Shown here: positions 1 to 64,000 of the stretch, piece after piece
Layout of the letters: each line of letters begins with the position of its first letter
Position numbering within the stretch: the first letter of the stretch is position 1
NCBI RefSeq assembly: GCF_900187395.1
Contig: NZ_FYEZ01000001.1
Coordinates: forward strand, 496,001 to 560,000
Direction: 5' to 3'
DNA from: Kytococcus aerolatus
Lineage (GTDB): Bacteria; Actinomycetota; Actinomycetes; Actinomycetales; Dermatophilaceae
Length of the DNA: 64,000 nt
Position numbers and translations under genes: made by a program
Notes under the pieces: generated by a model
The model's input: only the letters and a program-made list of their open reading frames with translations
What the model was told of the DNA's origin: nothing
The model's database searches: none

Positions 1-34
1 CGGGCTGGGCAGTCATGGGGAGCACTCTAGGCGT

Positions 35-73
35 CCGGCCCGGCCCACCGACACGGGCGGCGGACCGGGCCGG
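35..73. terminator. Possible terminator downstream of the GH63-like gene
   Basis: A 9-bp GC inverted repeat (35-43 with 65-73) encloses a loop of about 21 bases, just past the stop codon of the leftward glucosidase gene. It could end that transcript. The large loop and absent T-run make this weak; GC-rich DNA forms such repeats by chance. Nothing else is visible in bases 1-91. Confidence 0.3.
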
Positions 74-91
74 CTGCAGGAGCCCCCGCGC

Positions 92-2839
92 TCACCCGGT
101 GCAGATGAGGTGGGCCACCAGCCCGGTCCACCCGCACTGGTGCGAGGCGCCCAGGCCGACCCCGGTGTCACCGTCGAAGTACTCGGAGAAGGTGGGGTGC
201 ACGTCCCACAGCTCCCCGCCGGGGTGGTGGACCGGGGTGCCGGGGCGGCGACCGTCCTCACCGGGGAGGAAGAGGGAGATCAGCCGGTCGCGGAGGTCCA
301 CGGCCACGTCACTGAGCAGCACCTCGTTCCCGGAGCCGGTCGGGAACTCCACCGTCGCCTCCGGGTGGGCGATGGCCGTGACGGCCAGGGCGTCGATGAG
401 CAGCAGGTTGGTCGGGAACCAGATGGGTCCGCGCCAGTTCGAGTTGCCGCCGAACATCAGCGAGTCCGAGACGCCCGGGGTGTAGTGCAGCTCGTACTCG
501 CGCCCGCCGAGGGTGGCCTTCACACCGTCGCGGTGCGCCGCGGAGAGGGAGCGCAGACCGTGCGGGGCGAGGAACTCGTCCTCGTCGAGCATCCGGGCCA
601 GCATGCGCCGGCGACGCTCCTCCCCCACGAGGGTGAGCATCGCGGCACGCTGGTCCTCGCGCTCCAGCAGGTAGAGGCCCTTGGTGAGCTCGGGGCGGCG
701 GTCGATGAGCCACTCCACCTCGTCGTGGAAGTCCCGGATCTCGCCCCACACCCACTCGGGCACGATGCCGACGGCCATGAGCGGGAGCAGCCCCACGGTG
801 GAGCGCACCGTGAGCTGCTCGGTGCTGCCGTCCGGCGAGACCAGGGCGTCGTAGAAGAAGCCGTCCTCCTCGTCCCACAGGGTGACGCCGTGGGAGCCGG
901 GTGCCTCCATCGCCCGGTCGATGCGCAGGAAGTACTCCAGGAAGGTGGTGCAGGCGCCGTCCCAGGCCTCGTCGTGCCGGCTGAGCTCCAGCGCGGTGCG
1001 CAGCATCGTCAGCGAGAAGAAGGCCATCCAGCTCGTGGCGTCGCTCTGCTCCAGGCGGACATCGGCCGGCAGGTCGGAACGGTCGAAGAAGGCGATGTTG
1101 TCCAGCCCAAGGAAGCCTCCGGTGAAGAGGAACGAGCCCTCCGGGTCCTTCCGGTTGACCCACCACTGGAAGTTCATCATGAGCTTGGTGAAGGTCTGGA
1201 TGAGGAAGCCCCGGTCCCAGGCCCCGTCCAGGTGGTACACCTGCCAGCAGGCCCAGGCGTGCACCGGCGGGTTGGTGTCCCCGAAGTCCCACTCGTAGGC
1301 GGGCAGCTGGCCGTTGGGGTGCTGGGCCCACTCGCGCAGCATGAGGATGAGCTGCTGCTTGGCGAAGGCCGGGTCGACGTGCGCCATCGCCACGGTGTGG
1401 AAGGCCGTGTCCCAGGTGGCGAACCAGGGGTACTCCCACTCGTCGGGCATCGAGATGACGTCGGCCAGGTCGAGATGGCGCCAGGCCGTGTTGCGCCCCG
1501 TCGCGTGGTCCTGACGGGCACCCGGCGGCGGCGGGGAGACCGGGTCTCCCTCGAGCCACTCCTGCACGGAGTAGCGGTAGAGCTGCTTGGCCCACATGAG
1601 CTGGGCGAAGGCCCGCCGGGCGACGTGGTTCTGCTCCGGGGGCACCTCCCCGGGGATGACCCGCGAGTAGAACTCGTCGGCCTCCCCGCGGCGGGCGTCC
1701 AGGACCTCCTGCACGCCCTCGGTGGAGACGGCGTGCCCCTCGCCCGCCGGGTGGGGCAGCGGGGCGCCGGCCACGCCGAGGTGCGCCTCGGCGCCCGGGG
1801 CGAGCCCGGTCATGCGCAGCTCGACGACCACCTGGGCGCCGGGCTCCACCGACTCGAAGCGGAAGTGCCAGGCGCACTTGGTGCCCCGGTTCCCCGGGTT
1901 CGTGGCCCCCTGCTCGCCGTGGACCACGGCGCGATCCACCGCGTTCTTGGCGTGGGGGCTGCCGAGGCGGTCGGACCCGAAGACGGCGACCTCGTCGGTC
2001 TCGTTCTCGCAGAAGAGGATCTCGGAGGGGGCTGCACCCTCGCCGGTGGCGGCCGTCACCTCGTAGGTGCCCAGCCAGTCGTGCCGGGCCCGCACCCGGG
2101 CCGTGGCCCCGGGCCGCTCGTCACCCTCGTGGGCGGGCTCGAGCCACAGCTCGGGGCGGCGGTCGTCCCGCCCCCAGGACCAGGTGTTGCGGAACCACAG
2201 CTGCGGGAGGATCCGCAGGGGGGCGGCCTCCGGCCCGTGGTTCGTGGCGGTGATGCGCACGACCAGGTCGTTCTCGGAGGCCTTGGCGTGCTGGACGTCG
2301 ACGTCGAAGAAGCGGTTCTCGTCCAGGACCCCCAGGTCGGCCAGCTCGACCTCCTCCTGCCCCAGGCCGGCCGCGGCGTTGCGCTCCACGAGCTCCGCAT
2401 AGGGGTAGGCGGCCTGCGGGTAGCGGTACAGGTAGGAGCTCCAGGAGTGGGTGGGGGTGGCGTCCTGCGCCCACCAGTACTCCTTGACGTCCTCCCCGTG
2501 GTTCCCCTGCGGCCCGGAGAGCCCGAACAGGCGTTCCTTGAGGCGGTCGTCCTGCCCGTTCCACAGGCCCAGCCCGAGGTTCAGGAAGCCGAAGCGGTCG
2601 CTGATCGCCGCCAGGCCGTCCTCACCCCATCGGTAGGCGCGCTGGTGGGCGTGGTCGAAGGGGAAGTAGGTCCACGCGTCCCCGTCGGCGGAGTAGTCCT
2701 CCCGGACGGTGCCCCACTGGCGGGCGGCGGCGTAGGGCCCCCACAACCGCCATGCGTCATCCTGCGTCGGCGCCTGGGCCAAGCGCTGGTGCTCCGTGGA
2801 GGTCTCGGGCTGGTCGGGAGTCGGTGGCTGCTGTGTCAC
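92..2839 (-). CDS. GH63-like (MGH1-type) glucosidase, cytoplasmic
   Basis: The predicted 915-residue protein has an (alpha/alpha)6-barrel glycosidase C-terminal half of the GH63/mannosylglycerate-hydrolase-like type, rich in Trp and acidic residues. Its N-terminus carries the WGPYxxxRQWGTVREDYS block (residues about 33-50), typical of long actinobacterial proteins annotated as glucosidase. It probably hydrolyses an alpha-linked glucoside or glycosylglycerate, but the substrate cannot be told. There is no signal peptide, so it should act in the cytoplasm. I chose the GTG at 2839 because conserved sequence begins shortly after it; the open frame extends upstream to 3817, but that part overlaps the divergent secreted-protein gene and looks non-coding. 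It is transcribed away from the cobalamin locus and is unlikely to belong to it. Confidence 0.8.
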   Translation of the reverse strand: MTQQPPTPDQPETSTEHQRLAQAPTQDDAWRLWGPYAAARQWGTVREDYSADGDAWTYFPFDHAHQRAYRWGEDGLAAISDRFGFLNLGLGLWNGQDDRLKERLFGLSGPQGNHGEDVKEYWWAQDATPTHSWSSYLYRYPQAAYPYAELVERNAAAGLGQEEVELADLGVLDENRFFDVDVQHAKASENDLVVRITATNHGPEAAPLRILPQLWFRNTWSWGRDDRRPELWLEPAHEGDERPGATARVRARHDWLGTYEVTAATGEGAAPSEILFCENETDEVAVFGSDRLGSPHAKNAVDRAVVHGEQGATNPGNRGTKCAWHFRFESVEPGAQVVVELRMTGLAPGAEAHLGVAGAPLPHPAGEGHAVSTEGVQEVLDARRGEADEFYSRVIPGEVPPEQNHVARRAFAQLMWAKQLYRYSVQEWLEGDPVSPPPPGARQDHATGRNTAWRHLDLADVISMPDEWEYPWFATWDTAFHTVAMAHVDPAFAKQQLILMLREWAQHPNGQLPAYEWDFGDTNPPVHAWACWQVYHLDGAWDRGFLIQTFTKLMMNFQWWVNRKDPEGSFLFTGGFLGLDNIAFFDRSDLPADVRLEQSDATSWMAFFSLTMLRTALELSRHDEAWDGACTTFLEYFLRIDRAMEAPGSHGVTLWDEEDGFFYDALVSPDGSTEQLTVRSTVGLLPLMAVGIVPEWVWGEIRDFHDEVEWLIDRRPELTKGLYLLEREDQRAAMLTLVGEERRRRMLARMLDEDEFLAPHGLRSLSAAHRDGVKATLGGREYELHYTPGVSDSLMFGGNSNWRGPIWFPTNLLLIDALAVTAIAHPEATVEFPTGSGNEVLLSDVAVDLRDRLISLFLPGEDGRRPGTPVHHPGGELWDVHPTFSEYFDGDTGVGLGASHQCGWTGLVAHLICTG

Positions 2840-2860
2840 GCGGCGCAAGTCTGCCAAACT

Positions 2861-2935
2861 CAGGCCTGCCCACCGGCCGTCGGGAGTGTGATCCCGGCGA
2901 CCCTCCGGCCGATGGGGTGCGGCCACTTGGCGACC
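2861..2935 (+). promoter_or_regulatory. Possible degenerate cobalamin riboswitch
   Basis: The leader of the first four-Cys gene holds GCCTGCCCA (2864-2872), a CGGGA..TCCCG hairpin with loop GTGTGATCC (2881-2897) and GCCACTTGGC (2922-2931). The same GCCTGCCCA opens the clear riboswitch at 3747-3755, and the loop and GCCACT element resemble parts of the cobalamin aptamer. The CCCGC(A)AC core is not intact, so this may be a decayed copy or chance similarity. Confidence 0.25.
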
Positions 2936-2992
2936 TTCCCGCAGGTGCACCGACCGCACCCACGCCCCCACCCCTGCTCCAGGAGGCCCACC

Positions 2993-3718
2993 ATGAAGCG
3001 CACCGCCCTGCTGATTTCCGCCGGCCTGACCATGGCCGCCGCACCCGCCGCAGTGGCCGCCCCGGCGGCGGGTGCGATGCCGGCCCACACCGACCCGTCC
3101 GCCGCCTGCGCCGGTGACTCCGGGGTGACCGTGGTGGTCCAGATGCCCGACGCCACCCACTACGGCTGTGCCACGGGCGACCCGGCCACCGGCGAGGAGG
3201 CCCTGACCGGCGCGGGCTTCGAGCTGGAGCACGACACGAGCGGCATGGTCTGCTCCATCGGGCACGAGGGCACCTGGTACCCGGTCGAGGGTGAGGACGG
3301 CTGGACCTGCGGCGACTTCGACGGCACCTACTGGAGCTACTGGACCGCGGAGGAAGGGGATTCCGAGTGGACCTCCAGCCAGGTGGGCGCCGCAGAGCAC
3401 GACCCGGCGGTCGGTGAGGCGATCGGGTGGCGTCACGGCGACGGCAACAAGGCGCCGGCCGATGGGGAGGTGCCCACCCCGGACGCCACGGGCGACGCCA
3501 CGAGCGACGCCACGAGCGAGTCGAGCCCCGCCGGGTCGAGCCCGGCCGGTTCCGAGGAGTCGCCGACCACACCCCCCGCATCGGACGAGGCCGCCGACGG
3601 CGCGGCGGAAGAGGCCTCCGACCAGGGCCAGTCCCCTTGGGTGACCTGGGCCCTGGTGGGCGGTGTCGTCCTGCTCGCAGCGGCCGTCGTGACGGCGGTC
3701 CTGCGCCGCCGCCGCTGA
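2993..3718 (+). CDS. Secreted four-Cys DUF4430/SCO2322-like protein, membrane-anchored (paralogue 1)
   Basis: This 241-residue protein has a signal peptide (1-24) and a globular domain with Cys39, Cys59, Cys87 and Cys106. Further features are a YWSYW motif near 114, a GWR motif near 145, a Ser/Thr/Glu/Pro-rich stalk and a C-terminal membrane helix ending in RRRR. The domain matches the DUF4430/SCO2322 pattern, the same fold as the beta domain of animal transcobalamin. Two paralogues follow at 5145 and 5994 with almost the same Cys spacing (20, 28, then 13-20), suggesting two disulphides outside the cell. The ATG has a good AGGAGG (2981-2986). It lies upstream of the riboswitch, so it is controlled separately from the main operon. 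Predicted role: cobalamin or corrinoid capture, inferred from context. Confidence 0.75.
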   Translation: MKRTALLISAGLTMAAAPAAVAAPAAGAMPAHTDPSAACAGDSGVTVVVQMPDATHYGCATGDPATGEEALTGAGFELEHDTSGMVCSIGHEGTWYPVEGEDGWTCGDFDGTYWSYWTAEEGDSEWTSSQVGAAEHDPAVGEAIGWRHGDGNKAPADGEVPTPDATGDATSDATSESSPAGSSPAGSEESPTTPPASDEAADGAAEEASDQGQSPWVTWALVGGVVLLAAAVVTAVLRRRR

Positions 3719-3740
3719 CCCGAGCGCTCCCCTCCCCCCG

Positions 3741-3860
3741 GTGGTAGCCTGCCCAGCGAGGTCCATCTGGGGAAAGCCGGTGAGAGTCCGGCACTGACCC
3801 GCAACCGTGAGGCGCATGCGCCGCAGTCGGACTGCCCACTGGCCCTCGGCTCACACACCC
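3741..3860 (+). promoter_or_regulatory. Cobalamin riboswitch
   Basis: The core at 3769-3810 fits the B12 aptamer: GGGGAAAGCCGGTGAGAG, then TCCGGCACTGACCCGCAACC and GTGA. A short palindromic hairpin GGCGC-AT-GCGCC (3811-3822) follows, then AGTCGGACTGCC (3825-3836), close to the B12-box end. The peripheral domain is short, as in class II cobalamin riboswitches. It ends about 80-100 bases before the ATG at 3937, leaving room for an expression platform; GTCTGCGG and CGCAGGTC segments (3867-3896) could form it. It should repress the downstream capture and transport operon when cobalamin is plentiful. Confidence 0.9.
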
Positions 3861-3936
3861 GTCGAGGTCTGCGGGAGGGCCAGCCGACGCAGGTCGATGC
3901 TGCTCTTCGAGACGGACCGTCACGAAAGGCTCTCTC

Positions 3937-5148
3937 ATGCGTCAAGCTCATCGCCTGCTTGCTGCCGGGTTTGCAGCAAGCATCGCCCTCTCCCTCCCCG
4001 TCTCCGCGGGGGCCGCCCCGGGCGGTCCCGCCCTGGCCCACCCGGTCCTGACGGCCAAGCAGCAGTCCGAGGCACACGCCGCCGCCGACTGGATCGTCGA
4101 GCAGCTCGCCGGCGCCGACCACTTCCCCGCTGGTGGTGACACCGTGGACGCCCTGGTCGCCTTGGCCGCAGCCGGCAACCACGATGACGTCGCCCGCAAG
4201 TTGGGCGCCTACCTCCAGGACGACCCGGCGGCCAAGGAGTACGCGAGTGTCCAGCCGGGCGCCGCGGCGAAGGTCGTCATCGGCCTGGACGCCGCCTGCA
4301 TGGACACCAGCGCCTACGACCAGATGATGCTCAAGGACATGAAGGACGACGGCTCCCTGCCGGGCTTCGCCTCGGCCTTCAACCACTCGCTGGTGATCAT
4401 CGCCCTGGAGCGTTCCGGGCAGGAGATCCCGCCGGTGCTGGTGGAGAAGCTCAAGAGCTGGCAGACCGCCGAGGACGGTGGGTTCGAGTACGACGACTTC
4501 ATCTCCGGCGGCAAGGTCTACGACGTGGACGGTGGCGCCATGGGCGCCATGGCCCTCCAGGTGGCGGGTGAGGACGAGGCCGCCGAGCGCGCGCTCGACT
4601 CGCTGCGCGCCCACCAGGAGGCCCCCGGGTACTGGCCGAACTACTCGCCGGTGAACTCGACCGGTCTGGTGGTGCACGCCCTGGAGATCGACGGCCGGGA
4701 CGTCTCCAAGGCGCAGGCCTGGATGAAGACCCAGCAGCTGTCGGATGGCGGTTTCCCCGCCTCGCTCGACGGTGACACCTCCAACGTGATGGCCACGATC
4801 CAGGGGATGCAGGCCATCGCCGGCGCCGGGTACACCAACGCTGATCTGGGGTGTGAGGCTGAGCCGACCCCGGAGCCCACCACTCCCGAGCCGACCACCC
4901 CGGAGCCCACCACTCCCGAGCCGACCACCCCGGAGCCCACCAGCCCCGAGCCGACCACCCCGGAGCCCACCAGCCCCGAGCCGACCACCCCGGAGCCCAC
5001 CAGCCCCGAGCCGAGCGGGCCGGTCGCCGACACCGGTGTCGGGGCCAAGGAAGGTGACGGCCAGCTGGCCGCCGCAGCCATGGGTGGTCTCATGGTCCTT
5101 GCTGGGGGCGCCGTCGCGGCTGCCCGCCTGCGTCGCGAGGGGAAGTGA
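3937..5148 (+). CDS. Secreted alpha-toroid (prenyltransferase/squalene-cyclase repeat) protein with anchored stalk; transcobalamin alpha-domain-like
   Basis: The 403-residue protein has a signal peptide (cleavage near residue 27, SAGAAPG). An alpha-helical body of about 280 residues carries squalene-cyclase/prenyltransferase-type repeats, for example SWQTAEDGGF and MKTQQLSDGGF. Then comes a stalk of EPTTP/EPTSP repeats, a VADTG motif (about 363-367), a hydrophobic segment and an Arg-rich tail. VADTG in that position resembles a sortase signal. Being the first gene after the cobalamin riboswitch suggests a B12-binding protein. The (alpha/alpha)6 toroid is the fold of the transcobalamin/intrinsic factor alpha domain, so I infer it pairs with the neighbouring DUF4430-like proteins. 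Enzyme activity is unlikely for a secreted protein of this kind. Its stop overlaps the next start by 4 bases. Confidence 0.8.
   Translation: MRQAHRLLAAGFAASIALSLPVSAGAAPGGPALAHPVLTAKQQSEAHAAADWIVEQLAGADHFPAGGDTVDALVALAAAGNHDDVARKLGAYLQDDPAAKEYASVQPGAAAKVVIGLDAACMDTSAYDQMMLKDMKDDGSLPGFASAFNHSLVIIALERSGQEIPPVLVEKLKSWQTAEDGGFEYDDFISGGKVYDVDGGAMGAMALQVAGEDEAAERALDSLRAHQEAPGYWPNYSPVNSTGLVVHALEIDGRDVSKAQAWMKTQQLSDGGFPASLDGDTSNVMATIQGMQAIAGAGYTNADLGCEAEPTPEPTTPEPTTPEPTTPEPTTPEPTSPEPTTPEPTSPEPTTPEPTSPEPSGPVADTGVGAKEGDGQLAAAAMGGLMVLAGGAVAAARLRREGK
4865..5020 (+). repeat. In-frame tandem repeat encoding Pro-Glu-Thr stalk (copy 1)
   Basis: Units of about 30 bases encode EPTTPEPT(S/T)P and form the wall-spanning stalk of the alpha-toroid protein. 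Nearly the same repeat is in the next gene. The DNA similarity between copies invites slippage or recombination that would change stalk length. Confidence 0.9.
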
Positions 5149-5927
5149 TCGCCGTGGCACACGTCAAGAGCGTCATCGGCTCCCTGAGTGCCGCGTCCCT
5201 GGTCACCGTGGGCCTGGCGGCCTCCGGCCTGTCCGCCGCATCCGCCGCCCCGGGTCTCGACCGAGCCTGCAAGGACGGTGAGGGCATCACCGTCGTGGTG
5301 CAGGACCCCACCCGGAACATCATCCGCTGTGGCCTGGGCGACGCGGACAACGGGGCCGAGGCACTGGAGAACGCCGGGTTCGAGATCGACTACCGCGAGG
5401 AGGGCTTCATCTGCCGCATCGGCTACGAGGGCCAGTGGTTCCCCGCCGGTGCGTTGGACGACGACTCCCAGTGCGTGGAGTTCCCCCCCGAGGGCGGCTA
5501 CATCTACTGGGCCTACTTCCACACCACGTCGCCGAACGCGCCGTGGGAGTACTCCCAGTGGGGCGTGCTGAACCGAGACCCGGCGCTGAACTCCGTGGAG
5601 GGGTGGCGGTGGGGCACCGGCAAGGAACAGCCGAACAACGGCACGGTTCCGCCGTACCACGTGGAGCCCAGCCCCGAGCCGACGACCCCGGAGCCCACCA
5701 GCCCCGAGCCGACGACCCCGGAGCCCACCAGCCCCGAGCCGACGACCCCGGAGCCCACCAGCCCCGAGCCGACGACCCCGGAGCCGAGTGAGACCGCCCC
5801 GACCGGCCCCGTCGTGGACACCGGCGTGACCACCGGTGGCAACGGCGAACTCGCCATCGCCACCCTTGCCGGCCTGCTCGCACTGGCCGGAGGAACTGTC
5901 GCCGCGACGCGCCTGCGCCGCCGCTGA
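5145..5927 (+). CDS. Secreted four-Cys DUF4430/SCO2322-like protein with VVDTG anchor (paralogue 2)
   Basis: This 260-residue protein has a signal peptide (to about residue 35) and a globular domain with Cys42, Cys62, Cys90 and Cys110. It carries YWAYF and EGWRWG motifs, an EPTTP/EPTSP stalk nearly identical in DNA to that of the preceding gene, VVDTG (about 223-227), a membrane helix and an Arg tail. Shared stalk and anchor type suggest it sits beside the alpha-toroid protein as the transcobalamin beta-domain-like partner. The GTG start overlaps the upstream stop (GTGA), implying translational coupling. A second GTG at 5154 has better spacing to AGGGGA and is an alternative start. Binding of cobalamin is inferred from fold and riboswitch context. 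Confidence 0.78.
   Translation: MIAVAHVKSVIGSLSAASLVTVGLAASGLSAASAAPGLDRACKDGEGITVVVQDPTRNIIRCGLGDADNGAEALENAGFEIDYREEGFICRIGYEGQWFPAGALDDDSQCVEFPPEGGYIYWAYFHTTSPNAPWEYSQWGVLNRDPALNSVEGWRWGTGKEQPNNGTVPPYHVEPSPEPTTPEPTSPEPTTPEPTSPEPTTPEPTSPEPTTPEPSETAPTGPVVDTGVTTGGNGELAIATLAGLLALAGGTVAATRLRRR
5671..5790 (+). repeat. In-frame tandem repeat encoding Pro-Glu-Thr stalk (copy 2)
   Basis: Four 30-base units encode PEPTTPEPTS. They differ from copy 1 (4865-5020) mainly by GACGACC for GACCACC. This looks like a duplicated module within the operon. Confidence 0.9.
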
Positions 5928-5936
5928 TCCCCCCTG

Positions 5937-5965
5937 CCCCGCCGCGTCCCCCCGACGCGGCGGGG
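5937..5965 (+). terminator. Hairpin inside the cobalamin operon (attenuator or weak terminator)
   Basis: A perfect 12-bp stem CCCCGCCGCGTC/GACGCGGCGGGG with a 5-base loop lies in the only sizeable gap of the operon (5928-5993). It could lower expression of the third DUF4430-like gene and the transporter relative to the two surface proteins upstream, or protect the upstream mRNA. There is no U-run after it. Confidence 0.55.
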
Positions 5966-5993
5966 CCCCTCCTTCCCCCTCCCGGAGACCCGC

Positions 5994-7376
5994 ATGACCA
6001 CTCCTGCCGACCGCGCCCCACACAACTCCCCCCGCCTGACCGGCACCCTGGGGAGGGTTCTCACCGCGGCCGTCCTGGTCTCAAGCGCCACGGTGGCGGG
6101 CCCCACCTGGTCGCAACCGGCCCACGCCGCCGGAAAGCCGGGCGCCTGCGCCAAGGGCGAGGGGGTCACCGTCATCGTGCAGGACCCCAACAACAACGTC
6201 ATGCGCTGCTCGCCGGGCGACCCCGCCAACGGCGAGGAGGCCCTCGAGGGGGCCGGCTTCACCATCGTGCACAACTACTCCGGCCTGATCTGCCAGATCG
6301 GCTACGGGGACATCATGTACCCGCAGGAGTGCCCCCAGCTGCCGATGCCCTACTGGTCCTACTGGCAGGCCCAGCACCCGGGCGACAGCTGGTACTACTC
6401 CGACTGGGGCGCCATCACCTACGACCCCGACATCGACGACTTCGAGGGGTGGCGCTTCGGCGTCGGCCACACGACCCCGAACAACGGCATCGTGCCGCTG
6501 TACGCCGGGCAGAGCGGACCGCAGCCCGCCCCGGCGCCGCCGGAGAACATGCCTCGTGGCGTGGTGCCTTCGGGCGACTCCGGCGTCAACGACGGCAGCT
6601 GGGACGGCGGGGACTACTCCGACGGTGACCCCAACCACCCCGGGGAGACGTTCACGCCCTCTCCCACCACCACGGCACCGGCCCCCACCTCACCGCCGAC
6701 GTCGTCCCGGCCGGACCCCACGACATCGCGGCCGACCACGAAGTCACCCCAGCCCACCCGCACGGACGCGCCGCGGTCAACTGCCCCCCGCCCGACCAGT
6801 GCACCGAAGACCTCCGCACCGAAGCCATCCGAGGAGGCGACCTCCCGCCCCGCTGGCACGGACGCTCCGCCGAAGCCCTCCACCGAAGGCTCCACCAGCA
6901 GCAGGTCGACCGGTGGCTCCGCCCCACGCTCCTCCGGAGAGGCCACCGACGACACGTCGGTTCGGTCTTCCCCCCAACCCACCGCACCGGGCACAGCGGA
7001 CTCCGGCCCCACCGGGCCGGCGCAGGCAGGGACCCCTGAGGCCGACCGCTCGAGCCAGAACCCCACCGGACAGGAGCGCAGTTCCTCATCGACGTCCGCG
7101 GCGACGCCGCCCCAGTCCGCCGCCGGTGAGTCCGAGGCGGATGCTGCCGCGAACTCATCGCAGAGCCCCTCCAGCAGCAGCCAGCCCGTCCCCACCAGTG
7201 AGGCCGCCGCGAGCGACCCCGCCGCCCCCGTCGGCGAGCCCACGCGCAACGAGAACGCCGCCGGGCCGTCCGGTGAGGCGCCCGGCTCCGGATACGGCAG
7301 CCTGCTGCTGACCGGAGGTCTGTTGGCCGCCGTCGCCGCTGGCGTCGGTGCGTGGCTGCGTTTGGGCCGGAGGTGA
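5994..7376 (+). CDS. Secreted four-Cys DUF4430/SCO2322-like protein with long Ser/Thr/Pro stalk (paralogue 3)
   Basis: The 460-residue protein has a signal peptide with a long N-region (cleavage near AHAAG, residues 43-47) and a four-Cys domain (Cys52, Cys72, Cys100, Cys113). YWSYW and EGWRFG motifs follow, then a Ser/Thr/Pro-rich low-complexity stalk of over 200 residues, and a C-terminal helix with LGRR. It lacks the (V)xDTG motif of its neighbours, so it is probably held by the membrane helix. The long stalk could place the binding domain further out. CCCGGAG (5981-5987) lies before the ATG. Its end overlaps the ECF T-component start, so it is transcribed with the transporter. Cobalamin capture is inferred from context. 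Confidence 0.75.
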   Translation: MTTPADRAPHNSPRLTGTLGRVLTAAVLVSSATVAGPTWSQPAHAAGKPGACAKGEGVTVIVQDPNNNVMRCSPGDPANGEEALEGAGFTIVHNYSGLICQIGYGDIMYPQECPQLPMPYWSYWQAQHPGDSWYYSDWGAITYDPDIDDFEGWRFGVGHTTPNNGIVPLYAGQSGPQPAPAPPENMPRGVVPSGDSGVNDGSWDGGDYSDGDPNHPGETFTPSPTTTAPAPTSPPTSSRPDPTTSRPTTKSPQPTRTDAPRSTAPRPTSAPKTSAPKPSEEATSRPAGTDAPPKPSTEGSTSSRSTGGSAPRSSGEATDDTSVRSSPQPTAPGTADSGPTGPAQAGTPEADRSSQNPTGQERSSSSTSAATPPQSAAGESEADAAANSSQSPSSSSQPVPTSEAAASDPAAPVGEPTRNENAAGPSGEAPGSGYGSLLLTGGLLAAVAAGVGAWLRLGRR

Positions 7377-8683
7377 GCGCCAGCTACCAAGCACGCCCCT
7401 CGCTGCCCGGCCGCACCGCAGCCGGTGGTCAGCGAGAGCGCGAGCGACACGACGGGGACGCCACAGGGCGCGAGCACTCGCCGGCCGGGGACTCCTCAGC
7501 CCGCACCGTCGGCCGCCGGCTGCACCCGTGGGCCTGGTGGGTGTGGGCCCTGGGCACCGCCGCCGCGGTCTCTTTGACCACCAACCCCCTTCTGGTGCTC
7601 CTGGTTGCCGCCGCCGTCGTGGTGGTCACCTTGGTGAAGCGGTCCGATGACGTGTGGGCACGCAGCATCGCCGCCTACCTCTACCTGGCCGCCGCGATCA
7701 TCGTCATCCGCGTGTTCTTCCAGATCGTCGTCGGCGCCGACCGGCCCGGCGGGGTGCTGTTCACGCTGCCGGAGATCCCGCTGCCCGAGTGGGCAGCTGG
7801 CATCCGCCTGGGGGGACCGGTCCGCACCGAGTTCTTGATCATCACCGTCTACGACGCCCTGCGCCTGGGCACGATGCTGTTGTGCGTGGGCGCCGCGAAC
7901 GCGCTGGCAAACCCGCGGCGCGCGCTGCGCTCGGTGCCCAGCGCGCTGTACGAGGTGTCCGTGGCCGTGGTGATCGCCCTGACCGTCGCCCCCCAGCTGG
8001 TGGTCTCCGCCGTGCAGGCCCGGCGGGCCCGACGGCTGCGCGGGGGCGGCGCGAAGGGGTTGCGGGCGGTGCGGGCGGTCCTGATCCCGGTGCTGGAGAA
8101 CGCCGTCGAGCAGTCCATGGCCCTGGCCGCCGGCATGGAGTCCCGCGGCTTCGGTCGAACTCGCACCGGACGGGGGCGGTGGCTGGTGACCGTGCTGGTG
8201 CTGGCCGCGGCCAGCCTCATCGCCTACGGCGTGTTCATGGTGCTCGGCAGCCCTGGCGGACTGATGACGGTGCCCTACCTCCCGCTGTGGACGGGGCAGC
8301 TGGCACTGCCGCTCGGCATCGCCCTGGCGGTGGTGGCGTTCTGGTGGTCCGGTCGCCGCATCCGCACCACGCGCTACCGGCCGGACCCCTGGCGGGCTCC
8401 GGAGACCCTTGTGTGTGCCGCCGCGTTGGCCGCACTGGCCGTCATGATGTGGCTCAGCGGGTCGTTCGAGGCGGTGGGTCTGGACACCCCGCTGCGCCAG
8501 GCCTGGCTGATCCCCCCGGTGGAGCCGCTCGCCTTCCCCCAGCTGCACCCGCTGATGATGATCGTGCCGACGCTGGTGGTCCTGCCCGTCCTGCTGGCAC
8601 CCCGCCCCCCGGCCTCGGTGCGACGGCAGTCGCGCGAGCAGGACGCCGCACCCCACGCCCCCACCACCCAGGAGTCCTCGTGA
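7373..8683 (+). CDS. ECF transporter transmembrane T component (EcfT/CbiQ family)
   Basis: An integral membrane protein of about 436 residues, with an N-terminal hydrophilic stretch of about 45 residues and several membrane helices. It has the EcfT cytosolic coupling-helix features: QARRARRLRGG in the middle, and GMESRGFG, the usual A-M-E-(A/S)-R-G-(Y/F) block. It should couple the paired ATPases to the S component, here probably for cobalamin. The GTG at 7373 overlaps the upstream stop (GTGA); an in-frame GTG at 7352 is an alternative. It overlaps the ATPase gene downstream by 4 bases. Confidence 0.85.
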   Translation: MSASYQARPSLPGRTAAGGQRERERHDGDATGREHSPAGDSSARTVGRRLHPWAWWVWALGTAAAVSLTTNPLLVLLVAAAVVVVTLVKRSDDVWARSIAAYLYLAAAIIVIRVFFQIVVGADRPGGVLFTLPEIPLPEWAAGIRLGGPVRTEFLIITVYDALRLGTMLLCVGAANALANPRRALRSVPSALYEVSVAVVIALTVAPQLVVSAVQARRARRLRGGGAKGLRAVRAVLIPVLENAVEQSMALAAGMESRGFGRTRTGRGRWLVTVLVLAAASLIAYGVFMVLGSPGGLMTVPYLPLWTGQLALPLGIALAVVAFWWSGRRIRTTRYRPDPWRAPETLVCAAALAALAVMMWLSGSFEAVGLDTPLRQAWLIPPVEPLAFPQLHPLMMIVPTLVVLPVLLAPRPPASVRRQSREQDAAPHAPTTQESS

Positions 8684-10422
8684 CCGACGCCATCGTGCTC
8701 TCCGGTGTGAGCTTCCGCCACGCCGACTCCCCCCGGCCGGTGCTCGACGGCATCGACCTGACCGTCCACGAGGGCGACCTGGCGCTGGTGGCCGGCCGTA
8801 CGGGGGCGGGTAAGTCGACCCTGCTGGGTCTCCTCAACGGCCTGACGCCCCACTTCAGCGGGGGCACCCTCGCCGGCGACGTGCGCGTGCACGGCCGCTC
8901 CACCCGCACCCACGCGCCGCGGGACATGGCCGACCTCGTCGGTTACGTCGGCCAGGACCCGCTGGCCGGCTTCGTCACCGACACGGTCGAGGACGAGGTC
9001 GCCTACGGCATGGAGCAGCTCGGCATCGGTGCCGAGGCGATGCGCAAACGGGTGGAGGAGACCCTGGACGTGATGGGCATCGCCGACCTGCGGCGCCGGG
9101 TGCTGGCCGAGCTCTCCGGCGGCCAGCAGCAGCGGGTCGCCATCGCCTCGGTGCTCGCCGCCCAGCCGCGGGTCCTGGTGCTCGACGAGCCGACCAGCGC
9201 CCTTGACCCCACGAGTGCGCAGGACGTGCTCTCGGCGGTCACCACCCTGGTGCACGAGGTGGGCTTGACCGTGGTGCTGGCCGAGCACCGCCTGGAGCGG
9301 GTCATGCACGCCGCCGACCAGATGATCTGGGTGCCCGGTGACGGTTCGGTCGTCTCCGGGGACCCACGGGACGTCCTGGCCCGCGCCGAGATCCACCCGC
9401 CCCTGTCACGGTTGGCCCGCGCGGTGGGATGGGGATCGGTGCCCCTGTCGGTGCGGGAGGCACGACGCCGCATCGCTGATGAGGGAGGGCCGGAGCGGCT
9501 GCTCGCCCCGACGGACCGGGGCCCACTCGACGGATCCGTCGCCCCGGCAGGTGCGAGGGCGACCGATGTGGCGTCATCGTCTCGCGCCCTCGAGGCCGAG
9601 CCCCCGACCCGGCCTTCACGACGCACGCAGGCTTTGGGACGCCGCACGGCCCCGGGCATCCGGTTAGCCCTGGCGGCCCGCGGCATCCGGGTGGAGCACG
9701 GGGACCTGCTGGCCGTGGCCGACGTGGACCTCGACCTCGCCGCCGGCGAGGTGGTGGCGCTGATGGGGCGCAACGGGTCCGGCAAGTCCTCGCTGCTGTG
9801 GGCGCTGCAGGGCACCGGCAAGCGGACCGCGGGCCGGGTGCGCACTGGCGACGGCTCCGACCCGAGTGACCTGTCCCCCGCCGAAGCCCGACGGCACGTC
9901 ACCCTGGTGCCGCAGGAGGCCAGCTCGCTGCTGTGGTTGGAGTCGGTGGACGCCGAGCTCGCCCAGGCCGACCAGGAGTCCGGGGCTGCGCCGGGCAGCG
10001 GGTGGCAGGTGCTGGAGCGGCTGGGAGTCCCCCTGCCGGGCGACGCCCACCCCCGGGACCTGTCCGAGGGGCAGCGGCTGGCCCTGGTTCTGGCCATCCA
10101 GCTCACCGCGGCCCCGGACGTGGTGCTCCTGGACGAGCCGACGCGCGGCCTGGACTATGCCGCCAAGGACCACCTGGGCACGATGCTGAACACCCTGGCC
10201 GCCGACGGCGCCACCGTGGTGGTGGCCACCCACGACGTCGAGTTCGCCGCCGGGGCCACCACCCGGATGCTGTTGATGGCCGACGGCGACCTGGTGGCCG
10301 ACGGGCCCACCGCCCAGGTGGCGACCAGCTCCCCCACCTTCGCCCCCCAGGTGTCCAAGGTGTTCGCACCGCACCACGTGTTGACCACCGAGCAGCTGCG
10401 CCCGGCACAGGGGACGGCATGA
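8680..10422 (+). CDS. ECF transporter fused duplicate ATPase (A-A' component)
   Basis: This 580-residue protein carries two ABC ATPase domains in one chain. The first has Walker A GRTGAGKST (about 42-50), signature LSGGQQQR and Walker B VLVLDEPT. The second has GRNGSGKSS (about 364-372), signature LSEGQR and Walker B VVLLDEPT. A Pro/Arg-rich linker of about 90 residues joins them. The second signature is LSEGQ rather than LSGGQ, so the two sites may be unequal. It powers the ECF module between its overlapping neighbours (4-base overlaps on both sides). Fused EcfA pairs are common in actinobacteria. Confidence 0.9.
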   Translation: MTDAIVLSGVSFRHADSPRPVLDGIDLTVHEGDLALVAGRTGAGKSTLLGLLNGLTPHFSGGTLAGDVRVHGRSTRTHAPRDMADLVGYVGQDPLAGFVTDTVEDEVAYGMEQLGIGAEAMRKRVEETLDVMGIADLRRRVLAELSGGQQQRVAIASVLAAQPRVLVLDEPTSALDPTSAQDVLSAVTTLVHEVGLTVVLAEHRLERVMHAADQMIWVPGDGSVVSGDPRDVLARAEIHPPLSRLARAVGWGSVPLSVREARRRIADEGGPERLLAPTDRGPLDGSVAPAGARATDVASSSRALEAEPPTRPSRRTQALGRRTAPGIRLALAARGIRVEHGDLLAVADVDLDLAAGEVVALMGRNGSGKSSLLWALQGTGKRTAGRVRTGDGSDPSDLSPAEARRHVTLVPQEASSLLWLESVDAELAQADQESGAAPGSGWQVLERLGVPLPGDAHPRDLSEGQRLALVLAIQLTAAPDVVLLDEPTRGLDYAAKDHLGTMLNTLAADGATVVVATHDVEFAAGATTRMLLMADGDLVADGPTAQVATSSPTFAPQVSKVFAPHHVLTTEQLRPAQGTA

Positions 10423-11267
10423 GCAGCCCTGTGTCCACCTCAGGCGTCCAGCCGGTCGAGGGCGACCGCTCGCCCGTGCGGGAGGTGCGCGGCCGCATCG
10501 AGAGCCGGGCGGTCCACATCGACCTGCGTGGCGCGGTGATGTTGGCTTTCGTTGCCGTGGTCGGCCTGCTCGCCTTCACCTGGCCGCTGCTGGTCACGCC
10601 CGACTCGTCCCTGGCGGGGTCCACCCAGGCGCCGCTGGTGTTCGCGCTGATCCTGCCGGTGGTCATCGGACTGGCCCTGAGCGAGCTGACCGGTGAGGGC
10701 ATGGACGTCAAGGCGTTGGCGATGTTGGGGGTGCTGTCCGCGGTGGGTGCGGTGCTGCGCCCCCTGGGTGCCGGGACGGCCGGCATCGAGACGGTCTTCT
10801 TCCTGCTGGTGCTGGGCGGGCGCGTGTTCGGGCCGGGGTTCGGCTTCATTCTGGGCAACACCACGCTGTTCGCCTCGGCGCTGCTGACCGCCGGAGTGGG
10901 GCCGTGGCTGCCCTTCCAGATGATCAGCTCCGGCTTCGTCGGGCTGGGGGCGGGCTTGCTGCCGCGCTGCCGTGGCTGGCTGGAGATCGGGCTGCTGGCG
11001 CTCTACGGCATCGTGTCGGCGTTCATGTTCGGCATGTTGATGGACCTGTCCTTCTGGCCCTTCAACCTGGGCACGGGAACCGACGCGTCCTACTCCCCCG
11101 ACCTGAGCGCCTGGGAGAACCTGCAGCGCTTCTGGGTGTTCAACCTGGCCACCGCGATGGGGTGGAACACCGGCCGGGCGATCACGAACACGGTGTTCAT
11201 CGTGCTGGTGGGCCCGGCCGTTCTGACGGTGCTGCGCCGCGCCGCTAGGCGCGCCCAGTTCGTCTGA
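10419..11267 (+). CDS. ECF transporter substrate-binding S component, probably cobalamin
   Basis: The 282-residue membrane protein has a hydrophilic N-terminus (to about residue 35) and six or so hydrophobic segments. The S-component signature region GPGFGFILGNTTLFASALL...GPWLPFQM is clear. It is the last gene of the riboswitch-controlled operon, so the vitamin it binds is most likely cobalamin. The family also includes riboflavin- and other vitamin-type S components, so specificity rests on the riboswitch. The ATG overlaps the ATPase stop by 4 bases. It ends 9 bases from a convergent gene, with no clear terminator. Confidence 0.82.
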   Translation: MSSPVSTSGVQPVEGDRSPVREVRGRIESRAVHIDLRGAVMLAFVAVVGLLAFTWPLLVTPDSSLAGSTQAPLVFALILPVVIGLALSELTGEGMDVKALAMLGVLSAVGAVLRPLGAGTAGIETVFFLLVLGGRVFGPGFGFILGNTTLFASALLTAGVGPWLPFQMISSGFVGLGAGLLPRCRGWLEIGLLALYGIVSAFMFGMLMDLSFWPFNLGTGTDASYSPDLSAWENLQRFWVFNLATAMGWNTGRAITNTVFIVLVGPAVLTVLRRAARRAQFV

Positions 11268-11276
11268 CCCCCGGGG

Positions 11277-11732
11277 TCATCCACGCCCAGGGCGGTCCTC
11301 GTTCTGAGCCACCCAGTCGAGTGTCTCCCAGTCGGGGGTCATCTCCGGCTCCCACGCGACATCGGTGTAACCGCTGGAGACCCTCCACCGCACGTCGCCA
11401 ACGGTCCCGGTCCGGACGTTCTCCAGTTCAGGGTCCATGGGGCAGGAATACCGGTCCACCACCTGTGCGACGCACACCGTGTAGACGCCCTGGAGACGCC
11501 GATTCACGTCCATGATGAAGGTGCTGGCCTCACCTTCGGTCGGCAGCACCCCGGCAGCGGACACGAACAGTTCCTCGGGGAGTTCCTTCGGGACCAGCAC
11601 CAAGCCGCTCGGGCCCGCCTCCCGCAACTGGGGAGGCAGGTCCACCGGAGTCGGCGTGTCGGGCGCGATGCACCCGGCAGTCCCGGTGAGAAGAACAGTG
11701 CAGAGCAGGGCAAGAACCGGCCGCGCTCTCAT
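11277..11732 (-). CDS. Small lipoprotein of unknown function
   Basis: A predicted 151-residue secreted lipoprotein: MRARPVLALLCTVLLTGTAGC gives a clean signal peptide with lipobox TAGC (Cys at about 21). The mature part has two further Cys (VYTVCVAQ and YSCPMD), likely a disulphide. I do not recognise the family. I chose the ATG at 11732 because it puts the signal peptide at the N-terminus; the open frame extends to 11810. It converges on the cobalamin transporter operon but shows no sign of belonging to it. Confidence 0.6.
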   Translation of the reverse strand: MRARPVLALLCTVLLTGTAGCIAPDTPTPVDLPPQLREAGPSGLVLVPKELPEELFVSAAGVLPTEGEASTFIMDVNRRLQGVYTVCVAQVVDRYSCPMDPELENVRTGTVGDVRWRVSSGYTDVAWEPEMTPDWETLDWVAQNEDRPGRG

Positions 11733-11888
11733 CGGGTCACCCAAAGGGGTGTTCACCACCTCCATGACTCCCTGGGGCGCCGCCCCATCACGCCTGCTCA
11801 TGCAGGACACACTGCTCGTCCCGCGGGACCCCGTCCATCCACCCAGGGGGGTGTTGACGGCGGCGGGCCAGGAAGGTCAGCCCACGCC

Positions 11889-13370
11889 TCAGCGCGCCTG
11901 CACCACCGGGGTCAGCGCCCCGGCGAGGTCGGCGTTGATGCGCGCCACCAGGTGCGTGCCCTCGGGCAGGTGGCGCTCCGCGAGCACCTCGCCCTCGGAG
12001 TGGATGCGGGCCACCAGGTCGCCGCGCTCGTAGGGCACCACCACGTCCACCTCGATGTCGGGGCGCGGAAGCTCGGACTCCACCAGCTCGCGGAGCTCGG
12101 TGATGCCCTGACCGGTCCGGGCGGAGACGGCGATCGACCGCTTCTCCGCGCGCAGCAGGCGGGCCACCACCTCGGGGTCGGCGGCATCGGCCTTGTTGAT
12201 GACGATGATCTCGTTCATCCCGCTGGCGCCCTGCTCGTCGAGCACCTCGGTGAGCACCTCGCGCACCGCGGAGATCTGCCCCTCGGGGTCGGGGTGGGAT
12301 CCGTCCACCACGTGGAGGACGACGTCGGCCTCGGCCACCTCCTCCAGCGTGGAGCGGAAGGCCTCCACGAGCTGGTGGGGCAGCGAGCGCACGAAGCCGA
12401 CCGTGTCGGCCAGCGTGTAGGCGCGCCCGTCGGCGGTCTCGGCGCGGCGGACGGTCGGGTCCAGGGTGGCGAAGAGCTGGTTCTCCACGAGCACCCCGGC
12501 CCGGGTGAGCCGGTTGAGGATCGAGGACTTCCCCGCGTTCGTGTACCCGGCGATGACCACCGAGGGCACGTGGTGCGAGCGCCGCGAGGAGCGCTTGGTG
12601 TCCCGCACCGTCTTCATCTGGGCGATCTGCTTGCGCAGGACGGACATCTGGTGGTTGATGCGGCGGCGGTCGAGCTCGATCTTCGTCTCACCCGGGCCCC
12701 GGGAGCCGATGCCCTCACCGCCGGCGACCCGTCCACCGGCCTGGCGGGACATCGACTCACCCCAGCCACGCAGGCGCGGCAGCAGGTACTGCAGCTGGGC
12801 CAGCTCCACCTGGGCGCGACCCTCGCGGCTCTTGGCGTGCTGGGCGAAGATGTCCAGGATCAGCGCGGTGCGGTCCACGACCTTCACCTTGATGACGTCC
12901 TCCAGGGCCCGGCGCTGGGAGGGCGCGAGCTCGGAGTCGGCGATGACCGTGTCGGCCCCCTCGGCGGCCACGATGTCCCGCAGCTCCTCGGCCTTGCCCC
13001 GGCCCAGCCAGGTGGCGGGGTCGGGCTTCTGCCGACGCTGGATCACCCCGGTGAGCACCGTCGAGCCCGCGGTCTCGGCCAGGGCGGCGAGCTCGGCCAG
13101 GGAGTTCTCGGCCTCCTCCGTGGTGCCCTCGGTCTGCACGTGGGCCAGGACGACTCGCTCGAGGCGGACCCGGCGGTACTCGACCTCGGTGATGTCCTCC
13201 AGCTCGGTGGAGAGGGAGTCGACGCGGCGGAGTGCGCGGCGCTCCTCGCGGTCGAGCTGTTCGCCGTCGAACTCCTGCCACTGCTCGGCGCCGGGCCGCA
13301 GCTCGCTCTCCTCGGCGAGGGCCGCGGCACGGCCGAGCTCCTGGGGCGGGTTCTGGGGGGTGTGGGTCAT
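11889..13370 (-). CDS. hflX: GTPase HflX
   Basis: The 493-residue protein has the HflX N-terminal domain with SRGPGETKIE, then a TRAFAC-type G domain: G1 GYTNAGKSS (about 273-281), G3 DTVGF (about 319) and G4 NKAD (about 389). HflX binds the 50S ribosome and splits stalled 70S ribosomes. The N-terminal extension of about 60 residues is Glu-rich. It belongs to the usual actinobacterial recA-recX-miaB-miaA-hflX order on this strand. It lies 107 bases downstream of the VanY-like gene. Confidence 0.96.
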   Translation of the reverse strand: MTHTPQNPPQELGRAAALAEESELRPGAEQWQEFDGEQLDREERRALRRVDSLSTELEDITEVEYRRVRLERVVLAHVQTEGTTEEAENSLAELAALAETAGSTVLTGVIQRRQKPDPATWLGRGKAEELRDIVAAEGADTVIADSELAPSQRRALEDVIKVKVVDRTALILDIFAQHAKSREGRAQVELAQLQYLLPRLRGWGESMSRQAGGRVAGGEGIGSRGPGETKIELDRRRINHQMSVLRKQIAQMKTVRDTKRSSRRSHHVPSVVIAGYTNAGKSSILNRLTRAGVLVENQLFATLDPTVRRAETADGRAYTLADTVGFVRSLPHQLVEAFRSTLEEVAEADVVLHVVDGSHPDPEGQISAVREVLTEVLDEQGASGMNEIIVINKADAADPEVVARLLRAEKRSIAVSARTGQGITELRELVESELPRPDIEVDVVVPYERGDLVARIHSEGEVLAERHLPEGTHLVARINADLAGALTPVVQAR

Positions 13371-13477
13371 GGTCTCCTTCGAGGCGTCGGAACCCAGAGG
13401 GTCTCACCGCGTCAACGCAGGACGCCACTGATTTGTGCCCCACCGGCCGGGGGCGGCCCGGATCGGCGGGACCCGGC

Positions 13478-14449
13478 TCACTCCACCAGCCCGGCCCACT
13501 GCTCCATGGTCTGGTCCTCCTCGGCCAGCTGCCGCGCCAGCTGCGGGCCCACGTACCGCCAGTGCCAGGCCTCGTAGCGGTATCCCGTCTCGGCCTGCCG
13601 GTCCTTCGGGTAGCGCAGGATCCAGCCGTGCTCGGCGGCGTGCTGGGTGAGCCAGCGGCCGCGCGCGTTGTCGGTGACCGGATTCGGGAACTTCGGCATG
13701 TCGGCGATGTCGACCGCCAGGCCGGTCTGGTGCTCGCTGCGCCCGGGAGCAGCGGTGTAGACGAAGACGTGGTCGGGGTCCTTCGCCTCGTACTCCTTCC
13801 AGGTCCTCTGCTGCTCGTCGTAGGAGCGGTAGGCGGCGTTGAGGCGCAGCTCGACGCCGTCGGCGGCAGCGGCCGCCCGCAGCGCCTCCCAGGCCCGGGC
13901 AGCCTCCGGGGCCAGTCGCATGGTCGGCTGCTTCTCCAGGGCCGATCCCGCCACCTCCACGAGCTCCGGCTCGTAGTCGGCGGGCAGGGCGTTGACACGG
14001 TTCACGATGGTCCACGGGGTGACGACGGTGACCTCGTGCGGGGTGATGCTCTCCGGGTGCAGGTAGTCCCCCCGGTAGTGGGCACCCCCTTCCCCGGGTG
14101 CGGGGTGCGGCTGCGGGTCACCCTCCGGGTGGGGCAGGCCGGTGGTGGGGCGCGACGACGGGCTCTCCTCGGGCTGACCCCCACCGGGGGATCCCTCCCC
14201 CGGCGCGTCGGGCGGGTCCACCTCGGACGCGGAGGGCTCACCCTGGCCGGGGCCCTCGGAACCGTCCGGGGAGGTCCCCGCCGCCCCCTCGTCCCCGGGC
14301 GACTGCGGCGACTCCTTCGACGGGGGCGTGGACTGCGCCGACCCGCTGCCACCCCCGCAGGAGGTCAGCCCTCCCAGGGCGAGGACGGCGAGTGCCACGC
14401 TGGTCCGGCTGGACCAGCGTGGCGCTCCGGGATCGTCGCTTCCGAACAT
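13478..14449 (-). CDS. VanY-type D-alanyl-D-alanine carboxypeptidase lipoprotein (M15B)
   Basis: This 323-residue protein starts with a signal peptide and lipobox LTSC (Cys near 31), then a Pro/Ser/Gly/Glu-rich linker of over 100 residues. A peptidase M15B domain follows. The zinc-ligand motif is SEHQTGLAVD (about 238-247), with the second part EAWHWRYVG near 292-300. It should trim the terminal D-Ala from peptidoglycan stems at the cell surface. TACCCT (-10 like) is 6 bases before the ATG with no Shine-Dalgarno, suggesting a leaderless mRNA. Confidence 0.92.
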   Translation of the reverse strand: MFGSDDPGAPRWSSRTSVALAVLALGGLTSCGGGSGSAQSTPPSKESPQSPGDEGAAGTSPDGSEGPGQGEPSASEVDPPDAPGEGSPGGGQPEESPSSRPTTGLPHPEGDPQPHPAPGEGGAHYRGDYLHPESITPHEVTVVTPWTIVNRVNALPADYEPELVEVAGSALEKQPTMRLAPEAARAWEALRAAAAADGVELRLNAAYRSYDEQQRTWKEYEAKDPDHVFVYTAAPGRSEHQTGLAVDIADMPKFPNPVTDNARGRWLTQHAAEHGWILRYPKDRQAETGYRYEAWHWRYVGPQLARQLAEEDQTMEQWAGLVE

Positions 14450-14543
14450 GCCCCGAGGGTAGGCACGGGCCGCCGGGCGCGCGTCAGTCCCCGGGTTGAG
14501 TTGTGGCCGGCGCCTCGGGGCGGCGGCCGCCCGACGGTCCCGC

Positions 14544-16208
14544 TCAGCGGACGATGCTGCCCATCACCTGCTGCTGGGCCGAGGCGAGGGCCGACCCGCC
14601 GGTCCGGCCGGTGTCGACGATCGGGCCCTCGGACCCCTCCGCGGGCTGCAGGGTGCGCGTGTAGAGGACCGCCCCCTCGGCGTCGCGCAGGGAGACGGTG
14701 AAGGAACCGGCCTCGTCGATGGCGACGTGGCCGAAGAACTGGTTGCCCACGCGCGGCGACTCGTTGGGCTCCCCGGCGTGCTTCACGAAGTCCAGGTGCG
14801 GCCCGAAGGTGCCGTCCAGGTCGTTGGGGCCGAAGGTGCCGGCGTTGATCGGCCCGGCCACGAACTCCCAGAAGGGGTCGAACTCGGTGAAGGCGGCCCG
14901 CTCCGGCGAGTAGTGGTGGGCTGCGCAGTAGTGCACGTCCGCGGTCAGCCACACGACGTTCTGGATGCCGGCGTCCTTGATCGCCTTGAGCACCCAGGCG
15001 ATCTCCTGCTCCCGGCCCAGCGGCTTCCCGGCGTCGGCGTTGCCGACACCCTCCTGGGCGAGGTCGCCGTCGGGCACGACCAGGCCGATCGGCAGGTCGG
15101 CGGCGATGACCTTCCAGGTGGCCTGCGAGCGCTTGAGCTCGCGGATCAGCCAGTGGCGCTGCTCGGCACCCAGGATCGGGGTGAGGCGGTCCTCGGTGTT
15201 GGCGGTGTTCTCGCTCTTGTGGGTGCGCATGTCCAGGCAGAACACGTCGAGGTGACGGCCGCGGGCCACCTTGCGATGGATGCGGCCGCCGCCCTCCGGG
15301 GTCCACGGGCGGCGGCCCTTGCCGTCGGCCAGCGGCTGGTACTCGAAGAAGGCCCGGCGCGCCTGGGCAGCCAGCACGTCCACCCGGTTCTCGCGGTCGT
15401 ACAGCGGGTCGTCGAGGATCTCGCCGGGGTACCAGTTGTTGGTGGTCTCGTGGTCGTCCCACTGGGCCAGCACCGGCACGTGGGCGTACATGGCCCGGAT
15501 GTTCTCGTCCATGAGGTTGTAGCGGTGGCGGCCCCGGAAGTCGCCGAGCTCCTGCGCCACGTGCGTCACCTCGTCGATGAGCAGGTTGCGCCACACGTGA
15601 CCGTCGGGCTCGATGACGGTCTCCTCCATCGGGCCGTCGGCGTAGATCGTGTCACCGGAGTGGATGAAGAAGTCGGGGTCGGTCGCGGCCATCGCCGCGT
15701 AGGAGCGCATCCCGCCCAGCTCGGGGTTGATGCCCCAGCCCTGGCCCGCGGTGTCCCCGGTCCACACGAAGGTGGTGGCGCCGGAGGCCTCGTCGGCGGT
15801 GCGGAAGGAACCCGTGACGCTCTCACCCTCGCGACCCTCGTCGTCGGCGAAGGAGACGGTCACCTCGTGGTGGGCGCCGGGGGTGAGGCCGGAGAGCTGC
15901 AGCTTGGCCGTGCAGTCGCGGGTCGGGTCGGTCCAGGGCCCCTGCAGAACGGTGGGCTTCGCGCCCTCCGTGGCGATGCGGACGATCATGCGGCCCGGCC
16001 GGTCGGCGCGCGACCAGACGATGCCGTCGGTGGCCGAGACGTCACCGAGCTGGAGGCCGGAGGTGAGGGCGGGGCGGTCGGTGACCAGGCCGGCAGCGCG
16101 CGGAGCGGTGGCCTGGCCGAGGGCACCGGCGGTCACGAGGCCGGCGGATCCGGCCAGCAGGGTGCGGCGAGAGGGGCGGGGGGCGTCGGTGATGTGCATG
16201 GTCGGCAT
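14544..16208 (-). CDS. phoD: PhoD-like alkaline phosphatase/phosphodiesterase, Tat-exported
   Basis: The 554-residue protein has a twin-arginine signal (SRRTLLAGSAG, RR at 14-15) and a PhoD N-terminal domain, then the metallophosphatase core. Core motifs include FVWTGDTAGQGWG, HSGDTIYADGPM, QWDDHETTNNW and a late TADVHYCAAHHY. These Asp/His/Asn residues fit the Ca/Fe centre of PhoD enzymes. It should release phosphate from extracellular phosphoesters. Start chosen at the ATG at 16208; another ATG follows 9 bases later. It is divergent from the methyltransferase, with 60 bases between. Confidence 0.92.
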   Translation of the reverse strand: MPTMHITDAPRPSRRTLLAGSAGLVTAGALGQATAPRAAGLVTDRPALTSGLQLGDVSATDGIVWSRADRPGRMIVRIATEGAKPTVLQGPWTDPTRDCTAKLQLSGLTPGAHHEVTVSFADDEGREGESVTGSFRTADEASGATTFVWTGDTAGQGWGINPELGGMRSYAAMAATDPDFFIHSGDTIYADGPMEETVIEPDGHVWRNLLIDEVTHVAQELGDFRGRHRYNLMDENIRAMYAHVPVLAQWDDHETTNNWYPGEILDDPLYDRENRVDVLAAQARRAFFEYQPLADGKGRRPWTPEGGGRIHRKVARGRHLDVFCLDMRTHKSENTANTEDRLTPILGAEQRHWLIRELKRSQATWKVIAADLPIGLVVPDGDLAQEGVGNADAGKPLGREQEIAWVLKAIKDAGIQNVVWLTADVHYCAAHHYSPERAAFTEFDPFWEFVAGPINAGTFGPNDLDGTFGPHLDFVKHAGEPNESPRVGNQFFGHVAIDEAGSFTVSLRDAEGAVLYTRTLQPAEGSEGPIVDTGRTGGSALASAQQQVMGSIVR

Positions 16209-16268
16209 GCTGCCGGGCCCGGGTGACGCGCCCGTGTCCGGCACCTGTCCGCTGCGTAACCTTTCGGT

Positions 16269-16982
16269 GTGAACTCCTCCCCCGAGCACTACTTCAGCGC
16301 CGAGCCGGCCACCCCCGAGCAGCGGCGCACGCTCACCGTGCGCCTGGCCGGGAGAGAGCTCCAGGTGGTGACCGCCGGGGGGATCTTCTCCCCCGACCAC
16401 GTGGACCACGCCACGGCCTTCCTGGTCGAGCACTGCCCGGTGCCGGAGGGGCTCGTGGCCCGGGCCGCGGAGACGGACGGCGCCGAGGGTGGCGCGCCGG
16501 TCACGCTGCTCGACATCGGTTGCGGGTGGGGCCCGATCGCGCTCGCCCTGGCCCTGCAGGCCCCCGGCGCGGCGGTCTGGGCGGTCGAGGTGAACCAGCG
16601 GGCCGCCGAGCTGGCCCGGGAGAACGCCCACGCCGCCGACCTCCTGGCCGCCTCCCCCGGCGCACCCGGCATCACCGTGGCCACCCCGGACGAGGTGCCC
16701 GCCGAGGTGACCTTCGACGGCATCTGGTCCAACCCGCCGATCCGCGTCGGCAAGGAGGCCCTGCACGGCATCCTGCGGCAGTGGATCCCGCGCTTGGCCC
16801 CCGGGGCGAGCGCGTGGCTGGTGGTCGGCAAGCAGCTCGGCGCACCGAGCCTCCTCACCTGGCTGAACCGAGAGTTCAGCGAGAAGCCTTCACCGTACGA
16901 ACTGAAGTCCGGGGGCTTCACTGCGGAGCGCGTCGGTCGGCACAAGCAGTCCTGGGTGCTCGAGGTCACCCGGCAGGACTGA
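16269..16982 (+). CDS. Class I SAM methyltransferase, RsmC/RlmG-like small domain
   Basis: A 237-residue single-domain methyltransferase. Motif I DIGCGWGP is near residue 82 and motif IV NPPIRVGK near 155; the NPP(I/F)H(x)GK-type block is typical of rRNA guanine-N2 methyltransferases of the RsmC/RlmG family. It corresponds to the catalytic half only; the N-terminal pseudodomain of E. coli RsmC is absent, as is usual in actinobacteria. The likely substrate is 16S or 23S rRNA. Its GTG start has TAACCT (16257-16262) 6 bases upstream and no Shine-Dalgarno, so the mRNA is probably leaderless. Confidence 0.85.
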   Translation: MNSSPEHYFSAEPATPEQRRTLTVRLAGRELQVVTAGGIFSPDHVDHATAFLVEHCPVPEGLVARAAETDGAEGGAPVTLLDIGCGWGPIALALALQAPGAAVWAVEVNQRAAELARENAHAADLLAASPGAPGITVATPDEVPAEVTFDGIWSNPPIRVGKEALHGILRQWIPRLAPGASAWLVVGKQLGAPSLLTWLNREFSEKPSPYELKSGGFTAERVGRHKQSWVLEVTRQD

Positions 16983-17020
16983 GCCACCACCCTGCCCCCG
17001 GGCGACCCGTCCACCACCCT

Positions 17021-18187
17021 TCAGGCCAGCTGCTTCTCCCAGATGCCCTCGATGCTCACCGGGCGATAGCCCAGCGCCTCGTTGATCGCCAGCATGTGGA
17101 CGTTCTCGCCGGCGTTCCACGTGTGGATCCGCTCCACCTGCGGCCACTCCTCCCCGAGCCGTCGCAGTGCCGCGAGCTTCACGAGCATCCCGAGCCGGTG
17201 ACCGCGGTGCTCGGCGGCCACAAGGGTGTCCTCCTGGTAGGCCGCCTGCGGGCGCCGCCGCGGGGTGGCCAGGTAGGTGTAGGCCACGGCCTGCCCCGTC
17301 TCCCGGTGCCGGGCCATCGCGAAGATCGTGCGCATGCCCGTCTCCTCGCGTCGCTGGTCGTTCTCCGCCACACGCTCCGGTGTCCAGACGGCCTCGTCCC
17401 GCTCGGTGTCTCCGTGCGGGAGGTCGGTGCTCATGCGGCGGTACAGCTCGCACATGCCCTCCACGTGCTCCGGCGGGGTGGTGCCGGCCCAGGTGACCAC
17501 CTCGTAGTCCTGCACGAAGGGCTCGATCTCACGCTGGAGCTCTCCGCAGCGGACCAGCCCCTCGGCCGGCACGAGCTGCGAGTGCGTCTCGGTCTGCACG
17601 AGTCGATAGCCCTGGGTCAGCGGGAAGGCCACCGAGGCGCCCCGGCGGTCGAGCACCCCGTACCCGGTCGGCGCCTCGAGGGCGTGCTCGCCGGGCAGGT
17701 CGGGCGTCGGGATCTGCGCGGAGTAGGAACCCAGCAGGGTGCGCCCGTGGCGATGGGCGATGTCCTCGGCGGCACGGTGCAGGGCCGCCCCGACCCCCTG
17801 CCGCCGTGCCTCGGGCAGCACCCCGAGGTCGAGGTCCAGTCGCTCGGTGTCCTCCTGCAGCGGCGCACCGCAGTGCACCGACCCGAGCAGGCGGACGCCC
17901 GGATCCACGTCACCCCGACCCGGCACGAGAGGCAGGCCGGAGGACTCGTCGGCCGGAAGGTCGCCGGCGGGGAGGCGGTCCAGGGCCACGACCATCCAGT
18001 GGCGCCGAGAGGGCCCGGGCTGGAGCGCACGCAGCACACCCTCGGCGTCGTTGCCGGTGAAGTCGTCGTGGCCGAGGAGCTCGCGGCCCAGCGCGGCGTC
18101 CTGCTCGATGAGCTGCTCGGTGAGGTGCGAGGGCGGGGCGTCGGCGGACGAGACGTCCAGGACGGCGAGGGTGAAGGTCTGCGTCAT
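17021..18187 (-). CDS. GNAT family N-acetyltransferase, double domain
   Basis: The 388-residue protein has two GNAT-like halves. The first has LDLDLGVLPEARRQGVGAAL (about 118-137), a good acetyl-CoA pyrophosphate-binding loop (Q/RxxGxG/A). The second ends in VAAEHRGHRLGMLVK...HTWNAGENVHMLAINEALGYRP, another acetyl-CoA site. Similar double-GNAT proteins are common in actinobacteria; the acceptor is unknown. It sits 58 bases upstream of the miaA stop on the same strand, so the two may be transcribed together. Confidence 0.85.
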   Translation of the reverse strand: MTQTFTLAVLDVSSADAPPSHLTEQLIEQDAALGRELLGHDDFTGNDAEGVLRALQPGPSRRHWMVVALDRLPAGDLPADESSGLPLVPGRGDVDPGVRLLGSVHCGAPLQEDTERLDLDLGVLPEARRQGVGAALHRAAEDIAHRHGRTLLGSYSAQIPTPDLPGEHALEAPTGYGVLDRRGASVAFPLTQGYRLVQTETHSQLVPAEGLVRCGELQREIEPFVQDYEVVTWAGTTPPEHVEGMCELYRRMSTDLPHGDTERDEAVWTPERVAENDQRREETGMRTIFAMARHRETGQAVAYTYLATPRRRPQAAYQEDTLVAAEHRGHRLGMLVKLAALRRLGEEWPQVERIHTWNAGENVHMLAINEALGYRPVSIEGIWEKQLA

Positions 18188-18245
18188 GGGAACATCCCAG
18201 CAGGCTCGCGCTGCCGGGCACCACTGATTTTCCGTGGCCCCGGCC

Positions 18246-19205
18246 TCAGCCGTCCGCCACGGCCGCGAGCGCCTGCTCCACCAGGCCCTCCGCGTCGTGC
18301 TCCAGCCACACGATCCGCGGGTCGGGCCGGTACCAGGCGCGCTGCCGCCGGGCCAGCCGCCGGGTGGCCTGCTGGGTGTCGGCGATCGCCTCGGCCTGCG
18401 TCATCTCCCCGTCGAGCTGCGCGAGGGCCTGGGAGTAGCCGATCGCCCGCCGTGCCGTGCGTCCCGGCCCGGCCCGCAGCCCCACCGCGTCCAGCGCCCG
18501 CACCTCCTCGAGCAGGCCGGCGGCCCACATCCGCTCCACCCGCGCGTCGATGCGGGGGTGCAGCACCTCGTCGTCCGCCCGGAGCCCGATCAGCACGCTG
18601 GGCACGAGGAACTCGCGGGTCGGCATCGTCGAGGAGAAGGGCCGCCCGGTGAGCTCGATGACCTCCAGCGCCCGCACGATCCGCCGGCCGTTGCGCGGCT
18701 CGATCCCCTCGGCCGCCCGCGGGTCGAGCCGCTGCAGCTCCCCGTACAGCCGCTCCACACCCTCGGCCTCCAGCCGCTGCTCGAAGACCGCGCGCACCGC
18801 AGGGTCGGTCGGCGGGATCTCCAGCCGATCCAGCAGCGCCCGCACGTAGAGGCCGGTCCCCCCGGCCACCACCGGCACGTTCCCACGTTCCCGGATGCCG
18901 GCGATGTCCCGCCTCCCCTCCTCCTGGAAGCGCGCCACCGTGGCCTCCTGCGTGACCTCCAGGACGTCCAGCTGGTGGTGCGGGATCCCCCGCCGCTCAG
19001 CCACCGACAGCTTGGCGGTGCCGATGTCCATCCCCCGGTAGAGCTGGGAGGCGTCGGCGTTCACCACCTCCCCGCCGAGCCGCTCGGCCAGCGCCAGCCC
19101 GAGATCCGACTTCCCGGTGGCCGTCTGGCCCACGACGGCGACGATCGGCACCGGACCGGCCAGCGGGTGGTCGCGGTCGGGGGACGGGGCGCTGCACATG
19201 CTCAC
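18246..19205 (-). CDS. miaA: tRNA dimethylallyltransferase MiaA
   Basis: The protein of about 319 residues has P-loop GQTATGKSD near residue 25, followed by DASQLYRGMDIGTAK and later GGTGLYVRALL, all standard MiaA motifs. It transfers a dimethylallyl group to A37 of UNN-reading tRNAs; MiaB at 24114 then adds the methylthio group. I chose the GTG at 19205 (GGGAG 9 bases upstream); the ATG at 19199 is equally possible. Divergent from the PPDK regulator. Confidence 0.95.
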   Translation of the reverse strand: MSMCSAPSPDRDHPLAGPVPIVAVVGQTATGKSDLGLALAERLGGEVVNADASQLYRGMDIGTAKLSVAERRGIPHHQLDVLEVTQEATVARFQEEGRRDIAGIRERGNVPVVAGGTGLYVRALLDRLEIPPTDPAVRAVFEQRLEAEGVERLYGELQRLDPRAAEGIEPRNGRRIVRALEVIELTGRPFSSTMPTREFLVPSVLIGLRADDEVLHPRIDARVERMWAAGLLEEVRALDAVGLRAGPGRTARRAIGYSQALAQLDGEMTQAEAIADTQQATRRLARRQRAWYRPDPRIVWLEHDAEGLVEQALAAVADG

Positions 19206-19257
19206 ACCGCCATTCTCCCGCACGGAGCACGACGACCCGGGGCCTAGTGTGAATCCC

Positions 19258-20091
19258 ATGACCTCCTCCCGCATCGAGCTCCACGTGGTCGCCGACTCCA
19301 CCGGCGACACGGCCGCCCGCGTGGCCCGCGCCACCGCCGCCCAGTTCCCCCACAGCGACGTGCACATCGTCCGCCACCCGCGGATCGGCACCGAGGAGAC
19401 CCTCCGCTCGGTGCTGGGGCGCATCGAGGAGGCGCCCCGCCCGGTGGTGGTCTTCTCGACCATCGTGGACGACGAGCTGCACGCCCTCGTCCACGAGCTG
19501 GCCCGGCGGGCCCGTCTCGAGCACGTCGACCTGCTGGGGCCGGCGCTCAAGGCGGTCGAGCGGGTCAGCCAGCGGGAGGCCGAGCACGTGGTCCGCCCCG
19601 TCGGGATCGGCGCCGACTACTTCACCCGCATCGCCGCGATGGAGTACGCCGTGGCCAACGACGACGGCAACCCCGACCAGCGCCTGGACCTGGCGGACAT
19701 CGTGCTCATCGGCGTCTCCCGCTCCGGCAAGACGCCGCTGTCCATGTACCTGGGCTACCTGGGCTACAAGACGGCCAACATCCCGCTGGTCAACGGCATC
19801 GAGCCGCCCGAGCGCCTCTTCGACGTGCCGCGGTGGAAGGTGGTGGGTCTCACGATCGACCCGACGCGCCTGGCGGACATCCGGGAGCGCCGGGTGAAGA
19901 CCCTGGGCGGGCAACAGGGCAAGGACGGCTACGCCGACGTGCTGAAGATCTACGAGGAGCTCGACCACGCCGAGGCAATCTTCCGCCGGGTCGGCTGCCC
20001 CTCCATCAACACCACCCAGCTGGCCCTCGAGGAGTCGGCGGGCAGGGTCATTGAGATCATCGAGCAACGCCGGGTTACGCTGGGCGGGTGA
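19258..20091 (+). CDS. Pyruvate phosphate dikinase regulatory kinase/phosphatase (DUF299/PPSR family)
   Basis: The 277-residue protein has the DUF299 signatures: VADSTGDTA at the N-terminus, P-loop GVSRSGKT (152-159), then PLSMYLGYLGYKTANIPLV. The family uses ADP to phosphorylate and inactivate PPDK or PEP synthase at a Thr beside the catalytic His, and reverses this by phosphorolysis. The ppdK gene starts 67 bases downstream on the same strand, so its target is clear. TAGTGT (19245-19250) lies 7 bases before the ATG with no Shine-Dalgarno, suggesting a leaderless mRNA. Confidence 0.93.
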   Translation: MTSSRIELHVVADSTGDTAARVARATAAQFPHSDVHIVRHPRIGTEETLRSVLGRIEEAPRPVVVFSTIVDDELHALVHELARRARLEHVDLLGPALKAVERVSQREAEHVVRPVGIGADYFTRIAAMEYAVANDDGNPDQRLDLADIVLIGVSRSGKTPLSMYLGYLGYKTANIPLVNGIEPPERLFDVPRWKVVGLTIDPTRLADIRERRVKTLGGQQGKDGYADVLKIYEELDHAEAIFRRVGCPSINTTQLALEESAGRVIEIIEQRRVTLGG

Positions 20092-20158
20092 CCCGCGTCA
20101 CGGCCTCCTGGCCGCCCGGGGATCGACCTCGCCACAACGACGTGACACGGAGGACCGC

Positions 20159-22819
<2,661 letters not shown>

Positions 22820-22830
22820 GCCACGGAGTC

Positions 22831-22868
22831 GGTGAGGGGCCCCACCCGAGAGGGTGGGGCCCCTCACC
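22831..22868 (+). terminator. Terminator after ppdK
   Basis: A perfect 17-bp stem (22831-22847 with 22852-22868) and 4-base loop GAGA starts 11 bases after the stop codon. It is the strongest hairpin in this stretch and should end the PPDK transcript. No T-run follows, as is usual in this GC range. Confidence 0.85.
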
Positions 22869-22955
22869 CGTGTCCGCCCGCAGGAGCGGCTCCCGGACCC
22901 GGCACCACGGGCCTCTCCCCCCGCTCGTGGGAGCTCTGGCTACCCTCCGGAGGCG

Positions 22956-24113
22956 ATGCACACGCACCGCCGACACGATCTCGACGCACTCAGGGCCTTC
23001 GCGATGTTCCTGGGCGTGGTCATCCACGCGTGTGCCGACTTCGTGCCCCACTACGCCACCGCCGACCGGCTGGCACCCCTGGTCCTCGACGCCGTGGTCG
23101 ACCTCATCCACGGCTTCCGGATGCCCTTGTTCTTCGCCGTCTCCGGCTACTTCACCGCCCTGGTCTGGCAGCGACGAGGCCTGGGGAGCCTGCTCCAGCA
23201 ACGGGCCCGCCGAGTGCTCCTCCCCCTGGCCCTGTCCCTGGTCACCGTCCGGCCGGCCCTGGAGTGGTCCTTCTACCTGGGACGCGTCCTGGCCGGGACG
23301 GACCCCGGCCCGGTGCCGGCTTCCGCCGGCTTCCCGGTCAGCCCGACCACCAGCGGCATGGCCCACCTGTGGTTCCTGTGGATGCTGTGCTACCTCGTGG
23401 TGGCCTTCGCAGCGCTGGTGGGGCTGGGGCGCGTGGCCAGGAGGCTGGCGCCACGGACCACCCGGGCGCTGGCCCGCCCCGGGCTCTTCGTGGTGGCGAT
23501 GCTCGCCCTCAGCGTGCTGATGCAGTTCCTCATGCCCACCGGGCAGTTCGGTCCGGCCTACACCGACCGGCTGCTGCTGGACCTGGTCGTGGTGGGCTAC
23601 TACGGCTGCTTCTTCGGCGCGGGCGCGGCCTGCTACGCCCCCGCCGGGCATCTGCCGAGCTGGCTGCTGACCGCCCAGGCCCGATGGCCGCTGTGGGGGG
23701 CGGCGGCCCTGGTGAGCCTCAGCACCGGGCGGTCGCTGCCGGTGGAGCACCCGGTGTCGCAGGCGGCCCAGGTGGCCTTCGCCTGGCTGACCATCCTCAT
23801 GCTCACGGGCCTCTTCCAACGAGTCTTCGCCGGGGAGCGTGGAGCCGACCCGCGGGTGCGCTGGCTGGCCGACGCCTCGTACTGGACCTATCTCGTCCAC
23901 TTCCCCGTGGTGCTCGTGCTCCAGGGCCTGGTGGGCGGCCGTGGGCTGCCGTTCTGGGTGACGGTGCCGGTCGTCCTCGTCGGGGCGATGGTCATCTGTC
24001 TGGTGAGCTACCAGTACCTCGTGCGGTACACGGCGCTCGGTGCCCTGCTCAACGGCTGGCGGAGCCGGGAGTCGGTCCGGGGTGCGGCGCACCCACGGGC
24101 CGGGACCGCCTGA
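22956..24113 (+). CDS. Acyltransferase 3 family membrane protein
   Basis: The 385-residue protein has about ten membrane helices and the acyltransferase-3/OpgC-type opening RRHDLDALRAFAMFLGVVIH, with the usual R-x10-H spacing, and GFRMPLFFAVSGYF near residue 52. A late DASYWTYLVHFPVV also fits. Such proteins O-acylate sugars or glycolipids at the membrane; the acceptor is unknown. Start chosen at the ATG with CCGGAGG just upstream. Its stop codon abuts the convergent miaB stop with no bases between. Confidence 0.85.
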   Translation: MHTHRRHDLDALRAFAMFLGVVIHACADFVPHYATADRLAPLVLDAVVDLIHGFRMPLFFAVSGYFTALVWQRRGLGSLLQQRARRVLLPLALSLVTVRPALEWSFYLGRVLAGTDPGPVPASAGFPVSPTTSGMAHLWFLWMLCYLVVAFAALVGLGRVARRLAPRTTRALARPGLFVVAMLALSVLMQFLMPTGQFGPAYTDRLLLDLVVVGYYGCFFGAGAACYAPAGHLPSWLLTAQARWPLWGAAALVSLSTGRSLPVEHPVSQAAQVAFAWLTILMLTGLFQRVFAGERGADPRVRWLADASYWTYLVHFPVVLVLQGLVGGRGLPFWVTVPVVLVGAMVICLVSYQYLVRYTALGALLNGWRSRESVRGAAHPRAGTA

Positions 24114-25646
24114 TCAGGAGTCGGTGGCGCAGGGAACGACCGTCACGTCCGGGGCGGGCGGCTGCCCGATGCTCGGCATGCCCAGGCCGACGGCCGGCTT
24201 CTTTGCCGGCATCCCCTGCGCCCGCTCCCACGCGTCCCCACCGGGGGTGCGGCGTACGGAGAAGGTGCCGCCCTCGACCGCGGAGTCCGCGATGAGATTG
24301 TGTGGCGCTCCGTAGGTGACCTCGACGGTGACCATGTCGCCCGGACGGGGACGATCGGCCTCCGGCAGGTCGGCCGGGAGGGCGAAGTGGACGAGGCGGT
24401 TGTCATCCGCGCGTCCGGACAGGCGCCGGGTCTCGGCGTCCTTGCGCCCCTCGCCGGGAGCCACCAGGACCTCGACGGTGCGCCCCTCCTGCTTCCGGTT
24501 CTCCTCCCAGGATATGCGCTCCTGCAGCTCGATGAGCCGGTCGAAGCGCTCTTGGACGACCTCCTTGGGGATCTGGTCGGGCATGGTCGCCGCCGGCGTC
24601 CCCTCGCGGATGGAGTACTGGAAGGTGAACGCGCTGGAGAAACGGCTGGCCTCCACCACGCGGAGGGTCTCGGCGAAGTCCTCCTCGGTCTCCCCGGGGA
24701 AGCCGACGATGAGGTCGGTGGTGATCGCCGCGTGCGGGATCTGCTCGCGGACCTTGTCGAGGATCCCGAGGAACTTCTTGCCGCGGTAGCTGCGGCGCAT
24801 GTCCTTGAGCACCTTGTCCGAGCCGGACTGCAGCGGCATGTGCAGGCTCGGCATGACGTTGGGGGTCTCGGCCATGGCGTCGATGACGTCGTCGGTGAAG
24901 GCCGCCGGGTGCGGGGAGGTGAAGCGCACCCGCTCCAGGCCCTCGACCTCGCCGCAGGAGCGCAGCAGCTTGCTGAAGGCCTGACGGTCGCCGAACTCCA
25001 CGCCGTAGGTGTTGACGTTCTGGCCCAGGAGCGTGATCTCCACGACGCCCTGCTCGACCAGGGCGCGCACCTCGGCCAGGATGTCGCCGGGGCGACGGTC
25101 CTTCTCCTTGCCCCGCAGGGACGGGACGATGCAGAAGGTGCAGGTGTTGTTGCAGCCCACGGAGATGGACACCCAGCCGGAGTAGGCGGAGTCGCGGCGG
25201 GTGGGCAGGGTGGAGGGGAAGGTCTCGAGGGACTCCAGGATCTCCACCTGTGCCTCGCGGTTGTGGCGAGCACGCTCCAGCAGCACCGGCAGCGAGCCGA
25301 TGTTGTGGGTCCCGAAGACCACGTCCACCCACGGCGCCTTCTGGACGATGGTGTCGCGGTCCATCTGCGCCAGACAGCCGCCGACGGCGATCTGCAGGTC
25401 CGGGTTGCGGAGCTTGGCCTGCCGGAGCTGCCCCAGGTTGCCGTAGAGCTTGTTGGCGGCGTTCTCCCGGACCGCGCAGGTGTTGAACACCACCACGTCC
25501 GCCGTCTCGGGGCGCTCCGCGGCCTCCAAGGCGGCCAGGTCGGTGTACCCGGCTCCCTCGAGCAGGCCGGAGAGGCGCTCGGAGTCGTGCACGTTCATCT
25601 GGCACCCGTGGGTGCGGACGTCATAGGTCTTGGGAGAGGCGCTCAT
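24114..25646 (-). CDS. miaB: tRNA-2-methylthio-N6-dimethylallyladenosine synthase MiaB
   Basis: The 510-residue radical SAM methylthiotransferase has an N-terminal UPF0004 domain with three Cys ([21 protein letters not shown]) and the radical-SAM CxxxCxxC in [13 protein letters not shown] (about 162-170). A TRAM domain follows ([11 protein letters not shown]). The last 50 or so residues form a Pro-rich tail beyond TRAM. It works after MiaA on A37 of tRNA. Position beside recX-recA is the actinobacterial standard. Confidence 0.96.
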
Positions 25647-25736
25647 ACTCCGGGCGATTCTACGCGGCGGTGTCGGGGACCCCGGCCGTCGCGCCCTGCG
25701 CGGGGGCTCGGGGAGCGCTCCTGCCACGATGGGGTC

Positions 25737-26111
25737 ATGAGCGATGTCATCAAGATCAATGCCATCACCGTGCCCGCCGACTCCGGTGACGAGCTGGCCC
25801 GCCGCTTCGCCGCCCGGGCGGGAGCCGTCGACGGGCAGCCGGGCTTCAAGGGATTCGAGCTGCTGCGCCCTACCGACGGCCGCAACGTCTGGCTGGTGGT
25901 GACCCGTTGGGAGGACGAGGCCTCCTTCGAGGCGTGGACCTCGGGCCGCGACTTCCAGCGCGCCCACGCCGAGGGTGGGTCCCCGCAGACCCGGGGTGAC
26001 GCCGCCGCCGACGAGCAGGCGGCGCCGGAGCAGGAGGCCCCGCGCCAGAAGCCGGTCGGCATGAGCGCCGAGCTGTGGTCCTACGACGTGGCCGGCGGCT
26101 CCGCGGGCTGA
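25737..26111 (+). CDS. Antibiotic biosynthesis monooxygenase (ABM)-domain protein
   Basis: A 124-residue small dimeric alpha/beta-barrel-type protein. [19 protein letters not shown] followed by [14 protein letters not shown] matches the ABM/HmoA-like family; heme-degrading members share this pattern. The C-terminal 35 residues are Ala/Glu/Gln-rich. The conserved Asn in the heme-degradation motif and a heme ligand are not certain, so function stays open. It is divergent from miaB and inserted between miaB and recX. Confidence 0.8.
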
Positions 26112-26168
26112 CCCGCCTGCTCGGCGCCGCCCGGTCCCGCCCCAGGCGACCCCGGGCGGCGCCGGGCG

Positions 26169-26202
26169 CCCGCCCCGGTGACGCCGGGTGCCCCGGGGCG
26201 GG
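26169..26202. terminator. Bidirectional terminator between ABM gene and recX
   Basis: A 10-bp stem CCCGCCCCGG/CCGGGGCGGG (26169-26178 with 26193-26202) lies between two convergent genes. It can act on either strand. Confidence 0.6.
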
Positions 26203-26205
26203 TGT

Positions 26206-26940
26206 TCAGTCCCGCTGGTGCTCGGGGTCCTGGTCGAGCGCCTCCCGGATCACGGAGTAGGCCAGCTCTCCCGGATACCCCTTGCGTGCCAGCATCCCGG
26301 CCAGTCGACGGGTCTTCACCTGTCGGTCCAGCCCGCTCATGGTGCGCAGCTTCTTGGCCACGAGCTCCTCGGCGCGGGCCCGCTCCCCGTCCGCGGAGAG
26401 CTCCGTCGCCAGGGCGTCTCGGGCGATCTCCTCCGGGACGCCCTTCTTCCGCAGCTCGTGGGCCAGTCCCCTCCGAGCCAGCCCCCTTCCCTGCTGCTGG
26501 GAGCGCACCAGCATCTGCGCGTAGGCGGCGTCGTCGACCAGCCCGACCTGCTCCATCCGGTCCAGCACCTCGGCCGCCACGGCCGGCTCGCAGCCCCGCT
26601 GGGCGAGCTTGTCCTCGAGCTGCTTGCGGCTCCGAGGGGCGGCGGCGAGCTGGCGCAGGACGATAACCCTGGCCACCTCGTGGGGGTCCGCCCCGGCGTC
26701 CTGCCGGGCCGGGTCCTCCGGGGCGGGAGCACGCGGGGCGGGGGGTGCACTGGCTCCCGCCACACCAGCCCCCGCGGACGCGGACAGCTCCTCCCCCGCC
26801 GCGATGCGCCGGAGCGACTCCATGTCCACCTCGCCACTCCGCACCGGTGACGGCCCCGGCTCGCCATCACCCGCAGGCAGGGCCGGACCCCGACGCGGGG
26901 TCGACGCGTCGGGGTCCGGGGTCTGGGGGGCGTGGTTCAC
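26206..26940 (-). CDS. recX: RecA regulatory protein RecX
   Basis: The 244-residue protein has a Pro/Ala-rich N-terminal extension of about 85 residues, then the RecX three-helix repeats: [43 protein letters not shown] and [17 protein letters not shown]. RecX binds and caps RecA filaments. It lies 31 bases after recA on the same strand and is probably transcribed with it, so DNA damage should raise both. The N-terminal extension is longer than in E. coli RecX but common in actinobacteria. Confidence 0.95.
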
Positions 26941-26971
26941 GCCATGGCTCCTCGCTGAGCAGTCAGCACGG

Positions 26972-28069
26972 TCAGAAGGTCACCTCGACCTCACCGGCCT
27001 CGCCGGCCAGGGCGGCCGCCTCTGCGTCGACCTCCTCGACCGGGGCGTTCGGGTCGATCCCGATCCCGAGCTTGGTCTTGATCTTGCGGTCCAGCTCCTC
27101 GGTGAGGTCCGGGTTGTCCAGCAGGAACTGTCGGGCGTTCTCCTTGCCCTGCCCGAGCTGATCACCCTCGTACGTGTACCAGGCACCGGACTTGCGGATG
27201 AAGCCGTGCTCCACCCCCATGTCGATGATCCCCCCCTCCCGGGAGATGCCATGACCGTAGAGGATGTCGAACTCCGCCTGCTTGAACGGCGGCGAGACCT
27301 TGTTCTTGACGATCTTGGCGCGGGTGCGGTTGCCGACCGGCTCGGACCCGTCCTTGAGCGTCTCGATCCGGCGCACGTCGATGCGGACCGAGGCGTAGAA
27401 CTTCAACGCCTTGCCACCGGTGGTGGTCTCCGGGGAGCCGAACATCACGCCGATCTTCTCGCGCAGCTGGTTGATGAAGATGGCCGTGGTCCCGGTGCTG
27501 CTCAGCGCACCGGTGATCTTGCGCAGGGCCTGGCTCATGAGCCGGGCCTGCAGACCCACGTGGGAGTCGCCCATCTCCCCTTCGATCTCGGCCCGCGGCA
27601 CCAGCGCGGCGACCGAGTCGATGACGATGATGTCCAGCGCACCGGAGCGGATCAGCATGTCCGCGATCTCCAGCGCCTGCTCACCGGTGTCGGGCTGCGA
27701 GACGAGCAGGTTGTCGACGTCGACCCCCAGCTTCCGTGCGTACTCCGGGTCCAGGGCGTGCTCGGCGTCGATGAAGGCCGCGATGCCACCGGCCTTCTGC
27801 GCGTTCGCCACGGCGTGCAGGGCCACGGTGGTCTTTCCCGAGGACTCCGGACCGTAGATCTCGATGACCCGGCCACGCGGCAACCCGCCCAGCCCGAGCG
27901 CGACGTCGAGCGCGATCGACCCCGTGGGGATCGTGGCGATCGGTGGACGGACGTCGTCCCCGAGGCGCATGACCGCACCCTTGCCGTGCTGCTTCTCGAT
28001 CTGGGCCATCACCGTGTCCAGGGAGCGCGCACGCTCCGTGGCCGGGTCGACCGGGGCATTCCGGGCCAT
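26972..28069 (-). CDS. recA: Recombinase RecA
   Basis: The 365-residue RecA has Walker A GPESSGKT (73-80), DNA-binding loops and an acidic C-terminus. It drives homologous recombination and LexA self-cleavage. No intein is present. I chose the ATG at 28069 (MARNAPVD) with GGAAG 9 bases upstream; a GTG at 28108 would add 13 residues. Two promoters lie upstream: a LexA-type at about 28257-28285 and a PafBC-type at 28178-28200. Confidence 0.98.
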
Positions 28070-28177
28070 GTCCACCACTTCCTTCTCGCTCGTGTCGTGC
28101 GCGCCCACCTTCGACGCAGGCTCCTCCGAGCGCTTCGCGATGGTTGATCCCCACCCGTCGAGCTCGGTCTGCGTCAG

Positions 28178-28200
28178 ACGCTAGGGCCACGCACCGACAA
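28178..28200 (-). promoter_or_regulatory. PafBC/RecA-NDp-type promoter of recA
   Basis: On the minus strand TTGTCGGTG (28200-28192), eight bases, then TAGCGT (28183-28178) is a complete match to the TTGTCRGTG-N8-TAnnnT motif of LexA-independent DNA-damage promoters, driven in mycobacteria by PafBC. The start point would be near 28171, about 100 bases before the recA ATG. Confidence 0.85.
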
Positions 28201-28256
28201 CCTCCGCCCAGCAGGTGTTCCCCTGTGGACGAGCCGGCGGGCGGGCCGTGAGAAGC

Positions 28257-28285
28257 ACGATACAGAACATCTGTACGACATTCAA
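28257..28285 (-). promoter_or_regulatory. LexA-controlled promoter of recA with SOS box in the spacer
   Basis: On the minus strand TTGAAT (-35, 28285-28280), a 17-base spacer and TATCGT (-10, 28262-28257). The spacer holds GTAC-AGAT-GTTC, one mismatch from the actinobacterial LexA core GAAC-N4-GTTC. A LexA dimer there would cover the promoter. TACAGA-ACA-TCTGTA, a perfect inverted repeat, overlaps it. Confidence 0.75.
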
Positions 28286-28337
28286 GCGACGTGCGTACAC
28301 CCCCGTGGGCCCCCGTCGCCGGTCCCGCCGGGAGGGC

Positions 28338-28568
28338 TCAGCGACGGGACGGCGCGTCCACCCCCCAGTAGCGCTCCGGCGGCACCTGGAAGTCCTCACA
28401 GAGCTGGTCCCAGACCGCGCGGGGAGGCAGCCCGTCCGCCAGCGCCTCGTCCACCGTCCGCCCCGCGGCGACCCCCCTCCCAGAGAGCACATGACTCCCC
28501 CGGAGGTGCCCGGCCATGACGCTCCCGAACTCTCCGGTCAACAACTCCTCGAACTGGCTCTCACGCAC
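28338..28568 (-). CDS. DUF3046 small protein
   Basis: The 76-residue protein matches DUF3046: SQFEELLTGEFG at the start, HVLSGRGVAAGRTVDEALADG in the middle, and VWDQLCEDFQVPPERYWG. Its place beside recA is conserved in actinobacteria, for example in mycobacteria. Function unknown; the synteny suggests a link to recombination or the damage response. The GTG at 28568 has GAGG 8 bases upstream; a GTG at 28574 would add two residues. Confidence 0.85.
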   Translation of the reverse strand: MRESQFEELLTGEFGSVMAGHLRGSHVLSGRGVAAGRTVDEALADGLPPRAVWDQLCEDFQVPPERYWGVDAPSRR

Positions 28569-28663
28569 GGTCACAGCCTCGCACGGCAGCGGCCCTCGAG
28601 TGCTCAGGACCCCCTGGGCGAGCCCTGGGTGAGGGACCACACAGTGCACTTCCTGCACCGCAC

Positions 28664-28679
28664 GAGAATGCGGATTCTC
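28664..28679. promoter_or_regulatory. Possible operator: inverted repeat GAGAAT-GCGG-ATTCTC
   Basis: A perfect 6+4+6 inverted repeat, relatively AT-rich for this genome, sits between the divergent DUF3046 and small secreted-protein genes, about 110 bases before the latter. It could bind a dimeric regulator. I cannot assign one. Confidence 0.35.
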
Positions 28680-28790
28680 CGCTCCCGGAAAGTCCCTCTC
28701 CCCGGTTCTGTGCGTGCATTCGCCAGTTCGTCGTGGTCGGGTTGAAGCAGTCGGGCAGAGACGCTGCCCCACACCGCACAGGAGTTCACG

Positions 28791-29069
28791 ATGAACCGGA
28801 AGACGACGGCACTGCTGCTGGCAGCCGCCCTCACCCCGGCCGCGGGCACCTCGACCGCCGTGGCCGCCCCCGCGGCCCCCTCGGTGGTCACCGCGGGTGA
28901 CGCCGCCTCCGACGCCACGGATGCCGCGGGGGACGCTGCGGGTGACGCCACCGACGCAGCCGGCGAGGTCGCCGACGAGGCGGAGAGCAACGCCGGCAAG
29001 TGGGCCATCTGGGGCCTGGCGGGTCTGGCAGGCCTCCTCGGCCTCCTCGGCCTCCTCAAGCGCCGCTGA
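28791..29069 (+). CDS. Small secreted WGxxGxxG-type protein 1
   Basis: The 92-residue protein has a signal peptide (to about AVAAP, residue 26), an Ala/Asp-rich repetitive spacer (DATDAAGDAAGDATDAAGE), and a C-terminal WGLAGLAGLLGLLGLLKRR. The tail resembles the WGxxGxxG sorting-type domain: Trp, Gly-rich hydrophobic helix and basic end. No catalytic domain exists, so it is probably a surface or membrane-linked peptide. CAGGAG precedes the ATG. A second WGxxGxxG protein follows 53 bases downstream, likely transcribed with it. Confidence 0.75.
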   Translation: MNRKTTALLLAAALTPAAGTSTAVAAPAAPSVVTAGDAASDATDAAGDAAGDATDAAGEVADEAESNAGKWAIWGLAGLAGLLGLLGLLKRR

Positions 29070-29122
29070 CCCCCCCTGACGACACCGACGACCGTTCACC
29101 CCGAACACCAAGGAGTCACATC

Positions 29123-29629
29123 ATGCGTACGACCCGTTCCATCGCCCTGATCATCGCCCTCGCCGCCACCCCGCTGGCCGCCGCGGCCCCGACCCACGCC
29201 GCCGCCGAGGCCGAGTCCGTGGCCACCGAGGCCACCGACGGCGGCGAGGAGACCACCGACGCCGAGCCCACCCCGAAGGAGGACGAGGGCGGCGACAAGA
29301 CCGGCCTCTGGGGCCTCCTGGGTCTGCTGGGTCTGGCCGGCCTCCTGGGTGGCAAGAAGAAGAAGGAGGTCGACGTGCGCACCGCTGACCACGTGCGCAC
29401 CACCGACCGCACCCCGAACCGCACCACCACGGTCCGCGACGACCGCCGGGACGACGTCGTCATCGACGACCACACCCGCCGCGACGGCGTGACCGACGTC
29501 CGCCGCGAGGGCGTCGACTACGACGACCACCGTCGCAACGACGGCCTGCAGGGCCGCGTCGACGACCGCTTCGGTGACGGCGACGGCCGCCTCGACGGCG
29601 ACGACCTCAAGGGCAACAACCGCCGCTGA
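29123..29629 (+). CDS. Small secreted WGxxGxxG-type protein 2 with basic-acidic tail
   Basis: The 168-residue protein has a signal peptide (to about THAAA), an acidic spacer, an internal GLWGLLGLLGLAGLLGGKKKK helix (about 61-81), then a strongly charged C-terminal half rich in Asp and Arg (RDDRRDDVVIDDH, GDGDGRLDGDDL). Unlike its neighbour, the WGxxGxxG helix is not terminal, so the charged half would face one side of the membrane if the helix inserts. The late DGDGRLDGDD could bind Ca, though only weakly EF-hand-like. Function unknown. AAGGAG lies before the ATG. Confidence 0.72.
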   Translation: MRTTRSIALIIALAATPLAAAAPTHAAAEAESVATEATDGGEETTDAEPTPKEDEGGDKTGLWGLLGLLGLAGLLGGKKKKEVDVRTADHVRTTDRTPNRTTTVRDDRRDDVVIDDHTRRDGVTDVRREGVDYDDHRRNDGLQGRVDDRFGDGDGRLDGDDLKGNNRR

Positions 29630-29656
29630 TCACCTGATCGGATCTCTCCTCTCCAC

Positions 29657-29686
29657 GGGGCCCCGGACCACCCGGTCCGGGGCCCC
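29657..29686. terminator. Bidirectional terminator
   Basis: A 13-bp stem GGGGCCCCGGACC/GGTCCGGGGCCCC (29657-29669 with 29674-29686) with a 4-base loop lies between the convergent secreted-protein and AEC transporter genes. Confidence 0.8.
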
Positions 29687-29703
29687 GGTGCGTGCCGACC
29701 GGC

Positions 29704-30621
29704 TCAGCGCAGGAGGAGGACGAGCAGCATGGTCACCGGCAGCGAGAGCAGCGTGGTGGTCAGGACGACGTCCCGGCCCAGCTCCGGGGCCTGCCGGTAC
29801 ACCGTGGCCAGGACGAAGACGTTCTGGGCCGAAGGCAGTGCACAGGTGACGGCCACCACCAGGAGCAGCTGCGCGTCGAGCCCCCACAGCAGCCCCAGCC
29901 CCAGGCCCACCAGCGGCATCGCCGCCATCTTGAGCAGCACGGCCGCGACGACCTCCCGGCCGGCGCCCCCGCGCAGCGGCCGTGGCCCCCAGCGCAGCGA
30001 CATGCCGAAGGCCAGCAGCATGGCCGGCACGGAGAGGTCCCCGATCATCTCCAGGGGTGCGCCCCACTCACCGGGGATCGACCAGCCCTGCACCGAGAAG
30101 AGCAGGCCGAGCAGCGAGCCCACCGTCATCGGGTTGCGCAGCGGCCGGGTCATGGTCCTCCACCGGGAGGCCGTGCCATCCGCGTCGAGCAGGTCCAGGC
30201 CCAGCAGGGCCATCGGCTGGACGAGCAGGAGCTGCCCCAGGAGCACCGCACTGGCGTACACCGCGTCGCCCAGCACGTAGACCGCGATGGGGATGCCGAG
30301 ATTGGCCGCGTTCACATAGCCGCTGGCCATCGCCCCGATGAGCTGCTCCCCCGGGGTGAGGCCCCAGGCCCGACCGAGCAGCCAGAACACCCCGGCCACC
30401 AGGAGGGCCGCGGTGACGGTGATGACCAGGGGCGGGGAGAGCACCTGGTGGAGCGGCGCCGCGGCGATGATGGTGAAGAGCAGCGCCGGCGTGCCCAGCG
30501 TGAAGGTGACCCTGGAGAGGGCCTCGACGGTCCCGTCGGGGACGAGCTCCCGGGCCGCGGCGAGGTAGCCGACGCCGATGACGACGCCGATCGTCCAGAA
30601 ACCCTCGATGACGTCCAGCAC
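29704..30621 (-). CDS. AEC family transporter (auxin efflux carrier-like)
   Basis: The 305-residue membrane protein has about ten helices and the AEC/Mem_trans pattern: two repeated bundles, with NAANLGIPIAVYVLG in the middle (the N/GxPI motif) and CALPSAQNVFVLATVY near the end. Bacterial members move small organic acids such as malate or malonate; the substrate here is unknown. I chose the GTG at 30621 because GGAGG sits 8 bases upstream; the frame is open to 30639. Divergent from lhr with 53 bases between. Confidence 0.88.
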   Translation of the reverse strand: MLDVIEGFWTIGVVIGVGYLAAARELVPDGTVEALSRVTFTLGTPALLFTIIAAAPLHQVLSPPLVITVTAALLVAGVFWLLGRAWGLTPGEQLIGAMASGYVNAANLGIPIAVYVLGDAVYASAVLLGQLLLVQPMALLGLDLLDADGTASRWRTMTRPLRNPMTVGSLLGLLFSVQGWSIPGEWGAPLEMIGDLSVPAMLLAFGMSLRWGPRPLRGGAGREVVAAVLLKMAAMPLVGLGLGLLWGLDAQLLLVVAVTCALPSAQNVFVLATVYRQAPELGRDVVLTTTLLSLPVTMLLVLLLR

Positions 30622-30674
30622 GGGGGCATCCTCCCGCACCGGGTCGTCGGTGGTCGGTGGCAGGCTGACCCCCG

Positions 30675-33600
30675 ATGTCCGATGACGTGCTGCAGCGGTT
30701 CTCCCCTCCCACCCGCGCGTGGTTCGAGGCGAACTTCGCGGCGCCCACCACCGCCCAGGCCGGGGCGTGGGACGCGATCAGCCGCGGGGAGAACACGGTC
30801 GTGGTGGCCCCGACCGGCTCCGGCAAGACGCTCTCGGCCTTCCTGTGGTCCCTCGACCGGTTCGTCCCGCACGGGGATCAGCAGCCCCCCGACGCGCCGT
30901 GCAGCGTCATCTACGTCTCGCCGCTGAAGGCCCTGGCGGTGGACGTGGAGCGCAACCTCTCGGCGCCCCTGTCCGGCATCGGGCACGCGGCCACCCGACT
31001 GGGGGGCGAGGCGCCGCAGGTGAGTGTCTCGTTGCGTTCCGGGGACACCCCGGCGGCCGAGCGCCGCCGGTTCGCCAGCCGCGGGGCCGACGTCCTGATC
31101 ACCACCCCGGAGTCGTTGTACCTGCTGCTCACCTCACGGGCCCGGGAGCAGCTGACCGGGGTGACCACCGTGATCGTCGACGAGGTCCACGCGCTGGCCG
31201 GCACGAAGCGGGGCGCCCACCTCGCGCTCTCCCTGGAGCGCCTGGACGCGATGCTGGAGCGGCCCGCGCAGCGGATCGGGCTCTCGGCGACGGTCCGCCC
31301 GGTGGACGAGGTGGGGCGCTGGTTGACGGGCGGGCGCCCGGTGACGATCGTCCAGCCGCCGGCCGAGAAGGCGTGGGAGCTGTCCGTCCACGCCGACGTG
31401 CCGGACATGGCCGACCTGAGCACCGCGCCCCAGGTCTCCCCCGCCCAGCCCGATGCGGGGAGCGTGCCGGGCGGGGCGGGTGCGGTGGCCTCGGCGGGCG
31501 ACAGCGCGCCGGGAGCGCCGGGCGTGCCAGGCACCTCGGACGTCGAGTCCGAGCTCTCCCTTCCGGAGCACCTCACGCTGGCGGACCTCTCCCCGGAGGT
31601 GGCGGGGGCCGATCCCCGCGACCGGGCGAGCATCTGGCCCCACGTGGAGCACCGCATCGTCGAGGAGATCGCACGCCACACCTCGACCCTGGTGTTCTGC
31701 AACTCGCGCCGGTCGGCCGAGCGGCTGACGGCGCGGCTCAACGAGATCTGGGCCGAGCGGGTGGCCCTGGCCGACACCGACGCGGGCAGCGCAGCCGAAG
31801 CCGACGAGGGTGCAGACGGCGGCGACACCGACCGCGGCCGCGCAGGACGAGTCACCGCATCGAGCCCCCGATCACCCGCAGAGATGATGGCGCAGGCCGG
31901 CGCCTCGGCCGGGGCACCCGCGGTGCTGGCGCGGGCGCACCATGGGTCGGTGAGCAAGGAGCACCGGGCCGAGATCGAGGACGCGCTGAAGGCCGGCACG
32001 CTCCCGGCCGTGGTGGCGACGAGCTCGCTGGAGCTCGGCATCGACATGGGCGCGGTGGACCTGGTGGTCCAGGTGGAGTCCCCGCCCAGCGTGGCCAGCG
32101 GCTTGCAGCGGGTGGGGCGCGCCGGTCACCAGGTGGGGGCGGTCAGCCGCGGCAGCTTCCACGCCCTGCACCGGCAGGACCTGCTGGAGACCGCGGTGGT
32201 GGTCGAGCAGATGCGCAGCGGCGGCATTGAGGCGCTGCGGATCCCCGCGAACCCGCTGGACGTGCTCGCCCAGCAGGTGGTCGCGGCGTGTGCCATGGAC
32301 GACTGGTCGGTCGGGGAGCTGCACACGATGGTGCGGCGCGCGGCCCCGTGGTCGGACCTCTCGCGCGCGGTGCTGGAGTCCGTGCTGGAGATGCTCACAG
32401 GCCGCTATCCCTCAGAGGACTTCGCCGACCTGCGGCCCCGGCTGGTCTGGGACCGCGTGGACGACCTGCTGACCGCCCGCCCGGGGGCGCAGCGCCTGGC
32501 CATCCTGTCCGGCGGCACCATCCCCGACCGCGGGCTCTTCGGCGTCTTCCTCGCCGGGGGTGACGGGCCGGGACGGCGGGTCGGCGAGCTCGACGAGGAG
32601 ATGGTCTACGAGTCACGGGTGGGCGACGTCTTCACCTTGGGCACCTCCGCCTGGCGGATCGAGGACATCACGCACGACCGGGTGCTCGTCTCCCCTGCGC
32701 CGGGGCAGCCGGGCCGTCTGCCCTTCTGGCACGGCGACGGGCTGGGCCGCCCGGCCGAGCTCGGGGCGCACCTGGGGGCCTTCGTCCGCGAGGTGGCCAC
32801 CGCGCCCGCCACCACCGTGCGGGAGCGACTGGAGGAGGCAGGCCTCGACGCGTGGTCGGTGGCGAACGTCACCGCCCACGTCCGAGCGCAGACCGAGGCG
32901 ACGGGCACCGTGCCCGGCGACCGGGACCTCGTGGTGGAGCGCTTCCGGGACGAGCTCGGCGACTGGCGCGTGGTCCTCCACTCCCCGTGGGGCTCGCCGG
33001 TCCACGCGCCCTGGGCGCTCGTGCTGGCCGAGCGGCTGCGGGAGCGCTTCGGCGTGGACGTGCAGGCCCTCCACGCCGACGACGGGATCGTCCTGCGGAT
33101 CCCCGACCTCGGCGGGATCGACGCCTGGGCCGTGCCCGACCCCCTCCCCGGTCCGGCTGGTGCCGGCACCCCGGCGGGACCGGGGCCCGTCGCCGTGGAC
33201 GCCGGCTCGCTGGACACCGCGCTCGGCGAGCTCCTCGCGATCGACCCCGAGGAGGTGCACGACGCGGTGGCCGCCCTGGTCGGGGGCTCGGCGCTCTTCG
33301 CCTCCCGCTTCCGGGAGTGCGCGGCCCGGGCGCTCCTCCTGCCCCGCCGCCGCCCCGACCGTCGGCAGGCCCTCTGGCAGCAGCGGCAGCGAGCAGCCTC
33401 CCTGCTCGAGGTGGCGGCCGGGCACCCCGACTTCCCGATCGTCCTGGAGACCGTCCGCGAGGTCCTGCAGGACGTCTACGACGTCCCCGCGCTCACCGAG
33501 CTCATGCGGCGCCTGGCCGCCCGGGAGGTCCGGCTGCACGTGGTGGAGACCCCGCAGCCCAGCCCCTTCGCCCAGAACCTGCTCCTGGGCTACGTGGCCC

Positions 33601-35633
33601 AGTTCCTCTACGAGGGCGACTCCCCCCTGGCCGAGCGGCGGGCGGCGGCCCTCGCCCTCGACCCGACGCTGCTGGCCGACCTGCTCGGACGCTCCGAGGG
33701 CACCGCCCTGCGCGACCTGCTGGACCCGGAGGCGGTGGCCACCACCCAGGCCGAGCTCCAGCACACCACACCGGACCGCCGCGCCCGGTCCGCCGAGGAC
33801 CTGGCCGACCTGCTGCGCGTCCTCGGCCCGCTGCGCCGCAGCGAGATCGCGGCCCGCAGCGTCGAGGGGGCCGATCTCGAGGCGTGGACCGCTGAGCTGG
33901 CCGCCGCCCGCCGGGCGGTGGAGCTGCCGATCGCCGGGGACCCCCGCTGGGCCGCGGTGGAGGACGTCGCCCGCCTCCGCGACGCGCTGGGCACCCCGGT
34001 GCCGCCCGGCCTCCCCCAGGCTGCCCTCGCGGCGAGCGACGACCCGCTCACCGACCTCGTCATCCGCCACGCCCGCACCCACGGCCCCTTCACCCCGGGG
34101 GCGCTCGCCGAGCGCCTCGGCCTCGGCCGGGCGGTCGTGCTCCCGGTGCTGCGGGAGCTGGTCCGCTCCGGGCGCCTGGTCGAGGGCGCCCTGCTGCCCA
34201 CCGCGCTGGGCGGCCGGGAGAGCGTCGACGGGGTGGGTCCGGACTTCTGCGACGCGGAGGTGCTGCGCCGGCTGCGGCGCCGCTCGCTGGCCGCCCTGCG
34301 CGCCGAGGTGGAGCCGGTCGACCCCGACGACTTCGCCCGCTTCGTCCCCCGCTGGCAGGGGCTCGACGCCCCGGGCCGTGGGGTCGACGCGGTGGCCCGC
34401 GCCCTGGAGCAGCTCACCGGGGCGGTGCTGCCGGCCAGCGCGGTGGAGTCCCTCGTGCTCCCGGCTCGCGTGGTCGACTACGACCCGGCCATGCTCGACG
34501 AGCTCCTCGCCAGCGGGGAGTTCCTCTGGGCCGGCCACGGCCTGCTGGCCGCGGACGATCTCTGGGTGAGCTTCCACCCGGCCGACCAGGCACCGGCCAC
34601 GCTGCCCCTGCCCCCGGTCGACGCGGCACCGTCGGGACCGGGGGCCGAGCAGGTGGCGCAACTGCTGGCCGCCGGCGGCGCCCAGCGACTCGCTGAGCTC
34701 CGGGCCGCCCAAGAGCGCGGGGGCGAAGCAGCCGAGGAGACGGCGCGGCCGGTCACCGACCCGGAGTGGACCGAGGCGGTCTGGGAGCTCGTGGGCGCCG
34801 GGCGCCTGACGAGCGACACCTTCGCCCCGGTCCGGGCCCGCCTCGCCGGGGGACGCACGACCCACCGGTCCCGACCGAGCGGCCGCCGGTCCCGGGTCTC
34901 GGGCCGCCCCACGTCCCTGCGGGGCCTCGCCCCCGCCCGCTCCGGCGGGCTGCGCAGCCAGGTCGGTGCCAGCACCCCGGCGGTGCTGACCGGGCGCTGG
35001 TCCCTGCTGCCCGAGCGGGAGACCGATCCCACGGTGCGCGCCGTCGCCGCCACCGAGGTGGCGCTGGACCGGCACGGGATCGTGACCCGCGGCGCCGTCG
35101 CCGCCGAGGAGGTGGACGGTGGGTTCGCCGCCCTGTACAAGGTGCTCGCGGCGGCCGAGGACGCCGGACGGGTGCGCCGCGGGTACTTCGTCGACACCCT
35201 CGGGGCGGCCCAGTTCGCCACCACCGGGGCGGTCGACCTCGTCCGCGGCGAGCAGTCCCGGGGCACCGACCGGCTCCTGAGCGCCTGCGACCCGGCGGTC
35301 GCCCACGGGGCCGCCCTGCCCTGGCCGGAGACCACCGGCGGTGGCCACCGCCCGGCCCGACGGGCCGGAGCGCTCGTGGCCCTGGTGGACGGCCTCCCCG
35401 CCGTGTGGTGGGAGCGAGGGGGCCGCACGGCGCTCACCTTCACCGAGGACCCCGCGCTCCTCGCCCGGGCGGCCACCGTGGCGGCCCACGCGATCCGGCA
35501 GCGGCGGGTGCCCGTGCTCTCGGTGGAGAGGATCGACGGCGAACCCGCCCTGCGCGGGGACTCACCACTCGTCCCGGCCCTGGAGGCCGCCGGCTTCGTG
35601 CCCACTCCCAAGGGGTGGAGGCTCCGTGCCTGA
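30675..35633 (+). CDS. lhr: ATP-dependent helicase Lhr (superfamily 2)
   Basis: The 1652-residue protein is of the long Lhr type. Walker A is APTGSGKT (45-52), the Walker B-like box DEVHALAGTKRG (about 169-180), motif VI QRVGRAGHQ in the second RecA domain, then a winged helix and the large Lhr-specific C-terminal region. Low-complexity inserts (about 240-290 and 362-420) lie within and before the second RecA domain. Lhr translocates 3' to 5' and unwinds RNA-DNA hybrids in DNA repair. It overlaps nei2 by 8 bases, as in mycobacteria, so repair is the likely setting. Confidence 0.96.
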   Translation: MSDDVLQRFSPPTRAWFEANFAAPTTAQAGAWDAISRGENTVVVAPTGSGKTLSAFLWSLDRFVPHGDQQPPDAPCSVIYVSPLKALAVDVERNLSAPLSGIGHAATRLGGEAPQVSVSLRSGDTPAAERRRFASRGADVLITTPESLYLLLTSRAREQLTGVTTVIVDEVHALAGTKRGAHLALSLERLDAMLERPAQRIGLSATVRPVDEVGRWLTGGRPVTIVQPPAEKAWELSVHADVPDMADLSTAPQVSPAQPDAGSVPGGAGAVASAGDSAPGAPGVPGTSDVESELSLPEHLTLADLSPEVAGADPRDRASIWPHVEHRIVEEIARHTSTLVFCNSRRSAERLTARLNEIWAERVALADTDAGSAAEADEGADGGDTDRGRAGRVTASSPRSPAEMMAQAGASAGAPAVLARAHHGSVSKEHRAEIEDALKAGTLPAVVATSSLELGIDMGAVDLVVQVESPPSVASGLQRVGRAGHQVGAVSRGSFHALHRQDLLETAVVVEQMRSGGIEALRIPANPLDVLAQQVVAACAMDDWSVGELHTMVRRAAPWSDLSRAVLESVLEMLTGRYPSEDFADLRPRLVWDRVDDLLTARPGAQRLAILSGGTIPDRGLFGVFLAGGDGPGRRVGELDEEMVYESRVGDVFTLGTSAWRIEDITHDRVLVSPAPGQPGRLPFWHGDGLGRPAELGAHLGAFVREVATAPATTVRERLEEAGLDAWSVANVTAHVRAQTEATGTVPGDRDLVVERFRDELGDWRVVLHSPWGSPVHAPWALVLAERLRERFGVDVQALHADDGIVLRIPDLGGIDAWAVPDPLPGPAGAGTPAGPGPVAVDAGSLDTALGELLAIDPEEVHDAVAALVGGSALFASRFRECAARALLLPRRRPDRRQALWQQRQRAASLLEVAAGHPDFPIVLETVREVLQDVYDVPALTELMRRLAAREVRLHVVETPQPSPFAQNLLLGYVAQFLYEGDSPLAERRAAALALDPTLLADLLGRSEGTALRDLLDPEAVATTQAELQHTTPDRRARSAEDLADLLRVLGPLRRSEIAARSVEGADLEAWTAELAAARRAVELPIAGDPRWAAVEDVARLRDALGTPVPPGLPQAALAASDDPLTDLVIRHARTHGPFTPGALAERLGLGRAVVLPVLRELVRSGRLVEGALLPTALGGRESVDGVGPDFCDAEVLRRLRRRSLAALRAEVEPVDPDDFARFVPRWQGLDAPGRGVDAVARALEQLTGAVLPASAVESLVLPARVVDYDPAMLDELLASGEFLWAGHGLLAADDLWVSFHPADQAPATLPLPPVDAAPSGPGAEQVAQLLAAGGAQRLAELRAAQERGGEAAEETARPVTDPEWTEAVWELVGAGRLTSDTFAPVRARLAGGRTTHRSRPSGRRSRVSGRPTSLRGLAPARSGGLRSQVGASTPAVLTGRWSLLPERETDPTVRAVAATEVALDRHGIVTRGAVAAEEVDGGFAALYKVLAAAEDAGRVRRGYFVDTLGAAQFATTGAVDLVRGEQSRGTDRLLSACDPAVAHGAALPWPETTGGGHRPARRAGALVALVDGLPAVWWERGGRTALTFTEDPALLARAATVAAHAIRQRRVPVLSVERIDGEPALRGDSPLVPALEAAGFVPTPKGWRLRA

Positions 35634-36456
35634 GGGGGACGTCGTCTGGCACACCGCCCGGCAGCTGCACGCCGCGCTGGCCGGGCACGAGCTGGCCCGC
35701 AGCGAGCTGCGCTGGCCGACGCTGGCCACCACCGACCTCACCGGGCGCCGGACGCTGGAGGTCGTCCCCCGTGGGAAGCACCTGCTCCACCGCCTCGAGG
35801 GCGGGCTCACCCTCCACTCCCACCTCCGCATGGAGGGCAGCTGGCGGGTCCACCCCGCAGGTCGCCCGCCCCGGCTGCCCCGCACCACCCGCGCCGTCCT
35901 GGCAACCGCCACCCGGCTGGCCGTCGGCGACACCCTGGGGATGCTGGACCTCGTCCCCACCGAGGCCGAGGAGCACCTGGTGGGCCACCTCGGACCGGAC
36001 CTGCTCGGCCCCCACTGGTCCCTGCCGGTCGCCCTGGCCAACCTCCGGCGGGACCCGGACCGTCCGATCGCGGCGGCCCTGCTCGACCAGCGCAATCTGG
36101 CGGGGATCGGCACCATCTACGCCAGCGAGCCGCTCTTCCTCCGCCGGGTCGACCCCTGGCGCCCGGTCGGCGCGGTCCCGGACGCCACCCTGGAGGCCGT
36201 CGTCGAGACCGCCCGGATGGCGCTGGCGGCGGCCTGCCGGACCCCGGGGCCGTGGGAGGGCCGCACCACGCCCCGCCACCTGCGGGAGACCCGGTGGGTG
36301 CACGGCCGGGTCCGCTCGGCCTGTCTGGTCTGCGGCACCCCGATCGCCCTCGACCCGGTCGGGGATGCGCCCCACGACCGGGTGTTCTTCCACTGCCCGA
36401 GCTGTCAGGCGTCCACCCCCGGGGCAACGCCCCGCACGAGCTCCCGAACGCAGTGA
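35626..36456 (+). CDS. nei2: Endonuclease VIII-like DNA glycosylase Nei2
   Basis: This 276-residue Fpg/Nei family enzyme starts VPEGDVVWH: Pro2 is the nucleophile and Glu3 the general acid after start removal. The helix-two-turn-helix region is DQRNLAGIGTIYASE. The zinc finger is CLVCG (about 236-239) with HCPSCQ (about 257-260). It removes oxidised pyrimidines and nicks the backbone. The GTG overlaps the end of lhr by 8 bases, so the two are probably translationally coupled. Confidence 0.95.
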   Translation: MPEGDVVWHTARQLHAALAGHELARSELRWPTLATTDLTGRRTLEVVPRGKHLLHRLEGGLTLHSHLRMEGSWRVHPAGRPPRLPRTTRAVLATATRLAVGDTLGMLDLVPTEAEEHLVGHLGPDLLGPHWSLPVALANLRRDPDRPIAAALLDQRNLAGIGTIYASEPLFLRRVDPWRPVGAVPDATLEAVVETARMALAAACRTPGPWEGRTTPRHLRETRWVHGRVRSACLVCGTPIALDPVGDAPHDRVFFHCPSCQASTPGATPRTSSRTQ

Positions 36457-36478
36457 GCCGCCCCGAGGGGCGGCTCAC
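36453..36478. terminator. Terminator between nei2 and clgR
   Basis: A 12-bp inverted repeat GTGAGCCGCCCC/GGGGCGGCTCAC overlaps the nei2 stop codon and lies before the convergent clgR stop. It may serve both genes. Confidence 0.7.
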
Positions 36479-36496
36479 CGTGAGATCGGCGGCTGG

Positions 36497-36817
36497 TCAG
36501 CCCACCGGGGCCGGTTCGCGCCGACGCACCGTCCCGGCCGGGAGCTCGGCGAGCGAGTCCGGCACCCGCATGGCCTCCTCCGCCTCGGCCACGGCCACCC
36601 GCATCGCCACGTCGGTGAGCATCTCCGACATCGGCAGGTGCAGAGCCCGGCAGATCGTCGCGAGCATCTCCGAGCTGGCTTCCTTCTCCCCCCGCTCGAC
36701 CTCGCTGAGATAGCCCAGCGAGACCGAGGCGTCGGAGGACACCTGCCGCAGGGTCCGGCCCTGGTCCAGCCGGCGCTCGCGCAGGACGTCGCCGACCTCT
36801 CGTCGCATGACCACCAT
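36497..36817 (-). CDS. clgR: ClgR-type XRE transcriptional regulator
   Basis: A 106-residue DNA-binding protein: [21 protein letters not shown] then [24 protein letters not shown] is the ClgR helix-turn-helix, with GYLSE and ERG in the usual places. ClgR activates clp protease and other proteostasis or repair genes in actinobacteria. Its C-terminal Ala-Val-Ala degradation tag, seen in some homologues, is absent here; the end is REPAPVG. Gene order ftsK-pgsA-cinA-clgR supports the call. The ATG at 36817 has GGAGGAGGG just upstream. Confidence 0.92.
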
Positions 36818-36848
36818 CTGGCCCTCCTCCTCGTCGTGATCCCCCGGC

Positions 36849-37373
36849 TCAGGCGAGCAGGTCGCCGGCCCGGGAGGGATCGTCCAAGTCTAGTTGCCGG
36901 TGCAAGTCGAGCAGCAGGGCCGTCACCGTCCCCTCCCGGACGGCCTCCCGGTCACCGTCGAGACGCAGCACCCGGTCGGTGAGCTCCCACCGGTCCTCCC
37001 GCCCCGCCCGACCGCGCCGCGCGACGGCGACGTGGACGGTGCCGGCCGGGTGCCCGTCGGCGGGTCCGGGACCGGCCACGCCCGTGGTCGCCAGTCCCCA
37101 GTCCGCACCCAGCAGCCGGGCCACTCCCCGCGCCATCTCCCGGGCCACCTCGGCATCCACCGGCCCGGTGCGCTCCAGCCGGGCGGGGTCGACGCCGAGC
37201 ACCGAGGCCTTGACCTCGGTGGCGTAGGCCACCACACCACCGCGCACCACGACCGAGGCCCCCGGCACCGCCGTCAGGGAGGCCGCCACCAGCCCTCCGG
37301 TGAGGGACTCGGCGACCGCCACGGTCTCCCCCCGGGCCGTGAGCACCGCGACGACCCGGGCGGCCGGGCTCAT
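36849..37373 (-). CDS. CinA C-terminal domain protein (nicotinamide-nucleotide amidase, PncC type)
   Basis: The 174-residue stand-alone CinA C-terminal domain has [21 protein letters not shown] (the catalytic Ser region), VVYAT-like [15 protein letters not shown], and [23 protein letters not shown]. Family members deamidate NMN to nicotinate mononucleotide. The N-terminal COG1058 domain is missing, as in many actinobacteria. Its ATG overlaps the pgsA stop by 4 bases. Confidence 0.92.
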
Positions 37374-38002
37374 CGCTGCGGGGCGGGGCGCTCGCGGCGC
37401 CCGCGGGTCCACAGCCGCCAGGCGTCCACGAGGTAGTCCAGGCCGGTCACGACCGTGACGACCATCGCGGCGATCATGATCCAGAAGCCGACCATGACGA
37501 CCGGCTCGACGGGCATGAGCATGAAGGCCACCGCCACCGACTGCAGGACCGTCTTGAGCTTCCCGCCCCGGCTGGCGGCCATCACGCCGTAGCGGATGAC
37601 CACGAAGCGCACCAGGGTGATGAGCAGCTCCCGGGCGAGGATGACGACGGTGACCCACCAGGGCAGCAGGCCGACGAGGCTCAGGCAGACCAGGGCCGAC
37701 CCGATGAGGGCCTTGTCGGCGATCGGGTCGGCGATCTTGCCGAAGTTGGTGACGAGATTCCGGCTCCGGGCGAGGTCGCCGTCGATCCGGTCGGTGATGG
37801 CCGCCAGGGCGAAGACGGCGAAGGACCACCAGGCGGCCAGGTGCTGACCGTCCGGGGCGGGATCGTGCAGGAGCAGCCAGACGAACACCGGGACCATGAG
37901 GATCCGCAGCACGGTCAGGCCGTTGGCGATGTTCCAGGCGCTCGCCTCGGGATTCACCTCCGTGGCCCCGGTCCGGCGCGGGGCGCTCGACGGGTGGCTC
38001 AT
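37370..38002 (-). CDS. pgsA: CDP-diacylglycerol-glycerol-3-phosphate 3-phosphatidyltransferase
   Basis: The 210-residue integral membrane enzyme carries the CDP-alcohol phosphatidyltransferase signature DGDLAR-x8-G-x3-D-x3-D ([20 protein letters not shown] then IADK), near residues 74-98. It makes phosphatidylglycerophosphate, the precursor of phosphatidylglycerol and cardiolipin. It overlaps rimO upstream and cinA downstream by 4 bases each, so this is a tight operon. Confidence 0.94.
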
Positions 38003-39588
38003 GCGAGCTCCCCCCGGGCCACGAGGTCGACCCCTTCGGAGCCGACCACCGTGGCGGCCACGATCTCCCCCACCCGCAGGTCGGGGGCCGAGCCGTCGGT
38101 GCGCTGCAGGATGGTCACGCCATCGACCTCCGGACCCTGGTGCTCGGCGCGACCGATGACCTGCCGGGCGCTCTCCCCGGTCGGCTCCCCGGTGTCCTCG
38201 TCGAGGAGCTCGAGCTCCTCGATCTCCTCCACGAGCACGCTGACCGACTCCCCGACACGGTCGGCCGCCCGCTGGGCCATGACCTCCTCGGCGAGATCGC
38301 GGATCCGGGCGACCCGGGCGTCGACGACCTCCTGCGGCAGCTTGTCACCGAGCCGCTCGGCCTCGGTGCCGTCCTCGTCGGAGTAGCCGAAGACCCCGAG
38401 CACGTCGAGCTGGGCGCGCTCCACGAAGTCGGCCAGCAGGTCGACCTCTTCCTCGGTCTCCCCCGGGAAGCCGCAGATGACGTTGGAGCGGATGCCGGCG
38501 GTGGGCGCGGCCGCACGCACCTGCTCGATGAGTCCGAGGAAGGACTCGGCGTCCCCGAAGCGACGCATCCGGCGCAGCAACGGACCGGAGGCGTGCTGGA
38601 AGGAGAGGTCGAAGTAGGGCACCACCCCGGGGGTGCTCGTCATGACTGTGAGCAGCTCGGGACGCGTCTCCGCCGGCTGGAGATAGCTCACGCGCACCCG
38701 CTCGATGCCCCCGATCGCGGTGAGCTCGGGCAGCAGCGCGTCGAGCAGCCGCAGGTCGCCGAGGTCCTTGCCGTAGGAGGTGGTGTTCTCGCTCACCAGG
38801 AAGAGCTCGCGGACCCCGTTCTCGGCCAGCCAGCGCGCCTCGGCGAGCACGTCGGTGGGGCGGCGGGAGATGTGGGCCCCCCGGAAGGACGGGATGGCGC
38901 AGAAGGCGCAGCGCCGGTCACAGCCCGAGGCGATCTTCAGCGGCGCCCACGGGCGGTCGTCGAGCCGGCGGCGGATCACCGACGAGGGCCCCGAGGCGGG
39001 CGCCGGCCCGTCCAGGCTCGCGTCACCCGGCTCGACCGGCGTGATCGCGGCCAACCCGGCCGCGGCGGCCTCCTCCGGGGAGACGTCGCCGTGCCCGGGC
39101 AGAGCCACCCCCGCCGCCCCGGCCTGCCGGTCCACCGGGGACAGCGGCAGCAGCCGGCGCCGGTCCCCCGGGGTGTGCGCGGCCGGGGCGTTCCCGTCGA
39201 GCACCGCCCGCAGGGAGGCCGACATGTCGGCATAGGAGTCGAAGCCCAGCACCGCGTCCGCCTCCGGCAGCTCCGCGGCCAGCTCCGAGCCGTAGCGCTC
39301 GGCCATGCACCCGACGGCCACGACCGCCCCGGTGCGCCCGTCGGACTTCAGGTCGTGCGCCTCCAGCAGCGCGTCGATGGAGTCCTTCTTGGCCGACTCC
39401 ACGAAGCCGCAGGTGTTCACCACGGTGACATCGGCGCCGTCCGCCTCCTCCGCGAGCTCCCAGCCGGCCGCGGCCAGCCGCCCGGCCAGCTCCTCGGAGT
39501 CCACCGCGTTGCGGGTGCAGCCCAGGGTCGCGATGTGGACGCTGGGCCGCTCGGTCTCGGGGAGGGCGTCGGTGGAGGGAGAGCTCAT
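37999..39588 (-). CDS. rimO: Ribosomal protein S12 methylthiotransferase RimO
   Basis: The 529-residue methylthiotransferase has N-terminal Cys motifs ([35 protein letters not shown]) and radical-SAM [11 protein letters not shown] (about 219-229). SRRPTDVL and the C-terminal TRAM domain follow. The TRN and GFVE forms separate RimO from MiaB. It adds a methylthio group to Asp88 of S12. About 70 extra residues (about 130-200), Ala/Gly/Pro-rich, lie between the first domain and the radical-SAM core, longer than in E. coli. TAGACT lies 6 bases before the ATG, suggesting a leaderless start. Confidence 0.95.
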
Positions 39589-39670
39589 GGACCCAGTCTA
39601 GGTCCGCGACCCCCGGCCGGGGTCTGCCCGGTGCAGCACCCTGCTCGGGGCGGCATGGGAGGGTGAAGGC

Positions 39671-40876
39671 ATGTCCGACTGTGCCGAGATCCGCTCCCTG
39701 CTGCGCGAGACCCCCCTCGTCGACGGCCACAACGACCTGCCCTGGCGCCTGCACGAGCTCGCGCTGGAGCACCCCGAGGAGACCGACCTCACGGTCGCCG
39801 ACCTGGCCGGCGGGACGCTCGGCACGCACACTCCCACGCACACCGACCTGCCCCGCCTGCTGGACGGCGGGGTCGGGGCCCAGTTCTGGAGCGTCTTCGT
39901 GCCGGCCCAGCTCTCCGGGGACGCCGCGGTGAGCACCACGCTGGAGCAGATCGACCGGGTGCGTGCCCTCTGCGCCCGCCACCCCGAGCGCCTCGAGCTG
40001 GCCGACTCCGCCACCGAGGTCCGCCGGATCCACGCGGCCGGCCGGGTGGCGAGCCTGCTGGGCGCCGAGGGTGGGCACTCGATGAACAGCTCCCTGGCCA
40101 CGCTGCGCCTGCTCCGGGAGCTGGGTGTGCGCTACATGACCCTCACCCACAACAGCAATGTCGATTGGGCCGACAGCGCCACCGACGTCGAGCGCATCGG
40201 CGGCCTGAGCCGCTTCGGCACCGAGGTCGTGGCCGAGATGAACCGGATCGGCATGATCGTCGACCTCTCCCACGTGGCCCCCGGCACGATGCGCGACGCG
40301 CTGGCCGCCACCCGGGCCCCGGTCCTCTTCACCCACTCCGGCGCGCGGGCGGTCACCGACCACCCGCGCAACGTGCCCGACGACGTCCTCGCCGCCCTGC
40401 CCGCCAACGGCGGGGTGTGCATGGCGACCTTCGTGCCCAGCTTCGTCAACCAGGCCGTCGCCGACGCACGCACCGCCCGGGAGGAGGCCGCCCGGGACGC
40501 CGGGCACGCACCGGGCACTCCGGAGTTCGAGGCCTTCACCGAGCGGCACCTGGCCGAGCACCCCGACCCCGTGGCCACCCTGGAGGACGTCGTGGCCCAC
40601 GTGGAGCACCTGCGGGAGGTGGCCGGGATCGACCACGTCGGCCTCGGGGGCGACTACGACGGCACCCCGCTGCTGCCGCAGGGGCTCGAGGACGTCTCGA
40701 GCTATCCGCGGCTGCTCGCGGCGCTGTCCGATCGTGGGTGGAGCCGGGAGGAGCTCACGAAGCTCGCCGGCACGAACGCCCTGCGGGTCCTGCAGGCCGC
40801 GGACGACGTGGCGGAGCAGCTCGCCGACGAGCCGGCTCGCCGGTGGCGGATCGAACAGCTCGACGGGGTCGGCTGA
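39671..40876 (+). CDS. Membrane-dipeptidase-type peptidase (M19)
   Basis: The 401-residue M19 dipeptidase has LVDGHNDLP near residue 17 (metal-binding HxD), GAEGGHSMN, YMTLTHNSNVDWADSA, VDLSHVAPGTMRD and VLFTHSGARAVTDHPRNVPDD, which contribute the zinc-site Glu and His residues. It ends IDHVGLGGDYDG. No signal peptide is seen, so it acts in the cytoplasm on dipeptides, possibly with D-residues. GGTGAAGG precedes the ATG. Divergent from rimO. Confidence 0.93.
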   Translation: MSDCAEIRSLLRETPLVDGHNDLPWRLHELALEHPEETDLTVADLAGGTLGTHTPTHTDLPRLLDGGVGAQFWSVFVPAQLSGDAAVSTTLEQIDRVRALCARHPERLELADSATEVRRIHAAGRVASLLGAEGGHSMNSSLATLRLLRELGVRYMTLTHNSNVDWADSATDVERIGGLSRFGTEVVAEMNRIGMIVDLSHVAPGTMRDALAATRAPVLFTHSGARAVTDHPRNVPDDVLAALPANGGVCMATFVPSFVNQAVADARTAREEAARDAGHAPGTPEFEAFTERHLAEHPDPVATLEDVVAHVEHLREVAGIDHVGLGGDYDGTPLLPQGLEDVSSYPRLLAALSDRGWSREELTKLAGTNALRVLQAADDVAEQLADEPARRWRIEQLDGVG

Positions 40877-40884
40877 GGCCGGGC

Positions 40885-41583
40885 TCAGCGGTTGCGGAAC
40901 TTGGTCAGGGTGAGACCCATGAGGCGCGCGACCACGAGCGCCACGTAGTTCATCCCCGCCATCTCCTCGAGCACGATGACGGACCGGGCGTGCGCGCCCG
41001 CCGGGGCGATGTCGGACAGGCCGGTGCCGGTCATGGTGGTGAACGAGAGGAAGATCAGCTCGAACCAGGCGAGCTGCTCCCCGTGCGGCGCCGAGAAGGA
41101 GCCCGGCCAGATGATCTGCACCGCGCCGTAGGTGTAGGCGAAGGCCCAGACGGCCACCGTGAAGGTGGCCCCCGTGGCCCACAGCTCGTCGCTGGTCACC
41201 CAGTTGTCGGCGAACATGTAGACCAGCAGCGAGACGACCACGTAGAAGTAGAAGGCCGAGCTGACCAGCATCGTGGCCAGCTCGATCGCGGCGCTGTCGG
41301 GCCACACGACCTGGGCCAGGGTGAGCAGCGCCGCGGGTCCGCCCACCAGCACCGCCACCCAGGTGAGCGTCGGGGTCCGGCGCACGGCGCGCAGCGCGAG
41401 CACCAGCACGAGCAGGCCGAGCAGGGCCAGCCCCACCCGCCCCGGGCCCCGGTCGCTCGTGAAGGGGTAGAGGATGACGCTCACCAGCTGCACCGCGAGC
41501 AGCACCGCCGAGGGGTTGGCCAGCACGGCCCGCCACCAGCGGACGTACCAGGGCGGCAGGGGGCGCGTTCCGTGGCGCAGCAT
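40885..41583 (-). CDS. Two-pore-loop-type ion channel-like membrane protein with altered filter
   Basis: The 232-residue protein has about six hydrophobic segments. The last two flank a pore-loop-like stretch, FLSFTTMTGTGLSDIAP then ARSVIVLEEMAGMNYVALVVARLMG, which aligns with bacterial Ion_trans_2 K+ channels except that the TVGYGD filter is replaced by TGTGLSD. Selectivity is therefore doubtful. Its ATG overlaps the ftsK stop by one base (TGATG), so it is translated after ftsK. I know of no fixed role beside ftsK. Confidence 0.72.
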   Translation of the reverse strand: MLRHGTRPLPPWYVRWWRAVLANPSAVLLAVQLVSVILYPFTSDRGPGRVGLALLGLLVLVLALRAVRRTPTLTWVAVLVGGPAALLTLAQVVWPDSAAIELATMLVSSAFYFYVVVSLLVYMFADNWVTSDELWATGATFTVAVWAFAYTYGAVQIIWPGSFSAPHGEQLAWFELIFLSFTTMTGTGLSDIAPAGAHARSVIVLEEMAGMNYVALVVARLMGLTLTKFRNR

Positions 41584-44531
41584 CAGCGGCCCGTCAGCTG
41601 CCAGGCGTCCTCGTCCTCGTCGTCCTCCTCGGACTCGACGGAGAACTCGGAGGTGTCCACGTCGGCATACCGGTCGGTGGCCGGCCGGGGCGCCGCGGCC
41701 GGCTCACCACCGGTCGCGTCCTCGGCCTGCTCCTCCCCGGCGGCGTCCTCGGCCAGGTCCTCCGGCACGTCCTCGCCGCGGAGCCGGGCGAGGGTGGCCG
41801 GTAGGTCCTCGGGGCGCACGAGCACGTCGCGTGCCTTGGACCCCTCGGAGGGACCGACGATGTCCCGGGACTCCATGAGGTCCATGAGGCGCCCGGCCTT
41901 GGCGAAACCCACCCGCAGCTTGCGCTGCAGCATGGAGGTCGAGCCGAACTGGGTGTTCACCACCAGCTCGGTGGCCTGCAGCAGCACGTCGAGGTCGTCG
42001 CCGATGTCCTCGTCCACATCCTTCTTGGGGGCGACCTGCGCGACGTCCTCGCGATAGCTCGGGGCGAGCTGTCCCTTGACGTGGGCGACGACCTCCGCGA
42101 TCTCGGACTCGTTGACCCAGGCGCCCTGTACACGCATCGTGCGGCTGGCCCCCATCGGCAGGAAGAGGGCGTCACCCTGCCCGATGAGCTTCTCGGCACC
42201 CGGCTGGTCCAGGACCACGCGGGAGTCGGCCAGCGAGGAGGTCGCGAAGGCCATGCGGCTGGGCACGTTGGCCTTGATGAGACCGGTGACGACGTCGACC
42301 GAGGGGCGCTGGGTGGCGAGCACCAGGTGGATACCGGCGGCACGCGCCAGCTGCGTGATGCGCACGACCGACTCCTCGACGTCGCGCGGGGCGACCATCA
42401 TGAGGTCGGCGAGCTCGTCGACCACCACGAGCAGGTAGGGGTAAGGCTGCAGCTCCCGCTCGGAGCCCGGCGGCACCTTGACGGCACCGGACCGGACCGC
42501 CTTGTTGAACTCGTCGACGTGCTTGAACCCGAAGTTCGCGAGGTCGTCGTAGCGCTGGTCCATCTCCCGGACCACCCACTGCAGCGCCTCGGCGGCCTTC
42601 TTCGGGCTGGTGATGATCGGGGTGATGAGGTGCGGAATGCCGCCGTAGACGGTGAGCTCCACCCGCTTGGGGTCGACGAGCACCATGCGCACCTCCTCGG
42701 GCGTGGAGCGCATGAGGATCGAGGTGATCATCGAGTTCACGAAGCTCGACTTTCCCGAGCCCGTGGCACCGGCCACCAGGAGGTGCGGCATCTTCGCCAG
42801 GTTGGCGATGACGTACCCGCCCTCGACGTCCTTGCCGACGCCCATGACCATCGGGTGGGTCTGGTTGCGCGCCTTCTCGCTGCGCAACACGTCGCCCAGC
42901 GAGACGTTCTCGCGGTCGGTGTTCGGGATCTCGATGCCGATGGCGCTCTTGCCCGGGATCGGCGAGAGGATCCGCACCTCGGCGGAGGCCACCGCGTAGG
43001 AGATGTTCTTGCTCAGCGCCGTGATCCGCTCGACCTTGACGCCGGGGCCCAGCTCGACCTCGTAGCGGGTGACCGTCGGCCCCCGGGTGAACCCGGAGAT
43101 CTGGGCGTCGACGTTGAACTCCTCGAAGGTGTTCGTCAGCGCCTCGACGACCGCGTCGTTGGCCGCCGAGCGCTCCTTGTGCGGGGAGCCCGGCTTGAGG
43201 AGGGAGGAGTCCGGGAGGGTGTACGTGACGTCACCGGAGAGGGCGAGCTGCTCGACCCGCTGCGGCAGCTGCGAGGTGGGCGGGGGCACCGCGTCGGTCG
43301 GCTTGTCGACCGGCTTCTCGGGCGTGGGCCTGGCGCCCGGCTTGGCACCTGGCCGGGCGCCGGGACGCCGGCTGCGGGCGGGCTGGTCGCTCGGCGCCTC
43401 GTCCAGCGGCGTGGCACCGCGGTCGTCGGGCTGCTCGTCGACCGCCAGGGCACGGGTGTCGTCCTTCCCCAGCCCGTCGGCCAGGTCGACGGCATCGGCC
43501 TTGCGGGTGCGGCGCGCGGTCCGCACGGACTTCCGGGGGCTCGGGTCCACCTCCGCGGCCTGGTCGAAGGGGACCGTCTCCTCGCCCTCGGCTTCCCCCC
43601 GGCCCCGGCGACGGGCGCGGACCGGCTGTCCGTCCTCCTCGTCCGCACCGCGCAGCCGGCGCGGCAGACCCCGGGAGTCCCGCTCGCCGTCCCACTCCTC
43701 CTCCCGGCCGAAGAGGCGCTCCCCGAGCTCGCCGAGCCGGTCGGGGATGCGGTGCACGGGCGTGGCCGTCAGCACCAGCAGCGCGAAGAAGGCCAGCAGC
43801 GAGAGGACGATGGTGGCCCCCAGGCCGGTGATGCCCACCCGCAGCGGGTTGGCCACGAGGTAGCCGAGGATCCCGCCGGCCCCCCGGACATCCCCCAGTC
43901 CCTGGGCGGCGTCGGGGAAGCCCTGGGCCGCGGCGGTCAGGCCGCACGCCGCGAAGATCGCGCTGGTGGAGCCGACCACCCAGCGGGCGTTGTCGGCGGA
44001 CTCCGAGGGGCGCCGGAAGAGGTGCACGGCCACCAGGAGGAGGAGCAGGGGCAGGGCCTGAGCCACGAGACCGAAGGTGCCAGCGGCCACCGCGTGGATC
44101 GCCCCGCCGAGGGCACCCGAGAGACCCCACCACTCCCGCAGGGCGATGACCACCGCGAGCGCCAGCAGCACGAAGGCCACGCCGTCCCGGGCGTGGTCCC
44201 GCTCCAGGCCGCGGGCAGACCCGCCGACGCTCCGGACGGCCCCCCCGAAGATCCCGGTGATGCCGTTCCAGGTGCCGGTGACCATGCGGCTCAGGAGACC
44301 CGGACCGCTGCGCTCCGGGGCCCGTGAGGCCGCCCGGCCACCGCGGGCCGGGGACGCGCCGGAGCCCTTGCGGGAGGCGGCTCCACGGCTCGCCGACCCC
44401 TTGCCGGCACCACCCCCGGAGCGCGTCGAGCGGGCAGCCGTCGTCGTGCGGCGCGAGCGCGAGGCGGTCCGGGAGTCGGAGCGGGGGGTCGAACGCTTCG
44501 GGGAGGTCGTGCGGGTACGTGAGTCGGCCAC
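41583..44531 (-). CDS. ftsK: DNA translocase FtsK/SpoIIIE
   Basis: The 982-residue protein has an unusually basic Ser/Arg/Thr-rich N-terminus (about 80 residues), four or five membrane helices, and a charged Pro-rich linker. The motor has Walker A GATGSGKSS (near 586) and Walker B VVVDELADLMM (near 700). A C-terminal gamma winged-helix domain reads FGSTSMLQRKLRVGFAKAGRLMDLME. It pumps chromosome ends through the septum and binds KOPS-type DNA. TACCCT lies 6 bases before the GTG, suggesting a leaderless start. Confidence 0.96.
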   Translation of the reverse strand: MADSRTRTTSPKRSTPRSDSRTASRSRRTTTAARSTRSGGGAGKGSASRGAASRKGSGASPARGGRAASRAPERSGPGLLSRMVTGTWNGITGIFGGAVRSVGGSARGLERDHARDGVAFVLLALAVVIALREWWGLSGALGGAIHAVAAGTFGLVAQALPLLLLLVAVHLFRRPSESADNARWVVGSTSAIFAACGLTAAAQGFPDAAQGLGDVRGAGGILGYLVANPLRVGITGLGATIVLSLLAFFALLVLTATPVHRIPDRLGELGERLFGREEEWDGERDSRGLPRRLRGADEEDGQPVRARRRGRGEAEGEETVPFDQAAEVDPSPRKSVRTARRTRKADAVDLADGLGKDDTRALAVDEQPDDRGATPLDEAPSDQPARSRRPGARPGAKPGARPTPEKPVDKPTDAVPPPTSQLPQRVEQLALSGDVTYTLPDSSLLKPGSPHKERSAANDAVVEALTNTFEEFNVDAQISGFTRGPTVTRYEVELGPGVKVERITALSKNISYAVASAEVRILSPIPGKSAIGIEIPNTDRENVSLGDVLRSEKARNQTHPMVMGVGKDVEGGYVIANLAKMPHLLVAGATGSGKSSFVNSMITSILMRSTPEEVRMVLVDPKRVELTVYGGIPHLITPIITSPKKAAEALQWVVREMDQRYDDLANFGFKHVDEFNKAVRSGAVKVPPGSERELQPYPYLLVVVDELADLMMVAPRDVEESVVRITQLARAAGIHLVLATQRPSVDVVTGLIKANVPSRMAFATSSLADSRVVLDQPGAEKLIGQGDALFLPMGASRTMRVQGAWVNESEIAEVVAHVKGQLAPSYREDVAQVAPKKDVDEDIGDDLDVLLQATELVVNTQFGSTSMLQRKLRVGFAKAGRLMDLMESRDIVGPSEGSKARDVLVRPEDLPATLARLRGEDVPEDLAEDAAGEEQAEDATGGEPAAAPRPATDRYADVDTSEFSVESEEDDEDEDAWQLTGR

Positions 44532-44591
44532 CCTCGCAGGGTAGGCGCCTCCGGCGACAGGGCCTCGCCCCCCACGCCGGACCCTCCACGC

Positions 44592-44641
44592 TTGAAGGGC
44601 GCGAGCATGAAGGGTCTATGCTTCACCGTCATGGGTGAAGG
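44592..44641 (+). promoter_or_regulatory. Promoter with overlapping repeats upstream of the SatD-like gene
   Basis: TTGAAG (44592-44597) and TATGCT (44617-44622) could be -35 and -10, with a 19-base spacer; TATGCT lies 8 bases before the ATG. TGAAGGG occurs twice, 15 bases apart (44593, 44608). CTTCACC-gtcatg-GGTGAAG (44621-44640) is a 7-bp inverted repeat spanning the start codon. A repressor bound here would block both transcription and leaderless translation. Confidence 0.5.
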
Positions 44642-45344
44642 TCAGGGACTCATCGTCATCACGGCGGACCAGCGGGCCTCGCGCCGCCATGCCGACGCGG
44701 TGCCCGGCGCGCTGGAGGCCCTCGCCGCGCTCCCCACCGCCACCCTCCCGGGGAGCCTCCCCTTCGAGCGCACCGCCGGTGACGAGATCCAGGGGGTCAC
44801 GCCCAGCGCCGAGGCCGCTGTGGACACGATCGGCACCCTCCTGCGCACCGGCCAGTGGCAGGTCGGCATCGGCCTGGGGCCGGTCGAGGAGCCCCTCCCC
44901 CGGTCGGTCCGCTCGGCGCGCGGCCCGGCGTTCATCGCGGCCCGCCGGGCCGTGGAGCGCGCTCATCGCTGCCCGCAGGACCTCGCGGTGGACGCCAACG
45001 TGGGCGTTGACGAGCCGGCGGAGGGCGGGATCGAGCAGGCGGTGCTGGCCGCCGAGGGGGCCCTGTGGCTGTGGGCCGCCCTCCTGTCCCGTCGGACCGC
45101 GGAGGGTTGGGAGGTCACGGACCTGCTGGAGCGCTCCGACTCCCAGAAGGCGGTGGCCCGCACCCTGGGGATCAGCCCCTCCGCGGTCAGCCAGCGCCTG
45201 CGCACCGCCGGCTGGACCGAGGGACGCCGTGGCGGGATCCTGTGTGCCGACCTGCTCGCGGCAGCGGCCGGGCGAGCGGTCGGGAGCACCCGCACCGGCC
45301 CCGTCCCCGACGACGGGGGCGACGAGGACGAGGACGAGCGATGA
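44631..45344 (+). CDS. SatD-family-like protein with C-terminal helix-turn-helix
   Basis: The 237-residue protein opens LIVITADQRASRRHADAVPG, the SatD-type start, and ends with a DNA-binding-like stretch SQKAVARTLGISPSAVSQRL (about 183-202) and an acidic tail. The downstream gene (DUF3307-type) overlaps by 4 bases; SatD and DUF3307 genes occur together in other bacteria. Function is unclear: the name comes from acid adaptation in streptococci. I chose the ATG at 44631 because TATGCT lies 8 bases upstream and no Shine-Dalgarno is seen; in-frame ATGs at 44592-44610 are less likely. Confidence 0.6.
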   Translation: MGEGQGLIVITADQRASRRHADAVPGALEALAALPTATLPGSLPFERTAGDEIQGVTPSAEAAVDTIGTLLRTGQWQVGIGLGPVEEPLPRSVRSARGPAFIAARRAVERAHRCPQDLAVDANVGVDEPAEGGIEQAVLAAEGALWLWAALLSRRTAEGWEVTDLLERSDSQKAVARTLGISPSAVSQRLRTAGWTEGRRGGILCADLLAAAAGRAVGSTRTGPVPDDGGDEDEDER

Positions 45345-45712
45345 ACTGGCTGGACCCGAACGCCCTCCCCATCGTCCTGCTCTGCGGTGCCGTGGCGGCC
45401 GCCCTGGGCAGCCCGGTGGTCCGCTGGTTCCTGAACCGGGTGGAGTCGGCGGACCCGGACGGGTTGGAGCTGCCTGGTGGGCGGTGGATCGGGGTCCTGG
45501 AGCGCACCGCCGCCTTCGCCGCGGTGTGCGCCGGCTCGGAGTACGCCCTGACCATGATCGTCGCGGTGAAGGGACTGGGGCGCTACCCCGAGCTGCGCAC
45601 CGCCAAGAGCGGCGCGGTTTCCGAGCGCTTCATCATCGGCACCTTCGCCAGCCTGCTGTGGGCCTGCGCCTGGGGTGGGATCGCTCGTCTCCTCCTCCTG
45701 CTCTCGACCTGA
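45341..45712 (+). CDS. DUF3307-like small membrane protein
   Basis: The 123-residue protein has three hydrophobic segments. The pattern GGRWIGVLERTAAFAAV then KGLGRYPELRT...ERFIIGTFASLLWA resembles the C-terminal half of DUF3307 proteins (G-x-IG-x-LER, AK-x-x-R, E-x-F-x-IGT). It is translationally coupled to the SatD-like gene (ATGA overlap), and the pair probably works together at the membrane. No enzymatic motif is seen. Confidence 0.65.
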   Translation: MNWLDPNALPIVLLCGAVAAALGSPVVRWFLNRVESADPDGLELPGGRWIGVLERTAAFAAVCAGSEYALTMIVAVKGLGRYPELRTAKSGAVSERFIIGTFASLLWACAWGGIARLLLLLST

Positions 45713-45781
45713 GCCGGAGCGGTGCACCGCTCCCCCGACCGGGCCAGGGGGACGCGCTCTGGCCGGAGGGGCCGGGACGAC

Positions 45782-45816
45782 GAGGGGCCGGGAGCCGCAC
45801 GGCTCCCGGCCCCCTC
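45782..45816. terminator. Bidirectional terminator
   Basis: A 15-bp stem (45782-45796 with 45801-45815 or so) and loop GCAC lies between the convergent DUF3307-like and L,D-transpeptidase genes. Confidence 0.85.
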
Positions 45817-45833
45817 GTGCGGGGTGACCGTGG

Positions 45834-46694
45834 TCAGTCGATCTGGCGCACCGAGGTCAGGCCCAGGTCGGCGGCGTGCGCGGACTCGCTCGGCGGCAGG
45901 GCGCCCGCCCCGGCAGCCCGGACGGTGGCGCCCAGGGGCGCCTGGTTCGGACCGGTGCCGTAGATGCGCAGGTTGCGGTCCCCGCGGATCCATCCGTAGG
46001 AGATGAACCGGTTCATGGCGGCGACCGTCAGGCGCGCGCAGCCGTGGCTGTCCGGGTAGGGCGGGATGAAGGTGGAGCCGTGGATGGCGTAGCCACCAGG
46101 GGCGAAGAACCAGGGACGCCACATCTTCCCGAGCTGACCGTGGCGCCAGCCGTCCTCACCCGTGGTCCACATGCTGTACCAGGTGCCACGCGGGGTGACG
46201 GCGTGCGGGTAGTACTTGCCGTTGAACCAGTAGCCCTTGCCGTTGCCGGTGGAGGTGTTGTGGATCTCCACGACGCGGCCGTGGCGGACGTAGACCAGCA
46301 GCTGCTTGTCCAGGTCGATCTCGACCCACCGCCCGGAGGTGGCCCGGGGCACGAAAGGCTTCGGCGCGAAGAGCGCGGCCCAGGTCTGCGGGCCGACGAC
46401 GCCGTCGGCGTACAGGCCGTTGGTCTTCTGGAAGGCGTAGACCGCCTGCTGGCACTGCGGGCCGAAGTAGGTGGTCATCGCGCCCGGCCAGCACTTGGCG
46501 GCCACGAGCCGCTTCTTCATCCAGAGGACGTACTGGCTCCTGGAGCCCCGGCGGAGCTTCGGTCGCCGGGCGGCCGCCGTCACGGCCTCGGCGGGCTCCC
46601 CGGCGAGGCCGGCGACCCCGACCGCTCCGAGCGCGCCAGCGCCCAGCATCAGCTGGCGACGGTCAACGGTGGCGTCGTGCAGGATGGCGTGCAT
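45834..46694 (-). CDS. Secreted L,D-transpeptidase with peptidoglycan-binding domain
   Basis: The 286-residue protein has a Tat-like signal (DRRQLMLGAGAL, RR at 12-13), then a PG_binding_1 domain with YFGPQCQQAVYAFQK and GLYADGVVGPQTWAALF. The YkuD domain has HGSTFIPPYPDSHGCARL with catalytic Cys near 220. It should form 3-3 crosslinks or attach proteins to peptidoglycan. The mature catalytic region has Trp-rich inserts. GAGAGGGGAGA precedes the ATG. A structured leader lies upstream (46714-46765). Confidence 0.93.
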   Translation of the reverse strand: MHAILHDATVDRRQLMLGAGALGAVGVAGLAGEPAEAVTAAARRPKLRRGSRSQYVLWMKKRLVAAKCWPGAMTTYFGPQCQQAVYAFQKTNGLYADGVVGPQTWAALFAPKPFVPRATSGRWVEIDLDKQLLVYVRHGRVVEIHNTSTGNGKGYWFNGKYYPHAVTPRGTWYSMWTTGEDGWRHGQLGKMWRPWFFAPGGYAIHGSTFIPPYPDSHGCARLTVAAMNRFISYGWIRGDRNLRIYGTGPNQAPLGATVRAAGAGALPPSESAHAADLGLTSVRQID

Positions 46695-46713
46695 TGGTTC
46701 TCCCCTCTCTCGC

Positions 46714-46765
46714 GCCGACCCGGCGAGGCATCCCCTCACCTGCCCCGTCCCCCTGGGGCGTCGGC
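46714..46765 (-). ncRNA. Candidate three-way-junction leader RNA of the L,D-transpeptidase
   Basis: On the minus strand three helices nest: P1 GCCGAC/GTCGGC (46765-46760 with 46719-46714), P2 GCCCC/GGGGC (46759-46755 with 46746-46742) and P3 GGTGAGG/CCTCGCC (46740-46734 with 46728-46722). TAGGCT (46781-46776) would start transcription about 4 bases before P1, and the Shine-Dalgarno follows P1 directly. It matches no riboswitch that I can name. Confidence 0.35.
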
Positions 46766-46775
46766 TTGCAGCACC

Positions 46776-46804
46776 AGCCTAGCCAAGGTGGGCCGAGATG
46801 TCTC
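46776..46804 (-). promoter_or_regulatory. Possible L,D-transpeptidase promoter
   Basis: Minus strand GAGACA, a 17-base spacer and TAGGCT (46781-46776). The -10 is good and the -35 has four of six consensus bases. Three CTGTGAG copies (46818, 46850, 46861) lie upstream. Confidence 0.45.
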
Positions 46805-46870
46805 CCTCGCCGACCCACTGTGAGGAATCTGTGCACGAGCGCGCCGCCGCTGTGAGGGGCCTGTGAGCAC

Positions 46871-47173
46871 TCACCCGATCTCCCAGCACCGGGTGTGCCA
46901 GTGCCGGCGGTCCTCGACGCCGAGCATGCCGTCATGGGGCCAGACCACGTAGTGGGGCACGGCCGAGGCGAGCTCCTGGTGACAGCCCGGGCAGCGGTAG
47001 ACCCGCCCCTCGCTGTTCCCCCGGAGGGTGCGGACCACGAACTCCCGCCCGCCGCGCCACTCGGTGCGGTCGGGGGTGTGGGAGAGGGCGCCCAGCGGCG
47101 GTCCGCTGGCACCGATGGAGCGGCGGGCCCGGGCGCTCCCCCGGGACCCGCCGCGCCGTGCGCCCTTCCCCAC
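46871..47173 (-). CDS. Conserved actinobacterial zinc-ribbon-like protein
   Basis: The 100-residue protein has a basic Gly/Arg/Ser-rich N-terminus (about 45 residues), then YRCPGCHQELASAVPHYVVW, a spacer and RRHWHTRCWEIG. CxxC with a distal HxxxC suggests one bound zinc. Related small proteins occur beside 3-hydroxyacyl-CoA dehydrogenase genes in other actinobacteria, as here (4-base gap). Function unknown; the basic tail suggests nucleic acid binding. Confidence 0.7.
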   Translation of the reverse strand: MGKGARRGGSRGSARARRSIGASGPPLGALSHTPDRTEWRGGREFVVRTLRGNSEGRVYRCPGCHQELASAVPHYVVWPHDGMLGVEDRRHWHTRCWEIG

Positions 47174-47177
47174 CCGC

Positions 47178-48833
47178 TCAGGCCCCGAAGGGACGGTTCA
47201 GCGTGGCCCGCTCCACGAGCTCGGCCGCCGGGGCGAGCCCGGGGTCGCCGGTGGTGGCGAAGAGCTCGTCGACGATGTCGAGCACCCGGTCGGCGCCCCA
47301 GTGGTCGATCATCGCGAACGGCCCCATCGGGTAGCCGCAGCCGAAGCGCATGGCGCTGTCGATCTCCTCGGGCGTCGCGTAGCCGGACTGCGCCATGAGG
47401 ACCGCCTCGTTGAGGAAAGGGCCCATGAGGGACTCCACCACGAGGCCCGGCTGGTCGCGGACGACGACCGGGGTGAGGCCGGCCGCGCCCAGGACCGCGC
47501 GGAGCGTGGCGAGCACCTCCGGCGAGGTGCCGGCCAGTCGGCCGAGCTCGATGACCCGACCGGCGGGGGTCGCGTCGTGGAGCACGCCCCGCACCGAGGC
47601 GTCGTGACGACCGGTGAGGGCCGCGACCTCCACCGCACCGTCCGCGGAGAGGCTCACGACGGCCGCGCCCTCGGGCAGCACCCGACCGAACTCGATCAAG
47701 AGCTCGGTGAGCTCGGCGTCGTGCTCCGCCAGCGGGACGTCGACCAGCCACTCGTCCTCGGGCTCGGCGACCTCGGCCGCCTCCACGACGACCTGCACGC
47801 CGGCCAGCGCAGAGAGGTCCGCGGTCGCCGCCTCGATGCGGACGACCTCCACCCCCGCGCCGGCCAGCGCCGCCGCGAGGTCGTCGGCCCGCTCGCCGGC
47901 GCCGACGACACCGACCGAGGTCACCTCGCGCGGGGTCGCGGGCGCAGCGGCCCGGCTCTCCTCGGCCGCCTTGGCCTCGGGCGAGTAGGGGTAGAAGCCG
48001 ACGCCGCTCTTGCGACCCAGCAGGCCCGCGCGCACCATCGTGGCGAGCTCCTGGCTGGGGGCGTGCATGTCCTTGTGCGTCAGCGCGTGGATGACGCCGC
48101 CGATCTCGCTGCAGACGTCCAGGCCCACGAGGTCCATGAGGGCCAGCGGGCCCATCGGCAGGCCGGCGCCCACCTGCATCGCGGCATCGAGGTCCTCGCG
48201 GCTCACGACGCCGTCGAAGTACAGCTGGCCGGCGCGGTTCATGTAGCCGAAGAGCAGGTGGTTGGCCACGAAGCCGGCGCGGTCGGCGACGACCACCGGC
48301 ACCTTGCCGATCCGCTCGGCGAGCTCTCGCACGGCCTCGACGACCTCGGGGTCGGTCACTGCGGTGCGGATGACCTCCACGAGGCGCTGCACGGGGGCCG
48401 GGTTGAAGAAGTGCATGCCCACCACCCGCTCCCGGCGCTCGGTGACCGCGGCGATCTCGGTGACCGAGAGGCTGGAGGTGTTCGTGGCCAGGATGGCCCC
48501 GGGCCCGGTGACGGCGTCGAGCCGACGCATCACCTCGCGCTTGACCTCCATGCGCTCCGGGACGGCCTCCACCACGAGGTCCACCTGCGCCAGGTCCGCC
48601 AGGTCGGTCGTGACGGTCACCGCCTCCAGGGCGGCGCGACCGGCGGCCTCGTCCAACCGCCCCCGGGCCACCGCTCGCTCCACCGAGGCGGTCAGCAGCC
48701 CCCGCCCCTGCTCGGCGAGCTCCGCGGTCGTCTCGACCCCCACCACGGGCACACCGCCCCGGGCGAAGACCTCGACGATGCCGGCGCCCATGGTGCCGAG
48801 CCCGACCACTCCCACCGACTCAATGCGCATCAT
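47178..48833 (-). CDS. 3-hydroxyacyl-CoA dehydrogenase (FadB2-like), double C-terminal domain
   Basis: The 551-residue protein has an NAD-binding Rossmann motif [12 protein letters not shown] (about 7-18), [26 protein letters not shown], and [15 protein letters not shown] in the 3HCDH C-terminal domain. A second, diverged Rossmann-like part ([14 protein letters not shown], near 308) follows, then a second C-terminal domain ending [18 protein letters not shown]. It oxidises 3-hydroxyacyl-CoA, probably 3-hydroxybutyryl-CoA. ATG at 48833 or 48830. Confidence 0.92.
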
Positions 48834-48882
48834 GTCCCCCACTGTGCCACGGCGCATCCAGGGCGTTCCGGGGGGCGTCGCC

Positions 48883-48888
48883 TAGAGT
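48883..48888 (+). promoter_or_regulatory. -10 element of leaderless nucS
   Basis: TAGAGT lies 7 bases before the GTG start with no Shine-Dalgarno, so transcription should begin at or next to the start codon. Confidence 0.55.
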
Positions 48889-48895
48889 GCGCCCC

Positions 48896-49591
48896 GTGCG
48901 TCTCGTCATCGCCCGCTGCCAGGTCGACTACACCGGAGCCCTCACCGCCCACCTCCCGCTGGCCACCCGCCTGCTGGTGGTGAAGGCCGACGGCTCGGTG
49001 CTCGTGCACTCCGACGGGGGCTCGTACAAGCCCCTCAACTGGATGACCCCGCCGTGCACGCTGATGGAGTCCGAGCCCTCCGAGGAGCTCCGCGAGGAGG
49101 GGGTCCGGCAGGTGTGGACCGTCCGTCACGCGAAGTCCGGCGACCAGCTCGTCGTGCACCTCCACGAGATCCTCCACGAACACAGCGAGGAGCTCGGCGT
49201 GGACCCCGGGCTGGTCAAGGACGGGGTGGAGGCGCAGCTCCAGAAGCTGCTCGCCGAGCACGTCACGACGCTCGGTGACGGGTGGTCGCTCGTGCGCCGC
49301 GAGTACATGACCGCGATCGGACCGGTGGACCTCCTGTGCAAGGACGCCAGCGGCACCACCGTCGCGGTGGAGATCAAGCGCCGCGGCGGGATCGACGGCG
49401 TGGAGCAGCTGACCCGCTACCTGGAGCTGCTGAACCGGGACCCGCACCTGGCCCCGGTGCAGGGCGTGTTCGCCGCCCAGGTCATCAAGCCCCAGGCCCG
49501 GGTGCTCGCCGAGGACCGCGGCATCCGCTGCGTCACCCTCGACTACGAGGCGCTGCAGGGCATCGACGACGCCGAGGCACGTCTCTTCTGA
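48896..49591 (+). CDS. nucS: Endonuclease NucS (EndoMS), mismatch-specific
   Basis: The 231-residue protein begins [21 protein letters not shown] and has the RecB-like nuclease residues GPVDLLC (Asp near 145) and VAVEIKRRG (Glu near 159, Lys near 161). NucS cuts both strands at G-T, G-G and T-T mismatches and replaces MutS/MutL in most actinobacteria. The C-terminus LF is a truncated form of the beta-clamp-binding tail seen in homologues. The GTG at 48896 fits the conserved N-terminus and the leaderless -10. Confidence 0.96.
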
Positions 49592-49647
49592 GGGTTCCCC
49601 GGTCCTTCGGGGCGCACGAGGACACGCACGTGTGATGGGGTGGCCCC

Positions 49648-50262
49648 ATGGTCAACCTCACCCGCATCTACACCCGCACCGGCGACGACGGCACGACCGG
49701 GCTGGGCGACTTCGGCCGCACCCGCAAGGACGACCCACGGCTGATCGCCTACGCCGACTCCGACGAGGCCAACGCCGCCCTCGGTGTCGCGATGCTGCAC
49801 GCCGACGACCGGGCGGACATCGCCGCGGTGGTCCGTCGGGTGCAGAACGAGCTCTTCGACGTCGGGGCGGACCTCTCGCTCCCTCTGCGCGCCAGCTACG
49901 AGTACGAGCCGCTGCGCGTCACGCAGGAGTGGATCGACGACCTCGAGGCCGACTGCGACCGCTTCAACGAGGAGCTCACGCGGCTCACCAGCTTCATCCT
50001 CCCCGGGGGTGGCCCGCTCTCGGCGCACCTGCACGTGGCACGCACGGTGGTCCGTCGCGCGGAGCGCGCGGCCTGGACGGCTGTCGAGGTGCACGGCAGC
50101 GACCCTGCGGCGGAGGACGCCCCCAAGGGCACCGGTGGCGTCTCCCCGCTGCCGGCGAAGTACCTCAACCGGCTCTCGGACCTGCTCTTCATCCTCGCGC
50201 GCAGTGCCGCGGGGGCCGAGGGTGACGTCCTGTGGCAGCCCGGTGGGGGCCGCCAGGCCTGA
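49648..50262 (+). CDS. pduO: Cob(I)alamin adenosyltransferase, PduO type
   Basis: The 204-residue protein has the ATP-binding start TRTGDDGTTGLGDFGR (about 9-24) and a C-terminal PAKYLNRLSDLLFILAR, both PduO/MMAB signatures. It transfers the adenosyl group from ATP to cob(I)alamin. It has no cobinamide-biosynthesis neighbours here, but the B12 import system at 2.9-11.3 kb would supply its substrate. Position beside the ATP synthase end and nucS is conserved. The ATG at 49648 follows a GGGGTGG. Confidence 0.95.
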   Translation: MVNLTRIYTRTGDDGTTGLGDFGRTRKDDPRLIAYADSDEANAALGVAMLHADDRADIAAVVRRVQNELFDVGADLSLPLRASYEYEPLRVTQEWIDDLEADCDRFNEELTRLTSFILPGGGPLSAHLHVARTVVRRAERAAWTAVEVHGSDPAAEDAPKGTGGVSPLPAKYLNRLSDLLFILARSAAGAEGDVLWQPGGGRQA

Positions 50263-50281
50263 GGCCACCGTCCGCTGACGC

Positions 50282-50312
50282 AGGAGGGGCCCGCCGGTGG
50301 CGGGCCCCTCCT
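50282..50312. terminator. Bidirectional terminator between pduO and DUF2550
   Basis: A 14-bp stem AGGAGGGGCCCGCC/GGCGGGCCCCTCCT flanks a short loop between convergent genes. Confidence 0.85.
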
Positions 50313-50320
50313 GCGTACCG

Positions 50321-50755
50321 TCAGAGCGAGAACCGGACGGCGTGCCCCGGGGGCAGCGTCTCCTGCCAGGCCCGCAGGGCCCGGCCGTCCCCGGGGGTCA
50401 GCGCGAGATCGACGCTGGTGCTCTCCCCGCCGAGCACGGTGCCCCGGGCGCGCACCCAGCGGCTCCCGGGCGTCGGCCCGGTCTCCTCCAGGAGCTCCAG
50501 CTCGATGCTGGTCCGTTCCACGGCCAGCTGCGGCCGGGTGCTGAGTCCCCACAGGGGGTGCAGGGCCAGGGCCCGCGGTCCGAGGCGGACGAGGACGGTC
50601 CCGGACTCGTCACCCCGCCGGAACACCCCGACGACGGTCGAGTACCCCCCGGCGATGCGCCACCGACGCCAGCCGCTGAAGCCGATCCAGAGGAGCGTCA
50701 GGAGGAGGGCGAGAGCGAGGACGATCTCGACGAGCGTGAGTGCGTCCTGCGCCAC
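50321..50755 (-). CDS. DUF2550 membrane protein
   Basis: The 144-residue protein has one N-terminal membrane helix (VEIVLALALLLTLLWIGFSGW) and a soluble beta-rich domain with GGYSTVVGVFRRGDE, typical of DUF2550. It always follows atpC in actinobacteria, including mycobacteria; function unknown. It lies 5 bases after atpC and is probably transcribed with it. Confidence 0.88.
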   Translation of the reverse strand: MAQDALTLVEIVLALALLLTLLWIGFSGWRRWRIAGGYSTVVGVFRRGDESGTVLVRLGPRALALHPLWGLSTRPQLAVERTSIELELLEETGPTPGSRWVRARGTVLGGESTSVDLALTPGDGRALRAWQETLPPGHAVRFSL

Positions 50756-50760
50756 CGCGG

Positions 50761-51036
50761 TCAGGCCGGCAGGGTGCTGGCGTCGACCTGCTCGGCCACG
50801 ATGGTGACACGGTCGGAGTCCACGGAGAGGAAGCCGGTGTTGATCTGGACCTCCTGCTTGCCACCGGCGGTGTGGATGCCGACGGTGCCCTCGGTCAGCG
50901 CGCCGAGCAGCGGGGTGTGGCCCGGCATGATGCCCAGCTCACCATCGGTGGTGCGGGCGGTCACCATGGAGGCCTCACCGCTCCACACCTGGCGGTCCGC
51001 GGCAACGAGGTCGACGGTCAACTGGCTCACCGGCAT
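50761..51036 (-). CDS. atpC: ATP synthase epsilon subunit
   Basis: The 91-residue protein has the epsilon N-terminal beta-sandwich (LTVDLVAADRQVWSGEA, GELGIMPGHTPLL) and nothing after it: the C-terminal helical hairpin present in many bacteria is absent, so it cannot form the classical inhibitory up-conformation. It is separated from atpD by 944 bases carrying an opposite-strand gene, so it needs its own promoter; TAGGAT (51108-51103, minus strand) is a candidate. Confidence 0.95.
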   Translation of the reverse strand: MPVSQLTVDLVAADRQVWSGEASMVTARTTDGELGIMPGHTPLLGALTEGTVGIHTAGGKQEVQINTGFLSVDSDRVTIVAEQVDASTLPA

Positions 51037-51176
51037 CTCCTAGGGGTCTGCAGGGTCTGGGCCTGCGTCGTCTGGGGCACCGGCCACGCGACCGGTGGGG
51101 TCATCCTACGCGTCCCGGCGCCCCTCCCCGACAGGTGGCAACACCCACCCGTGGCGGCGGTGGGAGGATGCGCAGC

Positions 51177-51884
51177 ATGTCTGCTGCGACCGAGAGCACC
51201 CGCCCGACGAACCCCGACTTCATCGAGGTCTACCCCGACGCCCTGAGCCCGGAGCTCTGCGACCAGATCATGGCCGCCTTCGAGGCCAGCCCGCACCAGC
51301 GCCCGGGCGCCACCGGCGGCGGCGTGAACAAGGAGATGAAGGACTCGGTGGACATCCACATCACCGGGCGCCCCGAGTGGCAGGCCCTCGAGGCGCAGCT
51401 CGTCCAGGCTGCGAGCCGCTGCCTCGTGCAGTACGTGCGCACCTATCCCCACACCCTCATCGCCCCGCTCGTCTTCCAGCACCAGGCGCCGGACGGGACC
51501 GTGACCCGCATCGACGAGGACCGGATCGCCCAGATGTCGGACCAGGAGATCATCGACCTGGCCGGCGCGGCGCTGCGCCCCGGGGGCATCAACATCCAGC
51601 GCTACACGGCCGACTCCGGCGGGTACCCCTACTGGCACTGCGAGACCATGCCGAAGGACTCCTCGCACGAGAGCCTGCACCGGCACTGCCTGTGGACCGC
51701 CTATCTCAACGACGAGTTCGAGGAGGGAGCCACCGAGTTCCTCTACCAGGACCGCAAGGTGGAGCCGAAGAAGGGCGCCCTGGTCATCGCCCCGGGTGCC
51801 TTCACCCACACCCACCGTGGGAACCGCCCGGTCGGTGGCGACAAGTACATCGCCACCTCCTGGTTCCTCTTCCACCGCCGCTGA
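51177..51884 (+). CDS. 2OG-Fe(II) oxygenase-like protein, within the ATP synthase cluster
   Basis: The 235-residue protein has the double-stranded-beta-helix fold pattern of prolyl-4-hydroxylase-like oxygenases: GINIQRYTADSGGYPYWHCE (about 142-161), then HRHCLWTAYLND, EGATEF and a distal GAFTHTHRGNRP with GDKYIATSWF. Iron ligands would be WHCE (H-x-E rather than H-x-D) and the late His, with Lys or Arg holding 2-oxoglutarate. Substrate unknown. It points against the surrounding atp genes and splits atpD from atpC. The ATG at 51177 has GGAGG 9 bases upstream. Confidence 0.8.
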   Translation: MSAATESTRPTNPDFIEVYPDALSPELCDQIMAAFEASPHQRPGATGGGVNKEMKDSVDIHITGRPEWQALEAQLVQAASRCLVQYVRTYPHTLIAPLVFQHQAPDGTVTRIDEDRIAQMSDQEIIDLAGAALRPGGINIQRYTADSGGYPYWHCETMPKDSSHESLHRHCLWTAYLNDEFEEGATEFLYQDRKVEPKKGALVIAPGAFTHTHRGNRPVGGDKYIATSWFLFHRR

Positions 51885-51925
51885 GCCCAGCGCCCCATCC
51901 CCACGCTGACGGGGCCGGCCGGCAC

Positions 51926-51967
51926 GCGAGAGGCCCCGTCGACCAGCTGGTCGACGGGGCCTCTCGC
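51926..51967. terminator. Strong bidirectional terminator between the oxygenase and atpD
   Basis: A perfect 20-bp stem (51926-51945 with 51948-51967) and minimal loop lies between the convergent oxygenase and atpD stops. It should stop most transcription from atpD before atpC. It is the longest perfect hairpin in the window. Confidence 0.9.
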
Positions 51968-51980
51968 GGGTGCTGTGGGG

Positions 51981-54406
<2,426 letters not shown>

Positions 54407-54540
54407 GTCGTTCCGCCTTCCGGTGGTCAGTGCCTTGGTCGTCTGGTCCCCGCCGCGGCGGGATGGTCCCTGTGGGGACCGGCGCCGTGTGCCGGCGCAG
54501 CTGGAGGGTGGCCGGGGCCTGGTCGACCCCGGCCACCGTC

Positions 54541-56184
<1,644 letters not shown>

Positions 56185-56262
56185 GATCTCTCCTTGATGG
56201 GCCGCTGCGGGCCCGGGTCTGTGTCTCGGCCGATGTTCTTGTCGGTGGGGCGGACCAGGCGC

Positions 56263-57078
56263 TCAGTAGCGCCCGACCATCCCCTCGCGAGCCTCGGCCA
56301 GGCGGCGCGAGACGGTGCCATCGATCACGTCCTCCCCGATCTCCACCCGGACGCCACCGATGACGTCAGGGTCGATCTCGGTGTGGAGCGTGACCTCACG
56401 GCCGTACTGCTGGGCGAGCGCGGAGCGCATGCGCTCGCGCTGCTCGTCGGTGAGGGGTGCGGCGACATGGGCCACGGCGATCAGCCGGGCCGCACGGGCC
56501 GCCGCGATCTCGCGGTAGGCCTGCAGGGCGAGGTCGAAGCGCAGGGACTTCGCACCGCCCACGGCCTGCTCGACCAGGCGTCGGGTCTCCGGGGTGGCCC
56601 GGTCACCGAGCACGCGGTCGACGAGCTCGATCTTCCGAGACCGGTCGATCCGTCGGTCGCTGAGGGTGGACCGCAGCTCGGAGTGCTCCATGAAGCGCTC
56701 CTGGACCTCGAACAGCTCGTCGGACACGCGCTCGGCGTGTCCCGCCTGCTCTCCGGAGGCCAGCACGGACTCCACACCGAGGCGGATGATCGCCTCGCCG
56801 AGGTCCCCCTCGGTGCTCCACCGCTGACCGGCCACGGCGATGATCACCGCGCGGGCCGACTCGGAGAGCGAGGTGAAGACCTTCGCGGCGAGACCGGCAC
56901 GGTCCTCCCCGGAACGGGTCGGGTCACCCAGCGCGCGGCGCAGAGCAGCGTTCTCGGCGAGCACGTCGGCCGCCCCGAAGAGCTGGTCGGCCAGCTCGAG
57001 GCCGGTGGCGCCGGAGCGCACCTGCTCCTCGAGCACCTCGCGGCTCGCGGCGTATGCGCTGATCGAGGTCCCCTGCAT
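56263..57078 (-). CDS. atpH: ATP synthase delta subunit
   Basis: The 271-residue subunit shows the OSCP fold: AYAASREVLEEQVRS at the start and the C-terminal DPDVIGGVRVEIGEDVIDGTVSRRL. It links F1 to the peripheral stalk. At 271 residues it is longer than in E. coli (177), an extension found in actinobacteria. Its start overlaps the atpF stop by one base. Confidence 0.96.
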   Translation of the reverse strand: MQGTSISAYAASREVLEEQVRSGATGLELADQLFGAADVLAENAALRRALGDPTRSGEDRAGLAAKVFTSLSESARAVIIAVAGQRWSTEGDLGEAIIRLGVESVLASGEQAGHAERVSDELFEVQERFMEHSELRSTLSDRRIDRSRKIELVDRVLGDRATPETRRLVEQAVGGAKSLRFDLALQAYREIAAARAARLIAVAHVAAPLTDEQRERMRSALAQQYGREVTLHTEIDPDVIGGVRVEIGEDVIDGTVSRRLAEAREGMVGRY

Positions 57079-57650
57079 CAGCGGACCCCAGCCGAGTCGG
57101 CCCCGGTGGCCTTCCCGGACTCGAGCTCGGCCAGGAAGCGGTCGACCAGACCCTTCTGACGGGTCTCGTCCTCCAGCGACTCACCGACGATGCGGCCGGC
57201 CAGGTCGGTCGACAGACGACCGACCTCACCACGCAGCTCGACCTGCGCCTGCTGGCGCTCGGCAGCGATCTGCTTCTGGGCGGTGTCGAGGACGCGCGCG
57301 GCCTCGACCTCCGCCTGCTGACGCTTCTCCTCGCGGATGGCGTCGCCCTCCTCGCGGGCCTTGTCCCGGACGGCGTTCGCCTCAGCGCGGGCCTCAGCGA
57401 GCTGGGACTCGTACTTCTGGCGGGCTGCCTCGGCCTCGGCCTCGGCCTGCTCGGCTCGGGCCATGCCGCCCTCGATGGCATCGCGGCGCTCGGCGTAGGC
57501 CTTCTCCATGGCGGGCACGAAGAACTTCGAGGCCACGAAGAGCACGATGCCGAAGGCGATGAGACCGAAGACCAGCTCGGGCAGGTGGGGAAGCAGCGCG
57601 TCGGTCCCGCTACGACCCTCCCCGGCGGCCAGCACACTCACGTTGTGCAC
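57078..57650 (-). CDS. atpF: ATP synthase b subunit
   Basis: The 190-residue protein has a membrane helix (LPELVFGLIAFGIVLFVASKF) then a long charged coiled coil (AEAEAEAARQKYESQLAEA). It forms the peripheral stalk. The GTG at 57650 has AAGGAG 5 bases upstream. Confidence 0.97.
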   Translation of the reverse strand: MHNVSVLAAGEGRSGTDALLPHLPELVFGLIAFGIVLFVASKFFVPAMEKAYAERRDAIEGGMARAEQAEAEAEAARQKYESQLAEARAEANAVRDKAREEGDAIREEKRQQAEVEAARVLDTAQKQIAAERQQAQVELRGEVGRLSTDLAGRIVGESLEDETRQKGLVDRFLAELESGKATGADSAGVR

Positions 57651-57721
57651 GGTGACTCCTTCAACGGATTCGACAGGGGGTGCGTGGCGCCGATGGCGTC
57701 ACGCGGGTGGACGTGAATCCG

Positions 57722-57928
57722 TCAGTTCAGGATGAAGGTCAGCACGAACGCCAGGATGGCGAGCGCCTCGGCGACGGCCATGCCCAGGATGGCGATCGGC
57801 TGCAGGAGACCACGGGACTCCGGCTGGCGAGCGACACCGTTGATGTAGGCGGCGAAGATGAGACCGACGGCCAGGGCCGGGCCCAGGGTGGCGATGCCGT
57901 AACCGACGAGGTTGAGGTTGCCGTCCAT
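57722..57928 (-). CDS. atpE: ATP synthase c subunit
   Basis: The 68-residue proteolipid has two membrane helices; GPALAVGLIFAAYINGVARQPE and the second helix AVAEALAILAFVL with the proton-carrying Glu (about 54). No Na-type ligand set is obvious, so the ring likely carries protons. Confidence 0.98.
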   Translation of the reverse strand: MDGNLNLVGYGIATLGPALAVGLIFAAYINGVARQPESRGLLQPIAILGMAVAEALAILAFVLTFILN

Positions 57929-58047
57929 GTTGTTTCCTCTTTCCTTGGGACCTGCGCGGTCCTTCCGAGCAGGCTGGGATTCAGGGGGATGTTCAGTTGT
58001 GGGTCAGGAAGTCTGGTCGCGGCCGGGCCGCGGGTGGGGGCGGACGG

Positions 58048-58833
58048 TCAGTGGTCGTCCGCCAGGGCGGCCCCGATGTAGGAGGCCGACAGCAGGGTGA
58101 AGACGTACGCCTGCAGGCACTGGATGAGGATCTCGAAGAAGGTCATGAGCAGACCCATGATCCAGGAGCCGGCACCGGCGATCGCCATGAGCGGGCCGGA
58201 GTTCACGAGGAACCAACCACCCATGATGAAGAGCGCGAGCGCCATGTGCCCGGCGAGCATGTTGCCGAAGAGTCGCAGGACGAGGGTCAGCGGCTGGGTG
58301 ATGGTCTTGGAGACGAACTCCAGCAGGAAGACCACCGGCACGATCGGGGCCGGGAGACCGGAGGGCACGAAGGTCTTGAGGTAGCCGACCAGGCCGTGCT
58401 GCTTGATGCCCGCCACGTGGTAGGTCAGGTAGACCACCAGGGTGAGGGCCAGCGGGAAGGCGATGGAGGACATCGTCGGCATCTGGACCGGCGGGATGAC
58501 ACCCAGCAGGTTGTTCACCAGCACGAAGACGAAGAGCGAGAAGATCAGCGGCAGGTAGGGCTTGAACTTCTGGCCGCCGATGAGGTCGCGGGCGATGTCG
58601 TTGCGGGCGAAGTTGTAGATGCCCTCGGTGACGAACATGCCCTTGCTCGGGACGACCGCGGCACGCTTGGCGGCCCACAGCATCCAGGCCACGAGCAGGC
58701 CCGTGACGAGCACGATGACGAGCATGCCGCGGGTGAACTCCAGGCCGCCCACCTCGAAGAGCGGGAGCCAGAAGTCGTTGGTGCTCGGCGAGTGGAACTC
58801 GACCTCGGCCAGCTGGGCCGGTGCGTGGCTCAC
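58048..58833 (-). CDS. atpB: ATP synthase a subunit
   Basis: The 261-residue membrane subunit has the essential Arg in VLRLFGNMLAGHMAL and late LLSASYIGAALADDH. It provides the proton half-channels. I chose the GTG at 58833 because GGAGGAG is 6 bases upstream; the ATG at 58857 would add eight residues. The 147-base gap to the upstream gene may hold a promoter. Confidence 0.96.
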   Translation of the reverse strand: MSHAPAQLAEVEFHSPSTNDFWLPLFEVGGLEFTRGMLVIVLVTGLLVAWMLWAAKRAAVVPSKGMFVTEGIYNFARNDIARDLIGGQKFKPYLPLIFSLFVFVLVNNLLGVIPPVQMPTMSSIAFPLALTLVVYLTYHVAGIKQHGLVGYLKTFVPSGLPAPIVPVVFLLEFVSKTITQPLTLVLRLFGNMLAGHMALALFIMGGWFLVNSGPLMAIAGAGSWIMGLLMTFFEILIQCLQAYVFTLLSASYIGAALADDH

Positions 58834-59004
58834 GTGCAACTCCTCCACGGGGTTCATGGGTCACGACCCCGATCACGTGCGCCGATGCACGGGGTCCGAC
58901 GGAACGGGTCCCAGCGGCCGGCTCACGGCCGGGCCGATATCGCTCCCCCGAGCACCGGAAAGGTGCGGCGGTGAGCGGGCCTCGACCCTGAGGCTCCGTC
59001 GTTG

Positions 59005-59334
59005 TCAGGGGTCACCATACCTGAGGATCACCACCCACAAGGACATCCCCACCCCGAGGAGGACGCAGACCGCGGTGAGCCATTCCCACCCGGTGAGCTC
59101 GGCGGCGAACCACCCGAGCGCGGCGAAGGCGAGGATGGAGGTGAGCAGGGTCCCCAGAACCGCGGCACCGAGGTCGGAGCCGGCCGATCCCCCGCGCCGC
59201 CAGAGCTCCGCCTCGGCGGGGTCCTCCGGCTGGTCGTCCCCCACCCAGGGGCCCTTGTAGGGGGCGGTCGTCGGCGTGTCGCGGGTGTCGTCGCGCCCCG
59301 GCCCGTCGTGCCGCCGGTCGTCCGGTCCGGCCAT
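59005..59334 (-). CDS. AtpZ/AtpI-like small membrane protein
   Basis: The 109-residue protein has a hydrophilic N-terminus of about 55 residues and two membrane helices (AAVLGTLLTSILAFAALGWF and LTAVCVLLGVGMSLWVVIL). It fits the AtpZ/AtpI type that precedes F0 genes and may assist Mg import or c-ring assembly. It is 3 bases from the gene upstream. Confidence 0.75.
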   Translation of the reverse strand: MAGPDDRRHDGPGRDDTRDTPTTAPYKGPWVGDDQPEDPAEAELWRRGGSAGSDLGAAVLGTLLTSILAFAALGWFAAELTGWEWLTAVCVLLGVGMSLWVVILRYGDP

Positions 59335-59337
59335 GGA

Positions 59338-59769
59338 TCAGCCCTCCCCGTCCGCGCTCGGGCGCTCCGGGGCCACGGGGGTCAGCGCGTGGCGCCCCCG
59401 CGCGTACCCGAGGACCACACCCGCCTGCCACACCACGACGACAATCCCGCCGACCAGCGTCTGGGCCGCACCGCGGGGCCACGGGAGCATCAGGACCACG
59501 GCCGCGAAGAGCCCCACCTGCGCGAAGAAGACCAGCAGCCCCATGGGCAGCACCAGCGCCCGCGGGCCCTCGAGGATGATCCGCACCATGACCAGGCCGC
59601 TGGTCAGGACGATCACCGCCACGAGACCGATGCCCAGCGCCGCGATCGCCTGCTCCCGACCGGAGACGAGCCCGGCGACGAGGACGCCGGCCAACGTCGC
59701 CACGGCCCCGGCGGTCACCCCGTACCCGACCATGAGCACGAAGGGGTCACGCCGCCACGCGGGACTCAC
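59338..59769 (-). CDS. AtpI-like membrane protein
   Basis: The 143-residue protein has four membrane helices. Its place just before atpB and after wecA matches the actinobacterial ATP synthase I-like gene (as in mycobacteria). GTG at 59769 overlaps the wecA stop by 4 bases. Probably helps assemble the complex; no other clue. Confidence 0.7.
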   Translation of the reverse strand: MSPAWRRDPFVLMVGYGVTAGAVATLAGVLVAGLVSGREQAIAALGIGLVAVIVLTSGLVMVRIILEGPRALVLPMGLLVFFAQVGLFAAVVLMLPWPRGAAQTLVGGIVVVVWQAGVVLGYARGRHALTPVAPERPSADGEG

Positions 59770-60866
59770 CGGGGCCCCCGGGTCATGAGGGCAGGGATCG
59801 CCCAGGTGACCAGGACCGCCAGGAGGATGCCTCCGGCCAGGGTGGCTGCGGCGAGCTCGAGCACCAGGTAGTTGAAGGAGAGCACTCCCCCGGCCACCAC
59901 GGCCACCCACAGGTAGAGGGTCAGCACGGCGCCCCGGTGCGAGTGCCCCAGGCGCAGCAGCTGGTGGTGCAGGTGGCGGGCGTCGGCGTCCCAGGGGCGC
60001 AGCCCGGCCCGAGTGCGGCGGATGATGGCCAGCACCATGTCCACCAGCGGGATCGCCATGACCGCCACCGGGACCGCGACCGGGAGCATGACCGCCGCGG
60101 CCTGGGACGCCCCGCTCACCGAGGCCGGGTCGATGGTGCCGGTCAACGAGATGGAGGCCGCCCCCACCAGGAGCCCCAGCAGCAGCGAGCCGCAGTCCCC
60201 CATGAACAGTCGCGAGGGGTGGAAGTTGTGGGGCAGGAAGCCGGCCGTGACCCCGACGAGCGCCGCGCAGAGGAAGGTGGCCGTGGAGAACACGTTCGGC
60301 GGGTCGTAGGTGTGGGAGAGCTCGTAGCTCCACACGAGGAAGGCGGCCGACGCGATCCCCACGACCCCGGCCGCGAGCCCGTCCAGGCCGTCCACGAAGT
60401 TCACCGCGTTCATCGTCCCGACCACCACGAGCACGGTGAGGATCACCATCACCGGCGTGGGCAGGATGGTGTACCCGAAGATCGGCAGGCTCACGAGCAT
60501 GACCCCGTGGAGGCTGAGCACGAGCGCGGCGGCCACCTGGCCCCCGAGCTTGAGGGACCAGTCCAGGTCCCACTTGTCGTCGGCGGCGCCGACGAGGGTC
60601 ACGAGCCCGGCGGCCAGCAGGACCCCGCGCAGCTGGGCGTCCTGGTAGACCTGCGAGAGATAGGGCAGCTGGGAGGCCACCACGGCTGCCGCGAGGAGCC
60701 CCAGGAACATCGCCAGCCCCCCGAGCCGCGGCTTCGGGCGCACGTGGACGTCACGGTCCCGCACCGGGGTGATGGCTCCCGCGTGCACGGCGAACCAGCG
60801 CACCCAGGGGGTCACCCAGAAGGTCACCCCGAGGGCGGTCATGAGCACGAGGAGGTACTCACGCAC
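59766..60866 (-). CDS. wecA: WecA-like undecaprenyl-phosphate sugar-1-phosphate transferase
   Basis: The 366-residue membrane enzyme has the MraY/WecA motifs VRPKPRLGGLAMF, AADDKWDLDW (catalytic Asp pair), NAVNFVDGLDGLAAG, FMGDCGSLLLG and HLHHQLLRLGHSHR. It starts the lipid-linked sugar for arabinogalactan-like wall polymers or teichoic acid linkage. The GTG at 60866 has AGGAGA 6 bases upstream. It lies between glyA and the atp genes, as in mycobacteria. Confidence 0.94.
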   Translation of the reverse strand: MREYLLVLMTALGVTFWVTPWVRWFAVHAGAITPVRDRDVHVRPKPRLGGLAMFLGLLAAAVVASQLPYLSQVYQDAQLRGVLLAAGLVTLVGAADDKWDLDWSLKLGGQVAAALVLSLHGVMLVSLPIFGYTILPTPVMVILTVLVVVGTMNAVNFVDGLDGLAAGVVGIASAAFLVWSYELSHTYDPPNVFSTATFLCAALVGVTAGFLPHNFHPSRLFMGDCGSLLLGLLVGAASISLTGTIDPASVSGASQAAAVMLPVAVPVAVMAIPLVDMVLAIIRRTRAGLRPWDADARHLHHQLLRLGHSHRGAVLTLYLWVAVVAGGVLSFNYLVLELAAATLAGGILLAVLVTWAIPALMTRGPR

Positions 60867-60938
60867 CGGCACTCTCCTCACCCGCGGCGGAGCTGCGGCG
60901 CCCGCCCGACGGGCGCACCCGCCGGACCGGCAGCGGCA

Positions 60939-62216
60939 TCAGCGCGCGTACGCCGGGAAGCGCGCGGTCAACTCGTCGACCTGCGCGCGCAGCTCGCGGC
61001 TGACCGCCGACCCGCGGTCGGCGTCACCCTCGGTGACGGCGCGGTGGATGAGATCGGCGATGACCTGCATCTCCTCGACCCCCATGCCCTGGGTGGTGAC
61101 GGCCGGGGTGCCCACGCGCACGCCGGAGGCGAGCATCGGCGGGGCCGGGTCGAAGGGGATGGTGTTCTTGTTGAGCACGAGGCCCGCGGCGTCGCAGCGC
61201 GCCTCGGCGTCCTTGCCGGAGACGTCCAGTCCGCGCAGGTCGTGCAGCGAGAGGTGCGTGTCCGTGCCGCCGGAGATCGGCCGCAGACCGTGCTCACCCA
61301 GCGCGCTCGCGAGCTTCTTGGAGTTGTCCAGCACCTGCTGGGCGTACTGCTTGTACTCCGGCTGCATGCACTCGTGGAAGTTCACGGCCTTGGCCGCCAC
61401 CGCGTGCATCAGCGGGCCGCCCTGCATCATCGGGAAGACGGCCTTGTCGATCTTCGAGGCGAACTCCTCCTTGCAGACGATGGCACCACCACGGGGTCCT
61501 CGCAGCACCTTGTGGGTGGTGAAGGAGACGACGTCGGCGTGCGGCACCGGCGAGGGGATGACCCCACCGGCGACCAGGCCGATGAAGTGGGCGGCGTCCA
61601 CCCAGAAGATGGCGCCGACCTCGTCGGCGATCGCCCGGAAGCGCGCGAAGTCGATGAGCCGCGGGATGGCCGAGCCGCCCGCGAGGATGATCTTGGGGCG
61701 GTGCTCCTTGGCCAGGCGCTCCACCTCGTCGTAGTCGATGTGCTCGGTCTCGGCGTTCACGCCGTAGTGGACGGCGTTGAACCACTTGCCGGAGAAGCTC
61801 ACCTTGAACCCGTGGGTGAGGTGCCCGCCGTGGTCCAGGCTCATCGCCAGGATGGTGTCGCCGGGCTTCGCGAAGGCACCGTAGACGGCCTGGTTGGCCG
61901 AGGCACCGGAGTGGGGCTGGACGTTCGCGTGGTCGGCACCGAAGAGCTGCTTGGCGCGCTCGATGGCGAGGTTCTCGGCCTTGTCGACCTCGGAGCAACC
62001 GCCGTAGTAGCGCTTCCCGGCGTAGCCCTCGGCGTACTTGTTGGAGAGCGTGGAGCCCAGGGCCGCGAGCACCGCGGGACTGGTCTGGTTCTCGCTGGCG
62101 ATCAGCTGGATGCCCGTGCGCTGGCGCTCGAGCTCGCTGAGCAGGATGCCGGCGATCTCGGGGTCCTGGCTCTGCAGCAGGTCGAAGTCGGGACCGTAGA
62201 AGGTCGGCTCGCTCAT
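60939..62216 (-). CDS. glyA: Serine hydroxymethyltransferase
   Basis: The 425-residue PLP enzyme has YAEGYAGKRYYGG near residue 57 and the PLP-Lys motif SFTTHKVLRGPRGG near 237. It swaps serine and glycine while loading one-carbon units onto tetrahydrofolate. Its ATG overlaps the tsaC stop by 4 bases. Confidence 0.97.
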   Translation of the reverse strand: MSEPTFYGPDFDLLQSQDPEIAGILLSELERQRTGIQLIASENQTSPAVLAALGSTLSNKYAEGYAGKRYYGGCSEVDKAENLAIERAKQLFGADHANVQPHSGASANQAVYGAFAKPGDTILAMSLDHGGHLTHGFKVSFSGKWFNAVHYGVNAETEHIDYDEVERLAKEHRPKIILAGGSAIPRLIDFARFRAIADEVGAIFWVDAAHFIGLVAGGVIPSPVPHADVVSFTTHKVLRGPRGGAIVCKEEFASKIDKAVFPMMQGGPLMHAVAAKAVNFHECMQPEYKQYAQQVLDNSKKLASALGEHGLRPISGGTDTHLSLHDLRGLDVSGKDAEARCDAAGLVLNKNTIPFDPAPPMLASGVRVGTPAVTTQGMGVEEMQVIADLIHRAVTEGDADRGSAVSRELRAQVDELTARFPAYAR

Positions 62217-63403
62217 CGGGTGCTCCTGTCGTCGTCACGGCGGGTGTCGGGGGCGTCGTCGGTGGTCACCGAGTGCCCACCACGCAGCGTACGGGGCGAG
62301 GCCTCGGGGATCTCGTGCCCTTCGGTGTCCACCCCCACGATGTCGAAGTTCTGGTCCACCGGCAGCGCCACCGTGCGCAGGGTGCTCGCGGTCGGGGCGT
62401 GCGCCTGCGCGATGCCGTCCTCACCGCGATCGGCCTCCGCCGGGGCGGCCGGGACGTCCTCGGGAGCGTCCGGGGCGGCGGACCCGTCGGCAGGATCCTC
62501 CGCGGCGCGCTCCTGCCGCTCCAGCTCGGCCAGCCAGGCGAGCTGCTCCTCCTCCTCGCGGCGACCGGCCTCCTCGTCGAGCTCCTCGGTCGGCGGCAGC
62601 TCCGGGTCGACCCCGGGGCCGGGGGCGGTCCCGTCGGCCTGGGCGACCGGCGGCTGCGGCGCCGGCTCGGGGGCCATGCTGCGCCCCTCCGCCTTGAGCT
62701 GCTCGGCCAGCGCCTCCCGGTCGGCCTCCGGCTCGGGCTCCGAGGGGGACAACCGCAGGTGGACGTCCTCGCCGAGCACCTCCTCCAGGCGCTCCACGGA
62801 CAGCGCGCCCAGCCGCAGGATGACGGGGCTCGGCCGGGTGCAGTCGAGGATGGTGGAGGGCCGGTTGCCGGGGGTGGGTCCGGCGTCCAGGTAGACCTCG
62901 GCGGCCGGACCCAGCTGGGTGGCGGCCTCCAGCACGCTGGTGGCCGCCGGCTGGCCGGTGATGTTGGCGCTGGTGACGGCCAGCGGACCGGTCCGGGCCA
63001 GGAGGCGCAGGGCCAGGTCGTGGTCGGGCATGCGCAGAGCGACGGTGCCGTTGGTGTCGCCCAGGTCCCAGGAGAGGGAGGGCTGCGCCTGCACCACGAT
63101 CGTGAGCGGGCCGGGCCACAGCTCCTTGACCAGGCGCTTCACGTAGGGCTGCAGCTCGGCGCCCAGGCCGTCCAGGGTGCGCTGGTTGGGCACGAGGACC
63201 GGCGGCGGCATCGCGGCGGTCCGCCGCTTGGCCGCCAGGACGTTGGGCACGCCGTCCGGGTGGAAGGGATCGGCAGCGACGCCGTAGACGGTGTCGGTGG
63301 GCAGGACGACGACCCGTCCCTCGGCCAGCGAGGCGACGGCGGCCTCGAAGGCCTCGTCACGCTGCTCCTCGGTCGGGTCGATGCAGTCGAACACCGGGCT
63401 CAT
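62213..63403 (-). CDS. tsaC: L-threonylcarbamoyladenylate synthase (TsaC/Sua5) with long acidic C-terminal extension
   Basis: The 396-residue protein has a YrdC domain in its first 205 residues: VVVLPTDTVYGVAADPF (33-49), LWPGPLTIVV, and PLAVTSANITGQPA, then TILDCTRPSPVILRLGA. It makes threonylcarbamoyl-AMP for t6A37 of tRNA. The last 190 residues are rich in Glu, Asp, Pro and Ala with no Sua5 C-terminal domain recognisable, and would be mostly disordered. The ATG at 63403 is in the usual place. Confidence 0.9.
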   Translation of the reverse strand: MSPVFDCIDPTEEQRDEAFEAAVASLAEGRVVVLPTDTVYGVAADPFHPDGVPNVLAAKRRTAAMPPPVLVPNQRTLDGLGAELQPYVKRLVKELWPGPLTIVVQAQPSLSWDLGDTNGTVALRMPDHDLALRLLARTGPLAVTSANITGQPAATSVLEAATQLGPAAEVYLDAGPTPGNRPSTILDCTRPSPVILRLGALSVERLEEVLGEDVHLRLSPSEPEPEADREALAEQLKAEGRSMAPEPAPQPPVAQADGTAPGPGVDPELPPTEELDEEAGRREEEEQLAWLAELERQERAAEDPADGSAAPDAPEDVPAAPAEADRGEDGIAQAHAPTASTLRTVALPVDQNFDIVGVDTEGHEIPEASPRTLRGGHSVTTDDAPDTRRDDDRSTR

Positions 63404-63487
63404 GCGGGCACTCCTCGTTCCCTCCACTGCGGTCGGGGCAGTCTGTCACGTCGCGGTGCCCGGACGCAGTCCGCCTACCCTCGTCCC

Positions 63488-64000
63488 ATGATCCGTGACG
63501 ACGAGGCCCCGGCCGCCGAGCGACTGACACGCGAGCAGCTCGAGCGCACGGCCCGCGCGGGTGAGCGACTGGTCGGGGGTGACGCCGCGGATCTCGACCT
63601 GCGCGGCGCCGACCTGGCCGGGCTCGACGTCCGAGGAGGCACCTGGGCGGGAGCCCGGCTGGACGGCGCGGACCTCACCGACGCACGCTTCACCGAGGTG
63701 GACCTCCAGGGCGTGACGGCCCCCGACGCCCTGCTGGCCGACACCCGCTTCGAGCGCTGCCGGCTCACCGGGGCGCAGCTCGCCCACCCCCGCGGGCTCG
63801 GGTTCATCCTGCGCGGCGGGACCGCCTTCGGGGCGGACCTCAGCGGCACCTGCCTGCGGGAGAACTTCTTCGAGGGCACCCGCCTCACCGAGGCGGTGCT
63901 CCGGGGCGCCGACCTGCGCGGGGCCCGCCTGGACGGCTGCGACCTGCTCGGGGCGGACCTCCACGGCGCTCGGCTGGACGGCGCCGACCTGCGCGCCGCC
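63488..64000 (+). CDS. Pentapeptide-repeat protein (partial, continues past window)
   Basis: Bases 63488-64000 read as 171 residues with no stop and continue beyond the window. After a charged N-terminus come A(D/N)LxG-type repeats: LRGADLAGLDVRGG, LDGADLTDARF, LRGADLRGARLDG and LLGADLHGARLDGADL. Such repeats form a right-handed beta-helix; some mimic DNA and protect gyrase, many have no known role. TACCCT (63476-63481) is 6 bases before the ATG, so it looks leaderless. Divergent from tsaC. Confidence 0.88.
   Translation, partial: MIRDDEAPAAERLTREQLERTARAGERLVGGDAADLDLRGADLAGLDVRGGTWAGARLDGADLTDARFTEVDLQGVTAPDALLADTRFERCRLTGAQLAHPRGLGFILRGGTAFGADLSGTCLRENFFEGTRLTEAVLRGADLRGARLDGCDLLGADLHGARLDGADLRAA

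Follow-up and report, generated by a model that had tools for sequence, protein, structure and literature searches.

Splits of the F1Fo ATP synthase locus between the beta and epsilon subunit genes have been described in Aquificae and Beggiatoa by Koumandou and Kossida (2014; PMC4154653), whose available sections give the actinobacterial locus as not split. Similar to those loci, the one studied here has its epsilon gene (atpC) apart from its beta gene (atpD). However, the loci described in these sections are split at several junctions, whereas here atpD-atpC stands alone among the junctions examined, both genes retain their strand and order, and the cargo in the gap varies. According to the available sections of Niu et al. 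(2017; PMC5709465), 78.6% of actinobacterial ATP synthase units are standard, gene order is held by selection and subunit stoichiometry matters; splitting of complete units by rearrangement is thought unlikely, and interruption should harm. The incomplete transcription units reported there resemble our locus in that ATP synthase genes would belong to more than one transcription unit, but the combinations named in these sections keep epsilon with beta, whereas here epsilon is detached. Horizontal-transfer hotspots between core genes, many of them without mobile elements, were found in 80 species by Oliveira et al. (2017; PMC5635113, available sections). The atpD-atpC gap shares with them its core flanks, a high turnover of cargo and the lack of a recognised mobility gene; in contrast to hotspots collected from 80 species, this site recurs across the genera of one family, within an operon whose genes are usually contiguous. 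No report of the family's atpD-atpC split was found in the open-access library searched, which by itself does not establish that it is unreported.

With an epsilon gene as far as 23.5 kb from atpD and unrelated genes in between, the family makes the harm argument of PMC5709465 testable, and related genera with a closed gap offer natural controls. The locus also suggests an order for the break-up of an operon, in which transcription signals come first and insertions later.

The atpD-atpC junction in the window

The window, i.e., the whole 64,000-nucleotide stretch of DNA that was analysed, sits within a 1.48-Mb contig. Its atpD is the final gene of the main atp operon, and the DUF2550 gene begins 5 bases downstream of atpC (Table 1). 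The original prediction described a spacing of 944 bases between atpD and atpC, an opposite-strand gene for a 2OG-Fe(II) oxygenase and a perfect hairpin with a 20-bp stem after atpD. The sequence and its open reading frames confirm the spacing, with atpD and atpC both on the - strand. The oxygenase matches Pfam 2OG-FeII_Oxy_3 with an E value of 3e-8 and 34.9 bits, above the curated cut-off of 27. The hairpin is likewise there, as a palindrome whose 22-nt arms are 100% complementary and which forms a 20-pair stem if AGCT is taken as the loop. When the atpD strand was folded, z was -6.5, equalled in 0/200 dinucleotide shuffles; the palindrome has no T run or T tail. Since the palindrome lies 12 nt past the atpD stop and 40 nt past the oxygenase stop, it could terminate both of these convergent genes, and this is its probable role.

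Upstream of atpC, the TAGGAT that the original prediction had proposed as a promoter element is present on the - strand. It is the sole TANNNT, on either strand, within the 140 bases that separate atpC from the oxygenase ATG. A consensus scan of positions 50200-52100 found neither a promoter nor a terminator; because such a scan requires two hexamers and a T run, comparative tests were used in its place.

Table 1. Features at and around the atpD-atpC junction of the window
Feature	Position	Strand	Basis	Remark
atpD, F1 beta subunit	51981..53444	-	TIGR01039, 769.5 bits; ORF	Stop at 51981; start not fixed, open frame extends to 53483
Palindrome	51925..51968	.	Inverted-repeat search	Arms 51925-51946 / 51947-51968
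2OG-Fe(II) oxygenase	51177..51884	+	PF13640 (2OG-FeII_Oxy_3)	ATG at 51177, stop at 51884; ORF list starts at GTG 51135
TAGGAT, putative -10-like element of the atpC-DUF2550 unit	51103..51108	-	Comparison	
atpC, F1 epsilon subunit, 91 aa	50761..51036	-	PF02823, NF009977	Match limited to the N-terminal beta-sandwich domain
DUF2550 protein	50321..50755	-	PF10739, 28.6 bits (cut-off 27)	

Gap size and transcription signals among related genomes

Comparison of the spacing in relatives showed that the wide split is real, as the original prediction had it, but also that it is family-wide, with the oxygenase as one cargo of many. Of 186 genomes from the family, which we take to be Dermatophilaceae, 167 could be scored (eight have the two genes on different contigs, and among the matches listed five have one gene and six have neither). 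The gap measured at least 300 bp in 109 of the 167, spread over 37 of 50 genera, and reached 23,508 bp. By size class, it was <100 bp in 22 genomes, 100-299 bp in 36, 300-999 bp in 14, 1-5 kb in 68, 5-10 kb in 9 and >10 kb in 18. A survey of the order, in which 142 of 159 genomes were scored among the matches listed, included 130 genomes outside the family; their median gap was 20 bp, and only two, both of family f5, had one of at least 300 bp. In genomes chosen for the purpose, with five loci per junction from outside the family, no gap of at least 300 bp occurred at atpF-atpH (0/77), atpH-atpA (0/77), atpA-atpG (0/78) or atpG-atpD (0/78). The atpD-atpC insertion site is exceptional against these four other atp junctions only. 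A subunit gene is separated here from its operon neighbour by unrelated genes, i.e., the operon is split. The 19 scored genomes of genera g13, g15, g21 and g46 all have gaps between -1 and 8 bp.

A TANNNT hexamer was found within 115 nt upstream of atpC in all 104 genomes read whose gap was 90 bp or longer (100 from the family and 4 from outside). Mononucleotide shuffles gave 35.7/104; since about a third of shuffles contain the motif in 115 nt by chance, single cases weigh little. The motif lay 35-70 nt upstream of atpC codon 5 in 98/104 genomes, and 95 of 112 occurrences were 40-59 nt upstream of that codon. When one genome per genus was taken, TANNNT preceded atpC in all 31 genera read whose gap spans 90 bp or more and was at 35-70 nt in 29 of them, against a mean of 2.9 and a maximum of 8/31 in shuffles. 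As controls, the motif was seen upstream of atpG in 2/78, of atpA in 0/76 and of atpH in 0/69 cases, and in none of four genomes with gaps <60 bp (three from the family and one from f53). TAGACT is a common form ahead of atpC, and the sequence around the motif varies between genera. The window's TAGGAT, 66 nt ahead of atpC, is outside the usual position: it is 84 nt from codon 5, compared to 48 nt in the sister species (G082), or about 36 nt farther. It nevertheless aligns with the sister's TAGTAT, and the flanking CGCGTAG and GACCCCACC are common to both. The recurrence of TANNNT, together with this alignment, supports the earlier proposal that the atpC-DUF2550 unit has its own promoter, which it very probably does.

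At the other end of the gap, a hairpin after atpD (score >=11) was present in 87 of 122 genomes, 4 of the 122 being from outside the family, compared to 3/610 mononucleotide shuffles. These hairpins are without T tails. As 35/122 genomes fell under the cut-off, including the sister species (score 9) and both long-gap genomes of f5 (5 each), a terminator is not established for every opened gap. Both ends were read in 86 long-gap genomes, of which 58 had a hairpin and a well-placed TANNNT, 23 the well-placed TANNNT only, 4 a hairpin with TANNNT elsewhere and 1 only a TANNNT elsewhere. Beyond atpC, a same-strand open frame of at least 45 aa begins within 80 nt in 79/79 loci, a weak count, as frames of this kind often turn up in GC-rich DNA and those counted were not identified. 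Judging from the recurrent hairpin, transcription of the main atp unit probably ends past atpD; we infer that the hairpin stops it and that the TANNNT starts it again.

The history of the junction was read from a tree of AtpA, AtpG, AtpD and AtpH from 78 genomes, chosen so that genera, gap classes and types of cargo were all represented. The tree is based on one operon and a short search, with one truncated row (3.6 changes per column) left out. Long and short gaps require at least 11 changes on it, 9 of them forced by starred branches; the labels are strongly clustered (11 changes vs 17.9 in shuffles), so many genomes share one event. The family is itself a starred group, and its neighbour in the tree is another, made up of f54, f3 and f5. 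The near families f54 (7/7) and f3 (1/1) already have TANNNT in gaps that measure 99-229 bp and are free of cargo, which suggests that atpC first became its own transcription unit and that insertions came later. Where gaps exceeded 55 bp, TANNNT was found in f53 in 1/3, in f8 in 1/8 and in f9 in 0/3 genomes, and 4/8 genomes of f8 had a hairpin score of at least 10 but no TANNNT; 20 order loci chosen for gaps >55 bp were counted separately. For the 59 of 78 rows in which presence or absence of TANNNT could be scored, 3 changes are needed on the tree. Change counts alone do not tell gain from loss, and the simplest course would be a single gain of TANNNT before the family, then insertions and losses, with closure of the gap and loss of TANNNT in g15, g46 and g13 (in g13 as judged from its 8-bp gap alone). 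We infer both this order of events and the mode of cargo movement.

The gaps and their taxonomic spread, the diversity of their cargo and the recurring hairpin and TANNNT are all direct observations. Based on them, we are confident, though short of certain, that the atp operon here consists of two transcription units and that the gap between them is a recurrent insertion site for unrelated genes. The main unit would end at the hairpin just past atpD, and a separate -10 promoter, some tens of bases ahead of atpC, would drive that gene and, in the window, the DUF2550 gene with it. This promoter most likely arose before the family. The epsilon gene would be freed from read-through, and DNA between hairpin and promoter could then be gained, lost and exchanged without harm to ATP synthase. 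Because epsilon would no longer depend on read-through, the junction would be open to unrelated genes in either orientation. The window's genus has the 2OG-Fe(II) oxygenase as its cargo, a gene of probable origin outside the family.

Some further observations concern the shortest gaps. Genomes G034, G046 and G153 (L212, L213 and L259) also have gaps within -1 to 8 bp, and the DNA of three genomes with such very short gaps has no TANNNT ahead of atpC. In the tree, g13, g15 and g46 nest within the long-gap family, which may reflect re-fusion of a split operon. On contig 20 of G095 (34769-39222), two atpC matches of the same score and identity stand in opposite orientation about 4 kb apart, a duplication or an assembly artefact. 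In genus g60 of f6, six genomes (G582, G594, G639, G650, G661 and G682) have one TAA within the atpD alignment, which may be an end-of-gene alignment effect.

Cargo of the gap and its turnover

Cargo open reading frames were collected from 79 loci with a long gap, another 16 loci of the family and two of f5; reading was limited to the first 12 kb of those inserts in which it did not extend to atpC. The frames were called by our own codon-usage score, with which short genes can be missed or invented, and single-linkage clustering placed them in 67 clusters, one of which occurs only in f5. A Pfam scan of one representative per cluster assigned the cargo to a permease, an acetyl-CoA hydrolase/transferase, an asparagine synthase, a GH76 protein, a Dyp peroxidase, an E1-type dehydrogenase, an ABC transporter and a DUF222-HNH gene. 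Others come in sets: a DUF2752 gene next to one for a TM2 protein, MurT next to a GATase_3 protein, a molybdopterin oxidoreductase with FeS and NrfD-type proteins, and an NDH-2-like oxidoreductase (Pyr_redox_2, with an NDH2_C match under its cut-off) next to DUF6918. Gaps of 11-23.5 kb carry glycosyltransferases and other polysaccharide genes, and 11 of the 67 representatives were without any Pfam match. Among 288 cargo frames of the family, 159 run along the operon and 129 are opposed to it. In related genomes, the two core genes thus enclose different and unrelated cargo, which is one mark of a transfer hotspot.

Integration by a mobile element was considered and is unsupported. None of the 67 representatives matched an integrase or transposase family, and no tRNA gene was present in any of the 60 gap loci scanned, out of 95 read; the scanned inserts thus have none of these three marks of a mobile-element site in or beside them. 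Nearest to mobility genes were the DUF222-HNH gene and a NikA-like match under its cut-off.

Three broader readings can be weighed; two of them, ordinary turnover and selection for epsilon dosage, are not exclusive of the explanation by two transcription units or of each other, and our estimates are not meant to add up to certainty. The first is that gene order simply turns over in the ordinary way and that, once the operon had split, the boundary was nothing special. The missing integrases, transposases (67 representatives) and tRNA genes (60/60 loci) agree with this. However, atpC remains downstream of atpD on the same strand in 167/167 family genomes with both genes on one contig, even over 23.5 kb; in the eight genomes with the genes on different contigs, strand and order are not judgeable. 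Free shuffling would also be expected to scatter or invert atpC, which counts against ordinary turnover, and we regard it as a plausible contributor that falls short of an even chance.

Slightly more doubtful is a reading of the gap as a family-wide docking site. The flanking atpD and atpC genes, both conserved and essential, would offer homology for recombination, by which whole modules of cargo could be swapped among species without a mobile element and be placed safely between two transcription signals.

Two cargo families deserve mention in their own right. The NDH-2-like oxidoreductase is in the gap of 16 genomes from seven genera (L125, L127-L131, L157 and L185-L193), 15 of which have the DUF6918 gene on the opposite strand; a respiratory enzyme adjoining ATP synthase may be a functional pairing. 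A family of proteins of about 140-240 aa, whose representative has no Pfam match, is in the gap of f5 and of five family genera (L198, L267, L268 and the loci of g34, g36, g42 and g53). It needs 6 changes on the tree and may be the oldest cargo or the result of several entries.

Epsilon subunit, sister locus and origin of the oxygenase

The C-terminal domain of epsilon inhibits ATP hydrolysis in other bacteria. Across 124/124 loci, in which some genomes are counted twice and outgroup families are included, epsilon is 88-98 aa long, about the N-terminal domain alone, and it is apparently too short for an inhibitory C-terminal domain. Since the short epsilon also occurs outside the split genomes, it is unlikely that the split controls such a domain. 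These lengths bear on the possibility, raised by the original prediction, that the split was selected so that the amount or timing of epsilon differs from the rest of F1, a view that is compatible with two transcription units and for which the TANNNT ahead of atpC in 31/31 genera speaks. Apart from the length of epsilon, two observations oppose it: the surroundings of TANNNT differ among genera, and the closed gap of g13, g15, g21 and g46 (19/19 genomes) indicates that the family can do without the split. We therefore think that selection on epsilon dosage is unlikely.

The genome of the sister species is one contig of 2,785,024 bases, in which atpD is followed by the oxygenase gene on the opposite strand, a gene for a 441-aa permease on the operon strand and atpC, with a gap of 2,381 bp. 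Both genomes of the window's genus thus share the oxygenase and its place in the gap. By its cluster representative, the permease belongs to Xan_ur_permease, i.e., it is of the xanthine/uracil type, and its cluster is in the gap of 25 genomes from nine genera, including g41, whose branch in the tree joins that of the window's genus. The sister's permease gave no match in the window's genome, in a search made with no positive control. The window's species may have lost it from the gap; the pattern of permease presence needs 8 changes on the tree, so repeated gain is as possible as loss.

The original prediction had also raised the idea that the oxygenase is tied to the energy state of the cell through divergent control with atpC. 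In the window, the two genes are indeed divergent and 140 bp apart, and the oxygenase is kept in the gap in both genomes of the genus. In the sister species, however, the permease gene stands between them. The oxygenase was matched in 2/186 family genomes, both in the window's genus, with no match in the other 184, and elsewhere the gap holds many unrelated genes. In addition, the strand that encodes the oxygenase has no TANNNT in the 140 bp that separate the two genes. On the strength of the sister locus and the family search, we reject a regulatory pair of oxygenase and atpC as highly improbable.

An assembly error in the window's genome, which the original prediction had named as a refutation, found no supporting point among the assemblies and is rejected as next to inconceivable, because the same oxygenase is in the same gap of the sister's one-contig genome and the window's own contig spans 1.48 Mb.

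As for the oxygenase itself, residues H154, E156, H211, H213 and K223 are conserved in at least 97% of 82 aligned rows; the His/acid/His ligands of iron, and a contact to 2-oxoglutarate, may be among them. Its matches in the PDB are prolyl 4-hydroxylases and procollagen lysyl hydroxylases with E values of about 0.04, too weak to count alone, and hint faintly at a prolyl-4-hydroxylase-like enzyme. A draw of 394 genomes of the class gave a full-length match only in the window's own genome, besides two short weak ones. Within a named genome collection, whose search may omit records of the window's own or very near genomes, 453 stretches encode relatives; the best 80 of the 453 have 53-60% identity and comprise 73 from Lysobacterales, 6 from Burkholderiales and 1 not placed. 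A tree of the 82 rows joins the two members of the genus with full support; by path length, Arenimonas sequences come next. The simplest reading of this distribution is that the oxygenase was acquired from outside the family, as it probably was. The oxygenase is genus-restricted cargo, one among many in the gap.
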